From a virus, in IMG/VR virus record IMGVR_UViG_3300008954_000068, positions 1 through 55,677 of that record: 55,677 bases of DNA; one strand, given 5' to 3'. The notes beneath the pieces are model-generated. The model was not told the DNA's origin, did no database searches, and worked only from the letters and a program-made list of their open reading frames with translations. Every line of letters begins with the position of its first letter. Positions within the stretch are counted from its first letter, which is position 1. Below, piece after piece: positions 1-55,677 of the stretch. A program made the translations under genes and the position numbers.

Positions 1-1046
1 ACCTTCTCCGCCCCGGGCAAGGCGTAGTCCACCATGCCAGCAGCATCGGATGCAGCGTACAGATTCCAGAACTGCTGCCACCGTTGAACCGTCGGCTCCT
101 CTCGGAGCTTCACGCTCGCAGCCTCGAACAGCAGGAAGCACACATCACCACGCTGGGGGATAGGCCCGGCGTGTGCCAAGCACAGATCCACGTCAGCCAA
201 GTCACGCAGCTTGCGGAACTCCATGAGCGCAAGCCCGTTGCCCTTGCCGACGAGACCTGACAAGCACATCTCCATCACCTCGAACGGAGCATGCACGGAT
301 TCACATGCAGCCAGCACGCGTTCCACCCATGTCCAGGTGCGAGGGCAGGCGACCGGTGTATTGACGCAGCGGATATCCTGGTCATCCTCGTAGGCTTCCG
401 GGTTGGAGGACAAGAAGGCGTCCACCAATCCAGCAGCAGCAGGGATGTGAGACTCCCAATCGTCAGGGAGAATCAGAAGCTCGGGGTCAGGGAATCCCTG
501 CGCCTTGCTTCTACGCCAGAAGTCCAGCGGCAAACGCCACCGACGCTCGGACTCGAACCCCAACCACAGATACCGTGAGGCAGTGGGAGGCATGATGTCC
601 GTGGCATTGGGCGCGATGTCCGGAGGATTCATCGCAGCGATGAACCGTGTCTCCGAGGGCAGACGCACATCTCCCACCAGCTTTGACTGGATGACCGTGA
701 GCATAGCAGCACGCACCAGCGGAGAGCAGGTGTTTAGCTCGTCAAAGAAGATGACGGGAATCTGCCCGCGTCCAGCAGCAGCGATAGCTTCCCGGAACAC
801 ATGACCGGGCAGCTTGACTACAGTTTGCTCGCCCGTGTCCGGGTCAGTGACAAGCACAGGCATTCCAAAGTCTGTGCCAGGGTCACACTGTGTGCCGATG
901 ATTGTCCCACAGAAATGGTAGCCGAGTGAACGACACATTCCTTCTGCGATTTCGGTTTTCCCTACGCCGGCAGGGCCGACGAGGAGCGTAGCAATACCAG
1001 CTTGAAGACTCAAGCCAGCAGCCAGTCCCATATTGAACAGTTGCAT
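1..1046 (-). CDS. MoxR-type AAA+ ATPase (3' end lies outside the window)
   Basis: An open frame of 348 codons runs from ATG at 1046 off the left edge. Walker A is GPAGVGKT (residues 24-31), Walker B is VIFFDELN (98-105, acidic D102-E103) and the sensor-1 Asn lies in AAMNPP near 140. This is the MoxR/RavA class of AAA+ unfoldase, which usually works with a VWA-domain partner. The leader carries GGAAAGGAA about 9 bases before the ATG and a hairpin at 1093-1114. Downstream, across the probable circular junction, lies the minus-strand VWA operon (55540-52130), so I infer a shared function. The substrate is unknown. The family call is firm; the biological role is not. Confidence 0.9.
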   Translation of the reverse strand, partial: MQLFNMGLAAGLSLQAGIATLLVGPAGVGKTEIAEGMCRSLGYHFCGTIIGTQCDPGTDFGMPVLVTDPDTGEQTVVKLPGHVFREAIAAAGRGQIPVIFFDELNTCSPLVRAAMLTVIQSKLVGDVRLPSETRFIAAMNPPDIAPNATDIMPPTASRYLWLGFESERRWRLPLDFWRRSKAQGFPDPELLILPDDWESHIPAAAGLVDAFLSSNPEAYEDDQDIRCVNTPVACPRTWTWVERVLAACESVHAPFEVMEMCLSGLVGKGNGLALMEFRKLRDLADVDLCLAHAGPIPQRGDVCFLLFEAASVKLREEPTVQRWQQFWNLYAASDAAGMVDYALPGAEK

Positions 1047-1092
1047 TTTGGTTTTTTCCTTTCCGTCAACGGCATTGTCGAACGGCCAGAGC

Positions 1093-1114
1093 CCACACGC
1101 CGTGAAGCGTGTGG
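1093..1114 (-). terminator. Hairpin between the small-gene operon and MoxR
   Basis: A perfect 8-bp inverted repeat, CCACACGC (1093-1100) and GCGTGTGG (1107-1114), has a 6-base loop. It lies 18 bases after the stop of the 83-residue gene and about 50 bases before the MoxR start. There is no U-run after it, so it may attenuate or protect RNA rather than fully terminate. Confidence 0.5.
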
Positions 1115-1131
1115 ACTGTAGCTATGGACAA

Positions 1132-1383
1132 TCAACCTTGTGCTGCGTAGCAGATGTGCCCCATCTCACGGGCAGCCATTGCAATCCTCTTCTCAGAAGA
1201 GAGCGTCTTCCACCAGACTGGATTGATCCAGACACGCCGATGCCCATCGGTCAGCATCCCGTAGGCAGACGGGGAACCCTCGTGGAAAGTGATGCTCTCC
1301 AATACTCCCGTTGGGATGGGGCCTGGAAACGCTTTCCGTGCGGCAGCGTTCGTCGCCAGTCGTTCATATGCTGTCAGCATCAC
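1132..1383 (-). CDS. Hypothetical protein, 83 aa
   Basis: Unrecognised. It is a mixed alpha/beta protein with a basic N-terminal helix (LTAYERLATNAAARKAF) and a Trp-rich centre (VWINPVWWKTLSSEKR). It overlaps the stop of the upstream gene as TGATG. AGGAGG sits just before, and either GTG at 1383 or ATG at 1380 could be the start. It is the last gene of a coupled six-gene run (2476-1132). No signal peptide or membrane segment is visible. Confidence 0.7.
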   Translation of the reverse strand: MMLTAYERLATNAAARKAFPGPIPTGVLESITFHEGSPSAYGMLTDGHRRVWINPVWWKTLSSEKRIAMAAREMGHICYAAQG

Positions 1384-1670
1384 ACACCTCCTTGGGCAGG
1401 GAGAGCGTTGTCCAGGAAATCCCGTAGCTCCAGGAGGGGATCGTCCTGGTCAAGATAGGCGTCCATGCTTTCCACTGTGATGTAGTGGACGTATTCAAAG
1501 AAGCCTTCCACACGGACGTACTCATCGCGGCACCACTTCACACGGTAGAGGTAGAAGAACAGACCACGAATCCAGTTGGGTCCAAAGTCCTTTCCAGGAA
1601 TTTCATCCTGGTCTTCCACGTCATAGCCTGGAGCAACACGCAACAGGTAGAGAATAGAGCGCAGCATCAC
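1380..1670 (-). CDS. Hypothetical protein, 96 aa, acidic and aromatic
   Basis: Unrecognised. It is rich in Tyr, Phe and Asp/Glu (for example FFYLYRVKWCRDEYVRVEG, then FFEYVHYITVES). The C-terminus, ALPAQGGV, comes from the same AGGGAGGTGTGTGATG ribosome-site context seen at the end of its upstream neighbour, so both proteins end in AQGGV. Start is GTG at 1670 or ATG at 1667, coupled to the 37-residue gene upstream. Confidence 0.7.
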   Translation of the reverse strand: MMLRSILYLLRVAPGYDVEDQDEIPGKDFGPNWIRGLFFYLYRVKWCRDEYVRVEGFFEYVHYITVESMDAYLDQDDPLLELRDFLDNALPAQGGV

Positions 1671-1780
1671 ACACCTCCCTGGGCCAGCGCCACAAGAGCA
1701 CTGCTGAATAGTTCAAGAAAAACCAGGAGCGCACAGCACCCCATGGCAGCGTCAGCGATATCGAATCCTCGATTGTTCAT
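1667..1780 (-). CDS. Small single-pass membrane protein, 37 aa
   Basis: ATG at 1780 follows GGAGGTGAAGG and overlaps the stop of the preceding gene as ATGA. The frame closes at TGA 1669-1667, overlapping the next start. The product begins MNNRGFDIADAAMG, then has one hydrophobic stretch (residues 15-34: CALLVFLELFSSALVALA) and ends QGGV. The coupling on both sides and the strong ribosome site argue that it is real despite its size. It could be a small membrane regulator or anti-host peptide; nothing shows which. Confidence 0.65.
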   Translation of the reverse strand: MNNRGFDIADAAMGCCALLVFLELFSSALVALAQGGV

Positions 1781-2034
1781 CCTTCACCTCCCATTTCCCT
1801 GATTACCCAGCCTGTCTCCGGGCTCCATTCCCTCACAGTTTTGGAGAATGCGTGGTGGTGAACCCAGTATTTTTCCATGTCGGAGAGCAAGACGTGCTTG
1901 GTTGCTCCTGTTTGGTTGTTGGTCAGCAGGAAGCACGGCTCGTTGTCGAGGCTGGTGCCACTGATTGTCCACGTTAGCTTTCGGCTGCTAATGTTTCGGA
2001 CAACATCACCGATCCCGTAGTCGTGGGTGGTCAC
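1777..2034 (-). CDS. Hypothetical protein, 85 aa
   Basis: GTG start at 2034 overlaps the stop of the upstream gene (GTGA). The N-terminus, YGIGDVVRNISSRKLTWTISG, followed by a segment ending ATKHVLLSDMEKYW, has the alternating pattern of a small SH3-like beta-barrel of the kind found in RNA- or DNA-binding proteins. That is a pattern resemblance only. It is part of the coupled run 2476-1132. Confidence 0.7.
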   Translation of the reverse strand: MTTHDYGIGDVVRNISSRKLTWTISGTSLDNEPCFLLTNNQTGATKHVLLSDMEKYWVHHHAFSKTVREWSPETGWVIREMGGEG

Positions 2035-2267
2035 TTGTCACCTCCCTGGGCAGCGTCAATCTCCTCATCCCAGCAGTCGTCACAGGCTATGGCGTCTGCC
2101 CGTCCTGGACTGTAGAAGAACCCGAGGTCACACACCTCACAGGTTGCGTCGGTAGCGGGGTAGTCAAACTCCGCATCTTGCTTTGCCTGCGCTGGTGTGC
2201 GCTCATCGGGCAGGTAGCCCGCGTAGTAGAACGAACCGGGGTATCCGTGGTTGTAGGGGAGACTCAT
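2031..2267 (-). CDS. Small putative zinc-binding protein, 78 aa
   Basis: Two Cys pairs, CEVC (about residues 43-46) and CDDC (about 62-65), sit about 15 residues apart around an aromatic turn (LGFFYSP), the spacing of a minimal zinc ribbon. The N-terminus is Tyr/Pro-rich. ATG at 2267 overlaps the upstream stop (ATGA), and the 3' end overlaps the next gene. Zinc binding is inferred from Cys spacing; a nucleic-acid or protein-contact role is possible. Confidence 0.7.
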   Translation of the reverse strand: MSLPYNHGYPGSFYYAGYLPDERTPAQAKQDAEFDYPATDATCEVCDLGFFYSPGRADAIACDDCWDEEIDAAQGGDK

Positions 2268-2476
2268 GGCAAGTCCATCCTTTCCCGGGCCAGCACAGGA
2301 GCGACAGGCTCCGGCTCCTCGGGCGTGGCAGCTTCAGCGAAACGAGTGTGGCTGAAGTTAGGATTGTGGTTGCGACACATCACACCGAACGCATGCACGA
2401 GGTGTTCTCGTACAGGCGTCGGCATCTCCGTGTCGTGCAGAATCTCTGCGATATCTTTGAAGTGCATTCGGGTCAT
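2264..2476 (-). CDS. Hypothetical protein, 70 aa
   Basis: I chose ATG at 2476 because it follows AAAGGAAAGAACC, the ribosome site used by most first genes on this strand; a longer frame upstream would run into the leader hairpin. The product has a helical N-terminus (MTRMHFKDIAEILHDTEMP) and a Pro/Glu-rich C-terminus. It is the first gene of a six-gene coupled unit. Confidence 0.65.
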   Translation of the reverse strand: MTRMHFKDIAEILHDTEMPTPVREHLVHAFGVMCRNHNPNFSHTRFAEAATPEEPEPVAPVLARERMDLP

Positions 2477-2495
2477 GGTTCTTTCCTTTCCGTCT

Positions 2496-2541
2496 GTAGT
2501 AGAACGGGAGAAACGCACAGCCCCCCACCCTGGGCTGTGCG
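2496..2541 (-). terminator. Strong terminator hairpin followed by a shared leader motif
   Basis: A perfect 10-bp stem, CGCACAGCCC (2514-2523) with GGGCTGTGCG (2532-2541), has an 8-base loop. Read on the minus strand it is followed by TTTCT, so it looks like an intrinsic terminator for the gene ending at 2556. Directly after it (2506-2496, minus strand) comes CGTTCTACTAC, a motif shared with other leaders on this strand, then the ribosome site of the next gene. Confidence 0.7.
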
Positions 2542-2555
2542 CTGCGCTCGTCCGG

Positions 2556-2939
2556 CTACCTGCGTTCGAACGCTACAGCGTCGATGCAGTCCTGTACCAG
2601 TGAACCAACGTCAGCCCACGAGAGGCCAGCGTCCGCAGCGCACGCTTTCATCTGGTCTACGGATTCCGGCGCGAACACTTGCGACAGCGTCTCGTGTTCC
2701 AGCAGCCGCCGGGCCAGTCGGCGGGCAGCACGTTCGTTACACTGTGTGGAGCGGTCAACGTGCAGCCCGGTGGCAGCGTGAGAGACACGCCAGCCAGCGT
2801 GGCGATTGTTGTTGGGACCGTCGCCAGCCTCATTGACAGGGCGATGGACTACCAGTGGTCCCAGCGCAGCGCATGGCATGGTGATTCGCCCATCTTGCAG
2901 CGAGATTTCAAAGGACGCACGATTATTGAAGCGTGTCAT
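2556..2939 (-). CDS. Hypothetical protein, 127 aa
   Basis: Unrecognised. The N-terminal half looks beta-rich (NRASFEISLQDGRITMPCAA). The C-terminal half is helical, with an Arg-rich patch (NERAARRLARRLLEHETL) and an acidic helix ending DCIDAVAFERR. ATG at 2939 overlaps the stop of the 51-residue gene (ATGA). A terminator follows at 2541-2514. Confidence 0.7.
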   Translation of the reverse strand: MTRFNNRASFEISLQDGRITMPCAALGPLVVHRPVNEAGDGPNNNRHAGWRVSHAATGLHVDRSTQCNERAARRLARRLLEHETLSQVFAPESVDQMKACAADAGLSWADVGSLVQDCIDAVAFERR

Positions 2940-3091
2940 GACACCACCTCGGGCTCATCGGCAGCGCCATCGCTGTCACTGTCAAGCGCAGCGTGATTCG
3001 GCTCGCCGTCGGCCACATCCTTGTAGCCCATGTTTACCAGCGTCATGTAGTCCACGCAGTCGAGGATCTCTCCGATTCTTTCGTTGTACAT
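2936..3091 (-). CDS. Hypothetical small protein, 51 aa
   Basis: ATG at 3091 follows GCAAAGGAAAGAAG, matching the ribosome site of the neighbouring units, and the stop overlaps the next start as ATGA. The product begins MYNERIGEILDCVDYMT and has an acidic C-terminal tail with Asp-Ser repeats, ending DEPEVVS. It is first in a two-gene unit. Function unknown; the strong initiation site and coupling support expression. Confidence 0.65.
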   Translation of the reverse strand: MYNERIGEILDCVDYMTLVNMGYKDVADGEPNHAALDSDSDGAADEPEVVS

Positions 3092-3136
3092 TGTGCTTCT
3101 TTCCTTTGCTCCCTATCCAGGAGCGGTATCGTTCTG

Positions 3137-3183
3137 GTAGTAGAACGAAAGCAGCGCATACAGGCTAAGCCCGTATGCCCTGC
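3137..3183 (-). terminator. Terminator hairpin and shared leader motif
   Basis: A 15-bp stem with one mismatch pairs 3151-3165 with 3169-3183 around a 3-base loop. On the minus strand it is followed by TTTCGTTCT, fitting an intrinsic terminator for the gene ending at 3194. The motif CGTTCTACTAC (3147-3137) follows immediately, as in the leader at 2506-2496. Confidence 0.7.
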
Positions 3184-3193
3184 GCTCGGTCGG

Positions 3194-3466
3194 CTACACA
3201 CCCGTGAGAGATTCAACGTGTCGCTCTACCAGGAGCATGGCGCGGGCGGATACCTCACACCGCAGGAGGCCAGCAGCATTCCGCAGGCCACCGCCATAGA
3301 TTGATTCCCGGTACTGTTCCCGCATTCTACGGGCATACCAAAGGAGCGCGTCCGTATCGGTGACGAGGCAAGCGATTGTCTTGTCAGCTTCCGCAGTCGC
3401 CAGCACTTGCAACTGCTCGTGCGTGTACTGGCCCTTGTTGTCGTCGCAGTCTCTCAAATGGTACAT
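3194..3466 (-). CDS. Hypothetical protein, 90 aa
   Basis: Unrecognised, mostly helical. It has a charged N-terminus (MYHLRDCDDNKGQYTHEQLQ) and a hydrophobic/basic C-terminal helix (EVSARAMLLVERHVESLTGV). ATG at 3466 follows AAAGGAAAGAAGC. It stands alone between a 291-base leader and a terminator, so it is probably its own transcription unit. Confidence 0.7.
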   Translation of the reverse strand: MYHLRDCDDNKGQYTHEQLQVLATAEADKTIACLVTDTDALLWYARRMREQYRESIYGGGLRNAAGLLRCEVSARAMLLVERHVESLTGV

Positions 3467-3757
3467 GCTTCTTTCCTTTGGGCTATCCGGCCCGTGTGAA
3501 CGGCAGCGGGGATGCTACCGTAGCTCTACTATCACATGTCAGTAGAACCATGGCAACCCAGGCAGCGCGATAGCTGCGTGGATTGTCATCGCCCGACTGC
3601 CATTGACGGCAGCGCGAATAGAACGAGAGAGAATCTTGTGAGCGGCAGCGGCAGCGCGATAGCAGCGGCAGCGCGGGTTGCGCTCGTGTCCGGAGCCATG
3701 TGGCAGACTACGTGAAACGCGAAAGGGCCCCCCCAGTTTCCCGGGGGGGCTTTCTTT
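3467..3757. other. 291-base non-coding leader with iteron-like repeats
   Basis: I see no gene here on either strand. It contains four copies of GGCAGCGCG(A/G), at 3561, 3608, 3650 and 3667; two GTTCTAYT-type leader motifs on the minus strand (3549-3539 and about 3625-3614); and a terminator (3727-3750). It is the leader of the gene at 3466. The repeats could bind a replication initiator or a regulator. Confidence 0.5.
3727..3750 (-). terminator. GC-rich terminator after the 228-aa gene
   Basis: A perfect 8-bp stem, GCCCCCCC (3727-3734) with GGGGGGGC (3743-3750), has an 8-base loop. It starts 7 bases after the stop codon of the minus-strand gene ending at 3758. T-rich tracts lie on both sides (TTTCTTTCT on plus, CCCTTTCG on minus), so it may work in both directions. 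Confidence 0.75.
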
Positions 3758-4444
3758 CTACTTGGCTGCTGCCGCAATCGCTTCTGGGGGAAGCCCCAAG
3801 CACTCCGCGATCTCATCGATTGAGAGGGTTTCGCGGTACTTGGCGATCATCGTCTCCAGGGCGCTCTTAGCGCGTCCCTTCTCTTGGTTGGCCTTCTCCG
3901 CTGCCGTGATCTTCAGACAGTCTCGGAAAGGCGATCCCGCTGTATCCATCCAGCGATCCAAGCGCTGTGTAGACACCCGGAACGCTCCGATCCGGGCTAC
4001 CTCCAGGCCGCCGACCTTGACCCGGAAAACCGCGCCGTCGCGTTCTACCCGGCAACCGTCCGCCACGTATTCCAGCCTGGCGGGAGCGATTCCCTTGCCC
4101 TTGCTGGAGACCCGCGCGTCTTGCCAGCCCGTAGCGGGCTGGTCTGCCTTGCTCGTGTCGCCAGTGGGCGAGTAGAGCGAGAGGTACGCGGGAGACTCCA
4201 GGCTGTGTCGGCTGCAGTAGCCCTCTACCGCCTGGGCTTCTGTAGTGCTCACGGGAGACCCGTAAAACACTCGGAGAGACCAGCCGTCCCCAGATAGGGC
4301 CAGCGTCCCGCCTTTGTGTCCGGCGTCAATCTCGCGACTAACGGCGGCTACCAGATGGTCACTGCCACGGATCGCCAGGGGAGTGAGGAACCGTGCTCCT
4401 GTGAGAGCGGCTACCTTGCGTGCTGTTTCTTGCTTCTTGTTCAT
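3758..4444 (-). CDS. Hypothetical protein, 228 aa, with a possible C-terminal helix-turn-helix
   Basis: Unrecognised. The start at 4444 is set by GCAAGGAAGAAGCG just upstream. The N-terminal half is basic and mixed alpha/beta. The centre is beta-rich (residues about 125-165). The C-terminal helices include SIDEIAECLGLPPEAIAAAAK, with the spacing of a helix-turn-helix. A GNRA-capped hairpin (4457-4470) sits just before the ribosome site, which could modulate translation. It is the first minus-strand gene off the divergent control region, so an early regulatory role is plausible but unproven. Confidence 0.7.
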   Translation of the reverse strand: MNKKQETARKVAALTGARFLTPLAIRGSDHLVAAVSREIDAGHKGGTLALSGDGWSLRVFYGSPVSTTEAQAVEGYCSRHSLESPAYLSLYSPTGDTSKADQPATGWQDARVSSKGKGIAPARLEYVADGCRVERDGAVFRVKVGGLEVARIGAFRVSTQRLDRWMDTAGSPFRDCLKITAAEKANQEKGRAKSALETMIAKYRETLSIDEIAECLGLPPEAIAAAAK

Positions 4445-4837
4445 CGCTTCTTCCTTGCCCCTTGCGGGGCGTATGCGCAGCACAGGCGAGCCCCCAGAAT
4501 AGGGGCGCACGCGTACCGCGCGTTGTCTCGTCTATTCGCGTTTCAATGAATCGGGCCCCGCGCGGATCCTGCGCGTCGGCAGGGGGGGCCCGCACTCATG
4601 GTCACATATGGTGAGGGGGGGTCGCTGATATGAGATGTCAAATCGATGTCAACGGATGAAGTGTCAGGTGTCACGTGATACCCCACCCCACCCCTTGACC
4701 TGTCCAGACCGACCGAGTGTGCGCGTGTACCGAGGGGGCATCCCCCCCGAAGGGGGGTGGTGGTGGGCCGTTATATCCCCCCTCTCACACGCGACCTGTT
4801 TTTGGCAGTCTAACGAGCCCACGATTACAGTAGACAG
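4445..4837. promoter_or_regulatory. 393-base divergent control region between the two gene arms
   Basis: No convincing gene lies here; open frames in it overlap repeats and lack ribosome sites. Visible elements are: a GCAA-loop hairpin (4457-4470); four TGTCA boxes at 4636, 4647, 4662 and 4669; an 8-bp palindrome, TCACGTGA (4671-4678); a TTGACC box at 4695-4700 with no clear -10; a C6-GAA-G6 hairpin (4743-4757); and TTATAT at 4771-4776. Both arms are transcribed away from it, so it should carry promoters for both. I cannot assign exact start sites. Confidence 0.55.
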
Positions 4838-5713
4838 GTGGATTGCTCTCTCCCAGGGGACGCGTGGACGCATTTGCTGTACCATCCAGCGTTTGAGGGA
4901 GGTCCCCAGGCGAAGTTTGTGGTGGCGGGGGCCGTTTGGCTGGAGATTGCGGTCGGCTTTGGGCTTTCCATGCCGTGGACGACGGCGAGGTTCCGTGACA
5001 AGTGGACGAAGCCGTTCAGGAGGAAGCAACGGGTGATCCGGGCGCAAGTTCTCGGGCACGAGGCGTTTACGGAGGCGGTTTACGCGGAGACGTTCGGGGT
5101 AGCGCCGGAAGAGTGGACGGAAACGCTACGGGAGGCTTGGAATCCTTTGGAGGAACCTCCATCTCCGTATGAGATGGCGGCACTGCTCCTCAATGACGGG
5201 AAATACTGGATTGGGGCGAAAGGGAAGGACAGGCCGATGGCTTCCCACAAGAGTTCCCTGTATTGGTGGCTGGTGGGCATCCCCGCTCATGTGATGGAGC
5301 AGGTAGCCCCGGGATGGGAGGAAGAAGCGGCTTACGCCATCCGATGGCTGTTCCAAAACACCCCTCGCTTCACCCTTTGGGCTATCGGCGTCGATTTACG
5401 CGTCGTAGCGATGGGGAGTCGGGCACAGATGCGGAGGATCATGGTCCCTCACGCCAATCACCAGAAGTACCTGAAGGAAATGGTTGGCAAACCACTGGTA
5501 CAACACGTACTCTCGACAGGTCAACGGATTGCTCCTGCACCCCGGGCTCTTCCTAATCCTGCACCTCTTTGGGCTCCTCCCTCGGAAGGTGTTGACAACA
5601 CAAGGCCCCCCGAGTCCAAATGGGTATGGAACCACGAGCGTCGTCTTAGAGGATATAGGAAGACAGCTTGGGATATATTGGAACGGTACAAGAAAACTGG
5701 AGTCCAGTTTTAG
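4838..5713 (+). CDS. Hypothetical protein, 291 aa, first gene of the late arm
   Basis: Unrecognised. A stop lies just upstream in frame, so GTG at 4838 is the earliest start; the ribosome site is weak, and an internal ATG near residue 45 is an alternative. The protein is Trp-rich and largely helical, with basic patches (RFRDKWTKPFRRKQRVIRAQ, about 51-70) and a basic C-terminus (RLRGYRKTAWDILERYKKTG). Its place upstream of the packaging genes suggests a packaging or DNA-contact role, which is inference only. Confidence 0.7.
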   Translation: MDCSLPGDAWTHLLYHPAFEGGPQAKFVVAGAVWLEIAVGFGLSMPWTTARFRDKWTKPFRRKQRVIRAQVLGHEAFTEAVYAETFGVAPEEWTETLREAWNPLEEPPSPYEMAALLLNDGKYWIGAKGKDRPMASHKSSLYWWLVGIPAHVMEQVAPGWEEEAAYAIRWLFQNTPRFTLWAIGVDLRVVAMGSRAQMRRIMVPHANHQKYLKEMVGKPLVQHVLSTGQRIAPAPRALPNPAPLWAPPSEGVDNTRPPESKWVWNHERRLRGYRKTAWDILERYKKTGVQF

Positions 5714-5721
5714 GAGAGGGC

Positions 5722-6255
5722 ATGGAAGACGAAGCTGACGGGCGAAGCATGTACGACATCTTTGCTGACCTGGAGATTGAGGAGCAAGAGGAGGAGGTGG
5801 CCATGGAAGTGGAAGCCGCTCCTGTGGAGGAGACAACAGAAGTCGCCCTTTCCGCTACGAGTCTCCTCTCTTCGGAGGAGATTGACAGGCTCCTTGGGCT
5901 GGACGAGGTCCTACCCGTCGCGTTCCTCAAGGAGAATGCGGACAAGATGCACTCGACGGACGCCATCGTAGACTTCGCCACGACGGTCTGCATTGACCTC
6001 GCCCAGGGCAATCTGAAAGCGAGGGAGTCATCGGAGATGCGCCGCTGGGCTGAACTCATGTACACATGCGTTCTGGCCGGTGAGGGCGGGGCTCAAAACA
6101 CCCAGGTCAACTACGTTGGGCAGCTTATCCAGTTGGCTGGAGTCGCCCCCGTTGAAGAGGCTTCCCTTGGGCAGCCCAGCAAGCAGGTTATCAAAGTTCA
6201 AGACGCCATCCTCGATGGCACCACCACCCGCCAGAAGAAAGCGCAAGGAGAGTAG
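5722..6255 (+). CDS. Hypothetical protein, 177 aa; possible small terminase-like
   Basis: Start chosen at ATG 5722, 6 bases after AGGAG. The N-terminal 40 residues are very acidic (Glu-rich, around EIEEQEEEVAMEVEA). The middle is helical, with a segment MRRWAELMYTCVLAGEGGAQ and then a Gln/Asn-rich stretch. The C-terminus QKKAQGE is encoded by a repeat shared with the next gene's end. Position, size and helical content would suit a small terminase or packaging co-factor, but I recognise no family. Confidence 0.7.
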   Translation: MEDEADGRSMYDIFADLEIEEQEEEVAMEVEAAPVEETTEVALSATSLLSSEEIDRLLGLDEVLPVAFLKENADKMHSTDAIVDFATTVCIDLAQGNLKARESSEMRRWAELMYTCVLAGEGGAQNTQVNYVGQLIQLAGVAPVEEASLGQPSKQVIKVQDAILDGTTTRQKKAQGE

Positions 6256-6260
6256 CTGTG
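6231..6260 (+). repeat. Gene-junction repeat, copy 1
   Basis: This 30-base stretch (CCAGAAGAAAGC, then GCA, then AGGAGAGTAGCTGTG) carries the C-terminal codons, ribosome site, TAG stop and GTG start at one gene junction. It recurs with a few changes at 6761-6790, exactly 530 bases on, and its 3' end recurs inside a gene at 7231-7240. Confidence 0.8.
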
Positions 6261-6785
6261 CCCAAACCCGATAACTTTTTGAAAGAGATGCGTGAGGCAG
6301 CCGCTAAGAAAGCCCTGCCCCCCGTAGATGTGAAGTCCGGTCCCGAAGCGGAACGCTATCCCGGAGCGGACTTTACAGTCGCTCAAGCCTCCACTCCGGC
6401 TGGGGGGGAAACGAGGTCGGAAGCAGCCATGGGCCACACTCTAAATCCCTCGATAGAGAGGGAAGATTGGCACGACAAGTTTCAGGCGACATGGGGAGAA
6501 CGGTTCGGAGAGGATGCGGGCGAACTCTTCTCGAACGCAGGCAAGTTTATCGAGTTGGGGATCATCCCCGAAGACTCGGAGTTCGCTCAAATGTACCGTG
6601 CGATGGACCCCTATGACAAAGCTATCAGCGAGGCTCACGAGGGAAGACGAGCCTTCGGGGAAGAGTTTCCCGCCCACAAGGCGGCTGCGGAGAAGGAACA
6701 CGAGGCGAGGGGAGTTCCCTATCCAGCCCGCAGTGAAGCCAGAGAAAAGAGAGTAGCCGCCCAGAAGAAAGCCCGAGGAGAGTAG
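6258..6785 (+). CDS. Hypothetical protein, 175 aa, with an N-terminal shared basic motif
   Basis: GTG start at 6258 follows AGGAGAG and sits 2 bases after the previous stop. Residues 7-20 (FLKEMREAAAKKAL) match a motif found in five other head-region proteins. The middle (EDWHDKFQATWGERFGEDAG) is Trp-rich and helical. The C-terminus is highly charged and ends AQKKARGE. It lies between packaging genes and may be a virion cargo or assembly protein. No family recognised. Confidence 0.7.
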   Translation: MPKPDNFLKEMREAAAKKALPPVDVKSGPEAERYPGADFTVAQASTPAGGETRSEAAMGHTLNPSIEREDWHDKFQATWGERFGEDAGELFSNAGKFIELGIIPEDSEFAQMYRAMDPYDKAISEAHEGRRAFGEEFPAHKAAAEKEHEARGVPYPARSEAREKRVAAQKKARGE

Positions 6786-6790
6786 CTGTG
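6761..6790 (+). repeat. Gene-junction repeat, copy 2
   Basis: Matches 6231-6260 at 28 of 30 bases and again carries the last codons, AGGAG, TAG stop and GTG start. Shared stop-start linkers like this can act as recombination points between gene modules. Confidence 0.8.
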
Positions 6791-7933
6791 GCCGACGAGG
6801 TTTACTACCATGTCACTCGAACAGCGAATCTCCCGAAGATCGCAGAGCGCGGCATTGTAGGGATGCAACCCACAAACTTCGTCAACCCCTCGGGCCAAAG
6901 GCTCGGGGAGCTTGGTAAGATTTACGCCTTTTCTGACTATAAGGATGCTGTCCAGTTTGCCTCTGAAATGGACTGGCAGGCACACGGGGACCTGGGTACG
7001 GGGAAGGTCTCCATCATTGCTCACAAACCCGGGGCCCCTGGCGGCAACCCCTGGGAGACAGATCCCGATACTCAGCTTTTCCAGAAGAGTGGGTTGAGGG
7101 CACAACGCCGCGTCCCTATCGAAGATATCCTCGGGGCGGAACCCGTCGATATGAGCCTTATCAAGAACCTTTCGGAGGGGGGAGGTTCAATCGATCCCCC
7201 CACTACAAGACTCCAACCCCTGATAAAGGGAGTAGCTGTGCCTGATGAAAAAGACCTGATCGATAAGCTGGATCACGCTCTGACAGGTATGCTGTCTGGT
7301 TGGGACGAACCGGCACTCTACGGTGATGTTGGTGTCGAAGATGATGCAGCAGTCGGCTACTTCGATGAGGCTTTCGATCAGGCGCACGATCCCAACATAA
7401 ATCCCAGACACCGTCTATCTATGGGGGGCTGGTCCGATAGGGACATTGACGATCTCGCAGAAGCTTTCGGTGGAGAGCAAGAACTGAACGAGGCTCTTGA
7501 AAATCGCTATGAACAACGAAGAGAGAAAGTAAGAGATTTCAGCCCCGAAGGAACTCGGAAAGCCCGAGAACGGGCAGCCAGGGAAGCAGGCAAAGCGTTG
7601 AAGTTTGGAAGAAAGGCCGGGCTCAAGGCCATCCCACTCGCTGGTCTTGCAGCGGAGTTCGCTGACATCCCCGAGGCAGAAGCCGGGACGATGGGTTCGG
7701 AGTTTGAGAGTGCCCCCGAGGCAAGAGCCAGGCAACAGCGGGACATTGAATCTGAAGAGTTCCTGGCCGAGCAGCCAGGATATGAGCCGGAGGGAACTCC
7801 TCCAGCCTGGGCAGACCCCGAATGGGAAAGGCAGCGGCGGTTTGGCGACGAGCCTGAAGAAGAAGCGGACTACTCCCCAGAAGGAACTCGGAAGAGTCGA
7901 GATGCAGCGGCCAAGAAGGCCATGGAGAAGTAG
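6788..7933 (+). CDS. ADP-ribosyltransferase-like virion-region protein, 381 aa, apparent fusion
   Basis: The N-terminal ~120 residues look like an ART-fold domain: YYHVTRTANLPKIAERGI (His and Arg near residues 7-10), then KIYAFSDYKDAVQFA, then a late motif RRVPIEDILGAE. This is the pattern of DarT-like and phage polyvalent ART domains. After residue 150 comes an acidic helical region, then two copies of a SPEGTRK(A/S)R motif (about 252 and at the C-terminus, ending AAAKKAMEK). The junction at 7231-7240 matches the stop-start linker of the two preceding genes, here read through in frame, and a GTG at 7238 keeps an AAAGGGAG ribosome site. Activity is inferred from the pattern alone. Confidence 0.75.
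   Translation: MADEVYYHVTRTANLPKIAERGIVGMQPTNFVNPSGQRLGELGKIYAFSDYKDAVQFASEMDWQAHGDLGTGKVSIIAHKPGAPGGNPWETDPDTQLFQKSGLRAQRRVPIEDILGAEPVDMSLIKNLSEGGGSIDPPTTRLQPLIKGVAVPDEKDLIDKLDHALTGMLSGWDEPALYGDVGVEDDAAVGYFDEAFDQAHDPNINPRHRLSMGGWSDRDIDDLAEAFGGEQELNEALENRYEQRREKVRDFSPEGTRKARERAAREAGKALKFGRKAGLKAIPLAGLAAEFADIPEAEAGTMGSEFESAPEARARQQRDIESEEFLAEQPGYEPEGTPPAWADPEWERQRRFGDEPEEEADYSPEGTRKSRDAAAKKAMEK
7238..7933 (+). other. Probable internal translation start giving a 231-aa C-terminal product
   Basis: GTG at 7238 is in frame with the 381-residue gene and lies 5 bases after AAAGGGAG, in a sequence (AGTAGCTGTG) identical to the true start sites at 6258 and 6788. A separate short product, from residue 151 to the end, is therefore likely besides the full-length protein. 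Confidence 0.5.
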
Positions 7934-7978
7934 CCTTGAGAGCGCCCCTATATATAACTGTCCTATTCCACTGAACGC

Positions 7979-9706
7979 ATGAGCAGTAAACCCGGTCCAA
8001 ACCAAGCAGCCCAGGCAAAGCGGCTGTTGAACACGCTGCGCTCTCCGGCGCATGCGCTACCTGCCTTTGGGCAAGTGCATGATCAGGAGACGGCGAGATT
8101 CGTACCCTACCGGGCCCAGGCGATCACCAACGCTCTACAGCCGACCATCCTCGACTACATGAGCAATCCGCCCAGGCTCCCAACGGGGGAAACACAGTTC
8201 CTTACTCTCCTGGGCTATCGACAGGGCGGGAAGTCCCTGTCGGTCGAGTACGCTGCGTACTGCAAGGCGGCCTACATCCCGGGCTGGGATCATGTGGCGA
8301 TTGCGGATAACAGGGACCGCGCCGAGTACCTGCACAAGAGAGTTCACCATCTACACCAGCGTTGGCCAGAACAGCTTCGCTCCAAGACACTTCCCACGAG
8401 GGAGAGTCGCCAGCTTACGTTCGACCCAAGCCAAGGCGGCAAGATGCGTATCTTGTCTGCGGAAGCCGGAGCGGTGGGTGTTGGTCAGTCTCCTGATTCT
8501 TTCCACGCAAGCGAATGCCATCTCTGGTCTGATTTCAATGGGTCGATGTTCCTCATCAACCCGTCGCTCATCAACCGGCGGGAGGCGCTCGTCGTCTTCG
8601 AGGCGACTCCTTGGGAGAGGAACTGCGCGTGGCATGAGCATTACTTGATGGCCAAAGCGGGGGACGGGCGGCACGTCGCTCACTTCTTCCCCTTCTGGGA
8701 TGGGCTGCTAAATCAGCGCCCCTGGCCCAAAGAGTGGACGCTGGAGAACGAGGAGGTTGACCTCCTGAATCGCTACGGCTCTTCTGGGCTTACCAAGGAG
8801 AACCTTGCGTTCCGCAGGTTGTTGATGAACTCCGACCCGGAGATTCGACGCCATCCCGAGATGTTCCCGGTGATGTACCCGTTCGATGATGTGTCCTGTT
8901 GGACATCGGCTTCCGCTGGAGCCATCCCCCAACACGCGTTGGAGAAGCACACGAAGGCTCACCTTATTCCTTGGGCTGGGCCTCTGGGCATCTACGAGGA
9001 GCCCCAACCCGAGGCGATTTACGCCATCGGAGTTGACCCGAGTGGATATGCTGCCCGAGACCATGCGGCGTTCCATGTCTTCAAGTGCTGGCGGGATGAT
9101 TGGACGCAGGTGGCGACGTTCGCCGCTCACATCGACCCCTTGAAGTTCACGGACCAAGTTGAGAAGATTGGGATGCGCTACAACAAGGCGCTGGTTGTCG
9201 TGGAGTCCAACGGCGTCGGGCAAGCAGTGCTCTCGCTTTTGGTAGAGCGGGGTTACCCGAATCTCTACTATGAAGCCAAGTTCAAACCGGGCTTCACAAG
9301 CACCAGCAAAAGCCTCGATCAAGCAACAGGTTGGCTCATTGATGCGCTCCTTGATGACCTTACTCTCCACGACAAGGATACGGTCGAGCAGCTTCAAAGC
9401 TATAAGAACGACAAACGCACCGAGGAGTCAGCCAACGCGGAGATTCTCCGTCGTGGGCCAAATACGCGCAGACGTGAGCGTCATCACTGGGATAAGGTCT
9501 CCGCGCTCATCATGGCTACGGTCGCTGCCCGGGCTGTCCCCTGCCGGGAGCGCCCAGGGGCAGAGCCGAAGTCAGACAACCTCATCATGTTCACAGGTAT
9601 GAGTTACGATGAGCAAGAGCAGTACAGGAAGAAGGTCACCACTGACCGGAAACCTGCACGCTCATCTCGGGCTAAGTACCGATCTATCCGACGGAGGAAG
9701 AGATAA
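7979..9706 (+). CDS. terL: Terminase large subunit, 575 aa
   Basis: The packaging motor ATPase and genome-cleaving nuclease. Its Walker A-like loop is GYRQGGKS (79-86) and the Walker B region is SFHASECHLW (174-183), with the acidic residue E179. The RNase H-like nuclease carries GVDPSG (Asp near 353), VVVESNG (Glu near 409) and HHWDKVSAL (Asp near 504). Length is normal for the family. ATG at 7979 has a weak ribosome site and a 45-base gap before it. The basic C-terminus (SSRAKYRSIRRRKR) may contact DNA or the portal. The stop overlaps the next ATG. Confidence 0.95.
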   Translation: MSSKPGPNQAAQAKRLLNTLRSPAHALPAFGQVHDQETARFVPYRAQAITNALQPTILDYMSNPPRLPTGETQFLTLLGYRQGGKSLSVEYAAYCKAAYIPGWDHVAIADNRDRAEYLHKRVHHLHQRWPEQLRSKTLPTRESRQLTFDPSQGGKMRILSAEAGAVGVGQSPDSFHASECHLWSDFNGSMFLINPSLINRREALVVFEATPWERNCAWHEHYLMAKAGDGRHVAHFFPFWDGLLNQRPWPKEWTLENEEVDLLNRYGSSGLTKENLAFRRLLMNSDPEIRRHPEMFPVMYPFDDVSCWTSASAGAIPQHALEKHTKAHLIPWAGPLGIYEEPQPEAIYAIGVDPSGYAARDHAAFHVFKCWRDDWTQVATFAAHIDPLKFTDQVEKIGMRYNKALVVVESNGVGQAVLSLLVERGYPNLYYEAKFKPGFTSTSKSLDQATGWLIDALLDDLTLHDKDTVEQLQSYKNDKRTEESANAEILRRGPNTRRRERHHWDKVSALIMATVAARAVPCRERPGAEPKSDNLIMFTGMSYDEQEQYRKKVTTDRKPARSSRAKYRSIRRRKR

Positions 9707-9966
9707 TGTCTATTACGGCCGCAGCAGCAGTAGCGTCCCCGATTATAAAGAAGGCAGCGATTTCTGCTGTGGGTTCTCTACTAAGCAAGCAGGGGAAAGG
9801 GGGAGAGGACGGGAAGGGGAAGGAGAACGTCGCCGCCCAAGAGATTGCCCAGAATGAGCAAGCCAAGCTCGCCGCTCGGTCCAAGCCTCCCTCGGATGAG
9901 GAAGTCCGCCAGCGGATGCAGAAGTCTCTGGCCCAGTCAGCTCAAAACCTGCAGAAGGCATACTAA
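9706..9966 (+). CDS. Hypothetical protein, 86 aa
   Basis: Begins at ATG 9706, overlapping the terminase stop (TAATG), with GGAGGAAG upstream. It has an Ala-rich hydrophobic N-terminus (residues 1-25), a Gly/Lys linker and a Gln-rich C-terminal helix (EEVRQRMQKSLAQSAQNLQK). It resembles a small internal head or head-completion protein only in general character. Coupled to both neighbours. Confidence 0.7.
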   Translation: MSITAAAAVASPIIKKAAISAVGSLLSKQGKGGEDGKGKENVAAQEIAQNEQAKLAARSKPPSDEEVRQRMQKSLAQSAQNLQKAY

Positions 9967-10184
9967 TGAGCCAGCTTACTCTCCCTATGTTCGACCCCAT
10001 CAAAGTTGGGATAACGGCCCACGCAGATGGGAAGCACAAGTTCGCCATCGAGCGCGTCCCGGGCCAAGATGCGATGCTCGTCAGACGCGACCACGGAGAG
10101 AGCATCACCATTCCTATGAGCATGCTCGCTCAGGGCAAGACTATCGCAGAGGCGTACGAGGAGCTTATCGGTGGCGAAGGTTGA
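9966..10184 (+). CDS. Hypothetical protein, 72 aa
   Basis: A small, mostly beta-patterned protein (KFAIERVPGQDAMLVRRDHG) with a C-terminal helix (GKTIAEAYEELIGGEG). ATG overlaps the preceding stop, and the 3' end overlaps the next gene by 14 bases. No family recognised. It may assist the neighbouring ART-like protein or portal assembly; nothing shows which. Confidence 0.65.
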   Translation: MSQLTLPMFDPIKVGITAHADGKHKFAIERVPGQDAMLVRRDHGESITIPMSMLAQGKTIAEAYEELIGGEG

Positions 10185-13100
10185 CACCAGCCGCCGTGAC
10201 CAACGGCAAGACGCGGCTAAGCAGGCCATTCTCAAAGACCTCCTAAAACAGAGGCTTGTAGAACTTGCCGAGGCTGGGTTCGTCATCTCTATTGGCGGGG
10301 CGGCCTACAATCGTCTCCTCCAATCCCTGGGCGAGGCCGCCGAGATGGGGGGTGTTGATGTAGAAGCTCTCCTTCGTGACCCAAAGCTGATGCAGGACTT
10401 CAGCACCGCACACATCGCAGGGAACTGGGAGCAGATGGAGAAGAACTGGCTTCGGGCTCAACTCCGTAAAGGAGTCTTCAAGCAGAGCCCCGAGTCTGCC
10501 AGTAAGTTTCAGATGAAGATCAAGATGGGGCTAATCAATGATGGCCGCCACAAGCTCCAAGAGCAGCTTGAAGAGAGAGGAGAAGAGAAGCCCAACCTTC
10601 GAGAGGCTCGCCAGGAGTTCTTCCTCGGGCGAAAGCAAGTACGCCAGTGGCATGACGTAATCGCATCAGTAACCGCCCTGGACGCTACGGATTCGGCTAC
10701 TTGGATGGCCCTTGAGGAAGCGGCGGACTCATACCGGCATGAGGAAGGGGCTAAGATCCTCAACAATCGAATCCGGTATCTCAAGCCCCCAGACATGCCT
10801 GAAGGATTGTGGAAAGAGCTTCTTGAAGCCAAAGCGGGGCAGCTTTTCCATTTGATGGAAGACCCTCTTGAACTCCTCACGGAGGAAGACAAGACCAACC
10901 TCCGGCTTCAGACTCGGGCTGCCCAGGAGTGGGGGAGGGCACTCAAAGTTGCGGAAGGGACATCACCGGGGGGGATGAGCCCAAGGCTCCAACGCTACTC
11001 CGAGCAGCAGCAACGACTTTCGCAGATGGAGACGGGACCGGGCCGGGGTGGGGGCCAACTGCTACCAGGGGAAATGGCATTCAATCCAGCCATCTCCACT
11101 CGACCCAGCGTGCGAGCCTCTCAGTTTATCCCTGAATACTACAACGCCATTCGAGGGAGAGGAATCACCGAGGCTTGGCGGAACAACGTAGACCCCGAGT
11201 TTCTCAAGAAGCTTCAGTTTGTGCATTGGACCCGTGACCCCGAAGAGATCGCAGACGCCATGTCGGGGAAGCCGGACTTTGTCGGGGGGGGATGGGATGC
11301 AGAAGTTCCATACGGCGCTCGACTCGAAGATGATATCTCCGCTCATGCTTATCTGAAAGAAGGCCCAGAAGGCTTCGGAGGACCGAGATTCCATTCGGGC
11401 ATAAGAGCAGTAGGACTTGTTCTTGAAGGGGATGTAAACTTCATTGGGAACTTTGATATCTATTCAGCCCCCACACAGGGGCTGGGGCCCCTCGGTGAAG
11501 AGCATCACCCAGCACTACGGCCCGCTACCAGCCGCAAAACTGGGATACCCATGGGGCAGCGTAGATGGGTAAGCACACACCCCACCAGTGCCGAACAGTT
11601 TGGGCATTCTCCCATCCTACCAGTGCTGGATAAGGAGACGTTCCTGACGACCGAGCAGAAGGCGGGGGAAGTCGGAGGTAAAAAAGCATCATCCGCAGGG
11701 AAGGTCAACGAGGCCCTCCTGGGCAACACCGAAGTCGTTGGAGTCGTGATTCCACACGAGGAGATTCGAGAATACTACGACCAGAACTTTTCCCAACGAG
11801 GGACCGCTCGGACCATGGCCCAGGAGGCGGCGCAGGTAGCGGAGCGATTTCAAGTTCCACTCCTCGGGCTCGATAAGAAACCCCTCCCCCCTGTCGAAGT
11901 GTGGCTTCCTACTGACACTCCTGCTGACAAGCTTGCGGTCAAGTTGGTGCAGTCTCTTCAACGGCGGGTGCAGGCACCGGTTGCCGCCCTGGAAGCTAAA
12001 AAGTCGAAGAAAGAGATTGAAGAAGCCTTGAAGGCAGCCCACTTGCAGCAGGATTATCGGACTGTAGCACGACTCGCTGCGCCCATCTCCGGAAAGGCAG
12101 ACGCCGCTATACTCAACTCTCCAGCTTTTCGAGGAGCATGGGAGAACGCGATTCGGGAGAAGGAAGACTATTTCCGGGCGAGGAAGGTCTACTTCCCTGA
12201 CTATTGGGATGGGGAACAGTGGGCGGGCCACGTCAAAGCCGCGTATGCGGCTCATGGGGACCCGGCGGCCCTGCTGACCGACATTCTTGAGATTCCAGTT
12301 GTGGCGGGCTGGGAGACGTGGGATGAGAAAGTCCCGGAGCGTTCGATCAAATACAACAGGACGCTCTACGGCTTCCTCAAGAATCTCCAGCCTCTCCGAA
12401 ACGAGATTGATCTTCCCGCGCATCCCCAAAAAGAGTTCGCTTCAGCGATTGCTTGGGATAATGCGATTGAGGATGTTCACACCATCCCCAAGATAGCGGC
12501 AGACACATCCCGTCTCTGGAAAGACCGGCAACGCAGTATCTTGCGTATTCTTGAAAGGGCGGTCTTTATCCAAGAAAACTTTGATTGGATCAAAGTGGGA
12601 AACGCTGGCGCTTCCACCGAGTTTCCCTTTCCCGAATCTCTCAAATATGCGAGTAGATATGCGATCCCCGGAGCAGAGGAGCATGGCCCAATCGTCCGTG
12701 GGATTCAACAGTATTGGAGTAAGCGGGACAACGCCGTCAAGCATATCGCAGACAAGATTGGGGACAAGCCAACTGGCCTTGTCAAACAGGCTCCCGCAAA
12801 GGTAGTTCCCCAAACCAAGGCTGCGCCTCAAACCCCTCGGGCTAAGGCCGCGCTTCCAGCGCCGGAGCCCACCCCGGGCAAGCCACCCCCGAAGGGTGTT
12901 GATCCTGTTGGGCGTTGGTTGAAAGAGGTTCCTGTAAAAGCCCAGGCGGGGACTGCCTATGAAGCGATCAAGGCGAAGTCACCTGAAATGCTCCGCGCCC
13001 CGGATGTTGCAAAGGCCGTTCGAGATGGGGATCGGCTGATGGAGGCCGCGAGGGCAGCCGAGGACGCCGGCAATCTCCCTCGGGCTAAGCAGTTGCGCCT

Positions 13101-13566
13101 CACAGCGGAGCGCCAGTTCCTTTCATTGGAACGCCTCGCCAAAGTGCGGGGGGGCATACGAACTGCGGGAAAAGTTCTCAACTATGCGACCCTCCCGATT
13201 GTCGCCCTCGAAGCTTATGGTATGACCAAGCAAGCAGTGGAGGAGGGGCCAGGAGCAGTTGCGCGTCAAGTTGCAGAGGGAGCAGAAGAAACTGGCCGCG
13301 CTATTGGCCGGGTTCTTCTGCCCAAGGCGGCCGAAGAGGCGCTTGGTCTTGACGAGCCGGGCACACTCCGGAAGGAGCGGGGCCGCGAGGCGATGGAGCA
13401 GATTCAAGCGGAAATCCAAACCCAAGCGCCGGACGAAGAGGCTGTGGAGTTCTTTGAGCAAGATTCCCAGCAGCCCATCCAGAGCGGATGGGGATACTTG
13501 GGAGCAAGTGATCCATTGCACAAGCAACGCCAAGATGCCATTAGGAAGGCAATGGCTAAGGAATAA
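10171..13566 (+). CDS. Large polyvalent-type protein with an ART-like domain, 1131 aa
   Basis: GTG start at 10171 with GAGGAG upstream. Residues 1-330 are helical and charged. A domain from about 349 has FVHWTRDPEEIADAM, a long acidic/glycine loop and a late motif VVGVVIPHEEIREYY (near 525), the layout of an ART-fold domain. The centre (550-900) is mixed. A Pro/Ala/Lys linker (about 870-915) precedes helices, and the C-terminus KQRQDAIRKAMAKE resembles the shared basic motif. It lies directly before the portal gene, where phages often place MuF-type proteins ejected with DNA. Large size, domain mix and position suggest a virion-delivered effector; the activity is inferred. Confidence 0.75.
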   Translation: MAKVDTSRRDQRQDAAKQAILKDLLKQRLVELAEAGFVISIGGAAYNRLLQSLGEAAEMGGVDVEALLRDPKLMQDFSTAHIAGNWEQMEKNWLRAQLRKGVFKQSPESASKFQMKIKMGLINDGRHKLQEQLEERGEEKPNLREARQEFFLGRKQVRQWHDVIASVTALDATDSATWMALEEAADSYRHEEGAKILNNRIRYLKPPDMPEGLWKELLEAKAGQLFHLMEDPLELLTEEDKTNLRLQTRAAQEWGRALKVAEGTSPGGMSPRLQRYSEQQQRLSQMETGPGRGGGQLLPGEMAFNPAISTRPSVRASQFIPEYYNAIRGRGITEAWRNNVDPEFLKKLQFVHWTRDPEEIADAMSGKPDFVGGGWDAEVPYGARLEDDISAHAYLKEGPEGFGGPRFHSGIRAVGLVLEGDVNFIGNFDIYSAPTQGLGPLGEEHHPALRPATSRKTGIPMGQRRWVSTHPTSAEQFGHSPILPVLDKETFLTTEQKAGEVGGKKASSAGKVNEALLGNTEVVGVVIPHEEIREYYDQNFSQRGTARTMAQEAAQVAERFQVPLLGLDKKPLPPVEVWLPTDTPADKLAVKLVQSLQRRVQAPVAALEAKKSKKEIEEALKAAHLQQDYRTVARLAAPISGKADAAILNSPAFRGAWENAIREKEDYFRARKVYFPDYWDGEQWAGHVKAAYAAHGDPAALLTDILEIPVVAGWETWDEKVPERSIKYNRTLYGFLKNLQPLRNEIDLPAHPQKEFASAIAWDNAIEDVHTIPKIAADTSRLWKDRQRSILRILERAVFIQENFDWIKVGNAGASTEFPFPESLKYASRYAIPGAEEHGPIVRGIQQYWSKRDNAVKHIADKIGDKPTGLVKQAPAKVVPQTKAAPQTPRAKAALPAPEPTPGKPPPKGVDPVGRWLKEVPVKAQAGTAYEAIKAKSPEMLRAPDVAKAVRDGDRLMEAARAAEDAGNLPRAKQLRLTAERQFLSLERLAKVRGGIRTAGKVLNYATLPIVALEAYGMTKQAVEEGPGAVARQVAEGAEETGRAIGRVLLPKAAEEALGLDEPGTLRKERGREAMEQIQAEIQTQAPDEEAVEFFEQDSQQPIQSGWGYLGASDPLHKQRQDAIRKAMAKE

Positions 13567-15410
13567 TGATGCTCGACAAGAAGCAAGTCAAAGGTCTCAT
13601 CGAGACTCACAAGGGCAAAGCCCAAATCGACCAGCGGGAGTGGGACCGCCTCCGGGCTTGGTACACCAGCGATGCGGGGCAGCTTGCCAGCGATATGCCC
13701 CAAGGCTCGGGCGGGCTTCTCTACGAAGAGGATGACCTCTCGTTGGAGACGAACTATCCGTATGCGTTCGTCGATACGATGGTCGCAAACATCTCTCCGG
13801 CCAACCCGGAAGTAACAGTCAACGCCCGACGGCGGGAACTCCACGAAGCGGCGAAGTACCGCGAAGCCCTCATCAATGACACGCTCCGTCGGACAAGCGG
13901 ACATCGTGTCATCTGGCGAGCAGCGACGATGGCTTCCATTTATCCTCGGGCCTTCGTCAAGTCGGTCTGGAACTTCCGCCGTCGGGCACCTGACTTCCTC
14001 AACATCGACCCGCGCTACGTCTGGTTTGATATGAGCGCCCTGCGTTGGGAAGACATTCGGTATCTCATCGAGGTGACCGTTCTCACCCAGGCTGATTTCG
14101 AGGAGCGGATGACGCCCGACGCGAAGGGCGAGACGATGTACAACCCTGTTGTAGGCGAAAAGGCCGACTTCGGGTCATACCCCGAATGGCTCCGGGACCG
14201 TCAGCAGGACCGTTCGTTGGTCAACACCGCGAGCCGGGACGTGTTTGAGTGGGTCACGGTCTACGAGGTTTACGACTTCTCGGGCGAGGGCCGGTACTAC
14301 CACTACCTGGAAGACCAGGATGAACCGTTGTTTGAGGGCGAGCTTCCGTACCGTTTCGTGCGGAATCCTTTCACGATGCTCGCCTTCAATGATAACCTGG
14401 GCGATATCGGTGGCCTCTCGGACGTGAAGCTTATCAAGCCTGTGCTTGAGCGCCTGAACGAGTTGGATACGCTGATGCTCTGGTTTGCCCAAACGGCAAT
14501 CCCGGTCACGCTTCTCAACACTGGGCTGGTGGACAACCCCGAGCACATCCGCTCGCAGTTCCGAGACGCCACCAACCCGGGCTCCATTGTCGAAGTCAGT
14601 GGGAAGGCGAACGCCTCAATCGGGGACATTATCGGGCACACACAGACGCCCAGCCTCTCTCCGGAGTTCATCGCCAGCCGGGATCGCTGTATTCAAATCA
14701 TCGAGTTCATCCTGGGCATTCCACAGTACAGCCGTGGGGTGGTCGGTGTGACGGATGTTGCAACCGAGGTTGCCTTGGCGGACACGGCGACCCGGACAAG
14801 AAATGGTCGTCGGATGAAGGAAATCTACGACTTGGTTTCCTGGCAGTCCAAGGCTATCACCGGGCTCTACGAAGAGTTCCTCTCGGAAGAGGAAGTGCTT
14901 CCCATCCGTCTTCTGGGCTCGCTTGAGTCTCTTGAGGTCACCCGGGCATCAATGATGGCGCGTGAAGTTCTGTCTGCCCGAGGGGAGGAACCCCTTGAGT
15001 ACGACTACGAGGCGGTGCCCTACTCTCCGACGGAGAACAATCGACTCGTACAGCTTCGCAACTTGAGCCAGTTTTTTCCTTTGCTCCAAGAGAGCGCAGT
15101 TGTAGACCAGCAGCGTCTCACCAGGAAGTTGCTTGAACTGCTCCAGATGGATGATGTTCTCAAGAGCGACCAAGAGTTGGAGCAAGAGCAGATGATGGCC
15201 CAGGCCCAGATGGGCCAAGCTGCGCCGGGCATGGGCATGGCCCCGCCAATGCCCGAGGGGCTATCCGAAGAGGATACCCGAGCGACCGGGGCTCTTCCTC
15301 CGGGCACGGAAGTTCCGCTTCCGCCCAATGGAATCGGAGGGGCGGGTACTCCCATGCCGGGCTTCGGAGGCGCTCCGTTCAGTCTTCCAGAAGGGATCAA
15401 GGGGAAATAG
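13566..15410 (+). CDS. Portal protein, 614 aa
   Basis: The dodecameric head vertex through which DNA is packaged. Supporting features are size, place after the terminase and before scaffold and capsid genes, an N-terminal motif series (LETNYPYAFVDTMVANISPANP, read in part), a central wing region with VYEVYDFSGEG, long C-terminal helices, and a Met/Gln/Pro/Gly-rich tail (residues 535-610). ATGATG start overlaps the preceding stop. The tail is unusually low in complexity and might reach into the head interior. The family assignment rests on context and overall pattern. Confidence 0.85.
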   Translation: MMLDKKQVKGLIETHKGKAQIDQREWDRLRAWYTSDAGQLASDMPQGSGGLLYEEDDLSLETNYPYAFVDTMVANISPANPEVTVNARRRELHEAAKYREALINDTLRRTSGHRVIWRAATMASIYPRAFVKSVWNFRRRAPDFLNIDPRYVWFDMSALRWEDIRYLIEVTVLTQADFEERMTPDAKGETMYNPVVGEKADFGSYPEWLRDRQQDRSLVNTASRDVFEWVTVYEVYDFSGEGRYYHYLEDQDEPLFEGELPYRFVRNPFTMLAFNDNLGDIGGLSDVKLIKPVLERLNELDTLMLWFAQTAIPVTLLNTGLVDNPEHIRSQFRDATNPGSIVEVSGKANASIGDIIGHTQTPSLSPEFIASRDRCIQIIEFILGIPQYSRGVVGVTDVATEVALADTATRTRNGRRMKEIYDLVSWQSKAITGLYEEFLSEEEVLPIRLLGSLESLEVTRASMMAREVLSARGEEPLEYDYEAVPYSPTENNRLVQLRNLSQFFPLLQESAVVDQQRLTRKLLELLQMDDVLKSDQELEQEQMMAQAQMGQAAPGMGMAPPMPEGLSEEDTRATGALPPGTEVPLPPNGIGGAGTPMPGFGGAPFSLPEGIKGK

Positions 15411-15412
15411 TT

Positions 15413-15841
15413 ATGCCACTGTACGAAGGAGAGTGCCGACACGGCTGCGGGCGCTTCGAAGACGTGATGAAGGTCCACGAATACGAGTCCGATGGGCTCA
15501 TTTGCCCCGAATGTGGGCTCCAAGCGAAGGTAATCATCTCCGCAGTACCCACAGTTGGGCCTATGCCCTCCAAACCACTGGTCATCGACCAGATTGGGCA
15601 ATCATTCACCTCCAGGTCGGAGATGCGAAGGTATTTCGAGGGTCGTCCTGATCGGAAAATCGTAGACCCGAACGACTCTTCCTTCACTGCGTTCAAGGAT
15701 AATGCCCGCGCCCGGGCGGACGTGTCAGCGAAGCGCCTCGGATTCGATGATCACGAGGACCGAGGCCGTCGAGTGAAGGCTGAAACGGCAAAACATGAAA
15801 AAATCGCCCGTGGAGAGGGGAAGATTTTCAGCAATGCTTGA
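15413..15841 (+). CDS. FmdB-like zinc ribbon protein, 142 aa
   Basis: Begins MPLYEGECRHGCGRFEDVM and carries a second pair, CPEC, near residues 31-34. With the first pair (CRHGC) this makes the zinc ribbon of the FmdB-type family that phages often encode beside the portal gene. The rest is charged and helical (FKDNARARADVSAKRLGFD). ATG lies 2 bases after the portal stop. Role unknown; a head-assembly or DNA-contact role is possible. Confidence 0.75.
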   Translation: MPLYEGECRHGCGRFEDVMKVHEYESDGLICPECGLQAKVIISAVPTVGPMPSKPLVIDQIGQSFTSRSEMRRYFEGRPDRKIVDPNDSSFTAFKDNARARADVSAKRLGFDDHEDRGRRVKAETAKHEKIARGEGKIFSNA

Positions 15842-15886
15842 CGAGACAAGTGTACTTGGGTAGAACTTTTTCAGGGAGATACGCCA

Positions 15887-16312
15887 ATGGCCGACAAAAA
15901 CGACGACATGCCCTACGCCGAGGACGAAGAATCCGAAATGGAAGCGGAGTTTGAGGATGTAGGGGCAGCCGACGAGGCTATGGGCGAAGAAGCCGCTGAA
16001 ATGGGAGCCGAAGCCGCCGAAGAAGGCGAGATGGCTGCCGAAGAGGGCGAAATGCCCTACGAGGGTGGGGAAGAGGAAGCTCCGATGGAGTATGCCTCTT
16101 TGGATGAGGGTGTCATGGGCTTGATTGACACCTGGGCCCCTACAACCCCCGAAGGTGAGCAGTACAAGCAGGAACTCCAAGACTTGTACACGCAGTTTGA
16201 GGCTGGTGGAGAGGAGATGGGTGCAGAAGAGGGGATTCCTGCCGGGCTTCTTTCTGATATGCGCTCCGCTGCTGCTTCCCGCGCCTTCGGTGGTGGTGGA
16301 GAAGCACTTTGA
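15887..16312 (+). CDS. Very acidic protein with C-terminal shared motif, 141 aa
   Basis: Residues 1-75 are dominated by Glu, Ala, Gly and Met in loose repeats (GEEAAEMGAEAAEEGEMAAE). The C-terminus, SDMRSAAASRAFGGGGEAL, resembles the MR..AA..A motif of other head-region proteins. It lies directly before the scaffold-like gene, with whose TTG start its stop overlaps. An acidic assembly factor or protease-removed head component is plausible. No family recognised. Confidence 0.75.
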   Translation: MADKNDDMPYAEDEESEMEAEFEDVGAADEAMGEEAAEMGAEAAEEGEMAAEEGEMPYEGGEEEAPMEYASLDEGVMGLIDTWAPTTPEGEQYKQELQDLYTQFEAGGEEMGAEEGIPAGLLSDMRSAAASRAFGGGGEAL

Positions 16313-17211
16313 GCGACGAGATCGCCAACGCTCCCGCGCCTGCGGCCCCTGCGGCTGTAGTGGAGCCTGTTTCTGCGCCTACCGGAGGTACTGTAGCGTC
16401 GTCTTCAGCAGGTGCGCCTCCCGCTGCTGCGACTTCGCCAGCCTCTACCCCCGATACTCCCGCATTTGCGTGGTCCGATTGGGATGGAGTGGATTCTTCT
16501 CTCCCAGAACACTTCCGAGAGGGCGCTGGGCACATCCGTTCACGGTTTGAACAGGACTATTCTCGCCAGAAGGAAGAGATCGAAGAGCTTCGGTCGGTTT
16601 ACACCGCGATGCTCAACGAAGAAGAGGATCCCCGCATCGGGAAGATGACTTCGGAGCTTGAAGACCTGCGTGGCCAGCTTGGACATCGGAACTCGGACTT
16701 CGAGCAGCTTCAGGGCTACTACAAAGAGCTATCTGACGTAGCAGTCCAAGACTATGTGGAGCAGTTCTGGCAACATCACGCTCATATCAAGGAAGACTCG
16801 GCCAAGCTGGAACGCTTCGGTGCATTCATGGCCGAAGAAGGCGATTTGGGCGGCCCTTGGGACGGATATGTCGCTGCCAAGCTGATTGACCTCCCCGAAG
16901 AGGTACTTCAGGTAGCAATCGAAGCAAAGCGGGATGGTGTCTCCGATGAGTACGCGTATCGCCTTGCGGAAGCCCAATCTAAGCTCCTGGGCAAGGAAAC
17001 TGCGGCCACTGAGGCCAAGCAGGCGGTCGCCAAGGAAATCAAGAAGGCCGCGTCCAAGCCTCGGCCTGCGTCGAAGATTACAAACGGAGCCACGGGCGGA
17101 TCACGCCCCGCTGCTGCCGAAGCCTCCATGTCTGGGACCAAGACCCTGGATGAGATGCGAGGAATGGCCGCCAAGCGGGCACTCAAGGTCCACTCGGGCG
17201 GAAAACGGTAG
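16309..17211 (+). CDS. Probable scaffolding protein, 300 aa
   Basis: TTG start at 16309 overlaps the previous stop (TTGA), with GGAG upstream. It has an Ala/Pro/Ser-rich disordered N-terminus, a coiled-coil centre (about residues 80-150, for example QKEEIEELRSVYTAML) and a basic C-terminus (TLDEMRGMAAKRALKVHSGG). Gene order (portal, scaffold, capsid), composition and the basic C-terminal helix, the usual coat-binding element of scaffolds, support the call. The C-terminal helix is the same motif seen in several neighbours. Confidence 0.75.
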   Translation: MSDEIANAPAPAAPAAVVEPVSAPTGGTVASSSAGAPPAAATSPASTPDTPAFAWSDWDGVDSSLPEHFREGAGHIRSRFEQDYSRQKEEIEELRSVYTAMLNEEEDPRIGKMTSELEDLRGQLGHRNSDFEQLQGYYKELSDVAVQDYVEQFWQHHAHIKEDSAKLERFGAFMAEEGDLGGPWDGYVAAKLIDLPEEVLQVAIEAKRDGVSDEYAYRLAEAQSKLLGKETAATEAKQAVAKEIKKAASKPRPASKITNGATGGSRPAAAEASMSGTKTLDEMRGMAAKRALKVHSGGKR

Positions 17212-17269
17212 ATTTCACACCCCTCATCACCCGGAGCTTTGCTCCTAATCCCACAAAGGACAATCCCAA

Positions 17270-18364
17270 ATGGCAATCAATCCTGATGTCCTTGCAACTG
17301 CGTTGCAGGACTTGGCTCCGGGATATTCGGAGCTATTCTCGCTCTGGCATCCGCTCATGGAGCGTATTGTTAGTAAGGGGAACATTGATCGGGCATCCCT
17401 GAAAGGTCCCTTCCGCGAGTTCGTGGTTGTGACTGACGGGCCCGGTACTGTGACCCAAGTACTCACAGGCTCGGAAGTCATCGCTGGTGGTCGGGCACAG
17501 AACGCCCGTCGCGGCGATACCTTCGCTCCGAGGCTCATCTATGCGTTTGATGTTCCTGGAAAGGACATGGCGGAAGCCAATGGTGAGAACGATCTTGCCA
17601 AGATTATCAAGCGTTATCCCGAACTGGCCCTCTCTGATTTCCACGAGCGGATTTCTGACCAGGTTGCTGGCGGAAACTCGACTGCGGGCGTCGGTGGCTT
17701 CCTCACTCTGAATGGTGACCAGAACTACAACCCGCAGGGCACTGCTCGGAACGGTGTGTTCGAGTTCGCCCCTCCTGCCGGCCAGGTCGACACGGTGTTC
17801 AACCTGCTCAAGACAGGTGGTGCTGGCGGTCTCGCCGGTTGGCACAACCAGTTCGGTCAGGTCACCTCGTTCGCCACGGACGGCCGTGCAACGATGCGTC
17901 AAGCCTACTACGCTGCGAGCCGCCAGGGCTCAAAGACGAGTGGCCCCGTTGACCTGCTGCTGGGTGACGAGACTTCCTACCTCAACTACATCGACGACTT
18001 GGACGATCAGGTCCGCGTGATGAAGGTTGAGGGAGACAAGGCTCCCCCCCAACTCCGTCAAGGCATCCCGTTCATGGAGGCAGACTTCTTCCTGGAGCAG
18101 TCAATCTCTGACGGAATCACCGCTGGTAACTTCACCACTGGTGGCTCCAACAACGGTGTCATCTACATGCTCAAGACTGATACTTGGCACATCTACACGC
18201 TGGGCCACGATTCGGGCATGGAGACGAAGGGCGACTTCGCCGTTCGTGGTCCCATTCGGATTCCCGAGCAGGACATGTGGCGCTATGAGTACGTTCTGAA
18301 CATGGGCATGTACTGCGATCAACTTCGTGCAAACGGCGTCGTCACTGGCGCAGCCATTCCCTAA
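17270..18364 (+). CDS. Major capsid protein, 364 aa
   Basis: The expected position is after scaffold and before decoration protein. Its length and mixed alpha/beta composition with long loops fit a HK97-fold coat protein. Visible are an N-terminal helix followed by an extended loop (VVVTDGPGTVTQVLTGSEVI), a central helix (NDLAKIIKRYPELALSDFHE) and a beta-rich C-terminus. AAAGGA precedes the ATG, and a small hairpin (GGAGC-TTT-GCTCC) lies in the 58-base leader. There is no N-terminal delta domain of obvious size, consistent with a separate scaffold. Confidence 0.85.
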   Translation: MAINPDVLATALQDLAPGYSELFSLWHPLMERIVSKGNIDRASLKGPFREFVVVTDGPGTVTQVLTGSEVIAGGRAQNARRGDTFAPRLIYAFDVPGKDMAEANGENDLAKIIKRYPELALSDFHERISDQVAGGNSTAGVGGFLTLNGDQNYNPQGTARNGVFEFAPPAGQVDTVFNLLKTGGAGGLAGWHNQFGQVTSFATDGRATMRQAYYAASRQGSKTSGPVDLLLGDETSYLNYIDDLDDQVRVMKVEGDKAPPQLRQGIPFMEADFFLEQSISDGITAGNFTTGGSNNGVIYMLKTDTWHIYTLGHDSGMETKGDFAVRGPIRIPEQDMWRYEYVLNMGMYCDQLRANGVVTGAAIP

Positions 18365-18375
18365 AGGACTACGAC

Positions 18376-18915
18376 ATGACTACTACTGCTGCTGGACTTG
18401 TTTCCACCACTGTTTCAACCGATCAACTCGCGCCCCTCGGGTTCGAGTTGGAAGAGCCTGCCTCCGCAGGTGGCGATGACCGCGCTGGACAAGGACCCCG
18501 TATTTGGGTCTACGTCCAGAATGACGCGGCTGCTGCCGCCGCTTGGAGTGCTGGAAAGATCATCCAGCGCCTCAATGGAGCATCAACCTACCTCGGTGAG
18601 TTGACTGCGGCTGGTACGGTAGTACCTCCTGAACGCGTCATGGGTGTCGCCCAGCACGCTATTGCTGCGGGCTCCTTTGGCTTCATCCTGAAGCGCGGGA
18701 TTGGGCTCGTCACTCCCGGGAATGGTACGGTACTGACAGTCGATACAGCCGTTACTTCTGGTGGTGCAGTTACTGCTGGAACAGGATTGGATGCCGTCGC
18801 CAATGCAAGTGCGATTACCGACACTACCAACGAAACTGTTGGGTGGTGTACGGTGGGCGCTGCTGCTGGGCCACTGACCAACGCCACCTGTTGGATCGAC
18901 TGCCACGGCGGTTGA
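18376..18915 (+). CDS. Probable capsid decoration protein, 179 aa
   Basis: Rich in Ala, Thr, Gly and Val with beta-strand alternation (GNGTVLTVDTAVTSGGAV) and a hydrophobic core. It lies 11 bases after the capsid gene, where small head-stabilising proteins are usual, and has the look of the DUF2190-like/trimeric decoration group. Followed by a hairpin that may mark the end of the head transcript. Confidence 0.7.
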   Translation: MTTTAAGLVSTTVSTDQLAPLGFELEEPASAGGDDRAGQGPRIWVYVQNDAAAAAAWSAGKIIQRLNGASTYLGELTAAGTVVPPERVMGVAQHAIAAGSFGFILKRGIGLVTPGNGTVLTVDTAVTSGGAVTAGTGLDAVANASAITDTTNETVGWCTVGAAAGPLTNATCWIDCHGG

Positions 18916-18938
18916 TTCATCCAACAATCCAACCTCAA

Positions 18939-18968
18939 CACTCCCCTGGGCTCGCGCCTGGGGGAGTG
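18939..18968 (+). terminator. Hairpin after the head genes
   Basis: CACTCCCC (18939-18946) pairs with GGGGAGTG (18961-18968) around a GC-rich loop that can fold further. No U-run follows, so partial termination or mRNA end protection is more likely than full termination. It separates the highly expressed capsid and decoration genes from the tail genes. Confidence 0.6.
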
Positions 18969-19009
18969 CTGGGGACGGATCCGGAGTAGACTGCTAAGCG
19001 GAGAAACAA

Positions 19010-20548
19010 GTGAACCTACAGGAAATCCGCAACGCTATCTTCTCCCAAGCTGATTGGGCTCCAACTCAATCGCCTGATGCGATTGCCCGAGTTGACCTGT
19101 TCATCAACCGGGCCCTCTTCCAGATGACGCAGGAAGCACCATTCCTGTTCTTCGAAGAGACGCTCAAGATTGCTACGCTCCCGGACAAGACCCCGGATAC
19201 CGCAGCTATCCTCGCAGCCAACCCTGTTGGGCTGCCCGACACCCTTTCGGTTGTAGCCACTGACCCTTGGGTCTTGGAGCGCAATCGGGTGACTACTACC
19301 CCTGGGCTCACCCTGTGGGATGCCACTGGCCGGTGGAACAGTCGGATGATTGAAATCACCGACGCCCAGGGGCAGATTCATCGTCACCGCATCCGGGATA
19401 TCTGGGTCGCTGGGGAGAACGAGCGGTTGAGCCTCTATCGCCCGTGGCACAACACGACTGCGACTGCGCTCACCTATCGTATTTACAACGCTGCGTACTA
19501 CCTCCCTGACGATGTGGTTGAGGTGAACTCGTTGCGCCTTGCCGAGGCTGGGCAGAACTGGCCTCTTGAGATCGTAGGGCAGTTCGAGGCCGAGGAGCTT
19601 TCGCTGGCGGATACTCCGTCACGCGTTGCTTCGGGGGTGCCTCGGGTGGCGTATCGCCGCGACCACTTCCAGATTGAGACGCCTACGAGAGCGCCGACGT
19701 TCACACTGCTGGATAATCCGAATAACTGGCAGGGCCCCGACCCTGCTGGGCAGTTCGACTATGTGTTCACCTATACCTGGGGCTATCGAGATGGTGAGCT
19801 TCAAGACTTTGGGCCTGAGCAGAGCTTGCTCATCGCGCCCAACGATGCTCGACTCGAACCCAGGTTTGAGAGTGCTCCGAGCCCCTCTCTTCGGGTCACC
19901 CTGACGGATAATAACTCGGGCATTGAACTCCGAACCCCCAGCATAGATTACATGCAAGGCTTCGGGACGATTGGTGACCCCCGCTACCTTCACGGAGGCT
20001 GGCGTAAGCGGATCTACCGTCGGCGGAATACCATCATCGATCCCACTGGCCTCCCCAATGCTGGAGCTACTACGGGAGAAGAGGAGCGGGAATCCATCAA
20101 CGAGTATTTGCTCCTCTTCGACATCCCGGGCAACCAAACAGTAGTGAATGATTTGGGTCTTGTCATCCCGGACTACCACCGTCGTCTTCGCGACGTACAT
20201 GGGTATGAGTCTTTGATGCTCTACCCACGCCCCGACCGTCGCTACGAAGTGGATGTTCGATGTATCCGCCGCCCGAAGCGCCTCGCGGATAACTCCGACG
20301 TGCCGCCGATTCACGTCGACGCGGTCGAGTGCCTCATCCACCGGGCATTGGCTTTCCTCTACGAAGCCCAAGGGAACGCGCCTCTCGCTGACCGCGCCCT
20401 GGGCAAGTATCAAACTGACCTCTTCACACTCACCAAGCGGTATGGCGATCTGCGCTACCCTGCCGAGGTGCTTCGCAAGCGCCCCGCCCGGGCACAGCGG
20501 GTTATCGACAGTAGACGCCCGTACCGACGTTGGTACAATCTGCCGTAG
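19010..20548 (+). CDS. Probable head-tail adaptor or tail tubular protein, 512 aa
   Basis: GTG start at 19010 after GGAGAAAC. The N-terminal helix set (LQEIRNAIFSQADWAPTQSP, with FINRALFQMTQEAPFLFFEE) is followed by long beta-rich segments and a C-terminal helix pair (VECLIHRALAFLYEAQGN). The N- and C-terminal helical parts flanking beta domains resemble podovirus adaptor proteins of the T7 gp11 type, though I see no diagnostic motif. Position just after the head genes supports it. Confidence 0.65.
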   Translation: MNLQEIRNAIFSQADWAPTQSPDAIARVDLFINRALFQMTQEAPFLFFEETLKIATLPDKTPDTAAILAANPVGLPDTLSVVATDPWVLERNRVTTTPGLTLWDATGRWNSRMIEITDAQGQIHRHRIRDIWVAGENERLSLYRPWHNTTATALTYRIYNAAYYLPDDVVEVNSLRLAEAGQNWPLEIVGQFEAEELSLADTPSRVASGVPRVAYRRDHFQIETPTRAPTFTLLDNPNNWQGPDPAGQFDYVFTYTWGYRDGELQDFGPEQSLLIAPNDARLEPRFESAPSPSLRVTLTDNNSGIELRTPSIDYMQGFGTIGDPRYLHGGWRKRIYRRRNTIIDPTGLPNAGATTGEEERESINEYLLLFDIPGNQTVVNDLGLVIPDYHRRLRDVHGYESLMLYPRPDRRYEVDVRCIRRPKRLADNSDVPPIHVDAVECLIHRALAFLYEAQGNAPLADRALGKYQTDLFTLTKRYGDLRYPAEVLRKRPARAQRVIDSRRPYRRWYNLP

Positions 20549-20556
20549 GAGCACTC

Positions 20557-20856
20557 ATGGAAGACACCCTCATTGAAACCCCCCTGCTGATTGCTGGAGC
20601 AATCTACGAGCAAACCACTCCCCAAGGGGAAGTGGAGCAGTTCGTTTGCTTTGCCACCAAGGTTCTGACCAACCGCAAGGAAGGCATGATTCGGCGCTAC
20701 GGTTATTGCGATGAGCGTATCATCGAAGGCTCCGAGGCGATGGTCGGATGGAAGCTCATCTGGGCTCCCAACCAGGACATCAGTCCCCGGACTGGCAAGC
20801 CCACGCGGAAGTACGCCAAGAAGGCCAAGACCGAGAACGGCAAGGCATCCGAATAG
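20557..20856 (+). CDS. Small virion-region protein, 99 aa
   Basis: Start chosen at ATG 20557, after TAGGAGCACTC. Mostly beta in the first 65 residues (IAGAIYEQTTPQGEVEQFVC), with a basic C-terminal tail (RTGKPTRKYAKKAKTENGK). It sits between the adaptor and nozzle candidates and may be a structural linker. No family recognised. Confidence 0.7.
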   Translation: MEDTLIETPLLIAGAIYEQTTPQGEVEQFVCFATKVLTNRKEGMIRRYGYCDERIIEGSEAMVGWKLIWAPNQDISPRTGKPTRKYAKKAKTENGKASE

Positions 20857-20879
20857 TCGGCTAAAGGGAGGGCCTTTCG

Positions 20880-23084
20880 GTGGCCGACACAAGGTACAGG
20901 TATCGGTCTGAAACCCTCCCCATTCGCATTGAGTCGGGCAAGCTCCTAACTCCGGCGGATATTGGGTCGCAGATCCACAACATGTACTTTACGGCTGAAG
21001 GAACTCTTCGGACGGTATGGGGTCCTGCGCCTTACGTCCCCAACTATGGTGCGGGATATCCAGCCTACAATGAGATGCACGGGATCTACCACACCACCAT
21101 GTGGGGGGGAACTCGTGATGTGCTGCTCGTCCAAACTGGTGATGAGGTTTGGGTCTTCGAGGGCTGGACTACGAACGGCGGGGGCAATACTCCTTGGCGT
21201 GTTCTTATTGGACCTGGGGGCTCCAGCCCCGACCAGCCCGCGCAGATCGGTTCCGACCGCCGGCCGAGATTCCCCGCGCAGTTTGAAACTACGCCGGCCG
21301 GAGTAGTCATCATCCCTCGGGGTGAGGGTTCCCGCCCGTACTTCTATGATGGACAGGCCGTTCTCCCCCTGGGCTACGACCGCTCACCCGAGCCTCCACA
21401 GGGGTGGTCCAGGGATGCAGGATACAATCATTCTGGAGCGGTCTTGGCTATCGCTCTTGATCCGACGGCAGCAGGCCCAGGTATTGCCCTAGATCAAATC
21501 CCCCGGGGGCGCTTAGGCGTTATTTCCACGGATGGGGTTCAAGTAGCCGATAGTACCGATACGGGTCGTATCCCTGAAGGGGCATATCGTTGCTCTATTC
21601 AATGGGTTGACCGGTGGGGAAATCTCTCTCCTCTCTCACCCCTTTCAGGCGAGGTCCGAGTCGTAGCGAGCCATACATCGCACAGCTTGACGACTGCGGG
21701 GCTTCTGGAGTTCGCAAAGGTTGAGCATCAACTCCCTGAAGTGATGTGGACAGGAATCTCCGAAGGGCCACGAGGGACGATTGGTCGAATCCTTTATCGG
21801 ACTAAGGATCTTAGGAACTCTGGTACAACGAAGGTGTTTGAGTTGCCTTTGAACGCGGGTGGTGGGACACAAGCGTTCGCAACACTTTCGGACAACACCA
21901 CAGTCAGCTTTCCGGACAACGTCCCTGATGGTTGGCTCCTTCGAGAACCTGATGAGCCCGAAGTGGTCGCACCCTTTTTGCTCTATAAGGTAGCGTTCGG
22001 ACGCGGATGGGCAGCTAACTTCCAGGATGATCCAAGCCGGTTGCAGTACACCATACCCGGGCGGTGGGGGACGTTCTTGGAGCGAAACCGCATTTACCCT
22101 GACCCAAGCGGTGGGGAAATCACTGGGCTGTTCTCCGCCCCTGAAGGGCTGCTGGTGTTCACCGAGTCCTCGATGTTCCTGGTCGTCATCTCCTTTGGGG
22201 GGGAAGGCTTTCAGGCGAAGACGCTTAGTCGAACGGTCGGTTGCGTAGCTCCCTCGTCTATTGTGGCCCTTCCGGATGGCCGGGTTGTTTGGCTTGGGCA
22301 AGAAGGGTTCTACTCTTACCTGTCCGATGGAACTATCTCTCCCATCTCCGAGCCCATTGAACGGGAGCTTCGGTCCATCAACCGGGCTCGCCGGCTCCAA
22401 GCGACGGCAGCCTTCGATGTGAAGGAAGCCAAGTACCGCTGCTGGGTTCCCCACGATGCTTCCCTCCGGAATAACCGGTGTTGGGAATACGATGGTGAGG
22501 GGTGGACTCGCCGCACGGACACGATAGCGGTGGATGTCTGTACGACAAAGGATCATCGAAACTACATGCTCGCTGCGGGCCGGGCCACCGAGGCTGGGCC
22601 CACTGCGCGGAACGGCGTGTGGGTTTTGGACCACGAAGTGCAGTCGTTCGCTCCTGCCACTCGCCCATCCCGTGTGGTGACCTCCTGGCTTCGGGGCCTT
22701 CGGGCTGCGGCCCAAAGGGGATCTCCCACGACGGTCTACTTGTGGTTCCGTGAAATGTCCTCGGGCACCCTCAACGTAGAAGTCCAAAGGGATTGGCGTT
22801 CCGACGTGACGCAGACCGTTCCTGTATTCTTACATCCGCAAGATGACTTCCCACCTTTCTGGGGGCCAACAAGCCCCTCGCCGGTCAACTACGGTGGGAC
22901 AAGCGCAGATGGAAACCCCGCCACTTGGGAACGCCGCCGTCCTTACTGGACCCGGGCAGACATTCATGTTCCAAGCGCCGAGGCGTTTCGTCTCCGCATC
23001 ACGCATACTGGTGATTGGGAGTTTATCGGGCTCGCCTTCGACGAGGTCCCTCATCCAGATTCATTCCGGAGCGCCCCCAAGTGA
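20880..23084 (+). CDS. Probable tail nozzle / DNA-stabilisation protein, 734 aa
   Basis: GTG start at 20880 with AAGGGAGG upstream. Almost entirely beta, with repeating aromatic-Gly turns, as in a beta-propeller. The segment around residues 420-520 (LLVFTESSMFLVVIS, GCVAPSSIVALPDGRVVWLG, EPIERELRSINRARR) is typical of podovirus nozzle proteins (T7 gp12 or P22 gp10 class). Gene order supports this. Overlaps the next gene by GTGA. Confidence 0.7.
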   Translation: MADTRYRYRSETLPIRIESGKLLTPADIGSQIHNMYFTAEGTLRTVWGPAPYVPNYGAGYPAYNEMHGIYHTTMWGGTRDVLLVQTGDEVWVFEGWTTNGGGNTPWRVLIGPGGSSPDQPAQIGSDRRPRFPAQFETTPAGVVIIPRGEGSRPYFYDGQAVLPLGYDRSPEPPQGWSRDAGYNHSGAVLAIALDPTAAGPGIALDQIPRGRLGVISTDGVQVADSTDTGRIPEGAYRCSIQWVDRWGNLSPLSPLSGEVRVVASHTSHSLTTAGLLEFAKVEHQLPEVMWTGISEGPRGTIGRILYRTKDLRNSGTTKVFELPLNAGGGTQAFATLSDNTTVSFPDNVPDGWLLREPDEPEVVAPFLLYKVAFGRGWAANFQDDPSRLQYTIPGRWGTFLERNRIYPDPSGGEITGLFSAPEGLLVFTESSMFLVVISFGGEGFQAKTLSRTVGCVAPSSIVALPDGRVVWLGQEGFYSYLSDGTISPISEPIERELRSINRARRLQATAAFDVKEAKYRCWVPHDASLRNNRCWEYDGEGWTRRTDTIAVDVCTTKDHRNYMLAAGRATEAGPTARNGVWVLDHEVQSFAPATRPSRVVTSWLRGLRAAAQRGSPTTVYLWFREMSSGTLNVEVQRDWRSDVTQTVPVFLHPQDDFPPFWGPTSPSPVNYGGTSADGNPATWERRRPYWTRADIHVPSAEAFRLRITHTGDWEFIGLAFDEVPHPDSFRSAPK

Positions 23085-23719
23085 GTTGGAGATTCCCCCG
23101 CTTTCGATTGCGTGATGGCAACGCGCTTAGCACAGACGACATGAATGAATCGTTCTTGGAGTCTGCGGATGAAATGAGCGGTCGTCTCAATGAACACAAC
23201 TGGGCCAGCGGTTCGATTCCTACCCAAGCTGACGTGCAGCAGGATGCTGCTTTCGTGTGGCATCAAGTAGGTGTTGCAGCCGATCTCTTCGACTCAGGAG
23301 GCGGAGGCCAAGTCAACTGGTTTGAAGTCGAAGTCAACTCAGGATGGGTTCGATTGGGCAGCATGGTTCTTACCATCACAGGGCCCTCCGCCCTTTATTG
23401 GATCCACGCTTCTTCGATGTATCGAAAAGGCCCCCTCCACGCTACTGGGCTCCCTTTTATAAGGTGGGCGATACGAGTTGATGGTCAGATTGTTCCCGAG
23501 TCTGTAGTGGGCGGCTTGGAGGATGATTTTTTGCCTTTCAACTGGAACGCTTTCAGCCCGGTTGGCGGAGTGGCTCCAATAGAAACAAATCTGTTGGTCC
23601 CTGTTGCTGCTGGCCAGCATACGGTAGAGTTCTGTGTACGATTAGATTCAGTTGCATCTCTTCTTGATCATCTTGAGTTCATCAGTCGAGAACTGATTTG
23701 CTTGGAAATGAGGCGTTGA
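23081..23719 (+). CDS. Probable tail appendage protein, 213 aa
   Basis: I chose GTG 23081 because it overlaps the preceding stop (GTGA) and gives a clean N-terminus, MSWRFPRFRLRDGNALSTDD. Residues 23-50 (DMNESFLESADEMSGRLNEH) form a helix of the kind that anchors phage fibres. The rest is beta-rich. First of three consecutive similar-sized proteins (213, 235 and 230 residues) that look like appendage or baseplate components. Confidence 0.7.
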   Translation: MSWRFPRFRLRDGNALSTDDMNESFLESADEMSGRLNEHNWASGSIPTQADVQQDAAFVWHQVGVAADLFDSGGGGQVNWFEVEVNSGWVRLGSMVLTITGPSALYWIHASSMYRKGPLHATGLPFIRWAIRVDGQIVPESVVGGLEDDFLPFNWNAFSPVGGVAPIETNLLVPVAAGQHTVEFCVRLDSVASLLDHLEFISRELICLEMRR

Positions 23720-23720
23720 T

Positions 23721-24428
23721 ATGGCCGATGTAACTTACACTTCTTTGGAAGAGGGAGACCTCTTCGACGCAGCTTCGCTGACTGCTCTCTTCACGGGCAT
23801 CACCGCTGCCGTGAATGATGTCGAAGCAGCAGCCGTGGATCGAGGAGCCCTCAATGAAGCTCATCTTCCATCTCTTGTCGTAGACCGGCAGCAGACATCG
23901 TTTGTGGGAACTGGAGTTGGAGGCAACCACGTCTATGACGAGACCGAAGTCTTGGTGCCTGCTTACTTGACCATCAACCGGAATGGCACCAGCCCCCCGG
24001 GGGGTGGAAACTTAGAGATCACGTTCACCGCTCCCATCAACTTGGCGACAGCCGAGGTGGGAGGAATCTTCGTGATGTGCAACCTCCACGTCGTAAACAT
24101 GGATGATGACACCCCGGCGAATAGCGCTACGCGCTGGATGCTATTCCGTCTTCAGATTCAAGATGGCCCAGGGACCTGGGTTACGGTGCAGCGGACAGAA
24201 AGGGCCTTGGCTGAATCGTGGGCCTCTGACCAGCTTTTCCAGGTAGGCATTCGGACACTTATCCGCTCTGGCGATGTAGTCGCTGGTGGTGGAGTAGGGG
24301 ACACGGTCCAGGCAGTTCGGGCTCAAATCTCAATGCAGACCGCTGGAAATCCCCCCATTCGAAGAGTGACCCTTCGAGAATGCCATCTTTCTGGATTGGT
24401 TCTTCACTCCTCTCGGGCAACCCCTTAG
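23721..24428 (+). CDS. Probable tail appendage protein, 235 aa
   Basis: The N-terminal helix (SLEEGDLFDAASLTALFTGI) is followed by RGALNEAHLPSLVVD, then a beta-rich domain (GNLEITFTAPINLATAEVGG). Its organisation matches the genes on both sides. ATG lies 1 base after the previous stop. Probably a virion protein; the exact location is unknown. Confidence 0.7.
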   Translation: MADVTYTSLEEGDLFDAASLTALFTGITAAVNDVEAAAVDRGALNEAHLPSLVVDRQQTSFVGTGVGGNHVYDETEVLVPAYLTINRNGTSPPGGGNLEITFTAPINLATAEVGGIFVMCNLHVVNMDDDTPANSATRWMLFRLQIQDGPGTWVTVQRTERALAESWASDQLFQVGIRTLIRSGDVVAGGGVGDTVQAVRAQISMQTAGNPPIRRVTLRECHLSGLVLHSSRATP

Positions 24429-24437
24429 AATCAACCT

Positions 24438-25130
24438 ATGCCTGATATCATCCTTCCCCACATTCCTATTGACGGTGCGGTCTCCAGCGCAGACGGCATC
24501 TCGCAGAACTTGTACGACCCTGCTGCTGCGCCCAACTCGTATGAGGTCATCAACGGGCGGATGGACAACGCTAACCGCGAAGCGACTTGGGATGTAGACA
24601 CCACTCAAATCCAACGTAATGGGTGTTCGGGAGGAGGGAGCGTCGGCGCTACTCTCGGGCTGAACTACTTCGAGGATCTCTTCCGGTCGTTCGACGCGGC
24701 TGTAAACGATCCAACTCTCTATGAGCCTATCCCTGGAAGCTCACTGGAGTTTTATCTACCCCACGATCCGGCTTTGACCATCCTGTCTTGGACCCTCCAC
24801 CTCACAGGGAACGGTGTACCCGGTTCTACATACGACGATCCTCCAGCCCCCCCTCCCAACATCGTAGGTCGGATTTACCTCCATGTTGATGGGACTCGAT
24901 TTGTTGCTGGGACTACCAGAAACATGCTCATCCCGGGCAGCACTGCACGAGGGCTTACCCGTACTTGGGCAGGTCATGTGATGATTGATGGCCCCGGGCT
25001 GGGCGGCACCTTGGGCAAAGGGTGGCATTCGGCCAGCCTTCGTATTGTTATAGATCCGACTGCACTCAAGCCGGGTGTTCAGTTTAGCCGGCTCAACTGC
25101 CGGGCTATCAACTACGTCTACTTTTCATAG
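24438..25130 (+). CDS. Probable tail appendage protein, 230 aa
   Basis: Begins with an extended segment (LPHIPIDGAVSSADGISQNL) and an Asn-rich motif (VINGRMDNANREATWDVD), then a beta-rich domain. Third of three related-looking neighbours. The ribosome site is weak (TTAGAATCAACC). No receptor-binding motif is visible. Confidence 0.7.
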   Translation: MPDIILPHIPIDGAVSSADGISQNLYDPAAAPNSYEVINGRMDNANREATWDVDTTQIQRNGCSGGGSVGATLGLNYFEDLFRSFDAAVNDPTLYEPIPGSSLEFYLPHDPALTILSWTLHLTGNGVPGSTYDDPPAPPPNIVGRIYLHVDGTRFVAGTTRNMLIPGSTARGLTRTWAGHVMIDGPGLGGTLGKGWHSASLRIVIDPTALKPGVQFSRLNCRAINYVYFS

Positions 25131-25139
25131 GAGTTTCTC

Positions 25140-25619
25140 ATGGCCTCTCAAATGCTTTGGAGCCCGAAAAAGTCACATCGTGAAGATTTGATGGCCCAGA
25201 AAGGAAAGCTGGGCACTCCAGGCATGTCGAAAAAGCAGAAGCAGCAGGCTATGGGGCGGGCTGCGACTGCTGCTGGAACGCAAGCTGGAGCGCAGCAGCG
25301 GGAAATCGCTCGAACTGGACTCGCTGCGGGCACCCAACCTGGGCAGTACGCCCAGGCACAGGCGGCCATTGCAAAACAGGCGACCGAAGCTGCGGTTGCT
25401 CCGGCTCCTGCGATTGAAGCCGAATCCTCCCGCATCGCTGCGGAACGGGATGCTCAAATCCGGGCTTCCATTGAACGCGAGTATGACCGTCGCCTCAGCC
25501 TGAAGATGCAAAAGAAAGCCATGCGGAAGAGCGGAGGAAGTGGGGGGATGATGTCGGGGGCGGGCAGCGCGTTGGGCGGGGCTGGTATGGACAAAATCCT
25601 TGGAATGATTGGGAGCTAA
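25140..25619 (+). CDS. Probable internal virion protein, 159 aa
   Basis: Ala/Gln/Gly/Met-rich and basic, with a long central helix (about residues 70-130) and a Gly/Met-rich C-terminus (GGMMSGAGSALGGAGMDK). Composition and place directly before two large internal-core candidates fit the first of the three podovirus ejection proteins (T7 gp14-like position). ATG after GGAGTTTCTC. Confidence 0.65.
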   Translation: MASQMLWSPKKSHREDLMAQKGKLGTPGMSKKQKQQAMGRAATAAGTQAGAQQREIARTGLAAGTQPGQYAQAQAAIAKQATEAAVAPAPAIEAESSRIAAERDAQIRASIEREYDRRLSLKMQKKAMRKSGGSGGMMSGAGSALGGAGMDKILGMIGS

Positions 25620-25621
25620 CC

Positions 25622-27874
25622 ATGGCTGAACAGCAATCTATGGACGAGCGCATCCGGAACTATCGCCAAGCGCAGCGTACTGCGATGGGCAAGACCCTTG
25701 CTGGTGCATACGACATTGGCCAGGGCATGGACCCGAAGTCACAGGCGAGCATGACATACCGGCACTTCGGTGGTCCGGAGATGAGCAAGAAGGACCGGGA
25801 GCAGTTGATGCTCCAGTATACACAGTTGGCGAGCGAGCTTCAGCAGTCCGCACAGCGCCTCCAGTCTCGGGGCTCTCGGGCTACTCGGGGTGAGGTTGGA
25901 GAGTTCGACAGGACGTGGGAAAAGCTAACGGAGTTGATGGGAAAAGCTTTGAGCCCCCAAGCGACGGTTGCCTCCAAGAAGATCGAGTCTGCTGCCAAGA
26001 AGCGGGACCATCATCTCGCAACCATCGATCAAGTTCGAGCAACTAATCCTGCGCTCAGATCCTTTGAGGAGTTGAAGCCTGACCAGCGGAAAGCGGTAGC
26101 TCAGTTAGAAGGGATGTGGAAAAGAGGCGATCCCAACTTCGGAAATCAGCTTTCTTTGTCCTTGGAGAAGATTGAGGACCCTTCCGAGTTTTCTGTTCTC
26201 ATGGATATTCTTGGGAAGCGTCTTGTTCGGGAGGGGCATCTTACACTTGAAGAGGGCCAGACAGCCCGGGAAGGGGTGCGCGACGAGGCCCTTAGCACGC
26301 TCTCACCATCAGAGCAGAGCAGGCTGGAAGACCAGTTCGATACTGGCGAGCAGTTGGTGAGCGATGCGATGAAACGGATCAAAGACGCGCAGGGTGAAGC
26401 CGATGCTGCCGAGAAGGAGATCCAACGGCACGTCGTAGGAGTCGATGCAGAGTCTCGGGAGCTTCTGAGAGTCTTGACAGAACAGAAGATTGCCCAGGCA
26501 AAGCTCAAGACTGGTGTGTTGGACAAGTTGGCTGCTGGAGAAGAAGTCGATCCAACCGCCCTCCAGTTCGCCATGAGAACCAGCACTGCGGTTGCTGCCC
26601 CTGGGCTAACTCCGATGGAGGTCACCGAGGAAGGACCCGAGCAGCCCTACGACTACATGAAGAAGGCGCTCGACCGCCTCTCCGTGATTCCTGATGACCG
26701 CTCTCTCTCTGGGCTTCGCCAAGAGATGATGGCGAGTGATGGGTTTGCTCAGTATATGGCCGACCGAGAGTTCCAAGACGAGGACTTCGCCTTCCGCCAG
26801 ATGATGCGGGAGTACAACAAGAAGCGTCGTCAGGCTGTCCGGTCTGACCGTCTCAAGGTTCGCCAGCAGAGAATCCAGGCGAGAGGAGAGGGAATCGCTG
26901 ACCAGATGATCGGCGTCGAGCCCGTCGATGACTACACCCGGAGGGAAGCGGCCCGCATTGCGGACGTGATGGAAGAGCCCCGCGAAGGTGCCGAGGTGAC
27001 GCTCGGTGGGCGGGATGTCGGAGAAGAAGGGCGTCCTTCGATTCGAGAGCGCCTTTCTATTCGGGACCGGGCACAAGAGCGGCTCCGCGAGCGCCAAGCA
27101 GAGCAGGGCGTTGACCCCCGTTACCAGGGCACTCTCCCCGAGCTTATCGAGGAAGACCTTGAGCTTGCTGACATGCCCGAAGAGCCAGCAGTGGCCGACG
27201 AGGCTGCGTTGGCTGCGCTCGATCCCGAAGCCGAGCTTTCCGAGGCAGAGAAGGCAGAAATCGTCGGAGCACAAGAGCCTGTTCCGGGCTTTGAGGAGCT
27301 TCGAGCCGATGAGGCAGCCGAAGAGGAGTTCATCGCTCCTGCCGAAGAAAAGTTCATGGAGGCCCTTGGTCCGGAGCTTGGCGTCACTCCGGGTGGCGAA
27401 GCGGAAGAGCTTCTTGGTGGAGAGGAGATTGAGGGTGCTGTCCCCCTGGGCAAGCGTGGAATCGAGGACATCGAGATTGGCGAGGAAGCGGGTGAGCGTC
27501 GAGAGCGTGAAGCCGGTGAAGCAGCAGTCAGCGCCCGGGAGGTAGAGGGAAGACTTGGTGGGGCTGCGGCCCGAAAGATGCAGTTCGCTCCTGAATGGTT
27601 GCTTGAACCAACCCGGGCCGCAGAGATGGCCCAGGAAGCAGAGCCGAGTCTGCCTAAACGGGAAGAGGAAGAACTCGGAGAGGTTGAAGAGGAGACTGCT
27701 CCTGAGGAAGAACTCGGAGAGGTTGAAGAGGAGACTGCTCCTGTAGGAGTCCGACTCCAATCCTCCTCGGGCCTTGGTCAAGCGGCCTTGGAGTCTTCTT
27801 CAGGCGGCTTACCGAACAGAGAGGATCTTCTCCGAGCACGAAACAGGGCAATCCAAGCATCACTGGTACAGTAG
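25622..27874 (+). CDS. Probable internal core / ejection protein, 750 aa
   Basis: Long helical, coiled-coil protein. Residues 1-480 are charged and helical; the C-terminal 270 residues are extremely acidic, with Glu-rich repeats. A 39-bp exact tandem duplication encodes two copies of EEELGEVEEETAP near residues 682-707. Position fits the middle podovirus internal protein (gp15-like). The acidic tail could mimic DNA or aid packing. No enzyme motif seen. Confidence 0.65.
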   Translation: MAEQQSMDERIRNYRQAQRTAMGKTLAGAYDIGQGMDPKSQASMTYRHFGGPEMSKKDREQLMLQYTQLASELQQSAQRLQSRGSRATRGEVGEFDRTWEKLTELMGKALSPQATVASKKIESAAKKRDHHLATIDQVRATNPALRSFEELKPDQRKAVAQLEGMWKRGDPNFGNQLSLSLEKIEDPSEFSVLMDILGKRLVREGHLTLEEGQTAREGVRDEALSTLSPSEQSRLEDQFDTGEQLVSDAMKRIKDAQGEADAAEKEIQRHVVGVDAESRELLRVLTEQKIAQAKLKTGVLDKLAAGEEVDPTALQFAMRTSTAVAAPGLTPMEVTEEGPEQPYDYMKKALDRLSVIPDDRSLSGLRQEMMASDGFAQYMADREFQDEDFAFRQMMREYNKKRRQAVRSDRLKVRQQRIQARGEGIADQMIGVEPVDDYTRREAARIADVMEEPREGAEVTLGGRDVGEEGRPSIRERLSIRDRAQERLRERQAEQGVDPRYQGTLPELIEEDLELADMPEEPAVADEAALAALDPEAELSEAEKAEIVGAQEPVPGFEELRADEAAEEEFIAPAEEKFMEALGPELGVTPGGEAEELLGGEEIEGAVPLGKRGIEDIEIGEEAGERREREAGEAAVSAREVEGRLGGAAARKMQFAPEWLLEPTRAAEMAQEAEPSLPKREEEELGEVEEETAPEEELGEVEEETAPVGVRLQSSSGLGQAALESSSGGLPNREDLLRARNRAIQASLVQ
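27665..27742 (+). repeat. 39-bp perfect tandem duplication within a CDS
   Basis: Bases 27665-27703 are repeated without change at 27704-27742. The unit encodes a 13-residue acidic block and keeps the frame. The exact identity of both copies suggests a recent duplication. Confidence 0.9.
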
Positions 27875-27877
27875 GCT

Positions 27878-30800
27878 ATGACGACTTCCAAGGAGCTTCT
27901 CGAACTCTATGGGGACTTCGTCAAGGAGCCCAAGGAGGAAGCTGCGCCCGAAGCAGAAGCGCCGCCGCCCGAGCCGCTGGAGCCGGAGACCGCTCCCGCC
28001 CCTCCGATTCCTAAGCTGGAGATTGCTGGGCAGCCCCCAAGCCCCCCTGTAGCCGCGCCGGAGCCCGAGCCGGTTGTGATCCCGCCAGTAGAGGAGGCCC
28101 CCGCACCCGCAGAGCAGTCGAAAGCTTTGACTCCGCTTGACCCGGAGTTTTGGGCGCAGGAAGCGGCAAAGCGGGAGGTCACCACCGAAGAGGATGTTTC
28201 TACGTGGTGGAAGGACGTAACCGAGGGCCCCCGGCCCGACGTAGAGGCGCAGCTTGAGCATGCCCCACCTCCGGGCGGATACCCCGAAGTGGACTACGGA
28301 GTAGACGAAGTTCTACTCCAAAAGAAGCCGCCTGCTGGATTCGATGAGGAAGTCCCTCGTTCCGTGCGGCTGCATCTCCTCCAAACCGGGGCGGTCAAGG
28401 CCCCGGAAATCGAGGGCAAGCCTGCTGGCTACGAGGCAGAAGCTCTTCTGGATGATGACCAGTTCTGGTGGGATGTTTGGCGGAAGCAGCGTCTCCAAGC
28501 TCCGGGCGTCCGCGAGCGGATGGGAGCCACCGTCCAGAAGGCCCAAGAAGAACTCCGTAAGAAGGAGGGTGTTGACCGGGCTCTTGAGTTCGCTCGGCGT
28601 ACTGTTCCCACTCGGCGCATTGCTGGCGTCCCGGGCCTTGCGGTTGGCTACCACGACATGCGCGACCGGGTGCAGATTCATATCGAGCGGGCGCTCATGG
28701 ATGCCGAGCCTGTTCACCCCCGCTACATCAGCCAAGCAAAGAAGGGCGAGATTGCAGCCCGGGCCCGCCAACTGGCTACCGCAGAGATGGGCCGGTACAT
28801 GGAATCGGGCCAAGACCGTATTCTTATTGACCGGTATGGCCGAGACGCAACTGAATGGTTGATGCGGCGGAACGCTCTTATCCGCCCGATTCTCGCCATT
28901 ACTTCGGGTGTTGAAGCTCCTGGAGAGGGGGAACCACGTACAGGTATCGGGCGTCTCCGCTCCGCTTCTGCACTCAACATGTTCGGGCGAATGGATGCGT
29001 CCACGATCTTCGCAGCGATGCTCCTGACGGGAGAGGGCCCGTCAGCCCGGAAGACGATTGAGACCATCCGCTCGGGCGTGGACATCTTCGATGCCGCCAA
29101 TCAAGTGGGCGAACTCTTCTTGGGCCTTGAGGAGGAGATGGAGGAAGGTCTCCAGAGGGAAGCCAGGATCGCTCGGGACCAGGGAGTCCCAGAAGAGGAG
29201 ATCCAGCAGAAGATTGAAGATGCCCGGTTCCGGTACAACTATGCTCGGAAGTGGGTGGGCACTACGGGCTCCGTTGGGGCGATCCTTTTCGCCCCTGATC
29301 CGATGAGTCTCACAGCTACGGGTGCAGCCATCGGGCCTAAGATGCTGTCTGCCCAAGTGAAGATGCGTAAGCTCCAGCAAGGGGAGAAGGCTTTCCGGGG
29401 CGCAGTAAAGGAACTCCGTACAACCCCGGCCACTGACGTGCGCCTCCGGGCCATCAAGAAAAAGCTCCAGGATATTGATCCGGTCTATGGCCGGGCATTT
29501 GATGTAGCTATCGGAGAAAAGCTGGCGCTTACAGGCGACATTCCTGGGGCAGCCCGGATGGCTCTGGACAAAGCAGCAACACTTCGGAGGGAAGCAGAAG
29601 AGCTTCTGGAGAAGGTGGCTGCGACCGCTGACGAGTTTGCCCAAGCAGAACTCAAGGTGCTCGCTGGATCCAAACAGGCTGAAGCCGCTACGCAAGAGTA
29701 TGCAGCTACCATCTTCCAGCAGACGTTCGAAGAGCTTCGGATGGAGAGGCTGCTCGAAGAGGAGGGCATGGCAGCCGCTCGAATCGAAGAGATCCTCGAC
29801 TCAGGCAAACTGCCCGCAGATGCAGACAAGGCTGCTGCGCGAGTCACGAAGCAACTGAAGAAAGATGTAAAAGACGCCAGGGCAGAAGTGGCGGCAGCCG
29901 AGGCTACACACAAGCCGTACTGGGAGTTGGAGCAGAAGGCAGCGAACTCCTATGAGGTTCATGTCCGGGTAGCCCTGAAAGGCACTCCATTCGATGGCTA
30001 TGTGCCCCTGCACATCTTTGCGCGGAAGGCAGATCCCGCACCTGTACTCTACCAGAAAACAGCCGATGGGCGTAAGGTCCCGAACCGTGACCCCAGTGGC
30101 CGCTTCGGGCCTGCCGCTACAGTTATCGTCGATGACGTAAAGCCTTGGCGTACCAATCGAGTCAAGATCGTGATGCGGCGCATGGATACTGGAGAGGAAA
30201 TCACGATCAAACAGAAAGTGGATCCCGACTTGATGGAGGGACTACGCAGGACTCGCAATGCAGTTCACAAGGCAACGAAGGAAGGGTTCCCCCACGCAGG
30301 GGCCTACGACGCAGCAACAAAAAGCCTCGGCAAAGCAGAGTTGGCGCTGAAAGTTGCCGAGGAGGGAGGGCTGCTCACACGGGGGATGGAGAGCCTCGCC
30401 AACATCAAGGGTGCCCGGAGAATCACGGGTAAGAAATACGACGCGGCCAAGAGAGCCGCCAAGATTGGTGACAAGGAAGTTGTACGCCTCCGGAAGATTA
30501 TTGCCGACGCTGGGCTCAAGTCTGTCCGCAAGAGCATCCAAGCAGACATGCTGGACAAGACCATGGTTCGGGCTGGAGATGCTCTGGAAGAGGTGGCCGA
30601 TGGGATGGCTGCATTCCTCAAATCTGCTCGAAAAGAGTTCGGCGGCATCAAGATGCTGGGCCGAACCAGTCGGGATGTAGCTGCCCTGGGGGCTTCCATC
30701 AGCGAAGAGAAGGTGATGAAGCTCGCGGATAGGGCTATCGCTGGGAGCCGAATTCGCTTTGACCGGGCTACCGACACGGCGACTGTGAACGTGGATAAGG

Positions 30801-33800
30801 TCCGGAGCGCAGTGCTCATGCGTTTGAACGAGCAGATGGGCAAGCCCGCTATCCGAGGGGCAACAGAAGTAGAGTGGAAAGCCTCGGAAGAACTCCTCGA
30901 AGAGTTTATGAAGACTCCCCAGGGGCGTCCGCTTCGAGAGGCTCTCAAGGCTACGCCCGAGCCCGAAGGAATGATGCTTGGGCCGACACTCCGTTATGAT
31001 GCCAAGCAAACCGAAGCCCTCCAGCAATCAATGGAGGATCTCTTCCGGTTCTCCGAGGCTCGCATCATCGGAGATACTGCCCGCCAATGGGGCCGAGCTA
31101 TTCACCTGGGCTTTCAAGACTTGGACCTCGCGGGCAAGTCTGGCGCCCGGCACCGCAGAATCATGTCTCTCTTGGGCAAGAGTATGCGCCTCTTGCAGAA
31201 CTCTGCCTCGCGAGTAGGGACCACAGGCGCAGACCTCGAAGCCGTTGTCAAGAGCTTCGATAATGTCCTCGACCAGTTCAAGCTGGAATGGCAAGCAGCT
31301 ACCACCGGCAAGCCGCACATGGAAGACGCCATCGCTTGGGTCGATTCCCGGGCCGAGGTAGCACCTAAACATGGGATGGCTCTCTGGGACATGATGACCG
31401 GCCAGGGAACCAAGTGGGAAAAGGCCAGGAGGCAGATCCTCACTGACCACCGGGCTGACCCGCGCTTCCTCCGGAAGTGGCAAAAGCTCCAGGATGAGCT
31501 ATTCCAGACGCCCATTGAGGATAAAGCCCGACGTGGGATTCTGGAAGCAAAGCTCGAACGGCTCCACAATGAGTATTTGAAGAAGCTGGACATGGACACG
31601 GCTCCAGTCGCCCTCCGGGCTTTGGGCCTTATGTGGACCCCCTCGGGCGCTCAAATCCCTTCCGCACAGGCGGCGCTTCTTATCCAGCACGCAGCCAAGC
31701 TCATCGAAACTTCCCCGGACTATCGCACCTTCGCCCAGAAGATGAGAGAGTTTACTGTAGCTACGGTAAAACACGTCGATATCAGCGAGGGAGTCGCTCA
31801 TGGGAAGGGCATCGCGGCTGTCGGCCTCGCAGGCACTCTGGGCTATGCCAGCCGGAGGCTGTCTGAAGTCGCTGCGGGACCCCTATCGGTGAAGCAGGCT
31901 GCCGACATGAATCGGCTGCTGCGGGGTGAGTACAAGGATATCGAAGACCTCAACGAGGCGCTCGAAGGCTTCAACCGCCTGGGCCTTCCCTTTACAGAAG
32001 AGAAGCACAAGCGGCTGGCCAGCCGTACACGCGCCCAAGTAGACCGGACCCGGGAACTCGTAGCGATGGCGGACGAGGGGGATGGTGTATTCGCATTCAT
32101 TCCCCGGAACATCCTGGAAGAGTTTGAGGCCAACCACGACAAGATCGTGAAGGAGCTTGCAGCGATCAACCGGTCAGGCGACCATGCAGGCTCTCTCGTC
32201 ACAGATGGGCTCAAGAACTACTACGGCTTGTGGCGCATGTCCCTGGTCTCTGGGCTTTTTACTCCGAACCCTCGGTACTGGACCAACAACATCTTCGGTG
32301 ATGCCAGCCAGATGTTTGTGGAAGTAGGAGCGCTCCGTTCAGGGGCGCAGTCCTTTACGAACGCCATCGCCAACATCCATCCCAAGCTCTACGACGCACA
32401 GCAGCAGATGATCAAGTCTGTGCAAGAGCGGTTCGGTGATGTTCCAGTCCTCCCGAGCGTGATCGAGAGCTTCTTCAATCCTTACCTGGGCCGCATTTTC
32501 AAGGGAGAGAAGGGCTTCTTCACATCTACGAAGGGGCGTGTCTATTCCTACGACACCGTTCGAAAATGGGCAGCCGAGGACGATGTTCTCGATACCTTCA
32601 TCCATGAAGAGCTTCACGCTCTGTACAACCGCAAGTTCAAGAACGAGTGGTCTACGCTCTTGTTTGAGGATGTTCCTGGTCTTTGGGCCAAGCACGCTGC
32701 TGGTGTGCAGCAGCGTCAGCGGATGGCGTTGTACTGCCAGCTTCTCCGCTCGGGCGAATCACGCGCCCTGGCGAAAGAGCGCACCCTCCGGGCTCTGTAC
32801 GACTGGAAGCATGGAATCGCAGAGTTGGAGATGCAGACCATTGCGAAGCCAGTAGTGTTCTGGCGCTTCTGGCGGCTGGCGATGAAGCAGATGAAGGAGG
32901 CTGCGATTGAGCCCTTGGTGAAGTCAACGCCTGAGATGTTTGTCCGAGCAGCTACCGGACAAACACAACTTGCTCGGATTCGGCAGCAAGCGTTCTTGGC
33001 TACCCGTCTCCCCGACCACATCGCGGGTGGGGATGAGAGCGTCTTGACTAAGACCGTCAGAGAGATTGACTTCCTAAACCACTTCGCTCGGAAATACTTT
33101 GCCGAGTGGTGGAAAACACGCATTATCACAGGGCCGCATCTCTTGGATCCCAACCGGGCTGCTTTCTTCCGTGAGATGTGGGGTCCCAACTACACGCACC
33201 AGATGAACGTGTGGCCCACGGCAACTATGCTCGACACGTTTATGATGGCTCGGATTATCCCTGCGGCGATTGGCGGCCTGTCTCTCCTGGGCACCACACC
33301 GGATGACCCGGGCTTTGCGGATCGTCGAGCGCGTATCGCAGAGGATTGGGAGACGCAGTTGGCTGAGCCTCTCCTCGGCACCGTCCTCCGGCCTTATGAG
33401 GAGATCCTACGATCTGCCCTTTCAATGTGGGATGTGGATCTGGACATTGAATCCCGGGGCCGTGAGCGCACACTCTCCCCCCACGATGAGTGGGTTCTCA
33501 AGAAGTTTGGGATGGAAGGATGGATCTTCCCAGGGAAGGCGGACGACGGGCGATCAAAGATGAGCAAGTTCGGGTACTTGGTCTACAAGCAAATCCCTTG
33601 GATCGGTACACAGGTTCCTGAGTATATCCGTACATTTATTACCGAGAATCCCGAGCTTGCAGGCGGCGACGTTACCTACATCGATCCTCGGACGGGCCAG
33701 CCCGTAACGACCACGTTGATTGAACGCGACTACATCCTGGGCATGTGGACAGCTTGGAAGAAGCTCACACGGTTCGGAGATACGAGATATTTCGATGCGC

Positions 33801-33907
33801 CGAAGAAGGCCGAGCGAGAAATCAAAGAGATTCGCCGTGAAATCCAAAAGGATTACCCGCCAGAGAAGCCATATAAGAGGCCCACGCGCATTCATATTCC
33901 CGAGTAG
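27878..33907 (+). CDS. Giant internal virion protein, 2009 aa
   Basis: The largest gene. It has a Pro/Glu/Ala-rich disordered N-terminus (1-90), helical and coiled-coil regions (to about 1000), and mixed domains. A conserved-looking stretch near residues 1450-1490 (LFTPNPRYWTNNIFGDASQM) resembles large polyvalent-protein-associated domains. The C-terminus is basic and helical. Size and order match the third podovirus core protein (gp16-like), which enters the host with DNA. An HEELH string (1576-1580) is present but lacks support as a zinc site. No transglycosylase motif found. Confidence 0.7.
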   Translation: MTTSKELLELYGDFVKEPKEEAAPEAEAPPPEPLEPETAPAPPIPKLEIAGQPPSPPVAAPEPEPVVIPPVEEAPAPAEQSKALTPLDPEFWAQEAAKREVTTEEDVSTWWKDVTEGPRPDVEAQLEHAPPPGGYPEVDYGVDEVLLQKKPPAGFDEEVPRSVRLHLLQTGAVKAPEIEGKPAGYEAEALLDDDQFWWDVWRKQRLQAPGVRERMGATVQKAQEELRKKEGVDRALEFARRTVPTRRIAGVPGLAVGYHDMRDRVQIHIERALMDAEPVHPRYISQAKKGEIAARARQLATAEMGRYMESGQDRILIDRYGRDATEWLMRRNALIRPILAITSGVEAPGEGEPRTGIGRLRSASALNMFGRMDASTIFAAMLLTGEGPSARKTIETIRSGVDIFDAANQVGELFLGLEEEMEEGLQREARIARDQGVPEEEIQQKIEDARFRYNYARKWVGTTGSVGAILFAPDPMSLTATGAAIGPKMLSAQVKMRKLQQGEKAFRGAVKELRTTPATDVRLRAIKKKLQDIDPVYGRAFDVAIGEKLALTGDIPGAARMALDKAATLRREAEELLEKVAATADEFAQAELKVLAGSKQAEAATQEYAATIFQQTFEELRMERLLEEEGMAAARIEEILDSGKLPADADKAAARVTKQLKKDVKDARAEVAAAEATHKPYWELEQKAANSYEVHVRVALKGTPFDGYVPLHIFARKADPAPVLYQKTADGRKVPNRDPSGRFGPAATVIVDDVKPWRTNRVKIVMRRMDTGEEITIKQKVDPDLMEGLRRTRNAVHKATKEGFPHAGAYDAATKSLGKAELALKVAEEGGLLTRGMESLANIKGARRITGKKYDAAKRAAKIGDKEVVRLRKIIADAGLKSVRKSIQADMLDKTMVRAGDALEEVADGMAAFLKSARKEFGGIKMLGRTSRDVAALGASISEEKVMKLADRAIAGSRIRFDRATDTATVNVDKVRSAVLMRLNEQMGKPAIRGATEVEWKASEELLEEFMKTPQGRPLREALKATPEPEGMMLGPTLRYDAKQTEALQQSMEDLFRFSEARIIGDTARQWGRAIHLGFQDLDLAGKSGARHRRIMSLLGKSMRLLQNSASRVGTTGADLEAVVKSFDNVLDQFKLEWQAATTGKPHMEDAIAWVDSRAEVAPKHGMALWDMMTGQGTKWEKARRQILTDHRADPRFLRKWQKLQDELFQTPIEDKARRGILEAKLERLHNEYLKKLDMDTAPVALRALGLMWTPSGAQIPSAQAALLIQHAAKLIETSPDYRTFAQKMREFTVATVKHVDISEGVAHGKGIAAVGLAGTLGYASRRLSEVAAGPLSVKQAADMNRLLRGEYKDIEDLNEALEGFNRLGLPFTEEKHKRLASRTRAQVDRTRELVAMADEGDGVFAFIPRNILEEFEANHDKIVKELAAINRSGDHAGSLVTDGLKNYYGLWRMSLVSGLFTPNPRYWTNNIFGDASQMFVEVGALRSGAQSFTNAIANIHPKLYDAQQQMIKSVQERFGDVPVLPSVIESFFNPYLGRIFKGEKGFFTSTKGRVYSYDTVRKWAAEDDVLDTFIHEELHALYNRKFKNEWSTLLFEDVPGLWAKHAAGVQQRQRMALYCQLLRSGESRALAKERTLRALYDWKHGIAELEMQTIAKPVVFWRFWRLAMKQMKEAAIEPLVKSTPEMFVRAATGQTQLARIRQQAFLATRLPDHIAGGDESVLTKTVREIDFLNHFARKYFAEWWKTRIITGPHLLDPNRAAFFREMWGPNYTHQMNVWPTATMLDTFMMARIIPAAIGGLSLLGTTPDDPGFADRRARIAEDWETQLAEPLLGTVLRPYEEILRSALSMWDVDLDIESRGRERTLSPHDEWVLKKFGMEGWIFPGKADDGRSKMSKFGYLVYKQIPWIGTQVPEYIRTFITENPELAGGDVTYIDPRTGQPVTTTLIERDYILGMWTAWKKLTRFGDTRYFDAPKKAEREIKEIRREIQKDYPPEKPYKRPTRIHIPE

Positions 33908-33946
33908 TCTGGACAGGGCAAGAGCAACGAGGTAGGATTCTCTTGG

Positions 33947-33963
33947 CTGCGTGAAGAACGCAG
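33947..33963 (+). promoter_or_regulatory. Hairpin in the 100-base gap before the decoration gene
   Basis: CTGCGT (33947-33952) pairs with ACGCAG (33958-33963) around GAAGA, about 45 bases before the next ATG. The 100-base gap (33908-34007) is the largest in this stretch and has no gene, so it could hold a promoter or processing site for the genes from 34008. No clear promoter boxes seen. Confidence 0.45.
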
Positions 33964-34007
33964 ACCCGCTGTCGAAGATGGCAGTGAGACTCAACCAGGA
34001 GTAAGTA

Positions 34008-34658
34008 ATGCCAAGCGTGAAGGCCAAATGGCTGAAGCCTGCAACCGATCTTCCCTTCGCAGAAGGGATTCTCGTCCTCAACAACAGTGGTGCTGCTGTC
34101 GCCGCGAATGACTTGGTCCTCATTTGGGGGGCCCAGGCAAATGCTTTGGCCATCACCCGGGCTGATGCAACGTCTGCGATTCGTACCTTCCCGGCGCTGT
34201 TCGTCGCGAAGCACGCAATCCCGAACAACCGTCGGGGTGTCATCGTTCCTTGGGTCCACGTCACGGACGTGAACACCGCTGCTGGTGCAGTCGGCGCTCC
34301 GATTTATGCGGCTGACGTTCCCAACAACGGTGGATGGTCCCTTACCCAGGGCACCTTCTCCCGTCAGGTGGGCGTGGTAACAGCGTCGAACGCTACGACC
34401 GGTTCCGTTCTCATTGCCCCCCAGGCATACGATGGCCCGGTGGCGAATCCGGCGAACTGGTTCAAGAGCGCCGAGATCACTGGGAATGCCGGGGCTCAAA
34501 ACACCCCCCATGGACTGGGCCGCGTTCCGAGCCTCGTGTTCGTGACGGTTGTAGATAATGCTGGTGGCCAAGCAGACATCGCAGAGGGGGCACACGATGC
34601 CACCAACGTAGTGATTACAGCTACAAACAATGCTGTCTACCGCGTCATCGCTGTCTAA
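34008..34658 (+). CDS. Virion surface protein with decoration-like and fibre-like parts, 216 aa
   Basis: The N-terminal 150 residues are beta-rich with short repeats (RRGVIVPWVHVTDVNTAAGA), resembling DUF2190-type decoration folds. The C-terminal 60 residues contain TPHGLGRVPSLVFVTVVDN, a pattern common in fibre-tip domains. AACCAGGAGTAAGTA precedes the ATG. Likely on the capsid or fibre surface. Confidence 0.7.
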   Translation: MPSVKAKWLKPATDLPFAEGILVLNNSGAAVAANDLVLIWGAQANALAITRADATSAIRTFPALFVAKHAIPNNRRGVIVPWVHVTDVNTAAGAVGAPIYAADVPNNGGWSLTQGTFSRQVGVVTASNATTGSVLIAPQAYDGPVANPANWFKSAEITGNAGAQNTPHGLGRVPSLVFVTVVDNAGGQADIAEGAHDATNVVITATNNAVYRVIAV

Positions 34659-34670
34659 GGAGGTGCCCCA

Positions 34671-35051
34671 ATGGGCGCTAACGTACAGCGAAAAACATGG
34701 ATCCGCGCTGAGTCGCTGGGGATTGGACTGGCTGGAGCACCGGTCGAGGTCTCACTCACGGATGTCCCTATCCGTGGGTGGATTCGCCGGGCTCGGTTGC
34801 AGACCAATACTGCGGGCCCTCCCAACCTGACCCTCGAAGTTCGCCAAGCGGCGGCAGGTGCGGGGCTGCAAGCAGTCTTGGCTTACAGTGCGACACCTGC
34901 ATCTCTCGACCAGGAAGAGGATCCAGGAGTATTCTACTCCATCCCTGCTGGGGCAACGAATCCCCTGCGCGGGACACTGTTTGTCGAAGTGTCTTCTTCG
35001 GTGAACCCTGACACGGTCAACCTCTCGCTTGATATCGAGCCTGCGATTTAG
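34671..35051 (+). CDS. Small beta-rich virion protein, 126 aa
   Basis: Alternating strands (VEVSLTDVPIRGWIRRARLQ, then NLTLEVRQAAAG, then LRGTLFVEVSSSVN) suggest a beta-sandwich. ATG after GGAGGTGCCCCA. It follows the decoration-like gene and may share its location. No family recognised. Confidence 0.7.
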   Translation: MGANVQRKTWIRAESLGIGLAGAPVEVSLTDVPIRGWIRRARLQTNTAGPPNLTLEVRQAAAGAGLQAVLAYSATPASLDQEEDPGVFYSIPAGATNPLRGTLFVEVSSSVNPDTVNLSLDIEPAI

Positions 35052-35060
35052 GGGAGAGCC

Positions 35061-35429
35061 GTGCCCGGTGACACGCCATACTCTCCAGAAGAGATTGAAG
35101 AGCTAAAAAGGCTATTCAAAGAGAACGCGCCTCCCGATGGTGTGATTACCTATAAGGGCCGTAGGGTTCGGTTGAAGCCTCCCGAGGTAGTCACGGTCAA
35201 GGAGGTTTCGATCACTTCCAATCCGTACATAGTCAAAGAGACTCCTTCCCTAAAAAAGTTGCGGGCATTGGCCCCGGATTTGACAGCCCCTATGAAGAGT
35301 ATGAGAGAAGATGCGGCCAGGAAGGCTCTTCGGAAGTCGTTTCCCCCTCCCGAAGATGGGCCTCTTGCTCCCATTGATCCCAAACTCCTCCTCCACGTGA
35401 AGGGGCTTGAAGAGGATGAGAAAAACTAA
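35061..35429 (+). CDS. Hypothetical protein with the shared basic motif, 122 aa
   Basis: GTG start at 35061 after GGGGAGAGCC. The N-terminal helix is acidic (SPEEIEELKRLFKENAP). Residues 76-92 (APMKSMREDAARKALRK) carry the same motif found at the scaffold C-terminus. Pro-rich afterward. Its stop overlaps the next ATG. Likely a head-associated protein; function unknown. Confidence 0.7.
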   Translation: MPGDTPYSPEEIEELKRLFKENAPPDGVITYKGRRVRLKPPEVVTVKEVSITSNPYIVKETPSLKKLRALAPDLTAPMKSMREDAARKALRKSFPPPEDGPLAPIDPKLLLHVKGLEEDEKN

Positions 35430-36445
35430 TGGCACGCACTACTCCTACAGTTGGTAACGCTACTCGGATTATTCCTGCTCCCGACCCAAGTGGCGGTGGC
35501 GGAGGCGGTGGCGGAGGCGGTGGCGGTGGAACAGGCCCCGAGGATTGGACCGAGGTTGACCTATCGGTGACAGCTGGCGTGCCGGACAACTTTCACCCTA
35601 TGCACCGGCTTGGTCAACTATGGCGGTGGGAAGTAAGCAACCCAAGCGCCGGGGTAATGCGGATCAAAACAAAAACCAACGGGTCAGCGGGCGTTTGGCA
35701 GGGAAACCAACAAGAAGGTTTAGCTCTGATTGTGCCGGTCCAAATTGTTCCCAGGACGTTCCCCAACCCCGCAGGTGTGACAGGGAATCAGTGGCGCTCC
35801 GAGGATTGCCGCCTCTACATCGAGATGGATGTAGGCCCTAATGGGTTCCTGAATGACGGGACAGGCCACAGCCCGGCGGGGCCTTACGGTGTGGCCCTAA
35901 CGGTCGGCCCGATCATCTACGCCTATGACACCGATCATGGAGACGGGGCAGCCTTTGTTGCGGCGAACCCGACGCCTGCCGATTCGTATACGCATGTCAT
36001 GGCGAAGAAGGAAAACAACCCGATTAATACTACGTGGAGCCACGCCTTTACGCTGGGGCAAATGTCACCCCCCGGCGTCTACCCTGGTGTGGGGGCGAAT
36101 TACAACGACAGTCATATCGCGCTGCCCTTCGGGTCAGTCGGGACCTCAAATCGGCTATGCCTCCAGACTGGCGGGCAGTACAAAAAGTCCCAGGCGAACC
36201 AAGCAAATAACAGAGAGGTAGGGGCAACCGCTTCATCCGTCGATACCCGTGTAGATGATGGTGGTTTTACGGATTGGTGGTCCATGCAGAACCACAGCGA
36301 CAATCGACACCGGATTGAAGACATGTATGTGTATGTAGGAATCGCCGCCGGGCAGTGGCAGTATGGCAACCACGTACAGGGTACATACATCGACATCACC
36401 GGCTTTAGATACCGCGTCCAGCCCGTCAAAAATAGGAGCCTCTAA
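35429..36445 (+). CDS. Probable receptor-binding or tail-spike protein with poly-Gly linker, 338 aa
   Basis: A short N-terminal anchor (1-21) is joined by 13 consecutive glycines (residues 22-34, bases 35492-35530) to a single beta-rich domain with many Trp, Asn, Asp and Gly turns (for example WRWEVSNPSAGVMRIK). This looks like a jelly-roll or lectin-like fold. The anchor-linker-domain plan and position among surface proteins suggest receptor or glycan binding. No catalytic motif seen. Confidence 0.65.
   Translation: MARTTPTVGNATRIIPAPDPSGGGGGGGGGGGGGTGPEDWTEVDLSVTAGVPDNFHPMHRLGQLWRWEVSNPSAGVMRIKTKTNGSAGVWQGNQQEGLALIVPVQIVPRTFPNPAGVTGNQWRSEDCRLYIEMDVGPNGFLNDGTGHSPAGPYGVALTVGPIIYAYDTDHGDGAAFVAANPTPADSYTHVMAKKENNPINTTWSHAFTLGQMSPPGVYPGVGANYNDSHIALPFGSVGTSNRLCLQTGGQYKKSQANQANNREVGATASSVDTRVDDGGFTDWWSMQNHSDNRHRIEDMYVYVGIAAGQWQYGNHVQGTYIDITGFRYRVQPVKNRSL
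35492..35530 (+). repeat. GGN microsatellite encoding 13 glycines
   Basis: Thirteen GGN codons in a near-periodic GGCGGTGGCGGA pattern. Such tracts change length by slippage in whole codons, which would lengthen or shorten the linker without breaking the frame. Confidence 0.9.
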
Positions 36446-36726
36446 TGTCTGCACTACTTTGCATTGAGTGTCAGTCAGTATCGGCGGCAAACGCGTATGA
36501 GGCAGAAGCAGCGACCGGCAGCTTGGCCGGGGTGGACCTCGGAACGACCAGCGACGTTATTGCGGTGTATGATCACCTCGTAGTGCGATGTACGGAGAAC
36601 CGGGCCGAAACGCTGATGCCGCTGCTTGAATCCGTCCGTTCGTACATGACTTCCGATGCCCCGACGGTGACGAAGCTCGATATCGGGCAGGCAATGTTCT
36701 ACGCGCTTGGCAAGATGGACGCATAG
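36445..36726 (+). CDS. Hypothetical protein, 93 aa
   Basis: ATG overlaps the preceding stop and follows ATAGGAGCC. Mixed alpha/beta (VIAVYDHLVVRCTENRAETL, TVTKLDIGQAMFYALGKM), with a Cys pair near the N-terminus (CIEC). It could be a chaperone for the upstream receptor-binding candidate, as such genes often follow fibre genes. Unproven. Confidence 0.65.
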   Translation: MSALLCIECQSVSAANAYEAEAATGSLAGVDLGTTSDVIAVYDHLVVRCTENRAETLMPLLESVRSYMTSDAPTVTKLDIGQAMFYALGKMDA

Positions 36727-36734
36727 GAGTAACC

Positions 36735-37142
36735 ATGGATTACGAAATCAGAATCAAAGATCGGGGCCCAAGGGAGAAGTCTCTCAAGGCTCTCCAAGCC
36801 GCCTTAGGCTCTCTTCGGCTGCCCATTATGATCGATGAGGTTCGGGATGAGGGCGACGAGCTTGTCGTAGACTTCGACATTGATCTTGATGCGCTGGTCC
36901 GCTGGGCTCTCCTTGTGGCGTTCCGCAAGAACCCCGCTGGAATCGGGTTCGCAAACTTGATGCGGGTGGGCAAGTCCCAGCCGCGTAAGCGTGCCCGGGC
37001 TGGAGGTAAGTTCAAGGCCGATGACCCCAAGACCCCTGAAAATGAGGCTTGGGTTGGGGGGAAAGCCCCCAAAAAGAAGGCCCCAGCCAAGAAGAAAGCA
37101 CCCAAAAAGAAGGCAGCGCCTAAGAAGAAAGCCAAGAAGTAG
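36735..37142 (+). CDS. Protein with histone H1-like lysine tail, 135 aa
   Basis: Residues 1-75 form a small acidic mixed domain (DYEIRIKDRGPREKS, then LVVDFDIDLDALVRWALL). Residues 76-135 are basic; the last 30 consist of Lys, Ala and Pro in repeats like KAPKKK, as in histone H1 or bacterial Hc1-like tails. The tail should bind DNA or RNA non-specifically. It sits between surface-protein and lysis genes. Possible roles are genome condensation in the virion or binding of host nucleic acid. The tail may also vary in repeat number. Confidence 0.7.
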   Translation: MDYEIRIKDRGPREKSLKALQAALGSLRLPIMIDEVRDEGDELVVDFDIDLDALVRWALLVAFRKNPAGIGFANLMRVGKSQPRKRARAGGKFKADDPKTPENEAWVGGKAPKKKAPAKKKAPKKKAAPKKKAKK

Positions 37143-37150
37143 GGGCGGGT

Positions 37151-37423
37151 ATGACTGTCGAACTCGCGGGTAAGATCCTGGTCGGGGCCACGGTCGCGCT
37201 GTGGGGCGTTGCGGGCACGTTCGCTCGCATGATGGATACCCGTGAGGATGTGGCCAACCTGACTGTGGACGTGAAGCACCACGCTATGCAGGCGGGTCAC
37301 CCTGTTGGGCTGGAGCGATTGGACACAGTTCTCTCCGAGCAGAAGGAGCTACGCCGGGATGTGGTGGACCAGGGCAAGCAACTAGCTGCCATCTGCCAAG
37401 CCACTGGCGCGGACTGCCGCTAA
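37151..37423 (+). CDS. Lysis-region membrane protein, 90 aa
   Basis: One N-terminal membrane segment (residues about 5-27, GKILVGATVALWGVAGTFAR), then a charged coiled-coil segment (DTREDVANLTVDVKHHAM onward). Stop TAA overlaps the next ATG. Placement before the endolysin and topology suit a holin, pinholin or spanin-type protein. No family can be fixed. Confidence 0.65.
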   Translation: MTVELAGKILVGATVALWGVAGTFARMMDTREDVANLTVDVKHHAMQAGHPVGLERLDTVLSEQKELRRDVVDQGKQLAAICQATGADCR

Positions 37424-37593
37424 TGGAGGATCTACCTTCCATACTCGGTGATGCCTCCATGGCCGGTGCTTTCATTGCCTTCTTGGTTTGGCAAACCAAG
37501 CAGCAAGCCAAGAGAATGGATGACCTCGTGGACCGCTTGATGAGCGAGATCGCCTCCAAGCTGGACCACATCATCGAGAAGGTAGACCAGTGA
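37423..37593 (+). CDS. Small holin-like protein, 56 aa
   Basis: ATG at 37423 overlaps the previous stop, and the TGA overlaps the GTG of the endolysin gene. The N-terminus has one short hydrophobic helix (residues 11-24, SMAGAFIAFLVWQ region), followed by Lys/Arg-rich and coiled-coil helices (MDDLVDRLMSEIASKLDHII). This resembles the BhlA/UviB type of small holin. Tight coupling to the endolysin gene supports a lysis role. Confidence 0.7.
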   Translation: MEDLPSILGDASMAGAFIAFLVWQTKQQAKRMDDLVDRLMSEIASKLDHIIEKVDQ

Positions 37594-38387
37594 TCCTTCG
37601 CGTCGGCTCTCGGGGAACCGGGGTCAAGGAACTCCAGGCTCGCTTGAATCGGCTCTGCTTCGGGCCTCTTGATGAGGATGGCATCTTCGGAGAAGCGACG
37701 GCTTCTGCTGTTCGGGTGTTTCAACGAGCAGCCCAGATAGAAGTGGACGGCGTCGTTGGGCCCAAGACGTTGGGGCAGTTGAGGATGGGTACTCTCCCCG
37801 AGGCCAAGAACATCCCTCCCAGCATTGCCCAGATCCTCTTGTGCATGGAAGCCAAGAACTACAGTGTCCACGAGGATGGCCAGTGCAACATCATTGGGGT
37901 TCGTTGTGCTAATCGCGAGGCCAATGAGTTTGATGATTTCATCCACCTGCTTTGGCGGAAGAACGGCATCTGGAACCACAGAGCTTACCCAGCCACTACT
38001 GACCCGGGCACTGCTTGGCTCGAAGAGCCCGGTCGGGGTGCCGGGACTGCCATTCTTTGTGCTGGGCAGTACCCCATCTACAAGTGGGATCTCCATGCTG
38101 GGAAGTACATCACGCTATGCCAGCGGGCCGGAACGGTACGCGTGTACCGAGACAACAACCTGGACAATACATTGAATATGAATCCCAACTCAATCGAGGA
38201 GGGCTGGTATGGAATCAATATCCATCACGCGGGGGAGGATTCCAAGCAAATAGACCGTTGGAGCGCAGGTTGTCAGGTGTTCAAGCGCCTTGCTGATTGG
38301 GAAGAGGCAGTTAGAATCTGGAAAGCCACGGGCGCAGACCTTTTTACTTACACTCTGATTCTGGAGGGGGATTTGCCCCGTGCGTGA
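37590..38387 (+). CDS. Endolysin: peptidoglycan-binding plus YkuD-like domain, 265 aa
   Basis: Residues 1-70 are a PG_binding_1 domain (VGSRGTGVKELQARLNRL, then VDGVVGPKTLGQLR). The C-terminal domain contains INIHHAG near 210 and WSAGCQVF near 226-233, the His...Ser-x-Gly-Cys arrangement of L,D-transpeptidase (YkuD-like) folds used by some phages as lytic enzymes. The nucleophile would be the Cys. GTG start at 37590 overlaps the upstream stop. Cleavage specificity cannot be read from sequence. Confidence 0.8.
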   Translation: MILRVGSRGTGVKELQARLNRLCFGPLDEDGIFGEATASAVRVFQRAAQIEVDGVVGPKTLGQLRMGTLPEAKNIPPSIAQILLCMEAKNYSVHEDGQCNIIGVRCANREANEFDDFIHLLWRKNGIWNHRAYPATTDPGTAWLEEPGRGAGTAILCAGQYPIYKWDLHAGKYITLCQRAGTVRVYRDNNLDNTLNMNPNSIEEGWYGINIHHAGEDSKQIDRWSAGCQVFKRLADWEEAVRIWKATGADLFTYTLILEGDLPRA

Positions 38388-38598
38388 CTGGAGACTTGAA
38401 ATCATGCCTATCTTGATTGCTATTGCCATCACCGCCATCCTCGTGTTCTCGATGGGTGGATGCTGCAAGTGCGAAGACGCCCCCGAGGCGGCAGCCGCCG
38501 AAGCAGCAGAAGCCCCTGTCGAAGAGGAAGCCGAAGAAGCTCCCGCCGAAGAAACCAAAGAAGCCGAAGAGGCCAAGGAAGGAGGCGACGATGAGTAA
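38380..38598 (+). CDS. Acidic membrane-anchored or lipoprotein-like protein, 72 aa
   Basis: Hydrophobic segment residues 9-26 (MPILIAIAITAILVFSMG) followed by GCCKC, which resembles a weak lipobox, then a Glu/Ala-rich tail. GTG 38380 overlaps the endolysin; ATG 38404 is an alternative with GGAG upstream. Position after the endolysin would fit an outer-membrane spanin subunit, but the tail is acidic rather than Pro-rich. Tentative. Confidence 0.6.
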   Translation: MRDWRLEIMPILIAIAITAILVFSMGGCCKCEDAPEAAAAEAAEAPVEEEAEEAPAEETKEAEEAKEGGDDE

Positions 38599-38797
38599 GC
38601 TCAAGTCGCGCAAGTTTCTCTTCGCCCTACTGGGAGCCGTCCTCCCGCACCTTGCTGCCTATCTCTCATCCACCGTATCTGCGGAAGATGCTCTCCACGC
38701 TTCTGTGGCGATCATCATTTCCTACATCTTTGGGCAGGGCTATGTGGACGGGCAGGCGGCCCAAGGTCATCTGGATGCCCCGAAGCTGGGGAAATAG
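38591..38797 (+). CDS. Putative holin with two membrane segments, 68 aa
   Basis: ATG at 38591 follows GGAAGGAGGCGACG, one of the best ribosome sites in the window, and overlaps the previous gene by 8 bases. Two hydrophobic segments (residues 9-24, FLFALLGAVLPHLAAY, and 34-48, ASVAIIISYIFGQG) are joined by a short polar turn; both ends are charged. This is the layout of a class II holin. Last gene of the late arm. Confidence 0.7.
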   Translation: MSKLKSRKFLFALLGAVLPHLAAYLSSTVSAEDALHASVAIIISYIFGQGYVDGQAAQGHLDAPKLGK

Positions 38798-39088
38798 CTA
38801 AAACAATAGCCCAAGGGCTGAAAAGAAAAGCGCGACATAGGCAATGAGTTGCCCGTGTCGCGCTTCTTTGTATGCGGTGCGTAGCTCTGTCCGCTTCACC
38901 TTGTAGTCGAAGTGCCAGCCAGGAGAATAGTTGGGGATACGCTCGAAGAAGTCAGGACACTCGCGCTTGTTGAACACCTCCTGGTTGGTGAGGCGTGTCT
39001 GATACCACAGGCACACTCCCCCGAAGGTCTTCTCCTTGTGGTCAACCGGGTATGGCTGCCACAGCCCGCATCTACCACACCGGGCCAT
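38798..39088 (-). CDS. Zinc-ribbon-like protein with C-terminal membrane segment, 96 aa
   Basis: Begins MARCGRCGLWQPYPVDHKE, with Cys pairs (C4, C7, C26, C44) that could bind zinc, and ends in a hydrophobic segment (LIAYVALFFSALGLLF), so it may be tail-anchored in the membrane. ATG follows GGGGAGGAGTA. Its last 20 codons contain the bidirectional terminator at 38828-38865. It converges with the late arm with no gap. Confidence 0.65.
   Translation of the reverse strand: MARCGRCGLWQPYPVDHKEKTFGGVCLWYQTRLTNQEVFNKRECPDFFERIPNYSPGWHFDYKVKRTELRTAYKEARHGQLIAYVALFFSALGLLF
38828..38865. terminator. Bidirectional terminator at the meeting point of the two arms
   Basis: A 10-bp perfect stem, AAGCGCGACA (38828-38837) with TGTCGCGCTT (38856-38865), encloses a second 5-bp stem (GGCAA/TTGCC). 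T-rich tracts follow on both strands. It starts 30 bases after the last late gene and lies wholly inside the coding end of the convergent gene. Confidence 0.85.
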
Positions 39089-39222
39089 TACTCCTCCCCA
39101 AAGTTATCGGGATTCATGCCAGCGGCGAGGTCGGCCATAGCTTCGAGACTCGCGGTCAGTCGTCCTATCGGTGTGTCCTGTACGAAGCCCCGCTCGACCC
39201 CTCGTTCTACAATGTCCGGCAC
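39088..39222 (-). CDS. Possible small protein, 44 aa
   Basis: A frame from GTG 39222 (MPDIVERGVERGFVQD...) ends NPDNFGEE at TAA overlapping the next ATG. The C-terminal frame encodes the ribosome site of the next gene. AAGGAGG lies about 14 bases before the GTG, longer than usual. It may be real through coupling; confidence is low. Confidence 0.4.
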   Translation of the reverse strand: MPDIVERGVERGFVQDTPIGRLTASLEAMADLAAGMNPDNFGEE

Positions 39223-39440
39223 CCCGGAGTAGAGAGCCTCCTTCCATATCCATCACGCGCTCCTCAAGTCTGTAAAAAGAGTTTGAGAGAGCCGAGCGTC
39301 CTCCCCCGGATTGGGGAGGAGCGCCCACGCTCAATGCCAGTGGCGTATTCTTTGGAGACCTCCCGGCAGCCGGAAGTCTAAGGAGGGAGCAAGAGCCTAC
39401 ACGCCCACCACTCTCGGGGCTCTTACCCTCGAACATACGC
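39223..39440 (-). terminator. Non-coding stretch with two hairpins after the winged-helix gene
   Basis: No supported gene lies here. AAGAGCC (from about 39391) pairs with GGCTCTT (to about 39423), and CCTCCCC/GGGGAGG form another stem near 39300-39319. On the minus strand CTCTTTTTAC follows the second stem about 20 bases on. Together they probably end the replication transcript. Confidence 0.55.
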
Positions 39441-39773
39441 CTAATCCGCAGAATGAATACCGAGAGTAGTTATCTTTAGTTCCAGGTAGGCGACCCGAGC
39501 CTCCAAATCTCGGATACGCCGTGCTTGGGCTTCTGCATCGCCCACCTCAAGCGGGATGGCGTTGACACGCCATGACCCCCGCTTGGGCTGGGAGAGCAAA
39601 CCCTTGGTTTGAAGAGCCCCGAGCACAGATCGGATGCGATTCCGGCTGTAGCAAGTGGTGTCTTTGTATATGAGGAGTGCGATGTTCGCGGTCGTCCCTT
39701 CGAAGTTGTCATAGAACCAGTCCATGACGGTATTCTGGAGAGTCCCTGGCCGCACCCCGGCCCAGACAGCCAT
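39441..39773 (-). CDS. Winged-helix-like DNA-binding protein, 110 aa
   Basis: ATG 39773 chosen for the GAAGGAAAGAAC ribosome site shared with other minus-strand genes. Residues about 25-75 show a helix-turn-helix followed by a wing (RNRIRSVLGALQTKGLLSQ, then KRGSWRVNAIP). The C-terminus is a coiled coil (AQARRIRDLEARVAYLELK), suggesting a dimer. Likely a transcription regulator. It is the last gene of the replication cluster, 31 bases after the ATPase gene. Confidence 0.65.
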   Translation of the reverse strand: MAVWAGVRPGTLQNTVMDWFYDNFEGTTANIALLIYKDTTCYSRNRIRSVLGALQTKGLLSQPKRGSWRVNAIPLEVGDAEAQARRIRDLEARVAYLELKITTLGIHSAD

Positions 39774-39804
39774 GTTCTTTCCTTCGGTGGAGTATCTCTC
39801 CGAC

Positions 39805-41154
39805 TCATACGATTTCCAAAGGGTGGCCTTCCTTGCGGGACAGGCTGATGTAGGTCCATGCACCCCGTGTACGTCCCCGGGGTTTCACTGTGCTCATAAC
39901 GAGCACTTGGCAAGGAGCCTTCTCAAGAACAGCCATTGTCTTCGCCAAAGTCGCTGCATCCCACATGCGGTCATCGACTACGAGCAGAGAGTCGTCGCCG
40001 TCGGACAACGCCGCCGCCATCGCTGCAATCACCCGGGCTTCCGTCGAGCCCGAAAGGGCTGTGTGGAGTGTTCCGAAGTCGGTCGCAGTCATCCCTTTCC
40101 GGAGCCCGATGACCAGCTTGCCATCATCGACGTGGAAGTAGAGACTTTCTCCTTTGGGCAAGTACGAAGACGCCTTCTTCTGGAACTTGGCGACTCCTCC
40201 ACTGGTGTTCAGGTCTTTCTGCATGATTTCCAGGATTTGCTCCTGCAAGTCTTTGAGAAGAGCGTTCTGCTTCTTCGCCATCGCCTCTCCACGTTTGGCT
40301 ACAGTGCCGACTTTGAGGAGACGCCGATGGAGAAGAACCTCACCAATAGTCGTCCTCACTGTCTCGGTCTCGGGGATGCGAGTCACAGCTTCCTGCCCGC
40401 CCAACTGCTCCACCAAGTGACGGAGAGTGTTTGGTGCGTGGGTTGCCGGGTCACGCTTGTTCTCCAAGTACAGGGCCCGAAGCAAATCCCGAGCGTGAGC
40501 ACGCTCCAGACTATCCCACAAACCCGCAATCTCGTCATCGGTGACCTCACGGATCGAGCCCAGGGATTCCAGGGCAATGATGCTTGCCTTCACTGCGGCG
40601 CTCTGCTCTCGTCTCGCAGACCCAAGCTTCGTGAGCAAAACCGAAAGATCAGACAGTTCGGAACTGTCCGACCAGTTTTGATCTAAGAGTCCGTGCAAAT
40701 CTTCGTCGACTCGTGTCTGCTTCAGCCTTTCTTTGTTTTTGGGCTCGCATAGACGATGCCAGAAGAACTTAGCCTTGGTCTCTTCGCTCCCGGCGAGCAC
40801 AGCGTGAAGCTCTGCGACAGACAGACCTACTCCGTTTGGGCCTGTCCGAACCGGACGCTTCCCTCCGTGCAGGACCCAGCTACATTCCTGCCCGTCGTCG
40901 AGAGAGGCGACGGCGTATGCTTTCTCCTCCCCGGGCGGAATCAAAGCGGAGAGCAAGTCGCCGCCCTTCACGGGCTTGTCTCGGTAGAGAAGCCCGAAGG
41001 CTGCCCCCGTCCGAGCAAGCTCTGCCGCCTCTGCGATGGCGCTCTTGCCCGCTTCGTTGTCTCCGATGAGAACAGTGTTCTTGCCCAGGGTGACTGTGTA
41101 GTCCTCCCCGTCTGGGCTCTTGATGTTGGTGGTCAGTTGTTCGATAAAGCTCAT
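39805..41154 (-). CDS. RecF/SMC-like ATPase, 449 aa
   Basis: Start at 41154 follows AAGGAGAAACAG and overlaps the upstream stop (ATGA). Walker A is GDNEAGKS (31-38). Near the C-terminus there is an ABC-type signature-like string, LSGSTEARV, followed by Walker B (SLLVVDD), with helical segments between. This is the head arrangement of RecF/SbcC/Rad50 proteins with a short coiled coil. A role in recombination or DNA-end handling is expected. No paired nuclease of SbcD type is visible. Confidence 0.8.
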   Translation of the reverse strand: MSFIEQLTTNIKSPDGEDYTVTLGKNTVLIGDNEAGKSAIAEAAELARTGAAFGLLYRDKPVKGGDLLSALIPPGEEKAYAVASLDDGQECSWVLHGGKRPVRTGPNGVGLSVAELHAVLAGSEETKAKFFWHRLCEPKNKERLKQTRVDEDLHGLLDQNWSDSSELSDLSVLLTKLGSARREQSAAVKASIIALESLGSIREVTDDEIAGLWDSLERAHARDLLRALYLENKRDPATHAPNTLRHLVEQLGGQEAVTRIPETETVRTTIGEVLLHRRLLKVGTVAKRGEAMAKKQNALLKDLQEQILEIMQKDLNTSGGVAKFQKKASSYLPKGESLYFHVDDGKLVIGLRKGMTATDFGTLHTALSGSTEARVIAAMAAALSDGDDSLLVVDDRMWDAATLAKTMAVLEKAPCQVLVMSTVKPRGRTRGAWTYISLSRKEGHPLEIV

Positions 41155-41402
41155 TCTGTTTCTCCTTGGGCATTGAGAGCCCTCTTGTAGAGGGCGGCGA
41201 GTGCCATGCCATTGACACGGCTGGGGTTGGATTTCCCATTGCGCCATCTCTGGACGCTCTGGGCGCTGGGGTTGATGCCCCCCAAGTGCTGCCCCATCCC
41301 GACGGCGATGGCTTCATCGGAGAAACCCGCCTCCCGAAGTTGGGCCAGCAGTTGGGCTGCACTGATTTGAGCTTGGACTCTCTCGTCAAGAGTTACGGAC
41401 AT
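41151..41402 (-). CDS. Helix-turn-helix protein, 83 aa
   Basis: Start at 41402 with GGAGGTGCCC upstream, inside the end of the preceding gene. The central part (LREAGFSDEAIAVGMGQHLG, then SAQSVQRWRNGKSNPSR) has an XRE-like helix-turn-helix with a recognition helix ending WRNGKSNP. Likely a regulator or DNA-binding partner for the ATPase gene it overlaps. Confidence 0.7.
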   Translation of the reverse strand: MSVTLDERVQAQISAAQLLAQLREAGFSDEAIAVGMGQHLGGINPSAQSVQRWRNGKSNPSRVNGMALAALYKRALNAQGETE

Positions 41403-41868
41403 TGGGCACCTCCAGGGGCAGTTTGAGTTGAGTAGATTCTTGGGGGGGTTCCCACAAGTCAAGAGTAAAGCCGCCCTGCCAATCCTCCGGGTCATGTTGG
41501 TGGATTCCAACGACCTTCTTGAGCGTGCCCTCGTCGAAGAGAATGACAGGACGGCCTACAGTGAGTGCCGCTTCAACAATCTGGGCTGTTGCACGGCCAA
41601 CGGTTTCGCTGGGCACAACGATCATGTCGTAGTGCCGCTTCAAGGTAATGGAATCCTTGCGGGAAACAATCCCCTCAGCCCAGGCATCCCAATCACCTTT
41701 GAAGTGTAGCTTGTGGTCATCCCTCCCAGGAACCACTGATACTTTTATTGGATGCCCTGCCTTCTCCCCTCGGGCTCGAAGGAGTCCTCGAAGCTCCTTT
41801 GATGCGGCGTCAATGCCGTCGCTGGATAGCCCAGCGGGGTGGCCGAAAAACACTCTGATTCTACTCAT
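41386..41868 (-). CDS. Nucleoside deoxyribosyltransferase-like protein, 160 aa
   Basis: A Rossmann-like pattern: VFFGHPAGL at the N-terminus, then YDMIVVPSETVGRATAQIVE and ALTVGRPVILFDE. In the deoxyribosyltransferase and related SLOG/TIR-like superfamily, the centre typically reads GT..E...A...GKPV; here the Gly-Arg-Ala-Thr variant appears. It could act on nucleotides or NAD-type molecules. Adjacent to the polymerase gene (start directly after its stop). Function is inferred. Confidence 0.6.
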   Translation of the reverse strand: MSRIRVFFGHPAGLSSDGIDAASKELRGLLRARGEKAGHPIKVSVVPGRDDHKLHFKGDWDAWAEGIVSRKDSITLKRHYDMIVVPSETVGRATAQIVEAALTVGRPVILFDEGTLKKVVGIHQHDPEDWQGGFTLDLWEPPQESTQLKLPLEVPNVRNS

Positions 41869-44415
41869 TTAGACCTCCGTCCACCGATACCCGGTGGCTC
41901 CTTCTGCGGTGTAGGTAAGCAACGCCCCGGTCTTTCTACGCCGAGTCATCGCAGCCCCAAGAGCAGCCGCCGCAGCTTCGGCTTTCTCTTCGGGCACTTC
42001 CAAATAAAGAGCATCGTGTCCATGATTGATGAGCCATTCGAGGGGCATCACCACCCCCGGGCTTTCAACAGCTTCCGTGGCGAACCAATCTTGTATTCCG
42101 TAGAACAGTTCAATCATCGCCTCGTGGACGATATGGACTCCTCCTGCTTGAATCCCGTGGTTCACCAGTTCGTTCAGCTTGTCCTCATTTCGGAAGTAGC
42201 GTCGTCGATCCCAGAACGAATCTCCAATGAAACCCTCCCTTCGGTAGCGGCTTTCAACCTTACGCCACCATCTGGGGATTTCTGGGTCGGCACGCTTTAG
42301 ACCTTCGATGACTTGGCGAATGTCCTCTACTTGCATGTGAGAGAAAATGAGGTTGCCCTCGTCATCCTCGACGGACACGACTTGTTCGTGGATACGCTTC
42401 ACGGATGCTGCGTACTGCCACGCATACCGGACGTTCTTGGTGATGTCTCGGGTTGCTTTGAACTGGCCTTTCCCCTTAGCTCTTCGGTCTTCGGGAGCGC
42501 CGTCCAAGCCCCACACCTCGGGCCCGTAGATGACTTCCATCGTTTCATTGTGCGGGTCCAGGTTGTCGTTGATGATGCGGAGTGAGTTCATCGCCTGGGC
42601 TTCTTCTGCGATGAGGCGCATTTCCAACTGGTCCATGTCTGCCCCAACCAGTAGGTGCCCAGGGCGAGCGACGTACATGTCCCTGATAGAGTAGGGCTGG
42701 TTCTGCATGTTTGGATTGCTCGACGAGTAGCGCCCTGTTTTGGGTAGCCGGTTGTAGGATGGGTGTACACGGTTGACCGTTGTTCCCATGAGCGGACGGA
42801 TGTATGTGCCCAAGAGTTTGCTCGCCTTGCGAAAAGCCCGAACGGAGTTGATGAAGTGGACCTTCTCCTCGTCCAGCCCGTAGTGGATGAGCATCGCCCG
42901 GAGCGTTGTGTCGTCTGTGGAAGGGTCGCCCGTCTTCTCCGAGTAGTGGTGAGGAGCAAGACCCCAATCTTTGAAGAGCAGCTTTGCCATTTGCTGGGTG
43001 CTTTGTGGGTTGAACTTCTCCCCACCGATGCTGTGGCACTCCGCGAGGTGGTGCTTAGCCCTCTGTTCAAGCAGGAGGCTTTTCTCCTCAAGACGCTCTC
43101 GATCCAGGTGCATCCCGTTCGACTGCATGACTGTGCCCAACGCCTGGAGCATGTGCTCTCTGGGCAGAAGGTGTGTCTGCCGACGGTTCTTCACGTCTCG
43201 GGCAAGAGGGGTAGCGATTCGAGCAGTGACGCAGGCATCCTTCCCGCAATAGACATGAAGCTCTCGGTTGGTCTTCGCCTCGGTTGCGGTGTGGTCAGCC
43301 TTCCAGGCTTCCGGGTTGTCGGTGTAGAAGGAGCCGACAAAACCAAGACCGTGGGGGAGTTCGTTGTCTGCCAAGAGGTGCAGAAGCAGCGTATCTGCCG
43401 CGAGGTTGGGTGTTTGGCCGAGCCACTGTTCGCACACAAGACGGTCATACTGGCCCGCGTTGTGGCCTAAGATCGAAAGCTCGCTACATAAAATGTCGCG
43501 AACCATTTCTTTGATTTGCTTCTCCTGGGCTGGAGGCATGAGAGCCTCGCCTTGGATGCCCAGGGTAGGGATGACGAGTGCCTCGTCCTCGTTGCTGATG
43601 GCAATGCACCGGACGTTGGCGGTCATCGGATCAATCGAATCCGTCTCAACATCGTATGCGAGGGGAGCCCCCAGCGTCCGGAACCGCCGAAGCTGTTGGA
43701 AGACCTTGCCCGGATCGTTCGTGATTACGATCCGTGGTTCTATCCACTGGAGACTCCCGTTGAAGAACCTAAATGCTTTCCGAAGATCGTGCTGGAAAAC
43801 TTCGCGATATGCGGGCATCTGAAGGACGAACGAGGGGTGAATAGTATACGCAACCCTAAGTGTGACCTTGGAATCCCAAGGGGCAGGCACCTCTTCACAT
43901 CCTCCCCGAATGCCCATGATGGAGAAATCGCCACCACGGATAGCCTTTGTGGCAGTCTTCCCTAAACACACGATATTTTTTATACCAGTTTGCCTAAGCT
44001 CCTGGAGCAGCCTGCCACGGCACGCTGCTGCCGGGCGAAGGATTTGTTCTGCGGTGGGATTATCCCGCCGGAGTTTGCGGTTGGCCCGGGCGACCATGAT
44101 GTTCGCCGCTTCCAAGTCGTTCTTGGGTGGGCGGCATTGAAGAGCGTTGGTGATGTGGCACAAGTCCCGACGAATGTTCAAGGCGTCCAGGGCTCGCTGG
44201 AGTTCCATTCCACCCGGGCCAACGAAGGGCCTCCCTTCCATGACCTCGTGAGTTCCGGGTGCCTCACCTATGAGAATCACCTTGTCGTGCGGATGCTTCT
44301 CCGGGCCGACCGGATCTCCGGTGTCGGCCGTGCGGAGTGGGCACCGCGCACAGCGAGGGGATGCCCCCCCTCCCGAAGGAGAGGGGGCCGGGTTTGTGAC
44401 ACACCCCTGCATCAC
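41869..44415 (-). CDS. Uracil-DNA glycosylase-family A DNA polymerase fusion, 848 aa
   Basis: Residues 1-215 match family 4-type uracil-DNA glycosylases: Cys 22 and 25, 94 and 132 (the Fe-S cluster set), GEAPG (50-54), GRPFVG, and THPS-like TIHPS (191-195). Residues 250-420 are a 3'-5' exonuclease (D255, E257; HNAGQYD; YCGKDA). The polymerase has motif A ADMDQLEMRL (near 590), motif B R..TK..RYAWQY (near 656-668, with Tyr at the position of E. coli F762) and motif C HGHDALYLEV (near 797), where the usual HDE is HDA. Start GTG 44415 or ATG 44412. Confidence 0.9.
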   Translation of the reverse strand: MMQGCVTNPAPSPSGGGASPRCARCPLRTADTGDPVGPEKHPHDKVILIGEAPGTHEVMEGRPFVGPGGMELQRALDALNIRRDLCHITNALQCRPPKNDLEAANIMVARANRKLRRDNPTAEQILRPAAACRGRLLQELRQTGIKNIVCLGKTATKAIRGGDFSIMGIRGGCEEVPAPWDSKVTLRVAYTIHPSFVLQMPAYREVFQHDLRKAFRFFNGSLQWIEPRIVITNDPGKVFQQLRRFRTLGAPLAYDVETDSIDPMTANVRCIAISNEDEALVIPTLGIQGEALMPPAQEKQIKEMVRDILCSELSILGHNAGQYDRLVCEQWLGQTPNLAADTLLLHLLADNELPHGLGFVGSFYTDNPEAWKADHTATEAKTNRELHVYCGKDACVTARIATPLARDVKNRRQTHLLPREHMLQALGTVMQSNGMHLDRERLEEKSLLLEQRAKHHLAECHSIGGEKFNPQSTQQMAKLLFKDWGLAPHHYSEKTGDPSTDDTTLRAMLIHYGLDEEKVHFINSVRAFRKASKLLGTYIRPLMGTTVNRVHPSYNRLPKTGRYSSSNPNMQNQPYSIRDMYVARPGHLLVGADMDQLEMRLIAEEAQAMNSLRIINDNLDPHNETMEVIYGPEVWGLDGAPEDRRAKGKGQFKATRDITKNVRYAWQYAASVKRIHEQVVSVEDDEGNLIFSHMQVEDIRQVIEGLKRADPEIPRWWRKVESRYRREGFIGDSFWDRRRYFRNEDKLNELVNHGIQAGGVHIVHEAMIELFYGIQDWFATEAVESPGVVMPLEWLINHGHDALYLEVPEEKAEAAAAALGAAMTRRRKTGALLTYTAEGATGYRWTEV

Positions 44416-44970
44416 TTACCCTTCCAGCAGGAAGTCGAAGTTCTCTTCCGAGGATGCTGCGGGCGCAGCAACCGCTTTCCCGTTGCTCCCGTTGGTGGGC
44501 GCAGCAGCTTCCACCTGGAAGTCCGAAGACACAGGCTTGCTGGTGGCGCTCACAATCTGCTCGAACTGTGCCTTCTGGTAAAAGCGATAGCGGGGGTAGC
44601 TCCCCTCCACGCGACGACCGTTGTCTTCCAACTCGGGCGGGGTGTAGTTGAAGAACACCGGACGGTTGACCACCTTGTCCATGGGCAACTTCATGGAACC
44701 GCTCATCTTGTCCTCGGGGATTCCAGCGGAGACGAGGAAGCCCATGAGGAAAGCGAGGCCGTTCCCGGACAGGTTGAAGCTCTCCCGGTGACGGATGCCG
44801 TCGGTGATCATGTAGACATACAGACGGCCAGCGTTGTCTTCGTACTGGCGGGTTTCAAGGACAGTACCGGTGTGGAACCCCTCGGTGAGGTAGCCCAGGG
44901 ATGAGCCGCCTGCGGGAGTCGTGCCGGTGAAGTCCACGGTGATGGTGGGGTTGATGATTTCAGAGGACAT
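44416..44970 (-). CDS. Probable single-stranded DNA-binding protein, 184 aa
   Basis: An N-terminal beta-rich domain (about 1-135, with TGTVLETRQYEDNAGRLYVY), an Ala/Ser/Asn-rich linker and an acidic hydrophobic C-terminus (SSEENFDFLLEG) that mimics the protein-contact tip of SSB proteins. Placed between the recombinase and polymerase genes, 1 base from the polymerase start. AAGGAGCACTAAATC precedes the ATG. Fold not confirmed. Confidence 0.65.
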   Translation of the reverse strand: MSSEIINPTITVDFTGTTPAGGSSLGYLTEGFHTGTVLETRQYEDNAGRLYVYMITDGIRHRESFNLSGNGLAFLMGFLVSAGIPEDKMSGSMKLPMDKVVNRPVFFNYTPPELEDNGRRVEGSYPRYRFYQKAQFEQIVSATSKPVSSDFQVEAAAPTNGSNGKAVAAPAASSEENFDFLLEG

Positions 44971-45103
44971 GATTTAGTGCTCCTTGTAGATACACACGTT
45001 GTTGGTTTGCTGTTCTCCCAAAGGGAGGGGGGGATGGAGAGCCAGCCAGGACTTGAGAGGAAAAAGCATAAAAAACCCAAGTCCCAGCCGACCCCCCAAA
45101 ACT
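44971..45103 (-). promoter_or_regulatory. 133-base leader of the SSB-polymerase unit
   Basis: No supported gene lies here. GGACTTG and CAAGTCC form a 7-bp stem around a T-rich loop, followed by a C/T-rich tract and CCCTTTGGGAG. These may be an attenuator, or a promoter region for the genes downstream. No clear promoter boxes. Confidence 0.4.
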
Positions 45104-46039
45104 CTAAGCGAATAGCTCCTCGTCGTCGGTTGGCAGGGCAAAGGTTTGCGCGATGCCGACGTTCTGGTGATGGATGAGGATGGCCCGGTGAAGTGCGTCC
45201 TGCATCGCCCACCTGACGTGGGGAACAGGGTGCTCTCCTCGGAGGGCTCCGAATGCTTTCTGGATGATGGTCGGCCAGTTCTCAATCCCGTCTTCCAGGA
45301 TCTTGTCGGACAGTTTTTCAACCACCTTGGGCATCCACTCCATCCCCGGGGGATATGGGATGGGGTAGCCTGCATGGCGCAGTCCTTCGGCAATGTTCAT
45401 GGGAGCCATGCCCGGGAAGACTCCAAGCCTGTCGCCACACACGTAGTCGGGCTGGGGCTCGAAGCACAGTTGATACTTCCATGGGGCAGCGGTCGCCTCG
45501 AACATGGCTCGGCCAATCACGTCTACCATCCCACTGAACTTCTCGGGCAGTTGCCCAGGAAGAGCGGGGCCACCACGGATGAACTTGCCACTGCTTGTGC
45601 GGGGCGGTTGCTCGTGGCAGTTGAAGATGACGACGGTGCCACGCTCGGTTGCTTCCCGGGCTGCATCCCTGATTTCAAGCACGTCCCTGGTCAGGGCGCT
45701 CCACATATTGGAGCGTCCTTTGGTCGCCTCGTACTCGTTGATGGTGGACTCGACCACAAGGGAGAAGTCATCCATCACAATCGAGGGGGGCCGAGATGTC
45801 CCAGAGCCCAACAAGCTTTTGATCTGCGCCGTTGCCTCGGGCACCAGCTTGGCTGGACGAATGTCCAGGTTCTTGATGCCCAAGAACTGGCGGGCGGACA
45901 TGAGCCCAGAGGGGCTCCCGATGAATGCTCCCGTGGAACCAGCCGCAGCCGACGCTACAGTTTTACCAGCCTTGCTGGGCCCATAGAGGCAGATGAAGAC
46001 TCCCGGCATAGCCGGAGCCTTTCCGTTTGATTTGCTCAC
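45104..46039 (-). CDS. Sak4-like RecA-fold recombinase ATPase, 311 aa
   Basis: Walker A GPSKAGKT (20-27) and Walker B SIVMDDFS (83-90) in a RecA-like core, followed by VVIFNCHEQPPR, as in phage Sak4-type single-strand annealing proteins and AAA_24 proteins. The C-terminal 100 residues are unrecognised. GTG start with GTAGGAGTAAATC. Gene order (nuclease, recombinase, SSB, polymerase) supports a recombination role. Confidence 0.8.
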   Translation of the reverse strand: MSKSNGKAPAMPGVFICLYGPSKAGKTVASAAAGSTGAFIGSPSGLMSARQFLGIKNLDIRPAKLVPEATAQIKSLLGSGTSRPPSIVMDDFSLVVESTINEYEATKGRSNMWSALTRDVLEIRDAAREATERGTVVIFNCHEQPPRTSSGKFIRGGPALPGQLPEKFSGMVDVIGRAMFEATAAPWKYQLCFEPQPDYVCGDRLGVFPGMAPMNIAEGLRHAGYPIPYPPGMEWMPKVVEKLSDKILEDGIENWPTIIQKAFGALRGEHPVPHVRWAMQDALHRAILIHHQNVGIAQTFALPTDDEELFA

Positions 46040-46076
46040 GATTTACTCCTACACACAGATTTAGAACACTAACACA

Positions 46077-46922
46077 CTATCGAAGACCGAACTGACATTG
46101 CTCAAAAGCAGAGCACTGGCCGTACTTACCAAAGCAAGTCTGGTTGTTCAGGGCCATGGGGAAGCCAGATAGCTTGCCGCTCTCACCGTATTTCTGAATC
46201 AAACGCTCAGCGTTGATGACAGTGTCGGTGAAGTTCTTGAGCGCAGCAGGCGCGGGCTCCAGGGCCCGGCGGTCGAAGTCATGGGGATGGGCAAGCTTGA
46301 TGCGGTTGACGATGACACCCGCGAAACGCTCGCCATACTTGGCCCGGCCAAACATTTGGTAGCCCAAGAACTGTCCGTCCAGGATGTGCTGCCGGAGGGT
46401 CTTGGACACGATGCGGTAGCAGGATTTGTGGTCAACAATCCACACGCGCTCGTGCTCATCCTCAACAACGAGGTCGGGCCGCTGGGTGTAGAGAAACTTT
46501 TCGCCCCCCAACCGGGCTCGCATTTCCTCCTCTACTTCAAGCACCTTCCACTTCTCGGCGCTCCAGTTTTGCCGGTACTCATAGTAAGCAGCTATGACAT
46601 TTCCATGGTTCTGTTCCCACAGCTTGGACTGGTCGGCATTCTTTTCTGCGAGCGCCATGACTGCGTGCTCGGGATGTTTCCAAACATTCGGGTCTGTGCC
46701 CTGCTGGCGACATTGCAGCCGCTTGTAGTGGTGGGCAAGGGCCAAGTGAATCAGTGTGCCGGACACCAAGGGACTGCTTGTCTTGAACTCCAAGCCTTCG
46801 ATATGCCTCAAAGCATAGAGCCTGGGACAGCGGAGCACTGATTCGATGCGGTGCCAACCGCGCTCGGATGGCCCGGTGTAAAGCATCGCACCCTGATCGG
46901 GTGTGAGGGGGGTCGGTTGCAT
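46077..46922 (-). CDS. Cas4/RecB-like Fe-S exonuclease, 281 aa
   Basis: A PD-(D/E)XK nuclease: H59 in GTLIHLALAHH, D150 in QRPD, and the VDHKS core (D164, K166). Four cysteines, C32 near the N-terminus and C263, C270 and C276 at the C-terminus, make the Fe-S cluster set of Cas4 and AddB-type nucleases. It is expected to resect DNA ends for the neighbouring recombinase. Ribosome site AGTAGGAAAGACC. Confidence 0.85.
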   Translation of the reverse strand: MQPTPLTPDQGAMLYTGPSERGWHRIESVLRCPRLYALRHIEGLEFKTSSPLVSGTLIHLALAHHYKRLQCRQQGTDPNVWKHPEHAVMALAEKNADQSKLWEQNHGNVIAAYYEYRQNWSAEKWKVLEVEEEMRARLGGEKFLYTQRPDLVVEDEHERVWIVDHKSCYRIVSKTLRQHILDGQFLGYQMFGRAKYGERFAGVIVNRIKLAHPHDFDRRALEPAPAALKNFTDTVINAERLIQKYGESGKLSGFPMALNNQTCFGKYGQCSAFEQCQFGLR

Positions 46923-46937
46923 TGGTCTTTCCTACTT

Positions 46938-46972
46938 GTAGTGTAGCATGGGGTATAGGCACCCGCAAGTCA
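46938..46972 (-). promoter_or_regulatory. Candidate minus-strand promoter before the nuclease gene
   Basis: TGACTTGC (46972-46965), 19 bases, TACACTAC (46945-46938). The same pair of boxes with the same spacing occurs upstream of 51673. The second box ends only 15 bases before the ATG, which would give a very short leader, so a protein-binding site is an alternative. Confidence 0.35.
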
Positions 46973-46986
46973 AGTGCCCATATAGT

Positions 46987-48621
46987 TTAGGGAGAGTGTT
47001 CAGGAGAAACAGGCCCCTGGGAAATGCGGGCCAGCAACGAAGCGCGGGCCTCGGGGCTGTTGTCTACTCCTGCCAGGGCTCCTTCAATCTCCTGGGCTGC
47101 GTTGTCCTCGGCCACTTCTCCGACGTGGGGCAGCTTGTCCAAGAGCAGGTCAGCGACGTGTTCGTCCGCTGTTGCCCGGGCAATGATGTAGGACACGAGC
47201 ACGGGCCGTGTTTGGCCCAGGCGGGCGAAGCGCCCCTCCCACTGAATCACCTTGTCCGGAGTCCAGGGGAGCATGGCGATGATGGCCAAGTCCGTGTCCT
47301 GCAAGTCGATACTCTCACCCCAGGCGTCTCCCGTGCCTACGAGCAGCGAGGGCCCAGGTGAAGCCATGTACTCATTGCGGATGCGGTCCCGCTCGGCGGT
47401 GTCGGTCCCTCCGTGGGCCCACCAGATTTCTGCCTTGGGTACTCGGGCGAGACAGAACTTCTCCAGCTTCTCGGCCAGCCGTTCGCAGTCCAGGCGTCGG
47501 CCCGTGAAGACCACGACCTTTTGCCCGGCGCGGAGACAGTCAACGACCCGGTCTTGGATGTAGTTGTGCTTGCGGGAAGCAGCCTCCATCATCAGGGTTT
47601 CGAAGTAGGATTCCTGGTCGCCGCTCTTTGCTGCACGTTGGATCTCTCGCTTCATCGCTGCGGGCTTGTTCTGCTCTTGGACATTCAGTCGAATGATTTC
47701 CCTGCGCTTGGCTGGGAGGTGCTGGTTTACAGCGTCTCGGGTCACCCGGACCTTTACGAAGCCCAGGCGCTCGCGTAGTTCTTCTGCGTTGGTCAGCCCG
47801 TTGTACTGGTAGCCGTAGCCGGTGTGTTCTCCTCCGCAATATCTCACACCGAAGTTGTGGAAGGTTCCCCACTGCCAGGGCTCTACCAGATCAAGTTGCG
47901 TCCATAGGTCGCGCACTCGGCCCGGGATGGGTGTGGCCGTGAGTCCGATGCTCCGGTTGCTCGCTTGGGCAATCTTCCGGGCAGCGTCGAGGCTGTTGCC
48001 CAGCCCCTTGAACTTGACGGAGCCGTCCTGCTGAACGATGGCCTTGCAGTGCTTGGGCCTGCGGAGCCAGTGAATCTCATCCCACACGGTAATGCGGATG
48101 TGCTTGGAGAGGGCGTCTGCCCAATACTTGATAGTCTCCCATGCGGTGACGTAGATCACTTCCTTGCTCAGTTCAAAACCCAGTGGTGGCTTTTGTCCTA
48201 AGAGGAGCACGGGCTCCAGCGTCGTGTACCTGCGGATTTGTTCAACCCAGGTTCCCCGGGCAGCGGCTTTGGTTACCACGAGCCTCGGCCCAGAGGTGTT
48301 GACCATGACCACGAGGGCGGTCAGGGTCTTGCCTGCACCGGGCGGGGCCCAGCCATGAGAGCCCGGGAGAGCAAGCATCTTCCGAATCATCTCTTTCTGG
48401 TGGGGCTTGGCGAACGTGTCCAGCCCAGGGGTAAGCCTCGGGCAAGTGAGCGCCTCGTGCAGAATCTCATCTGAAACTGTGTTCAGTGTGCTGGGCTCCC
48501 AGCCCAGGAGAGAATGTGCGTTGTGCGGTACGCGGAATCCATTGCCCCGCTTGTTCTTCCATATGCCCGGGATGGTGATAGCCTCCGGGGGCACTTCATC
48601 CGTAAAGACGAAACGTCTCAT
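46987..48621 (-). CDS. SNF2-type superfamily 2 helicase, 544 aa
   Basis: Motif I WAPPGAGKT (91-99), motif II DEIH (181-184), motif III GLTATP (226-231) and motif VI WEGRFARLGQ (about 475), with the SNF2-like order and a second RecA lobe containing VVVFTGRRLDCERL. Length typical for phage replication or remodelling helicases. AAGGAGAAAAGC precedes the ATG. Likely acts in replication restart or DNA repair. Confidence 0.85.
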   Translation of the reverse strand: MRRFVFTDEVPPEAITIPGIWKNKRGNGFRVPHNAHSLLGWEPSTLNTVSDEILHEALTCPRLTPGLDTFAKPHQKEMIRKMLALPGSHGWAPPGAGKTLTALVVMVNTSGPRLVVTKAAARGTWVEQIRRYTTLEPVLLLGQKPPLGFELSKEVIYVTAWETIKYWADALSKHIRITVWDEIHWLRRPKHCKAIVQQDGSVKFKGLGNSLDAARKIAQASNRSIGLTATPIPGRVRDLWTQLDLVEPWQWGTFHNFGVRYCGGEHTGYGYQYNGLTNAEELRERLGFVKVRVTRDAVNQHLPAKRREIIRLNVQEQNKPAAMKREIQRAAKSGDQESYFETLMMEAASRKHNYIQDRVVDCLRAGQKVVVFTGRRLDCERLAEKLEKFCLARVPKAEIWWAHGGTDTAERDRIRNEYMASPGPSLLVGTGDAWGESIDLQDTDLAIIAMLPWTPDKVIQWEGRFARLGQTRPVLVSYIIARATADEHVADLLLDKLPHVGEVAEDNAAQEIEGALAGVDNSPEARASLLARISQGPVSPEHSP

Positions 48622-48632
48622 TGCTTTTCTCC

Positions 48633-51062
48633 TTAGTAGTTGTCGTCAGTGAGGGGCGCGAACATCACAAGGTTCCCTTCTTCTTCCTCCTCCTTCCAGG
48701 CAGCCCCGTGAACATTCACGTAGTAGTTCTCGCCTCGGTGCTTTTTCAGTTCCAGCCCATGGTTGGTTGTCGCTTCGTGCCGGAACTCACTTTCAGATAC
48801 ACGCCCGTGCTTCTCTCCTGTAGATTCGAGCCACGTTCGGAAGCAGCCGTACAGGTACATTGTGTGGACACTGGTTGTTCCTTTCGACACTTCGGTTGAT
48901 CGGTTCACCACAAACTGCGGATTGGGCGGGCACTTCTGGGAAAGTGCAGGAAGCCCGAGGTAGTTGAGGTCGTCGATGAACCGTTCGGTGGTAGACTTGG
49001 AAAGCTCGATAAGATCCTTCTTCGCCTGCGTCTCGATGGGCCTGGAAAGGATTTGGACGTTCACACTCCGGCGGCGCATGTCGTAAGCGAATGCTGCAAT
49101 CTCTTCCTGGAAAGCATCCGTGAACGTGCCGCCGTCCTCGCCCGTCTTGAAGAAGGATGAGAACTTGTCTCGATAGAACCTGCTCACCTGGGACGCCCGG
49201 AGGATTGTGTATCGCCGGTCGTTCTTCTCCACGTTGATGGGCTTTGTCTTGTTTGAGGTCATCCACCACGTCATGCGGTTTGTTTCAGTTGTAGGCGCAC
49301 AGTTAGGCAGGCGGCAGGAGACTGTCTCATCGGTGATGTAGGTCTTCATGGAAGCAGTGACGGAAGCGTTCCCTCGGCCTCCGATCTCCAGTTCATCTGC
49401 CAAGCACAAGAGCTTCAGGGCGAACGGGTTGAACGTGTCGCGCAGCCCACGGTCGGTGACCGTAGCGCAGTTCTCTCGTCCGATGACCTCTCTAAGGATG
49501 TTTCCGTACAAGGACTTCCCGATTCCCTGTTGGGGCGACGTGGAAATGACAGCAATCATTCCTCGCTGCTCGGGATGCTGGATGAGGTTTGCTGTCCAAT
49601 CAAGCAGCCAGTCGAGGGCTGCCGATTCGTGGCCCGTGAGTACCTGGACAATCTCATAGATATTCGGCCAACGAGATTGTTCGGTCACACCTTCCCCTTC
49701 TCGGGGCACCAGCCTGGGTTTTGCATAGAGGTTGAGCATTAGACCTTCGTCCGTGGAAACTACAGGAGCGCCACGAGACTCGCAAACATAACCACGGGAC
49801 TGGCGGGAGTGGGTGTCTCCGATCAGCGCCAAGACATGCTTGTGGCCCAGGGGAGTGGTATCGTTCCGTTCTCGGAGGCGGCCTTCCATGTAGTGATGGA
49901 TGTCCCGCTCCTTCATGGGAGCGCCGACTTGCCACGCGTTGTCCTGGTATTCCACCCAGGCTTTGAGGCGTGTGCTGTAGGAAATGCTCTTCTCTACATG
50001 GAGCCTCACAGCGTTGGGCACTTCGGCCAGAATCTTGTTGGACTCTTCAAAGGTAGATGCTTTCTTCTTTTGATCGTCGGCTTCCCGGCTGGCCCAGAAG
50101 GTTCGCTGGGGGTGCTCTCCCTTGGCGTGTGCATGGTTCTGCGATTCGCAGCGCAAGCGCAAACGGAGATTCTTCGCCACGTCGATGTATGCACTCCCCG
50201 GGCTGGCTCCGGGTTCGATGGGGCACGCGCAGCGGAAGCGCCCGATGCGCTCATCCGGTTCTACACCACGCTCCAAGCACGCTTGCTGCTGGGCTATGCC
50301 TTCTTCCCACAGGTCTGCGACAGAGCGAACGCCTCCACCGTCTCGGGGGGAGAGAGTGATGGCAAGGTTCAGCGGGACCTTCCGCTTTCCGTCTTCGCCG
50401 GGCCACGCGCTTAGATTAAGCTGCTGGGGCTTGGGAGGTTCTTCCATGATTTCATCCACACACAAAGGGGAGTCGGCTACTTCTAAGTAACCTTCGTATT
50501 CTACTTCGGGGTGCTGCACAGGGCAGACCCAAGTGCGAGAAAGATCGCTCGTGGATTTGTCGAGCCCATCGACGTAGCCCACGCGAATAGCTGCGTTCTC
50601 GTGAAGCCGCTTGAGGCACTGTGTTGCAGCGCGGCGATTCCCCCTCGGGCCTTTCAGTTCCTCAATGGGGATGGCCCGGTCGAGGAAAAGGACAAGACGG
50701 TAACGTGGGTTCTCGGGCGTATGGCCCAGGGTGGTGTGGATCCCGTGGGCGAGCTTCACCTCTTCCTTGATGTGCTTGTGCAGCTTGGCGGGCGACCACT
50801 CCGGGTGATCATAGTCAAGCACCAGGGCAGTGATAGCTCGAACGTTCTTGTCGTTGCGGCGGCCTTCGTCGAACACTGCCGGGTTCCACGTAGGCATCTT
50901 CTTCTTGGAGGCACTCGCCACACATTTCTTGGGAGCCCGGAAGAAACGGTCCAGCCAGTCCAAGTTATTGACAACCGCACTGGACAGGTTTACAGTGGTC
51001 ATGCCTTTCTTGGCTACAGAAATGTGCCAGGGGAGGAATGTCGGCTGGGTTCTTTTTTGCAT
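48633..51062 (-). CDS. Primase-helicase (AEP-like plus SF3/D5-like), 809 aa
   Basis: The N-terminal part has VLDYDHPEW (D83, D85) and RYRLVLFLDR (121-130), matching archaeo-eukaryotic-type primases. The central and C-terminal part has Walker A SPQQGIGKS (about 511-519), Walker B LKLLCLADE (about 552) and TWWMTSNKTKPINVE, the sensor region of D5-like helicases. The C-terminus is winged-helix-like. It should start and unwind replication forks. Ribosome site CTAAGGAACCC. Confidence 0.85.
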   Translation of the reverse strand: MQKRTQPTFLPWHISVAKKGMTTVNLSSAVVNNLDWLDRFFRAPKKCVASASKKKMPTWNPAVFDEGRRNDKNVRAITALVLDYDHPEWSPAKLHKHIKEEVKLAHGIHTTLGHTPENPRYRLVLFLDRAIPIEELKGPRGNRRAATQCLKRLHENAAIRVGYVDGLDKSTSDLSRTWVCPVQHPEVEYEGYLEVADSPLCVDEIMEEPPKPQQLNLSAWPGEDGKRKVPLNLAITLSPRDGGGVRSVADLWEEGIAQQQACLERGVEPDERIGRFRCACPIEPGASPGSAYIDVAKNLRLRLRCESQNHAHAKGEHPQRTFWASREADDQKKKASTFEESNKILAEVPNAVRLHVEKSISYSTRLKAWVEYQDNAWQVGAPMKERDIHHYMEGRLRERNDTTPLGHKHVLALIGDTHSRQSRGYVCESRGAPVVSTDEGLMLNLYAKPRLVPREGEGVTEQSRWPNIYEIVQVLTGHESAALDWLLDWTANLIQHPEQRGMIAVISTSPQQGIGKSLYGNILREVIGRENCATVTDRGLRDTFNPFALKLLCLADELEIGGRGNASVTASMKTYITDETVSCRLPNCAPTTETNRMTWWMTSNKTKPINVEKNDRRYTILRASQVSRFYRDKFSSFFKTGEDGGTFTDAFQEEIAAFAYDMRRRSVNVQILSRPIETQAKKDLIELSKSTTERFIDDLNYLGLPALSQKCPPNPQFVVNRSTEVSKGTTSVHTMYLYGCFRTWLESTGEKHGRVSESEFRHEATTNHGLELKKHRGENYYVNVHGAAWKEEEEEGNLVMFAPLTDDNY

Positions 51063-51085
51063 TGGGTTCCTTAGTCGGCCGGTCT

Positions 51086-51109
51086 CGGAGCTACAGGGGT
51101 GTGGCTCCG
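51086..51109 (-). terminator. Hairpin before the primase-helicase gene
   Basis: CGGAGC (51086-51091) pairs with GCTCCG (51104-51109) over a 12-base loop, 14 bases after the stop of the 40-residue frame. No U-run; it could attenuate the transcript between regulator and primase genes. Confidence 0.45.
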
Positions 51110-51122
51110 GGGCCTTCTTAGT

Positions 51123-51245
51123 TTAGAGGGTGGCGGTGGAAGGGGCCAGGAAAGGCCCGTGGTTGCGGATACCTTGGAGGGCTTCCAGAAGCTCGCTCAC
51201 GGAAGGAAGCTTCCTCTCGAAAGCATGAGAGTAGGGGTGCTGCAT
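51123..51245 (-). CDS. Possible small protein, 40 aa
   Basis: ATG 51245 lies 2 bases after the stop of the 141-residue gene, and the frame runs to TAA at 51123. The product begins MQHPYSHAFERKLPSVSELL and ends FLAPSTATL. The ribosome site is weak (GGAATGACA), so expression would rely on coupling. Confidence 0.45.
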   Translation of the reverse strand: MQHPYSHAFERKLPSVSELLEALQGIRNHGPFLAPSTATL

Positions 51246-51247
51246 TG

Positions 51248-51673
51248 TCATTCCGAGGAGGGGGGATTGCGGAAGACTTGTGGGGCGAGGTCAGAGGAAC
51301 ACCATATCACAGGGCGCTCCTCTCCTCTCCGCTGTTGTTTGCGGACGAACCCACTGGCCCGGAGAAGTTTGCCCAGGCGGACTTTGATGCGGCGCGTACC
51401 TCGAAAGCGCGGGTCGAGTGCGCTCTCCTCGATTAGTTGATCAATCAGTTCATCCAGTTCGAACCCGTGCTGGCACCGGTCGAGCCCGTGGGCAGAGAGG
51501 AGGGCTGCGTCGGGACAGAAGGTCTCCAAAGAATCAGGAGCCGGAGGCTTCCAGGTTTCGAGGGCAGCGAGGGCAGCTTCAATGGGCGTGATGTTTGGGC
51601 CCATCTGCTTAGCTACCTCTCGGGCTTTGGTGATCATCTGCTGTTGGAGGGCGAGGGATTCTTGTGCGGTCAT
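51248..51673 (-). CDS. Probable winged-helix protein, 141 aa
   Basis: The N-terminal helix set (ESLALQQQMITKAREVAKQ) is followed by a linker and a C-terminal domain (FELDELIDQLIEESALDPRF, then IKVRLGKLLRASGFVRKQQ) that resembles the winged helix found after D5-like primase-helicases. It may be a detached replication-initiator domain or a regulator. ATG follows GGCAGGAGACACC. First gene after the 456-base control region. Confidence 0.6.
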   Translation of the reverse strand: MTAQESLALQQQMITKAREVAKQMGPNITPIEAALAALETWKPPAPDSLETFCPDAALLSAHGLDRCQHGFELDELIDQLIEESALDPRFRGTRRIKVRLGKLLRASGFVRKQQRRGEERPVIWCSSDLAPQVFRNPPSSE

Positions 51674-51704
51674 GGTGTCTCCTGCCGGGAGGTTTGGGGG
51701 AAAT

Positions 51705-51739
51705 GTATGTTAACTCGGAGGTTGTTGGGGTGCAAGTCA
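51705..51739 (-). promoter_or_regulatory. Candidate promoter upstream of the primase operon
   Basis: TGACTTGC (51739-51732), 19 bases, TAACATAC (51712-51705); read as TTGCAC-17-TAACAT it has normal spacing. The start codon is 32 bases downstream. The first box overlaps the outer inverted repeat by two bases, so a regulator binding there could block it. Confidence 0.4.
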
Positions 51740-51866
51740 TTAGGATGGCCTCCCCCCCTCTGGAGCATAGGGGAGAAAAGGGGGGAACTTACTTGGTATT
51801 GTACTCTAAGTAAGTAAGTTCAGCTTTTTTTGAAAGACCTTCCCGAGGGTGGGGGCCATCCTAATG
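51738..51866. repeat. Nested inverted repeat, 129 bases
   Basis: Outer arms: 13 bp perfect (51738-51750 and 51854-51866). Inner arms: 10 bp perfect (51785-51794 and 51812-51821) around GGTATTGTACTCT. The inner arms share the AAGTTC core of the operator boxes. It could form a cruciform or a structured RNA. Confidence 0.8.
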
Positions 51867-51930
51867 AGATCGACGTAAGTACCTGGAATCGTTGAAGTCT
51901 GCTTCATTAGACTGTCGGGTGAGGGGCCCT

Positions 51931-52002
51931 CCAAGTTCAGCGCGGGGGAACTTGAAAAGGTACTTGCCAAGTTCATTCCCAAGTTCAGCGCGGGGGAACT
52001 TG
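51931..52002. repeat. Two 25-base operator-like palindromes
   Basis: CAAGTTC-AGCGCGGGG-GAACTTG occurs at 51932-51954 and again, identical, at 51980-52002. A further single AAGTTC box lies between them (51969-51974). Equal arms and spacers indicate sites for a dimeric DNA-binding protein. Confidence 0.8.
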
Positions 52003-52129
52003 GATCGGTAGTCAGGCGCAGGACCACCTACTCTTCTGGGCTAAGGGGGAGGGCCAGATAAAACATGGAATGTATGAAGGGACAGGGGCCCGAAGACCCC
52101 TGCCCCGAGTGTTCGCCAGCCGTCTCGGG

Positions 52130-52969
52130 CTATGCACTTATGGCTTGCATGAGGGCGAGCGCAGCGGTGGCTTCCACCTCGTCCGCACGGTCCCGCAGTT
52201 CCTTGAATGACTTCTGGAAGATGCCTTCATACCGTTGGAGGTACTCGTCCAGTTCCTGGGCCATGGTTTCACGGGACTTGAGCGCCCGCTTGCCGAGGTC
52301 ACCCGACTCGATGGATTCTGCCAGGGCATCAAGCTTGGCTTGCACCTGGGTGATGACTGCATCACAGACAGCATCCACAGTCTCGGGCTCGGTGGTGGTG
52401 CGGAGCAAGTACATCTTGTTTCCAGAGTTCGCACCCTCAATCACCCGGGCCACCTGTTCCCACTTGGGCACGTCCTCCTCGGCCAGCCAGTAGAATCCAC
52501 CGGATGGGCGGAGGGACACTCCCTTCAAGGATTCAACACAGCGGACAAGGATCTGCCCCATCTGGGCGGCGGGCACCTTGCCCTTCTCCAAGGCAAACTC
52601 TTCCCGCACACGCTGGATGAGAAAGTGATCTCCCGGGCGGAAGACAAGGTACGCCTCGCCTCCCATGTGGCTGGGGTAGATGATCAGGACTTGCATCTGC
52701 TGCTCATGCACCATGTCCCCGTTGTCGTCGGTGCTTTCGTGGATGACTGCAAACCCAGCCTTCCCTTCCAGCGGACGGATCAACTGGCGTCGGCCAGGGT
52801 ACACAGTTGCCAGGGCTCGACGGAGCGACGGCTTGTCCGTCATCTCTACGGGCACGCAGTGACTCAGGCCAGCAGGCTTGAGCCCGTCGTGGACTACATC
52901 CAGTGGCGTACCGTCAGTCAGGGACCAGTACCCGATGACTCCATTCAGTTTCAGTTCTCGATGTTGCAT
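52130..52969 (-). CDS. Hypothetical protein of the MoxR/VWA cassette, 279 aa
   Basis: ATG 52969 follows GTGAGGAAAGAAC, the shared ribosome site. The N-terminal 180 residues look mixed alpha/beta (GVIGYWSLTDGTPLD, then GRRQLIRPLEGKAGFAVI). The last 90 are a long charged coiled coil (QAKLDALAESIESGDLGKRA, then YEGIFQKSFKELRDRADEVE). No enzyme motif is seen. Its neighbours suggest a substrate or adaptor for the MoxR/VWA pair. I cannot name a family. Confidence 0.7.
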   Translation of the reverse strand: MQHRELKLNGVIGYWSLTDGTPLDVVHDGLKPAGLSHCVPVEMTDKPSLRRALATVYPGRRQLIRPLEGKAGFAVIHESTDDNGDMVHEQQMQVLIIYPSHMGGEAYLVFRPGDHFLIQRVREEFALEKGKVPAAQMGQILVRCVESLKGVSLRPSGGFYWLAEEDVPKWEQVARVIEGANSGNKMYLLRTTTEPETVDAVCDAVITQVQAKLDALAESIESGDLGKRALKSRETMAQELDEYLQRYEGIFQKSFKELRDRADEVEATAALALMQAISA

Positions 52970-53002
52970 TGTTCTTTCCTCACGATGCTTGATTGCACCA
53001 GA

Positions 53003-53030
53003 CAACCCACCGACTCACGCCGATGGATTG
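53003..53030 (-). terminator. Hairpin between the VWA gene and the 279-aa gene
   Basis: A 12-bp stem (53003-53014 with 53019-53030), closed by a 4-base loop. Several pairs are G-U only when read on the minus strand, so the structure belongs to the minus-strand RNA. No U-run follows. Confidence 0.5.
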
Positions 53031-53053
53031 TAGGGAGAATCAACTACCCTGGG

Positions 53054-54376
53054 CTAATCCTCAATCTGCACGGTCTTGGCCCATGAGGGCACGCGTTCAA
53101 TCCATGAACTCTTGCCGACGGCGCAGACTACCAGGGGCACAGGACACCTCTTCCTGGGCCAGTCCGTCTCGCAGTCGGTGACGACGATGATGACGTGCGG
53201 TCGGGGCGTAGACTTGAGGGCGGCCTCAATCCCAACGCGCATGTCCGTTCCACCTCGCCGGTCAATCTCCACGCGGGAAGCATTGGCCACCTTCTGGGCT
53301 GCGCCTGCGGACGTGTCGCAGCAGAACACAGTGACAGAAGATCCTACTGCCCGGCAGATACCGTTGATTTCAGACAGCCCGCTCTCCACCATCTGGTTGC
53401 TCATGGAGCCGGACGTGTCGAGTACAAGGGCAATCTCAATCTTGGGCTTGTACATAGCAGGGAGGATGATTCCTCCAAGCGCAGACTGCCTACGATTGAT
53501 CTTCCTGTACGTGTAGTCCTCCGCTCCTGCGCTCATCTCAATGGATGCTCGCACGATACGGGACAGCGTTTGCTGCCACGGGATTGTGGGAGGGGCGAGC
53601 GTCTCGTTTGCCCATTCTTGCCACTCGACAGACACGGAGCCGATGCCATTCTGCTGGACATGCTTCCGAACTTCCTCGGCTACATGCTGGCGGATAGCTT
53701 CCAGTTCTCCCTCGCTCATCCCTTGAGCCTCCGGGCTATCCGGGTCGGCGTCCGGGTCAGGTGGCCCAAGCTCCCACTCACGTTCCGGGCCTCCAGCACC
53801 GGAACCACAGTCGCAGCCACCGGGCTGGCCCTGTCCTTGACCGTCGCCTTCTCCCGGCTCATCTCCGGGTTGGCCTCCCCCGTCATCACCACCCTCGTCA
53901 TCCTCGGGCAGGTTGACGTAGTACCACTCTGCCAGTTTCCCCTCGGGCAAACCCAGCTTGTGGGGAAACACACACCAGCCCTGGAGATTCTCTTTCAGCA
54001 CACGGTCATCATTGATCTCACAGTCACCGGCCTTGTTCCACCGTTGGTGGTCAGGCTTCATCCCGTTCATCACGGGCAGACGTTTGAAGCGAATGGCATG
54101 CCGCCGGAGAATGTGGCCGGCTACTTCATGCAGCAGGTCAGCAGCGAGCGCATCTAGCGTCTCCGTTGTGAGCATGATGGGGTCGTAGAAGACCCGTCCA
54201 AACTCATCACACGCCCAGCCTCCGCTCTTCTGCCGCAGTCCTGGCACCGGCACCAGGGGAGCAGCATAGAGCGCTCGGGCTACATACGGCATGAGTTGTC
54301 GTGCGCGTAAGCGTACAGCAGTGAGAGGGAATCCATCCTCTCGTCCGCTGTGGTTTACAGTAGGTCTCGGTTGCAT
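53054..54376 (-). CDS. VWA-domain protein with metallopeptidase-like N-terminus, 440 aa
   Basis: Two parts. Residues 70-100 contain LLHEVAGHILRRH (H83, E84, H88, H93), similar to the HE-type zinc motif of DUF2201-like proteins but with one extra residue in the HExxH spacing. A Gly/Asp/Gln-rich linker (about 165-215) follows. The C-terminal VWA domain has the full metal site DTSGS (320-324), T377 in GGTDMR, and D401 in TDCETD. Such proteins pair with MoxR ATPases. ATG after GAGGAAAGAAC. Confidence 0.85.
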   Translation of the reverse strand: MQPRPTVNHSGREDGFPLTAVRLRARQLMPYVARALYAAPLVPVPGLRQKSGGWACDEFGRVFYDPIMLTTETLDALAADLLHEVAGHILRRHAIRFKRLPVMNGMKPDHQRWNKAGDCEINDDRVLKENLQGWCVFPHKLGLPEGKLAEWYYVNLPEDDEGGDDGGGQPGDEPGEGDGQGQGQPGGCDCGSGAGGPEREWELGPPDPDADPDSPEAQGMSEGELEAIRQHVAEEVRKHVQQNGIGSVSVEWQEWANETLAPPTIPWQQTLSRIVRASIEMSAGAEDYTYRKINRRQSALGGIILPAMYKPKIEIALVLDTSGSMSNQMVESGLSEINGICRAVGSSVTVFCCDTSAGAAQKVANASRVEIDRRGGTDMRVGIEAALKSTPRPHVIIVVTDCETDWPRKRCPVPLVVCAVGKSSWIERVPSWAKTVQIED

Positions 54377-54412
54377 TGTTCTTTCCTCATTATCCTACGG
54401 GATGTAGGGAAT

Positions 54413-54440
54413 AGCCCACCCCCCATGCGAGGGATGGGCT
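54413..54440 (-). terminator. Hairpin upstream of the VWA gene
   Basis: Bases 54413-54422 pair with 54431-54440 over 10 bp in the minus-strand RNA, one pair being G-U; on the plus strand that pair is a mismatch. It lies just after the stop of the 364-residue gene. The minus-strand sequence after it is ATTCCC, so termination may be weak. Confidence 0.55.
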
Positions 54441-54445
54441 GTGCT

Positions 54446-55540
54446 CTACAGCCAGTCGATCCAACCGTTGCCGTCAAGGGCGTTGTACCAGTTGTCGCCC
54501 AGCGGACGTATCTTCCACTCTCCAGCGGAGCGGGTCACGAGCGCCCATGCGAAAACGGATACTACTTTTCCGGCGTTGCTCCTCCGGTTCAACCCAGCGT
54601 GGTGTACCTGCACAGGGAAAGACACATCCCCCTGGGCAGGAATCTCCACGGGTGGAGCGTCGATGATGAACACGCCCTTCACGTCGTCCCTTACGCGAGC
54701 GTCCTTCCCCAGCGAGGCGAACGGTTTCCCAGCAACATGGGTTTGCCAACGCCGCATGGAATGAACGCCTTGACAGAGGTTGTTCTGGAAGTATTGGTGC
54801 CATTTTCCTGTACGCTGTTTGATACGTGCTTGGAAAAGGCTCAATGCTTCCACCTCACTCCTCTTTTTGGGCTGGTTGTTACTCCATGAGCGATTCTCGG
54901 AGAGCCCACGAACCCAGCGACGGTACTTCCCAAAAGCAGGCTTCACGCCACACTTGGCAGCGGTGAGTGCATCCTGCCAGAGCACTTCCTGGGCACCATA
55001 TAAGCCGTACCCCAAGTCGCTGATAGTTTGCTCCTGTCCCTTCTCCCAGCATGAATCGAGCGTAGCAACGCAGTCAGCGAACACCGCACGGGGTGGTGTT
55101 TCATAGCCAGCGTGCCTCTCTCGTTTCTCCTTCACCTTGAGCGCAAGCTGCCCCCACGGGCGCAACTCCGTGGGCAACTGGCGGAGGGCATACTTCACGG
55201 ATATTTTCCGCAGTTCCATACTGCGAGACTCATTCCACCGGCCCTTGTTCTTCACGCTTTCATACTGGCGTTCCTCGTTTACCCAGCGTGGAAGCGCGTG
55301 CTCCTCTACTGGACGGTCGCAAGGATCTTCTGCCGTGAGCCAGCGCCACCACCATAGAACTTCATGGCAACGGCAACGCAGGTCAGGATTTAGGGCACGC
55401 AGCATCTCCATGCCGGCGTCCGTATCCTCGTCGTGATCCAGTAGGGTCAGTCGTCCGTGGTTCGTGAGAACGATACGGTGCAGTGAGTTGCAACACCGTA
55501 CCTTCTCAAGCGCCCGAACGTGGTCCGGGGTATGCCTCAT
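54446..55540 (-). CDS. Hypothetical protein of the MoxR/VWA cassette, 364 aa
   Basis: Unrecognised. The N-terminus has Cys and His clusters (KVRCCNSLHRIVL; LRCRCHEVLWWWRW) that could bind metal. The middle is helical and basic. The C-terminal 90 residues are beta-rich (GVFIIDAPPVEIPAQGDVSF, then VSVFAWALVTRSAGEWKIRP), ending NGWIDWL. ATG at 55540 overlaps the stop of the upstream fragment (ATGA), so it is coupled to it. It is likely a partner in the MoxR/VWA system. Confidence 0.7.
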   Translation of the reverse strand: MRHTPDHVRALEKVRCCNSLHRIVLTNHGRLTLLDHDEDTDAGMEMLRALNPDLRCRCHEVLWWWRWLTAEDPCDRPVEEHALPRWVNEERQYESVKNKGRWNESRSMELRKISVKYALRQLPTELRPWGQLALKVKEKRERHAGYETPPRAVFADCVATLDSCWEKGQEQTISDLGYGLYGAQEVLWQDALTAAKCGVKPAFGKYRRWVRGLSENRSWSNNQPKKRSEVEALSLFQARIKQRTGKWHQYFQNNLCQGVHSMRRWQTHVAGKPFASLGKDARVRDDVKGVFIIDAPPVEIPAQGDVSFPVQVHHAGLNRRSNAGKVVSVFAWALVTRSAGEWKIRPLGDNWYNALDGNGWIDWL

Positions 55541-55677
55541 GCAGCACCTCCCGCCGATGCGTCAGGACTCATGCCGACCATGCGGAAGATATTCATGACG
55601 CTGGCCATCCCCTTGGGCAGAGCCTTCAACGCGCCCTGAATGTAGAAGGGATTCGGCGAGCCATCACCCAGCTTGGG
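55537..55677 (-). CDS. C-terminal fragment, probably the end of the MoxR gene
   Basis: An open frame enters at the right edge and ends SPDASAGGAA, with TGA overlapping the next start. It holds 46 codons beginning PKLGDGSPNPFYIQGALK. If the genome is circular, this would follow the MoxR gene that runs off the left edge. The frames differ by one base at the exact join, which I take as a trimmed base; a separate short gene is the alternative. Confidence 0.6.
   Translation of the reverse strand, partial: PKLGDGSPNPFYIQGALKALPKGMASVMNIFRMVGMSPDASAGGAA

What the first reader, a model, noticed from the sequence alone, without database searches (positions are those of the whole stretch)
52130..55677. 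Four-gene phage cassette: MoxR ATPase, Cys/His-rich unknown, HEVAGH-VWA protein, coiled-coil unknown
On the minus strand, across the probable circular join, MoxR (1046-1) is followed by a 364-residue unknown, a VWA protein with a complete DTSGS metal site plus a zinc-like HEVAGH motif, and a 279-residue unknown. MoxR/VWA pairs remodel or load metals into target complexes in bacteria, and related vWA-MoxR systems take part in conflict. A phage version with two unknown partners is little explained. It could remodel host complexes, mature virions or counter defence. Each gene has its own leader hairpin and ribosome site, so the doses may differ.
Basis: partly seen in the sequence, partly recalled or inferred. 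Interest (0 to 1): 0.8.

Follow-up and report, generated by a model that had tools for sequence, protein, structure and literature searches.

The report
Phage MoxR–VWA–DUF6744 remodelling cassette
A phage carries a four-gene set built on a known type of protein-remodelling machine (a MoxR ATPase and a VWA partner), and one of its two 'unknown' genes, DUF6744, belongs to a family that keeps turning up beside such machines in many phages and plasmids, which marks it as a likely third working part.

Summary
The four genes are real. The contig is cut inside MoxR, with 16 bp missing at the join; restored from a 99.7% identical contig, MoxR is 400 aa and its stop overlaps the start of the 364-aa gene (ATGA). 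The VWA protein is a DUF2201 metallopeptidase-VWA. The fourth gene is DUF6744 (PF20529). MoxR–DUF2201 pairs in phages are already published, so the core is known. New here, as far as I could search: DUF6744 is a recurrent third component. It sits beside MoxR and VWA on 10 of 11 examined plasmids and in Moorella phage MTATph1, and in 19 of 50 other viral records with this VWA; 18 of those 19 lie within 7 kb (0 of 100,000 random placements as close). It pairs with at least two unrelated MoxR–VWA types. Its confident AlphaFold model has no significant PDB match. The 364-aa gene is fast-evolving: a 57-kb relative has all four genes in the same order, and its Cys/His N-terminal domain recurs beside MoxR/VWA in three other viruses. 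The cassette lies with the replication genes, favouring early complex remodelling. Function remains inferred.

The parts
1..1046 (-). MoxR-type AAA+ ATPase, N-terminal part (residues 1-~348; Walker A GPAGVGKT at residues 24-31); continues across the contig join at 55677-55537 with 16 bases missing from the window
   Evidence: AAA_5 6.6e-7, PHROG 1297 4e-25; 400-aa reading from L003
55537..55677 (-). MoxR C-terminal part up to its stop codon; TGA overlaps the ATG of the next gene (ATGA)
54446..55540 (-). 364-aa protein, fast-evolving; N-terminal Cys/His domain, rest unknown; translationally coupled to MoxR (inferred from overlap)
   Evidence: no Pfam/NCBIfam/PADLOC family, no significant PHROG; N-terminal domain shared with L035, L058, L065 ORFs; same position and 4-bp overlap in L035
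55337..55513 (-). N-terminal domain of the 364-aa protein, RC-x4-HR...GRL...DH...C-x-C...EVL..WR, possible zinc ligands C16, H21, H36, C58
53054..54376 (-). DUF2201 protein: metallopeptidase-like N-terminal domain plus VWA domain, 440 aa
   Evidence: PF13203 2.3e-19, PF09967 2.7e-18; PHROG 1314 3.7e-46; 34-41% identical to actinobacterial plasmid proteins
54113..54130 (-). H83-E-V-A-G-H88 motif (HExxxH; aligned kin have HExxH)
53405..53419 (-). MIDAS DTSGS motif (residues 320-324)
52130..52969 (-). DUF6744 protein, 279 aa: alpha/beta body plus long helical hairpin
   Evidence: PF20529 7e-7, above cut-off; HMM of plasmid/phage members built without the window 1.4e-18; hhalign 98.6%, E 1e-15, residues 10-275; AF2 pLDDT 93.5
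54377..54445 (-). hairpin and ribosome site before VWA
   Evidence: RNA fold z -2.7; leader GAGGAAAGAACAATG shared exactly with DUF6744
52970..53053 (-). hairpin and ribosome site before DUF6744
   Evidence: RNA fold z -3.0
1050..1125 (-). hairpin before MoxR
   Evidence: RNA fold z -3.7

Best explanation
The cassette encodes an ATP-driven protein-remodelling machine used early in infection. Inferred mechanism: MoxR forms a hexameric AAA+ ring; the DUF2201-VWA protein docks on the ring and grips a client through its MIDAS metal; DUF6744 is a dedicated third subunit, either the main client or the adaptor that presents it; the 364-aa protein, made in a coupled ratio with MoxR, is a lineage-specific specificity factor with a probable zinc-binding N-terminal domain. 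The likely client is a replication/recombination or host-takeover complex, not the virion. Shown: gene content, domain families, recurrent physical linkage, synteny in a relative, a confident DUF6744 fold, location with replication genes. Inferred: complex formation, stoichiometry, client, timing, and whether the metallopeptidase domain still cuts anything.
For: Families. DUF6744 homology. DUF6744 beside MoxR+VWA on 10 plasmids of three phyla (HMMs) and in Moorella phage MTATph1. Among other IMG/VR loci with this VWA type, 53 of 57 have MoxR and 18 of 57 have DUF6744 within the fetched flanks. Whole records: 19 of 50 hold DUF6744, 18 of 19 within 7 kb of VWA, median 1.1 kb, 0 of 100,000 random placements as close. 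It is the most frequent neighbour family after MoxR and VWA once clusters read as antisense overlaps are set aside. On the VWA tree the label needs 8 changes, at least 4 forced by well-supported branches, so the association was made or lost repeatedly. Relative G006 keeps all four genes in order, followed by primase, helicase and exonuclease. Other recurrent neighbours are helicases and ParB-like proteins. On proteobacterial plasmids a comparable MoxR-DUF3150-VWA set often lies next to lambda exonuclease/Bet genes. The ring/adaptor principle is taken from NorQ/NorD (PMC9976466).
Against: No experiment and no complex prediction; linkage is not binding. 39 of 57 related viral loci have no DUF6744 within their (sometimes truncated) flanks. 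In one virus (L078) it lies 18 kb from VWA, in HVTV-1 about 15 kb away on the other strand, and in the Subdoligranulum plasmid no MoxR/VWA was found within 6 kb. The 364-aa gene is shared convincingly with only one relative. Early expression is read from gene position, not measured.
Confidence: 0.5

Rival explanations
1. Virion assembly chaperone: the pair folds or processes structural proteins, as proposed for jumbo phages and reported for the tail of Acidianus two-tailed virus.
For: Published proposal for the same DUF2201-type pair (PMC7824862), with its ATV precedent cited there.
Against: In the window and in relative G006 the cassette is on the strand of the replication genes and precedes them, apart from the structural genes. 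DUF6744 modules also sit on plasmids, including mobilizable ones, near DnaN, helicase or transfer genes.
Confidence: 0.2
2. Counter-defence or inter-element conflict system: the machine disarms a host defence complex or is aimed at competing elements.
For: MoxR-vWA ternary systems are predicted conflict systems in bacteria (PMC7159879); mobile-element distribution, repeated gain/loss and fast-evolving partner genes (DUF6744 26%, MoxR 29% versus DNA polymerase 51% in G006) fit an arms race.
Against: No PADLOC match above noise; none of the published third components (VMAP, iSTAND, FtsH, beta-propeller) was found in the cassette; the families also recur next to replication genes.
Confidence: 0.2
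3. Only the ordinary MoxR-VWA pair is functional; DUF6744 and the 364-aa gene are unrelated neighbours.
For: Many relatives lack one or both unknown genes.
Against: DUF6744 lies close to VWA in 18 of 19 records that hold it, with different gene orders and two MoxR-VWA types.
Confidence: 0.08

Closest known systems
DUF2201-type MoxR/vWA-metallopeptidase pair of jumbo and N4-like phages (PMC7824862; N4 gp24/gp25 homologues, PHROG 1297/1314)
   Same: AAA+ ATPase beside a VWA protein with an N-terminal metallopeptidase-like domain
   Different: No DUF6744 or 364-aa homologue within 5 kb in the N4-like, Xanthomonas and Yersinia phages examined; window has HExxxH instead of HExxH
MoxR-DUF2201 modules of actinobacterial plasmids (Rhodococcus, Mycobacterium, Xylanimonas)
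   Same: Closest named relatives of the window VWA (34-41%, E to 8e-58) and MoxR
   Different: Followed by a 60-aa gene, a ~390-aa gene and an SF1 helicase; no DUF6744
Plasmid and Moorella-phage modules: DUF6744 + bpMoxR/RavA-like ATPase + ViaA/CoxE-like VWA
   Same: DUF6744 beside MoxR and VWA; MoxR-VWA-DUF6744 order in actinobacteria
   Different: Other MoxR and VWA types: bpMoxR with AAA_lid_8, VWA without the DUF2201 metallopeptidase
MoxR-DUF3150-VWA set of pCAR1 and other conjugative plasmids (ORF100-103 also noted in SXT/R391, PMC2642839)
   Same: Three-part layout, one protein of unknown function between MoxR and VWA in pCAR1
   Different: DUF3150 shows no significant similarity to DUF6744 (hhalign probability 0.45%); VWA annotated NorD-like
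RavA-ViaA, NorQ-NorD, CbbQ-CbbO
   Same: Working principle: MoxR ring plus VWA adaptor remodelling a client complex
   Different: Client known there; no DUF2201 metallopeptidase domain and no DUF6744 (from general knowledge of these systems)
vWA-MoxR ternary conflict systems (PMC7159879)
   Same: MoxR, vWA and a third protein
   Different: Third components are VMAP, iSTAND, FtsH or beta-propeller proteins; none found here

Membership tests
MoxR-type AAA+ ATPase | AAA_5-type AAA+ module with Walker A and B | tested here: met
   AAA_5 29.9 bits against cut-off 22; GPAGVGKT and FFDELN in the sequence; aligns with the plasmid MoxR HMM at 1e-31
MoxR-type AAA+ ATPase | helix-2 insert and hexameric ring | not tested
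   No structure of MoxR was predicted
DUF2201 metallopeptidase-VWA | PF13203 plus PF09967 | tested here: met
   70.5 and 66.7 bits, cut-offs 23.2 and 26.4
DUF2201 metallopeptidase-VWA | complete MIDAS DxSxS...T...D | tested here: met
   D320, S322, S324, T377, D401 conserved
DUF2201 metallopeptidase-VWA | HExxH zincin motif | tested here: not met
   HEVAGH = HExxxH in the window; HExxH in the five aligned plasmid homologues and in the phage proteins. The family assignment rests on the two domain models; the claim of an active peptidase is lowered
DUF6744 (PF20529) | match above curated cut-off and near full-length similarity | tested here: met
   28.9 bits against 27; hhalign residues 10-275, 98.6%
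vWA-MoxR ternary conflict systems (PMC7159879) | third component VMAP, iSTAND, FtsH or beta-propeller | tested here: not met
   No such Pfam family in the cassette proteins
RavA-ViaA | RavA-like MoxR (bpMoxR, AAA_lid_8) and ViaA/CoxE-type VWA above cut-off | tested here: not met
   Window MoxR has neither model; VWA_CoxE 17.8 bits, below cut-off 26.4
Known anti-phage defence systems (PADLOC) | match to a PADLOC model | tested here: not met
   Only P-loop-length matches at E 0.004-0.009 to MoxR
DUF3150 | profile similarity of the third component | tested here: inconclusive
   Not significant; the best local match falls on a short shared glycine-tyrosine-proline motif

The most novel reading that the evidence does not exclude
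DUF6744 is a portable third subunit, with a fold not matched among solved structures, that mobile elements (bacterial phages, haloarchaeal tailed viruses and plasmids) have combined repeatedly with different MoxR-VWA motors to make ternary machines acting on their own replication or recombination complexes; the 364-aa protein is a fourth, lineage-specific part.
Probability: 0.45. Interest if true: 0.75.

Novelty: new variant of a known kind. Interest (0 to 1): 0.6.

Why it matters
MoxR-VWA pairs on phages and plasmids have been noted for years without a client. A third family that follows two unrelated versions of the pair across Bacillota, Actinomycetota and Cyanobacteria plasmids and many viruses names the protein to test first, and gives a DUF with no paper in the searched library a concrete hypothesis.

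Tried and rejected
Simple circularisation of MoxR: rejected, 16 bp are missing. ORF364 as a known family: nothing significant in Pfam, PHROGs, NCBIfam or PADLOC, no tblastn hit in 50,697 phage records. ORF364 as homologue of the plasmid ~390-aa gene, the 60-aa gene or DUF3150: no support. DUF6744 homologous to DUF3150 or to the ~390-aa gene: no support. AlphaFold of ORF364 failed (pLDDT 39, 4 sequences). PDB fold search with the DUF6744 model: nothing at E <= 0.001. Profile of the VWA alignment against PDB sequences: nothing. The second half of HVTV-1 was searched first without result. PHROG 1314 'HNH endonuclease' is read as a misnomer, since members examined carry DUF2201 domains.
Full report
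What is there. The window is a single virus record with a replication module on the minus strand (DNA polymerase, Sak4-like, exonuclease, helicase, DUF5906 primase) and packaging/structural genes on the plus strand (terminase, portal, head protein). The cassette precedes the replication genes on the minus strand. A 99.7% identical contig (L002/L003) bridges the ends and adds 16 bases missing in the window; with these MoxR is 400 aa. Its stop codon overlaps the start of the 364-aa gene. VWA and DUF6744 have their own hairpins and the same exact 15-base start context.

Families. MoxR: AAA_5 and PHROG 1297. VWA: DUF2201_N plus DUF2201. Its MIDAS is complete, but the metallopeptidase motif is HEVAGH, one residue longer than the HExxH of its aligned kin, so enzyme activity should not be assumed. 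The fourth gene is DUF6744: weak but above cut-off in Pfam, 1.4e-18 with an HMM built without it, and 98.6% in hhalign over residues 10-275. The 364-aa gene matches no library.

Known core. MoxR-DUF2201 pairs are widespread: the window VWA protein matches 89 phage records by tblastn, among them N4-like and jumbo phages, and the pair was described with a virion-assembly proposal in PMC7824862. The closest named relatives of the window pair are on actinobacterial plasmids, where a different set of genes follows.

DUF6744 as third component. tblastn with the Moorella phage DUF6744 found 20 plasmid records. [quoted passage not shown] the unannotated Subdoligranulum record showed none within 6 kb. 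The MoxR and VWA proteins examined there are of the bpMoxR/RavA and ViaA/CoxE kind, not the DUF2201 kind. An IMG/VR search with the DUF2201 protein gave 57 further viral loci: 53 have MoxR and 18 have DUF6744 in the flanks, in several orders and on either strand. Searching 50 whole records found DUF6744 in 19; in 18 it lies within 7 kb of the VWA gene (median 1.1 kb; expected 4.5 of 19 by uniform placement; 0 of 100,000). Two of these records have identical VWA sequences, so about 17 are independent. On the VWA tree, DUF6744 marks most of one clade, plus only the window and L035 in the other: it has been gained or lost several times and occurs with more than one motor type. The haloarchaeal virus HVTV-1 also has a DUF6744 homologue (hhalign 98.5%, E 3.7e-15), with MoxR and VWA about 15 kb away.

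The four-gene arrangement. Relative G006 (57,423 bp; L035, L087, L088) has the same order: MoxR, 354-aa ORF with a 4-bp overlap, VWA, DUF6744, small gene, primase, helicase, exonuclease. Polymerase and terminase are 51-57% identical, but MoxR 29% and DUF6744 26%. The 354-aa ORF matches the 364-aa protein only weakly on its own (i-E 0.17), so its equivalence rests on position, overlap and the N-terminal pattern together. Similar N-terminal patterns occur in ORFs next to MoxR or VWA in L058 and L065 (E 1e-5 to 1e-4). The pattern C-x4-H...H...C suggests a zinc-binding domain; this is inference.

Structure. AlphaFold2 on 17 DUF6744 sequences gives pLDDT 93.5, pTM 0.84: an alpha/beta body (residues 8-192) followed by a long helical hairpin (195-278). 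Foldseek finds no PDB match at E <= 0.001 but four viral predicted structures at E 2.3e-10 or better, including one of HVTV-1. The 364-aa model is unusable.

Mechanism. By analogy with NorQ/NorD (PMC9976466), MoxR is expected to form the ring and VWA to act as adaptor holding the client through MIDAS. DUF6744 is the best candidate for the client-facing third part because it is the family that follows the pair. Replication or recombination context recurs: helicases in 15 and ParB-like proteins in 10 neighbourhoods, DnaN or helicase on several plasmids, and lambda exonuclease/Bet beside comparable MoxR-DUF3150-VWA sets. This favours a replication or takeover complex as target. Complex formation and target are untested.

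Novelty. The pair is known; DUF6744 is a named family without any paper in the searched library; its recurrent link to MoxR-VWA modules was not found in the papers searched. That library lacks most subscription papers, so an existing description elsewhere is possible. Filed as a new variant of a known kind.

Noticed in passing
window ends 1 / 55677: The contig breaks inside MoxR and lacks 16 bases at the join compared with IMGVR_UViG_3300008952_001947.
   Followed up: yes
L089, L090-L094: MoxR-DUF3150-VWA sets look very common on plasmids (DUF3150 tblastn: 1,139 records); in the fetched ones they often sit next to lambda exonuclease/Bet genes. Function apparently unknown.
   Followed up: partly
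L022-L026: Actinobacterial plasmids share a five-gene block: MoxR, DUF2201-VWA, ~60 aa, ~390 aa, SF1 helicase. An Erwinia N4-like phage (L004) also has a helicase directly after its DUF2201-VWA gene.
   Followed up: partly
L031:5895-6620, L039:6286-7005, L045-L047, L082/L084: Another family of about 220-280 aa recurs between MoxR and VWA in viruses without DUF6744; possibly an alternative third component.
   Followed up: no
PHROG 1314: Annotated 'HNH endonuclease' in PHROGs and in RefSeq phage records, but members examined carry DUF2201 metallopeptidase and VWA domains; the name looks wrong and has spread.
   Followed up: partly
L099/L100 (HVTV-1 9797-10963, 25610-29463): Haloarchaeal tailed virus HVTV-1 carries DUF6744, MoxR and VWA in one genome but not adjacent.
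   Followed up: partly
window 2474, 3464, 39770, 46920, 52967, 54374 (-): Several minus-strand sites share an AAGGAAAGAAC-like leader just before a start codon (6 matches with up to 3 mismatches, 1.5 expected).
   Followed up: no
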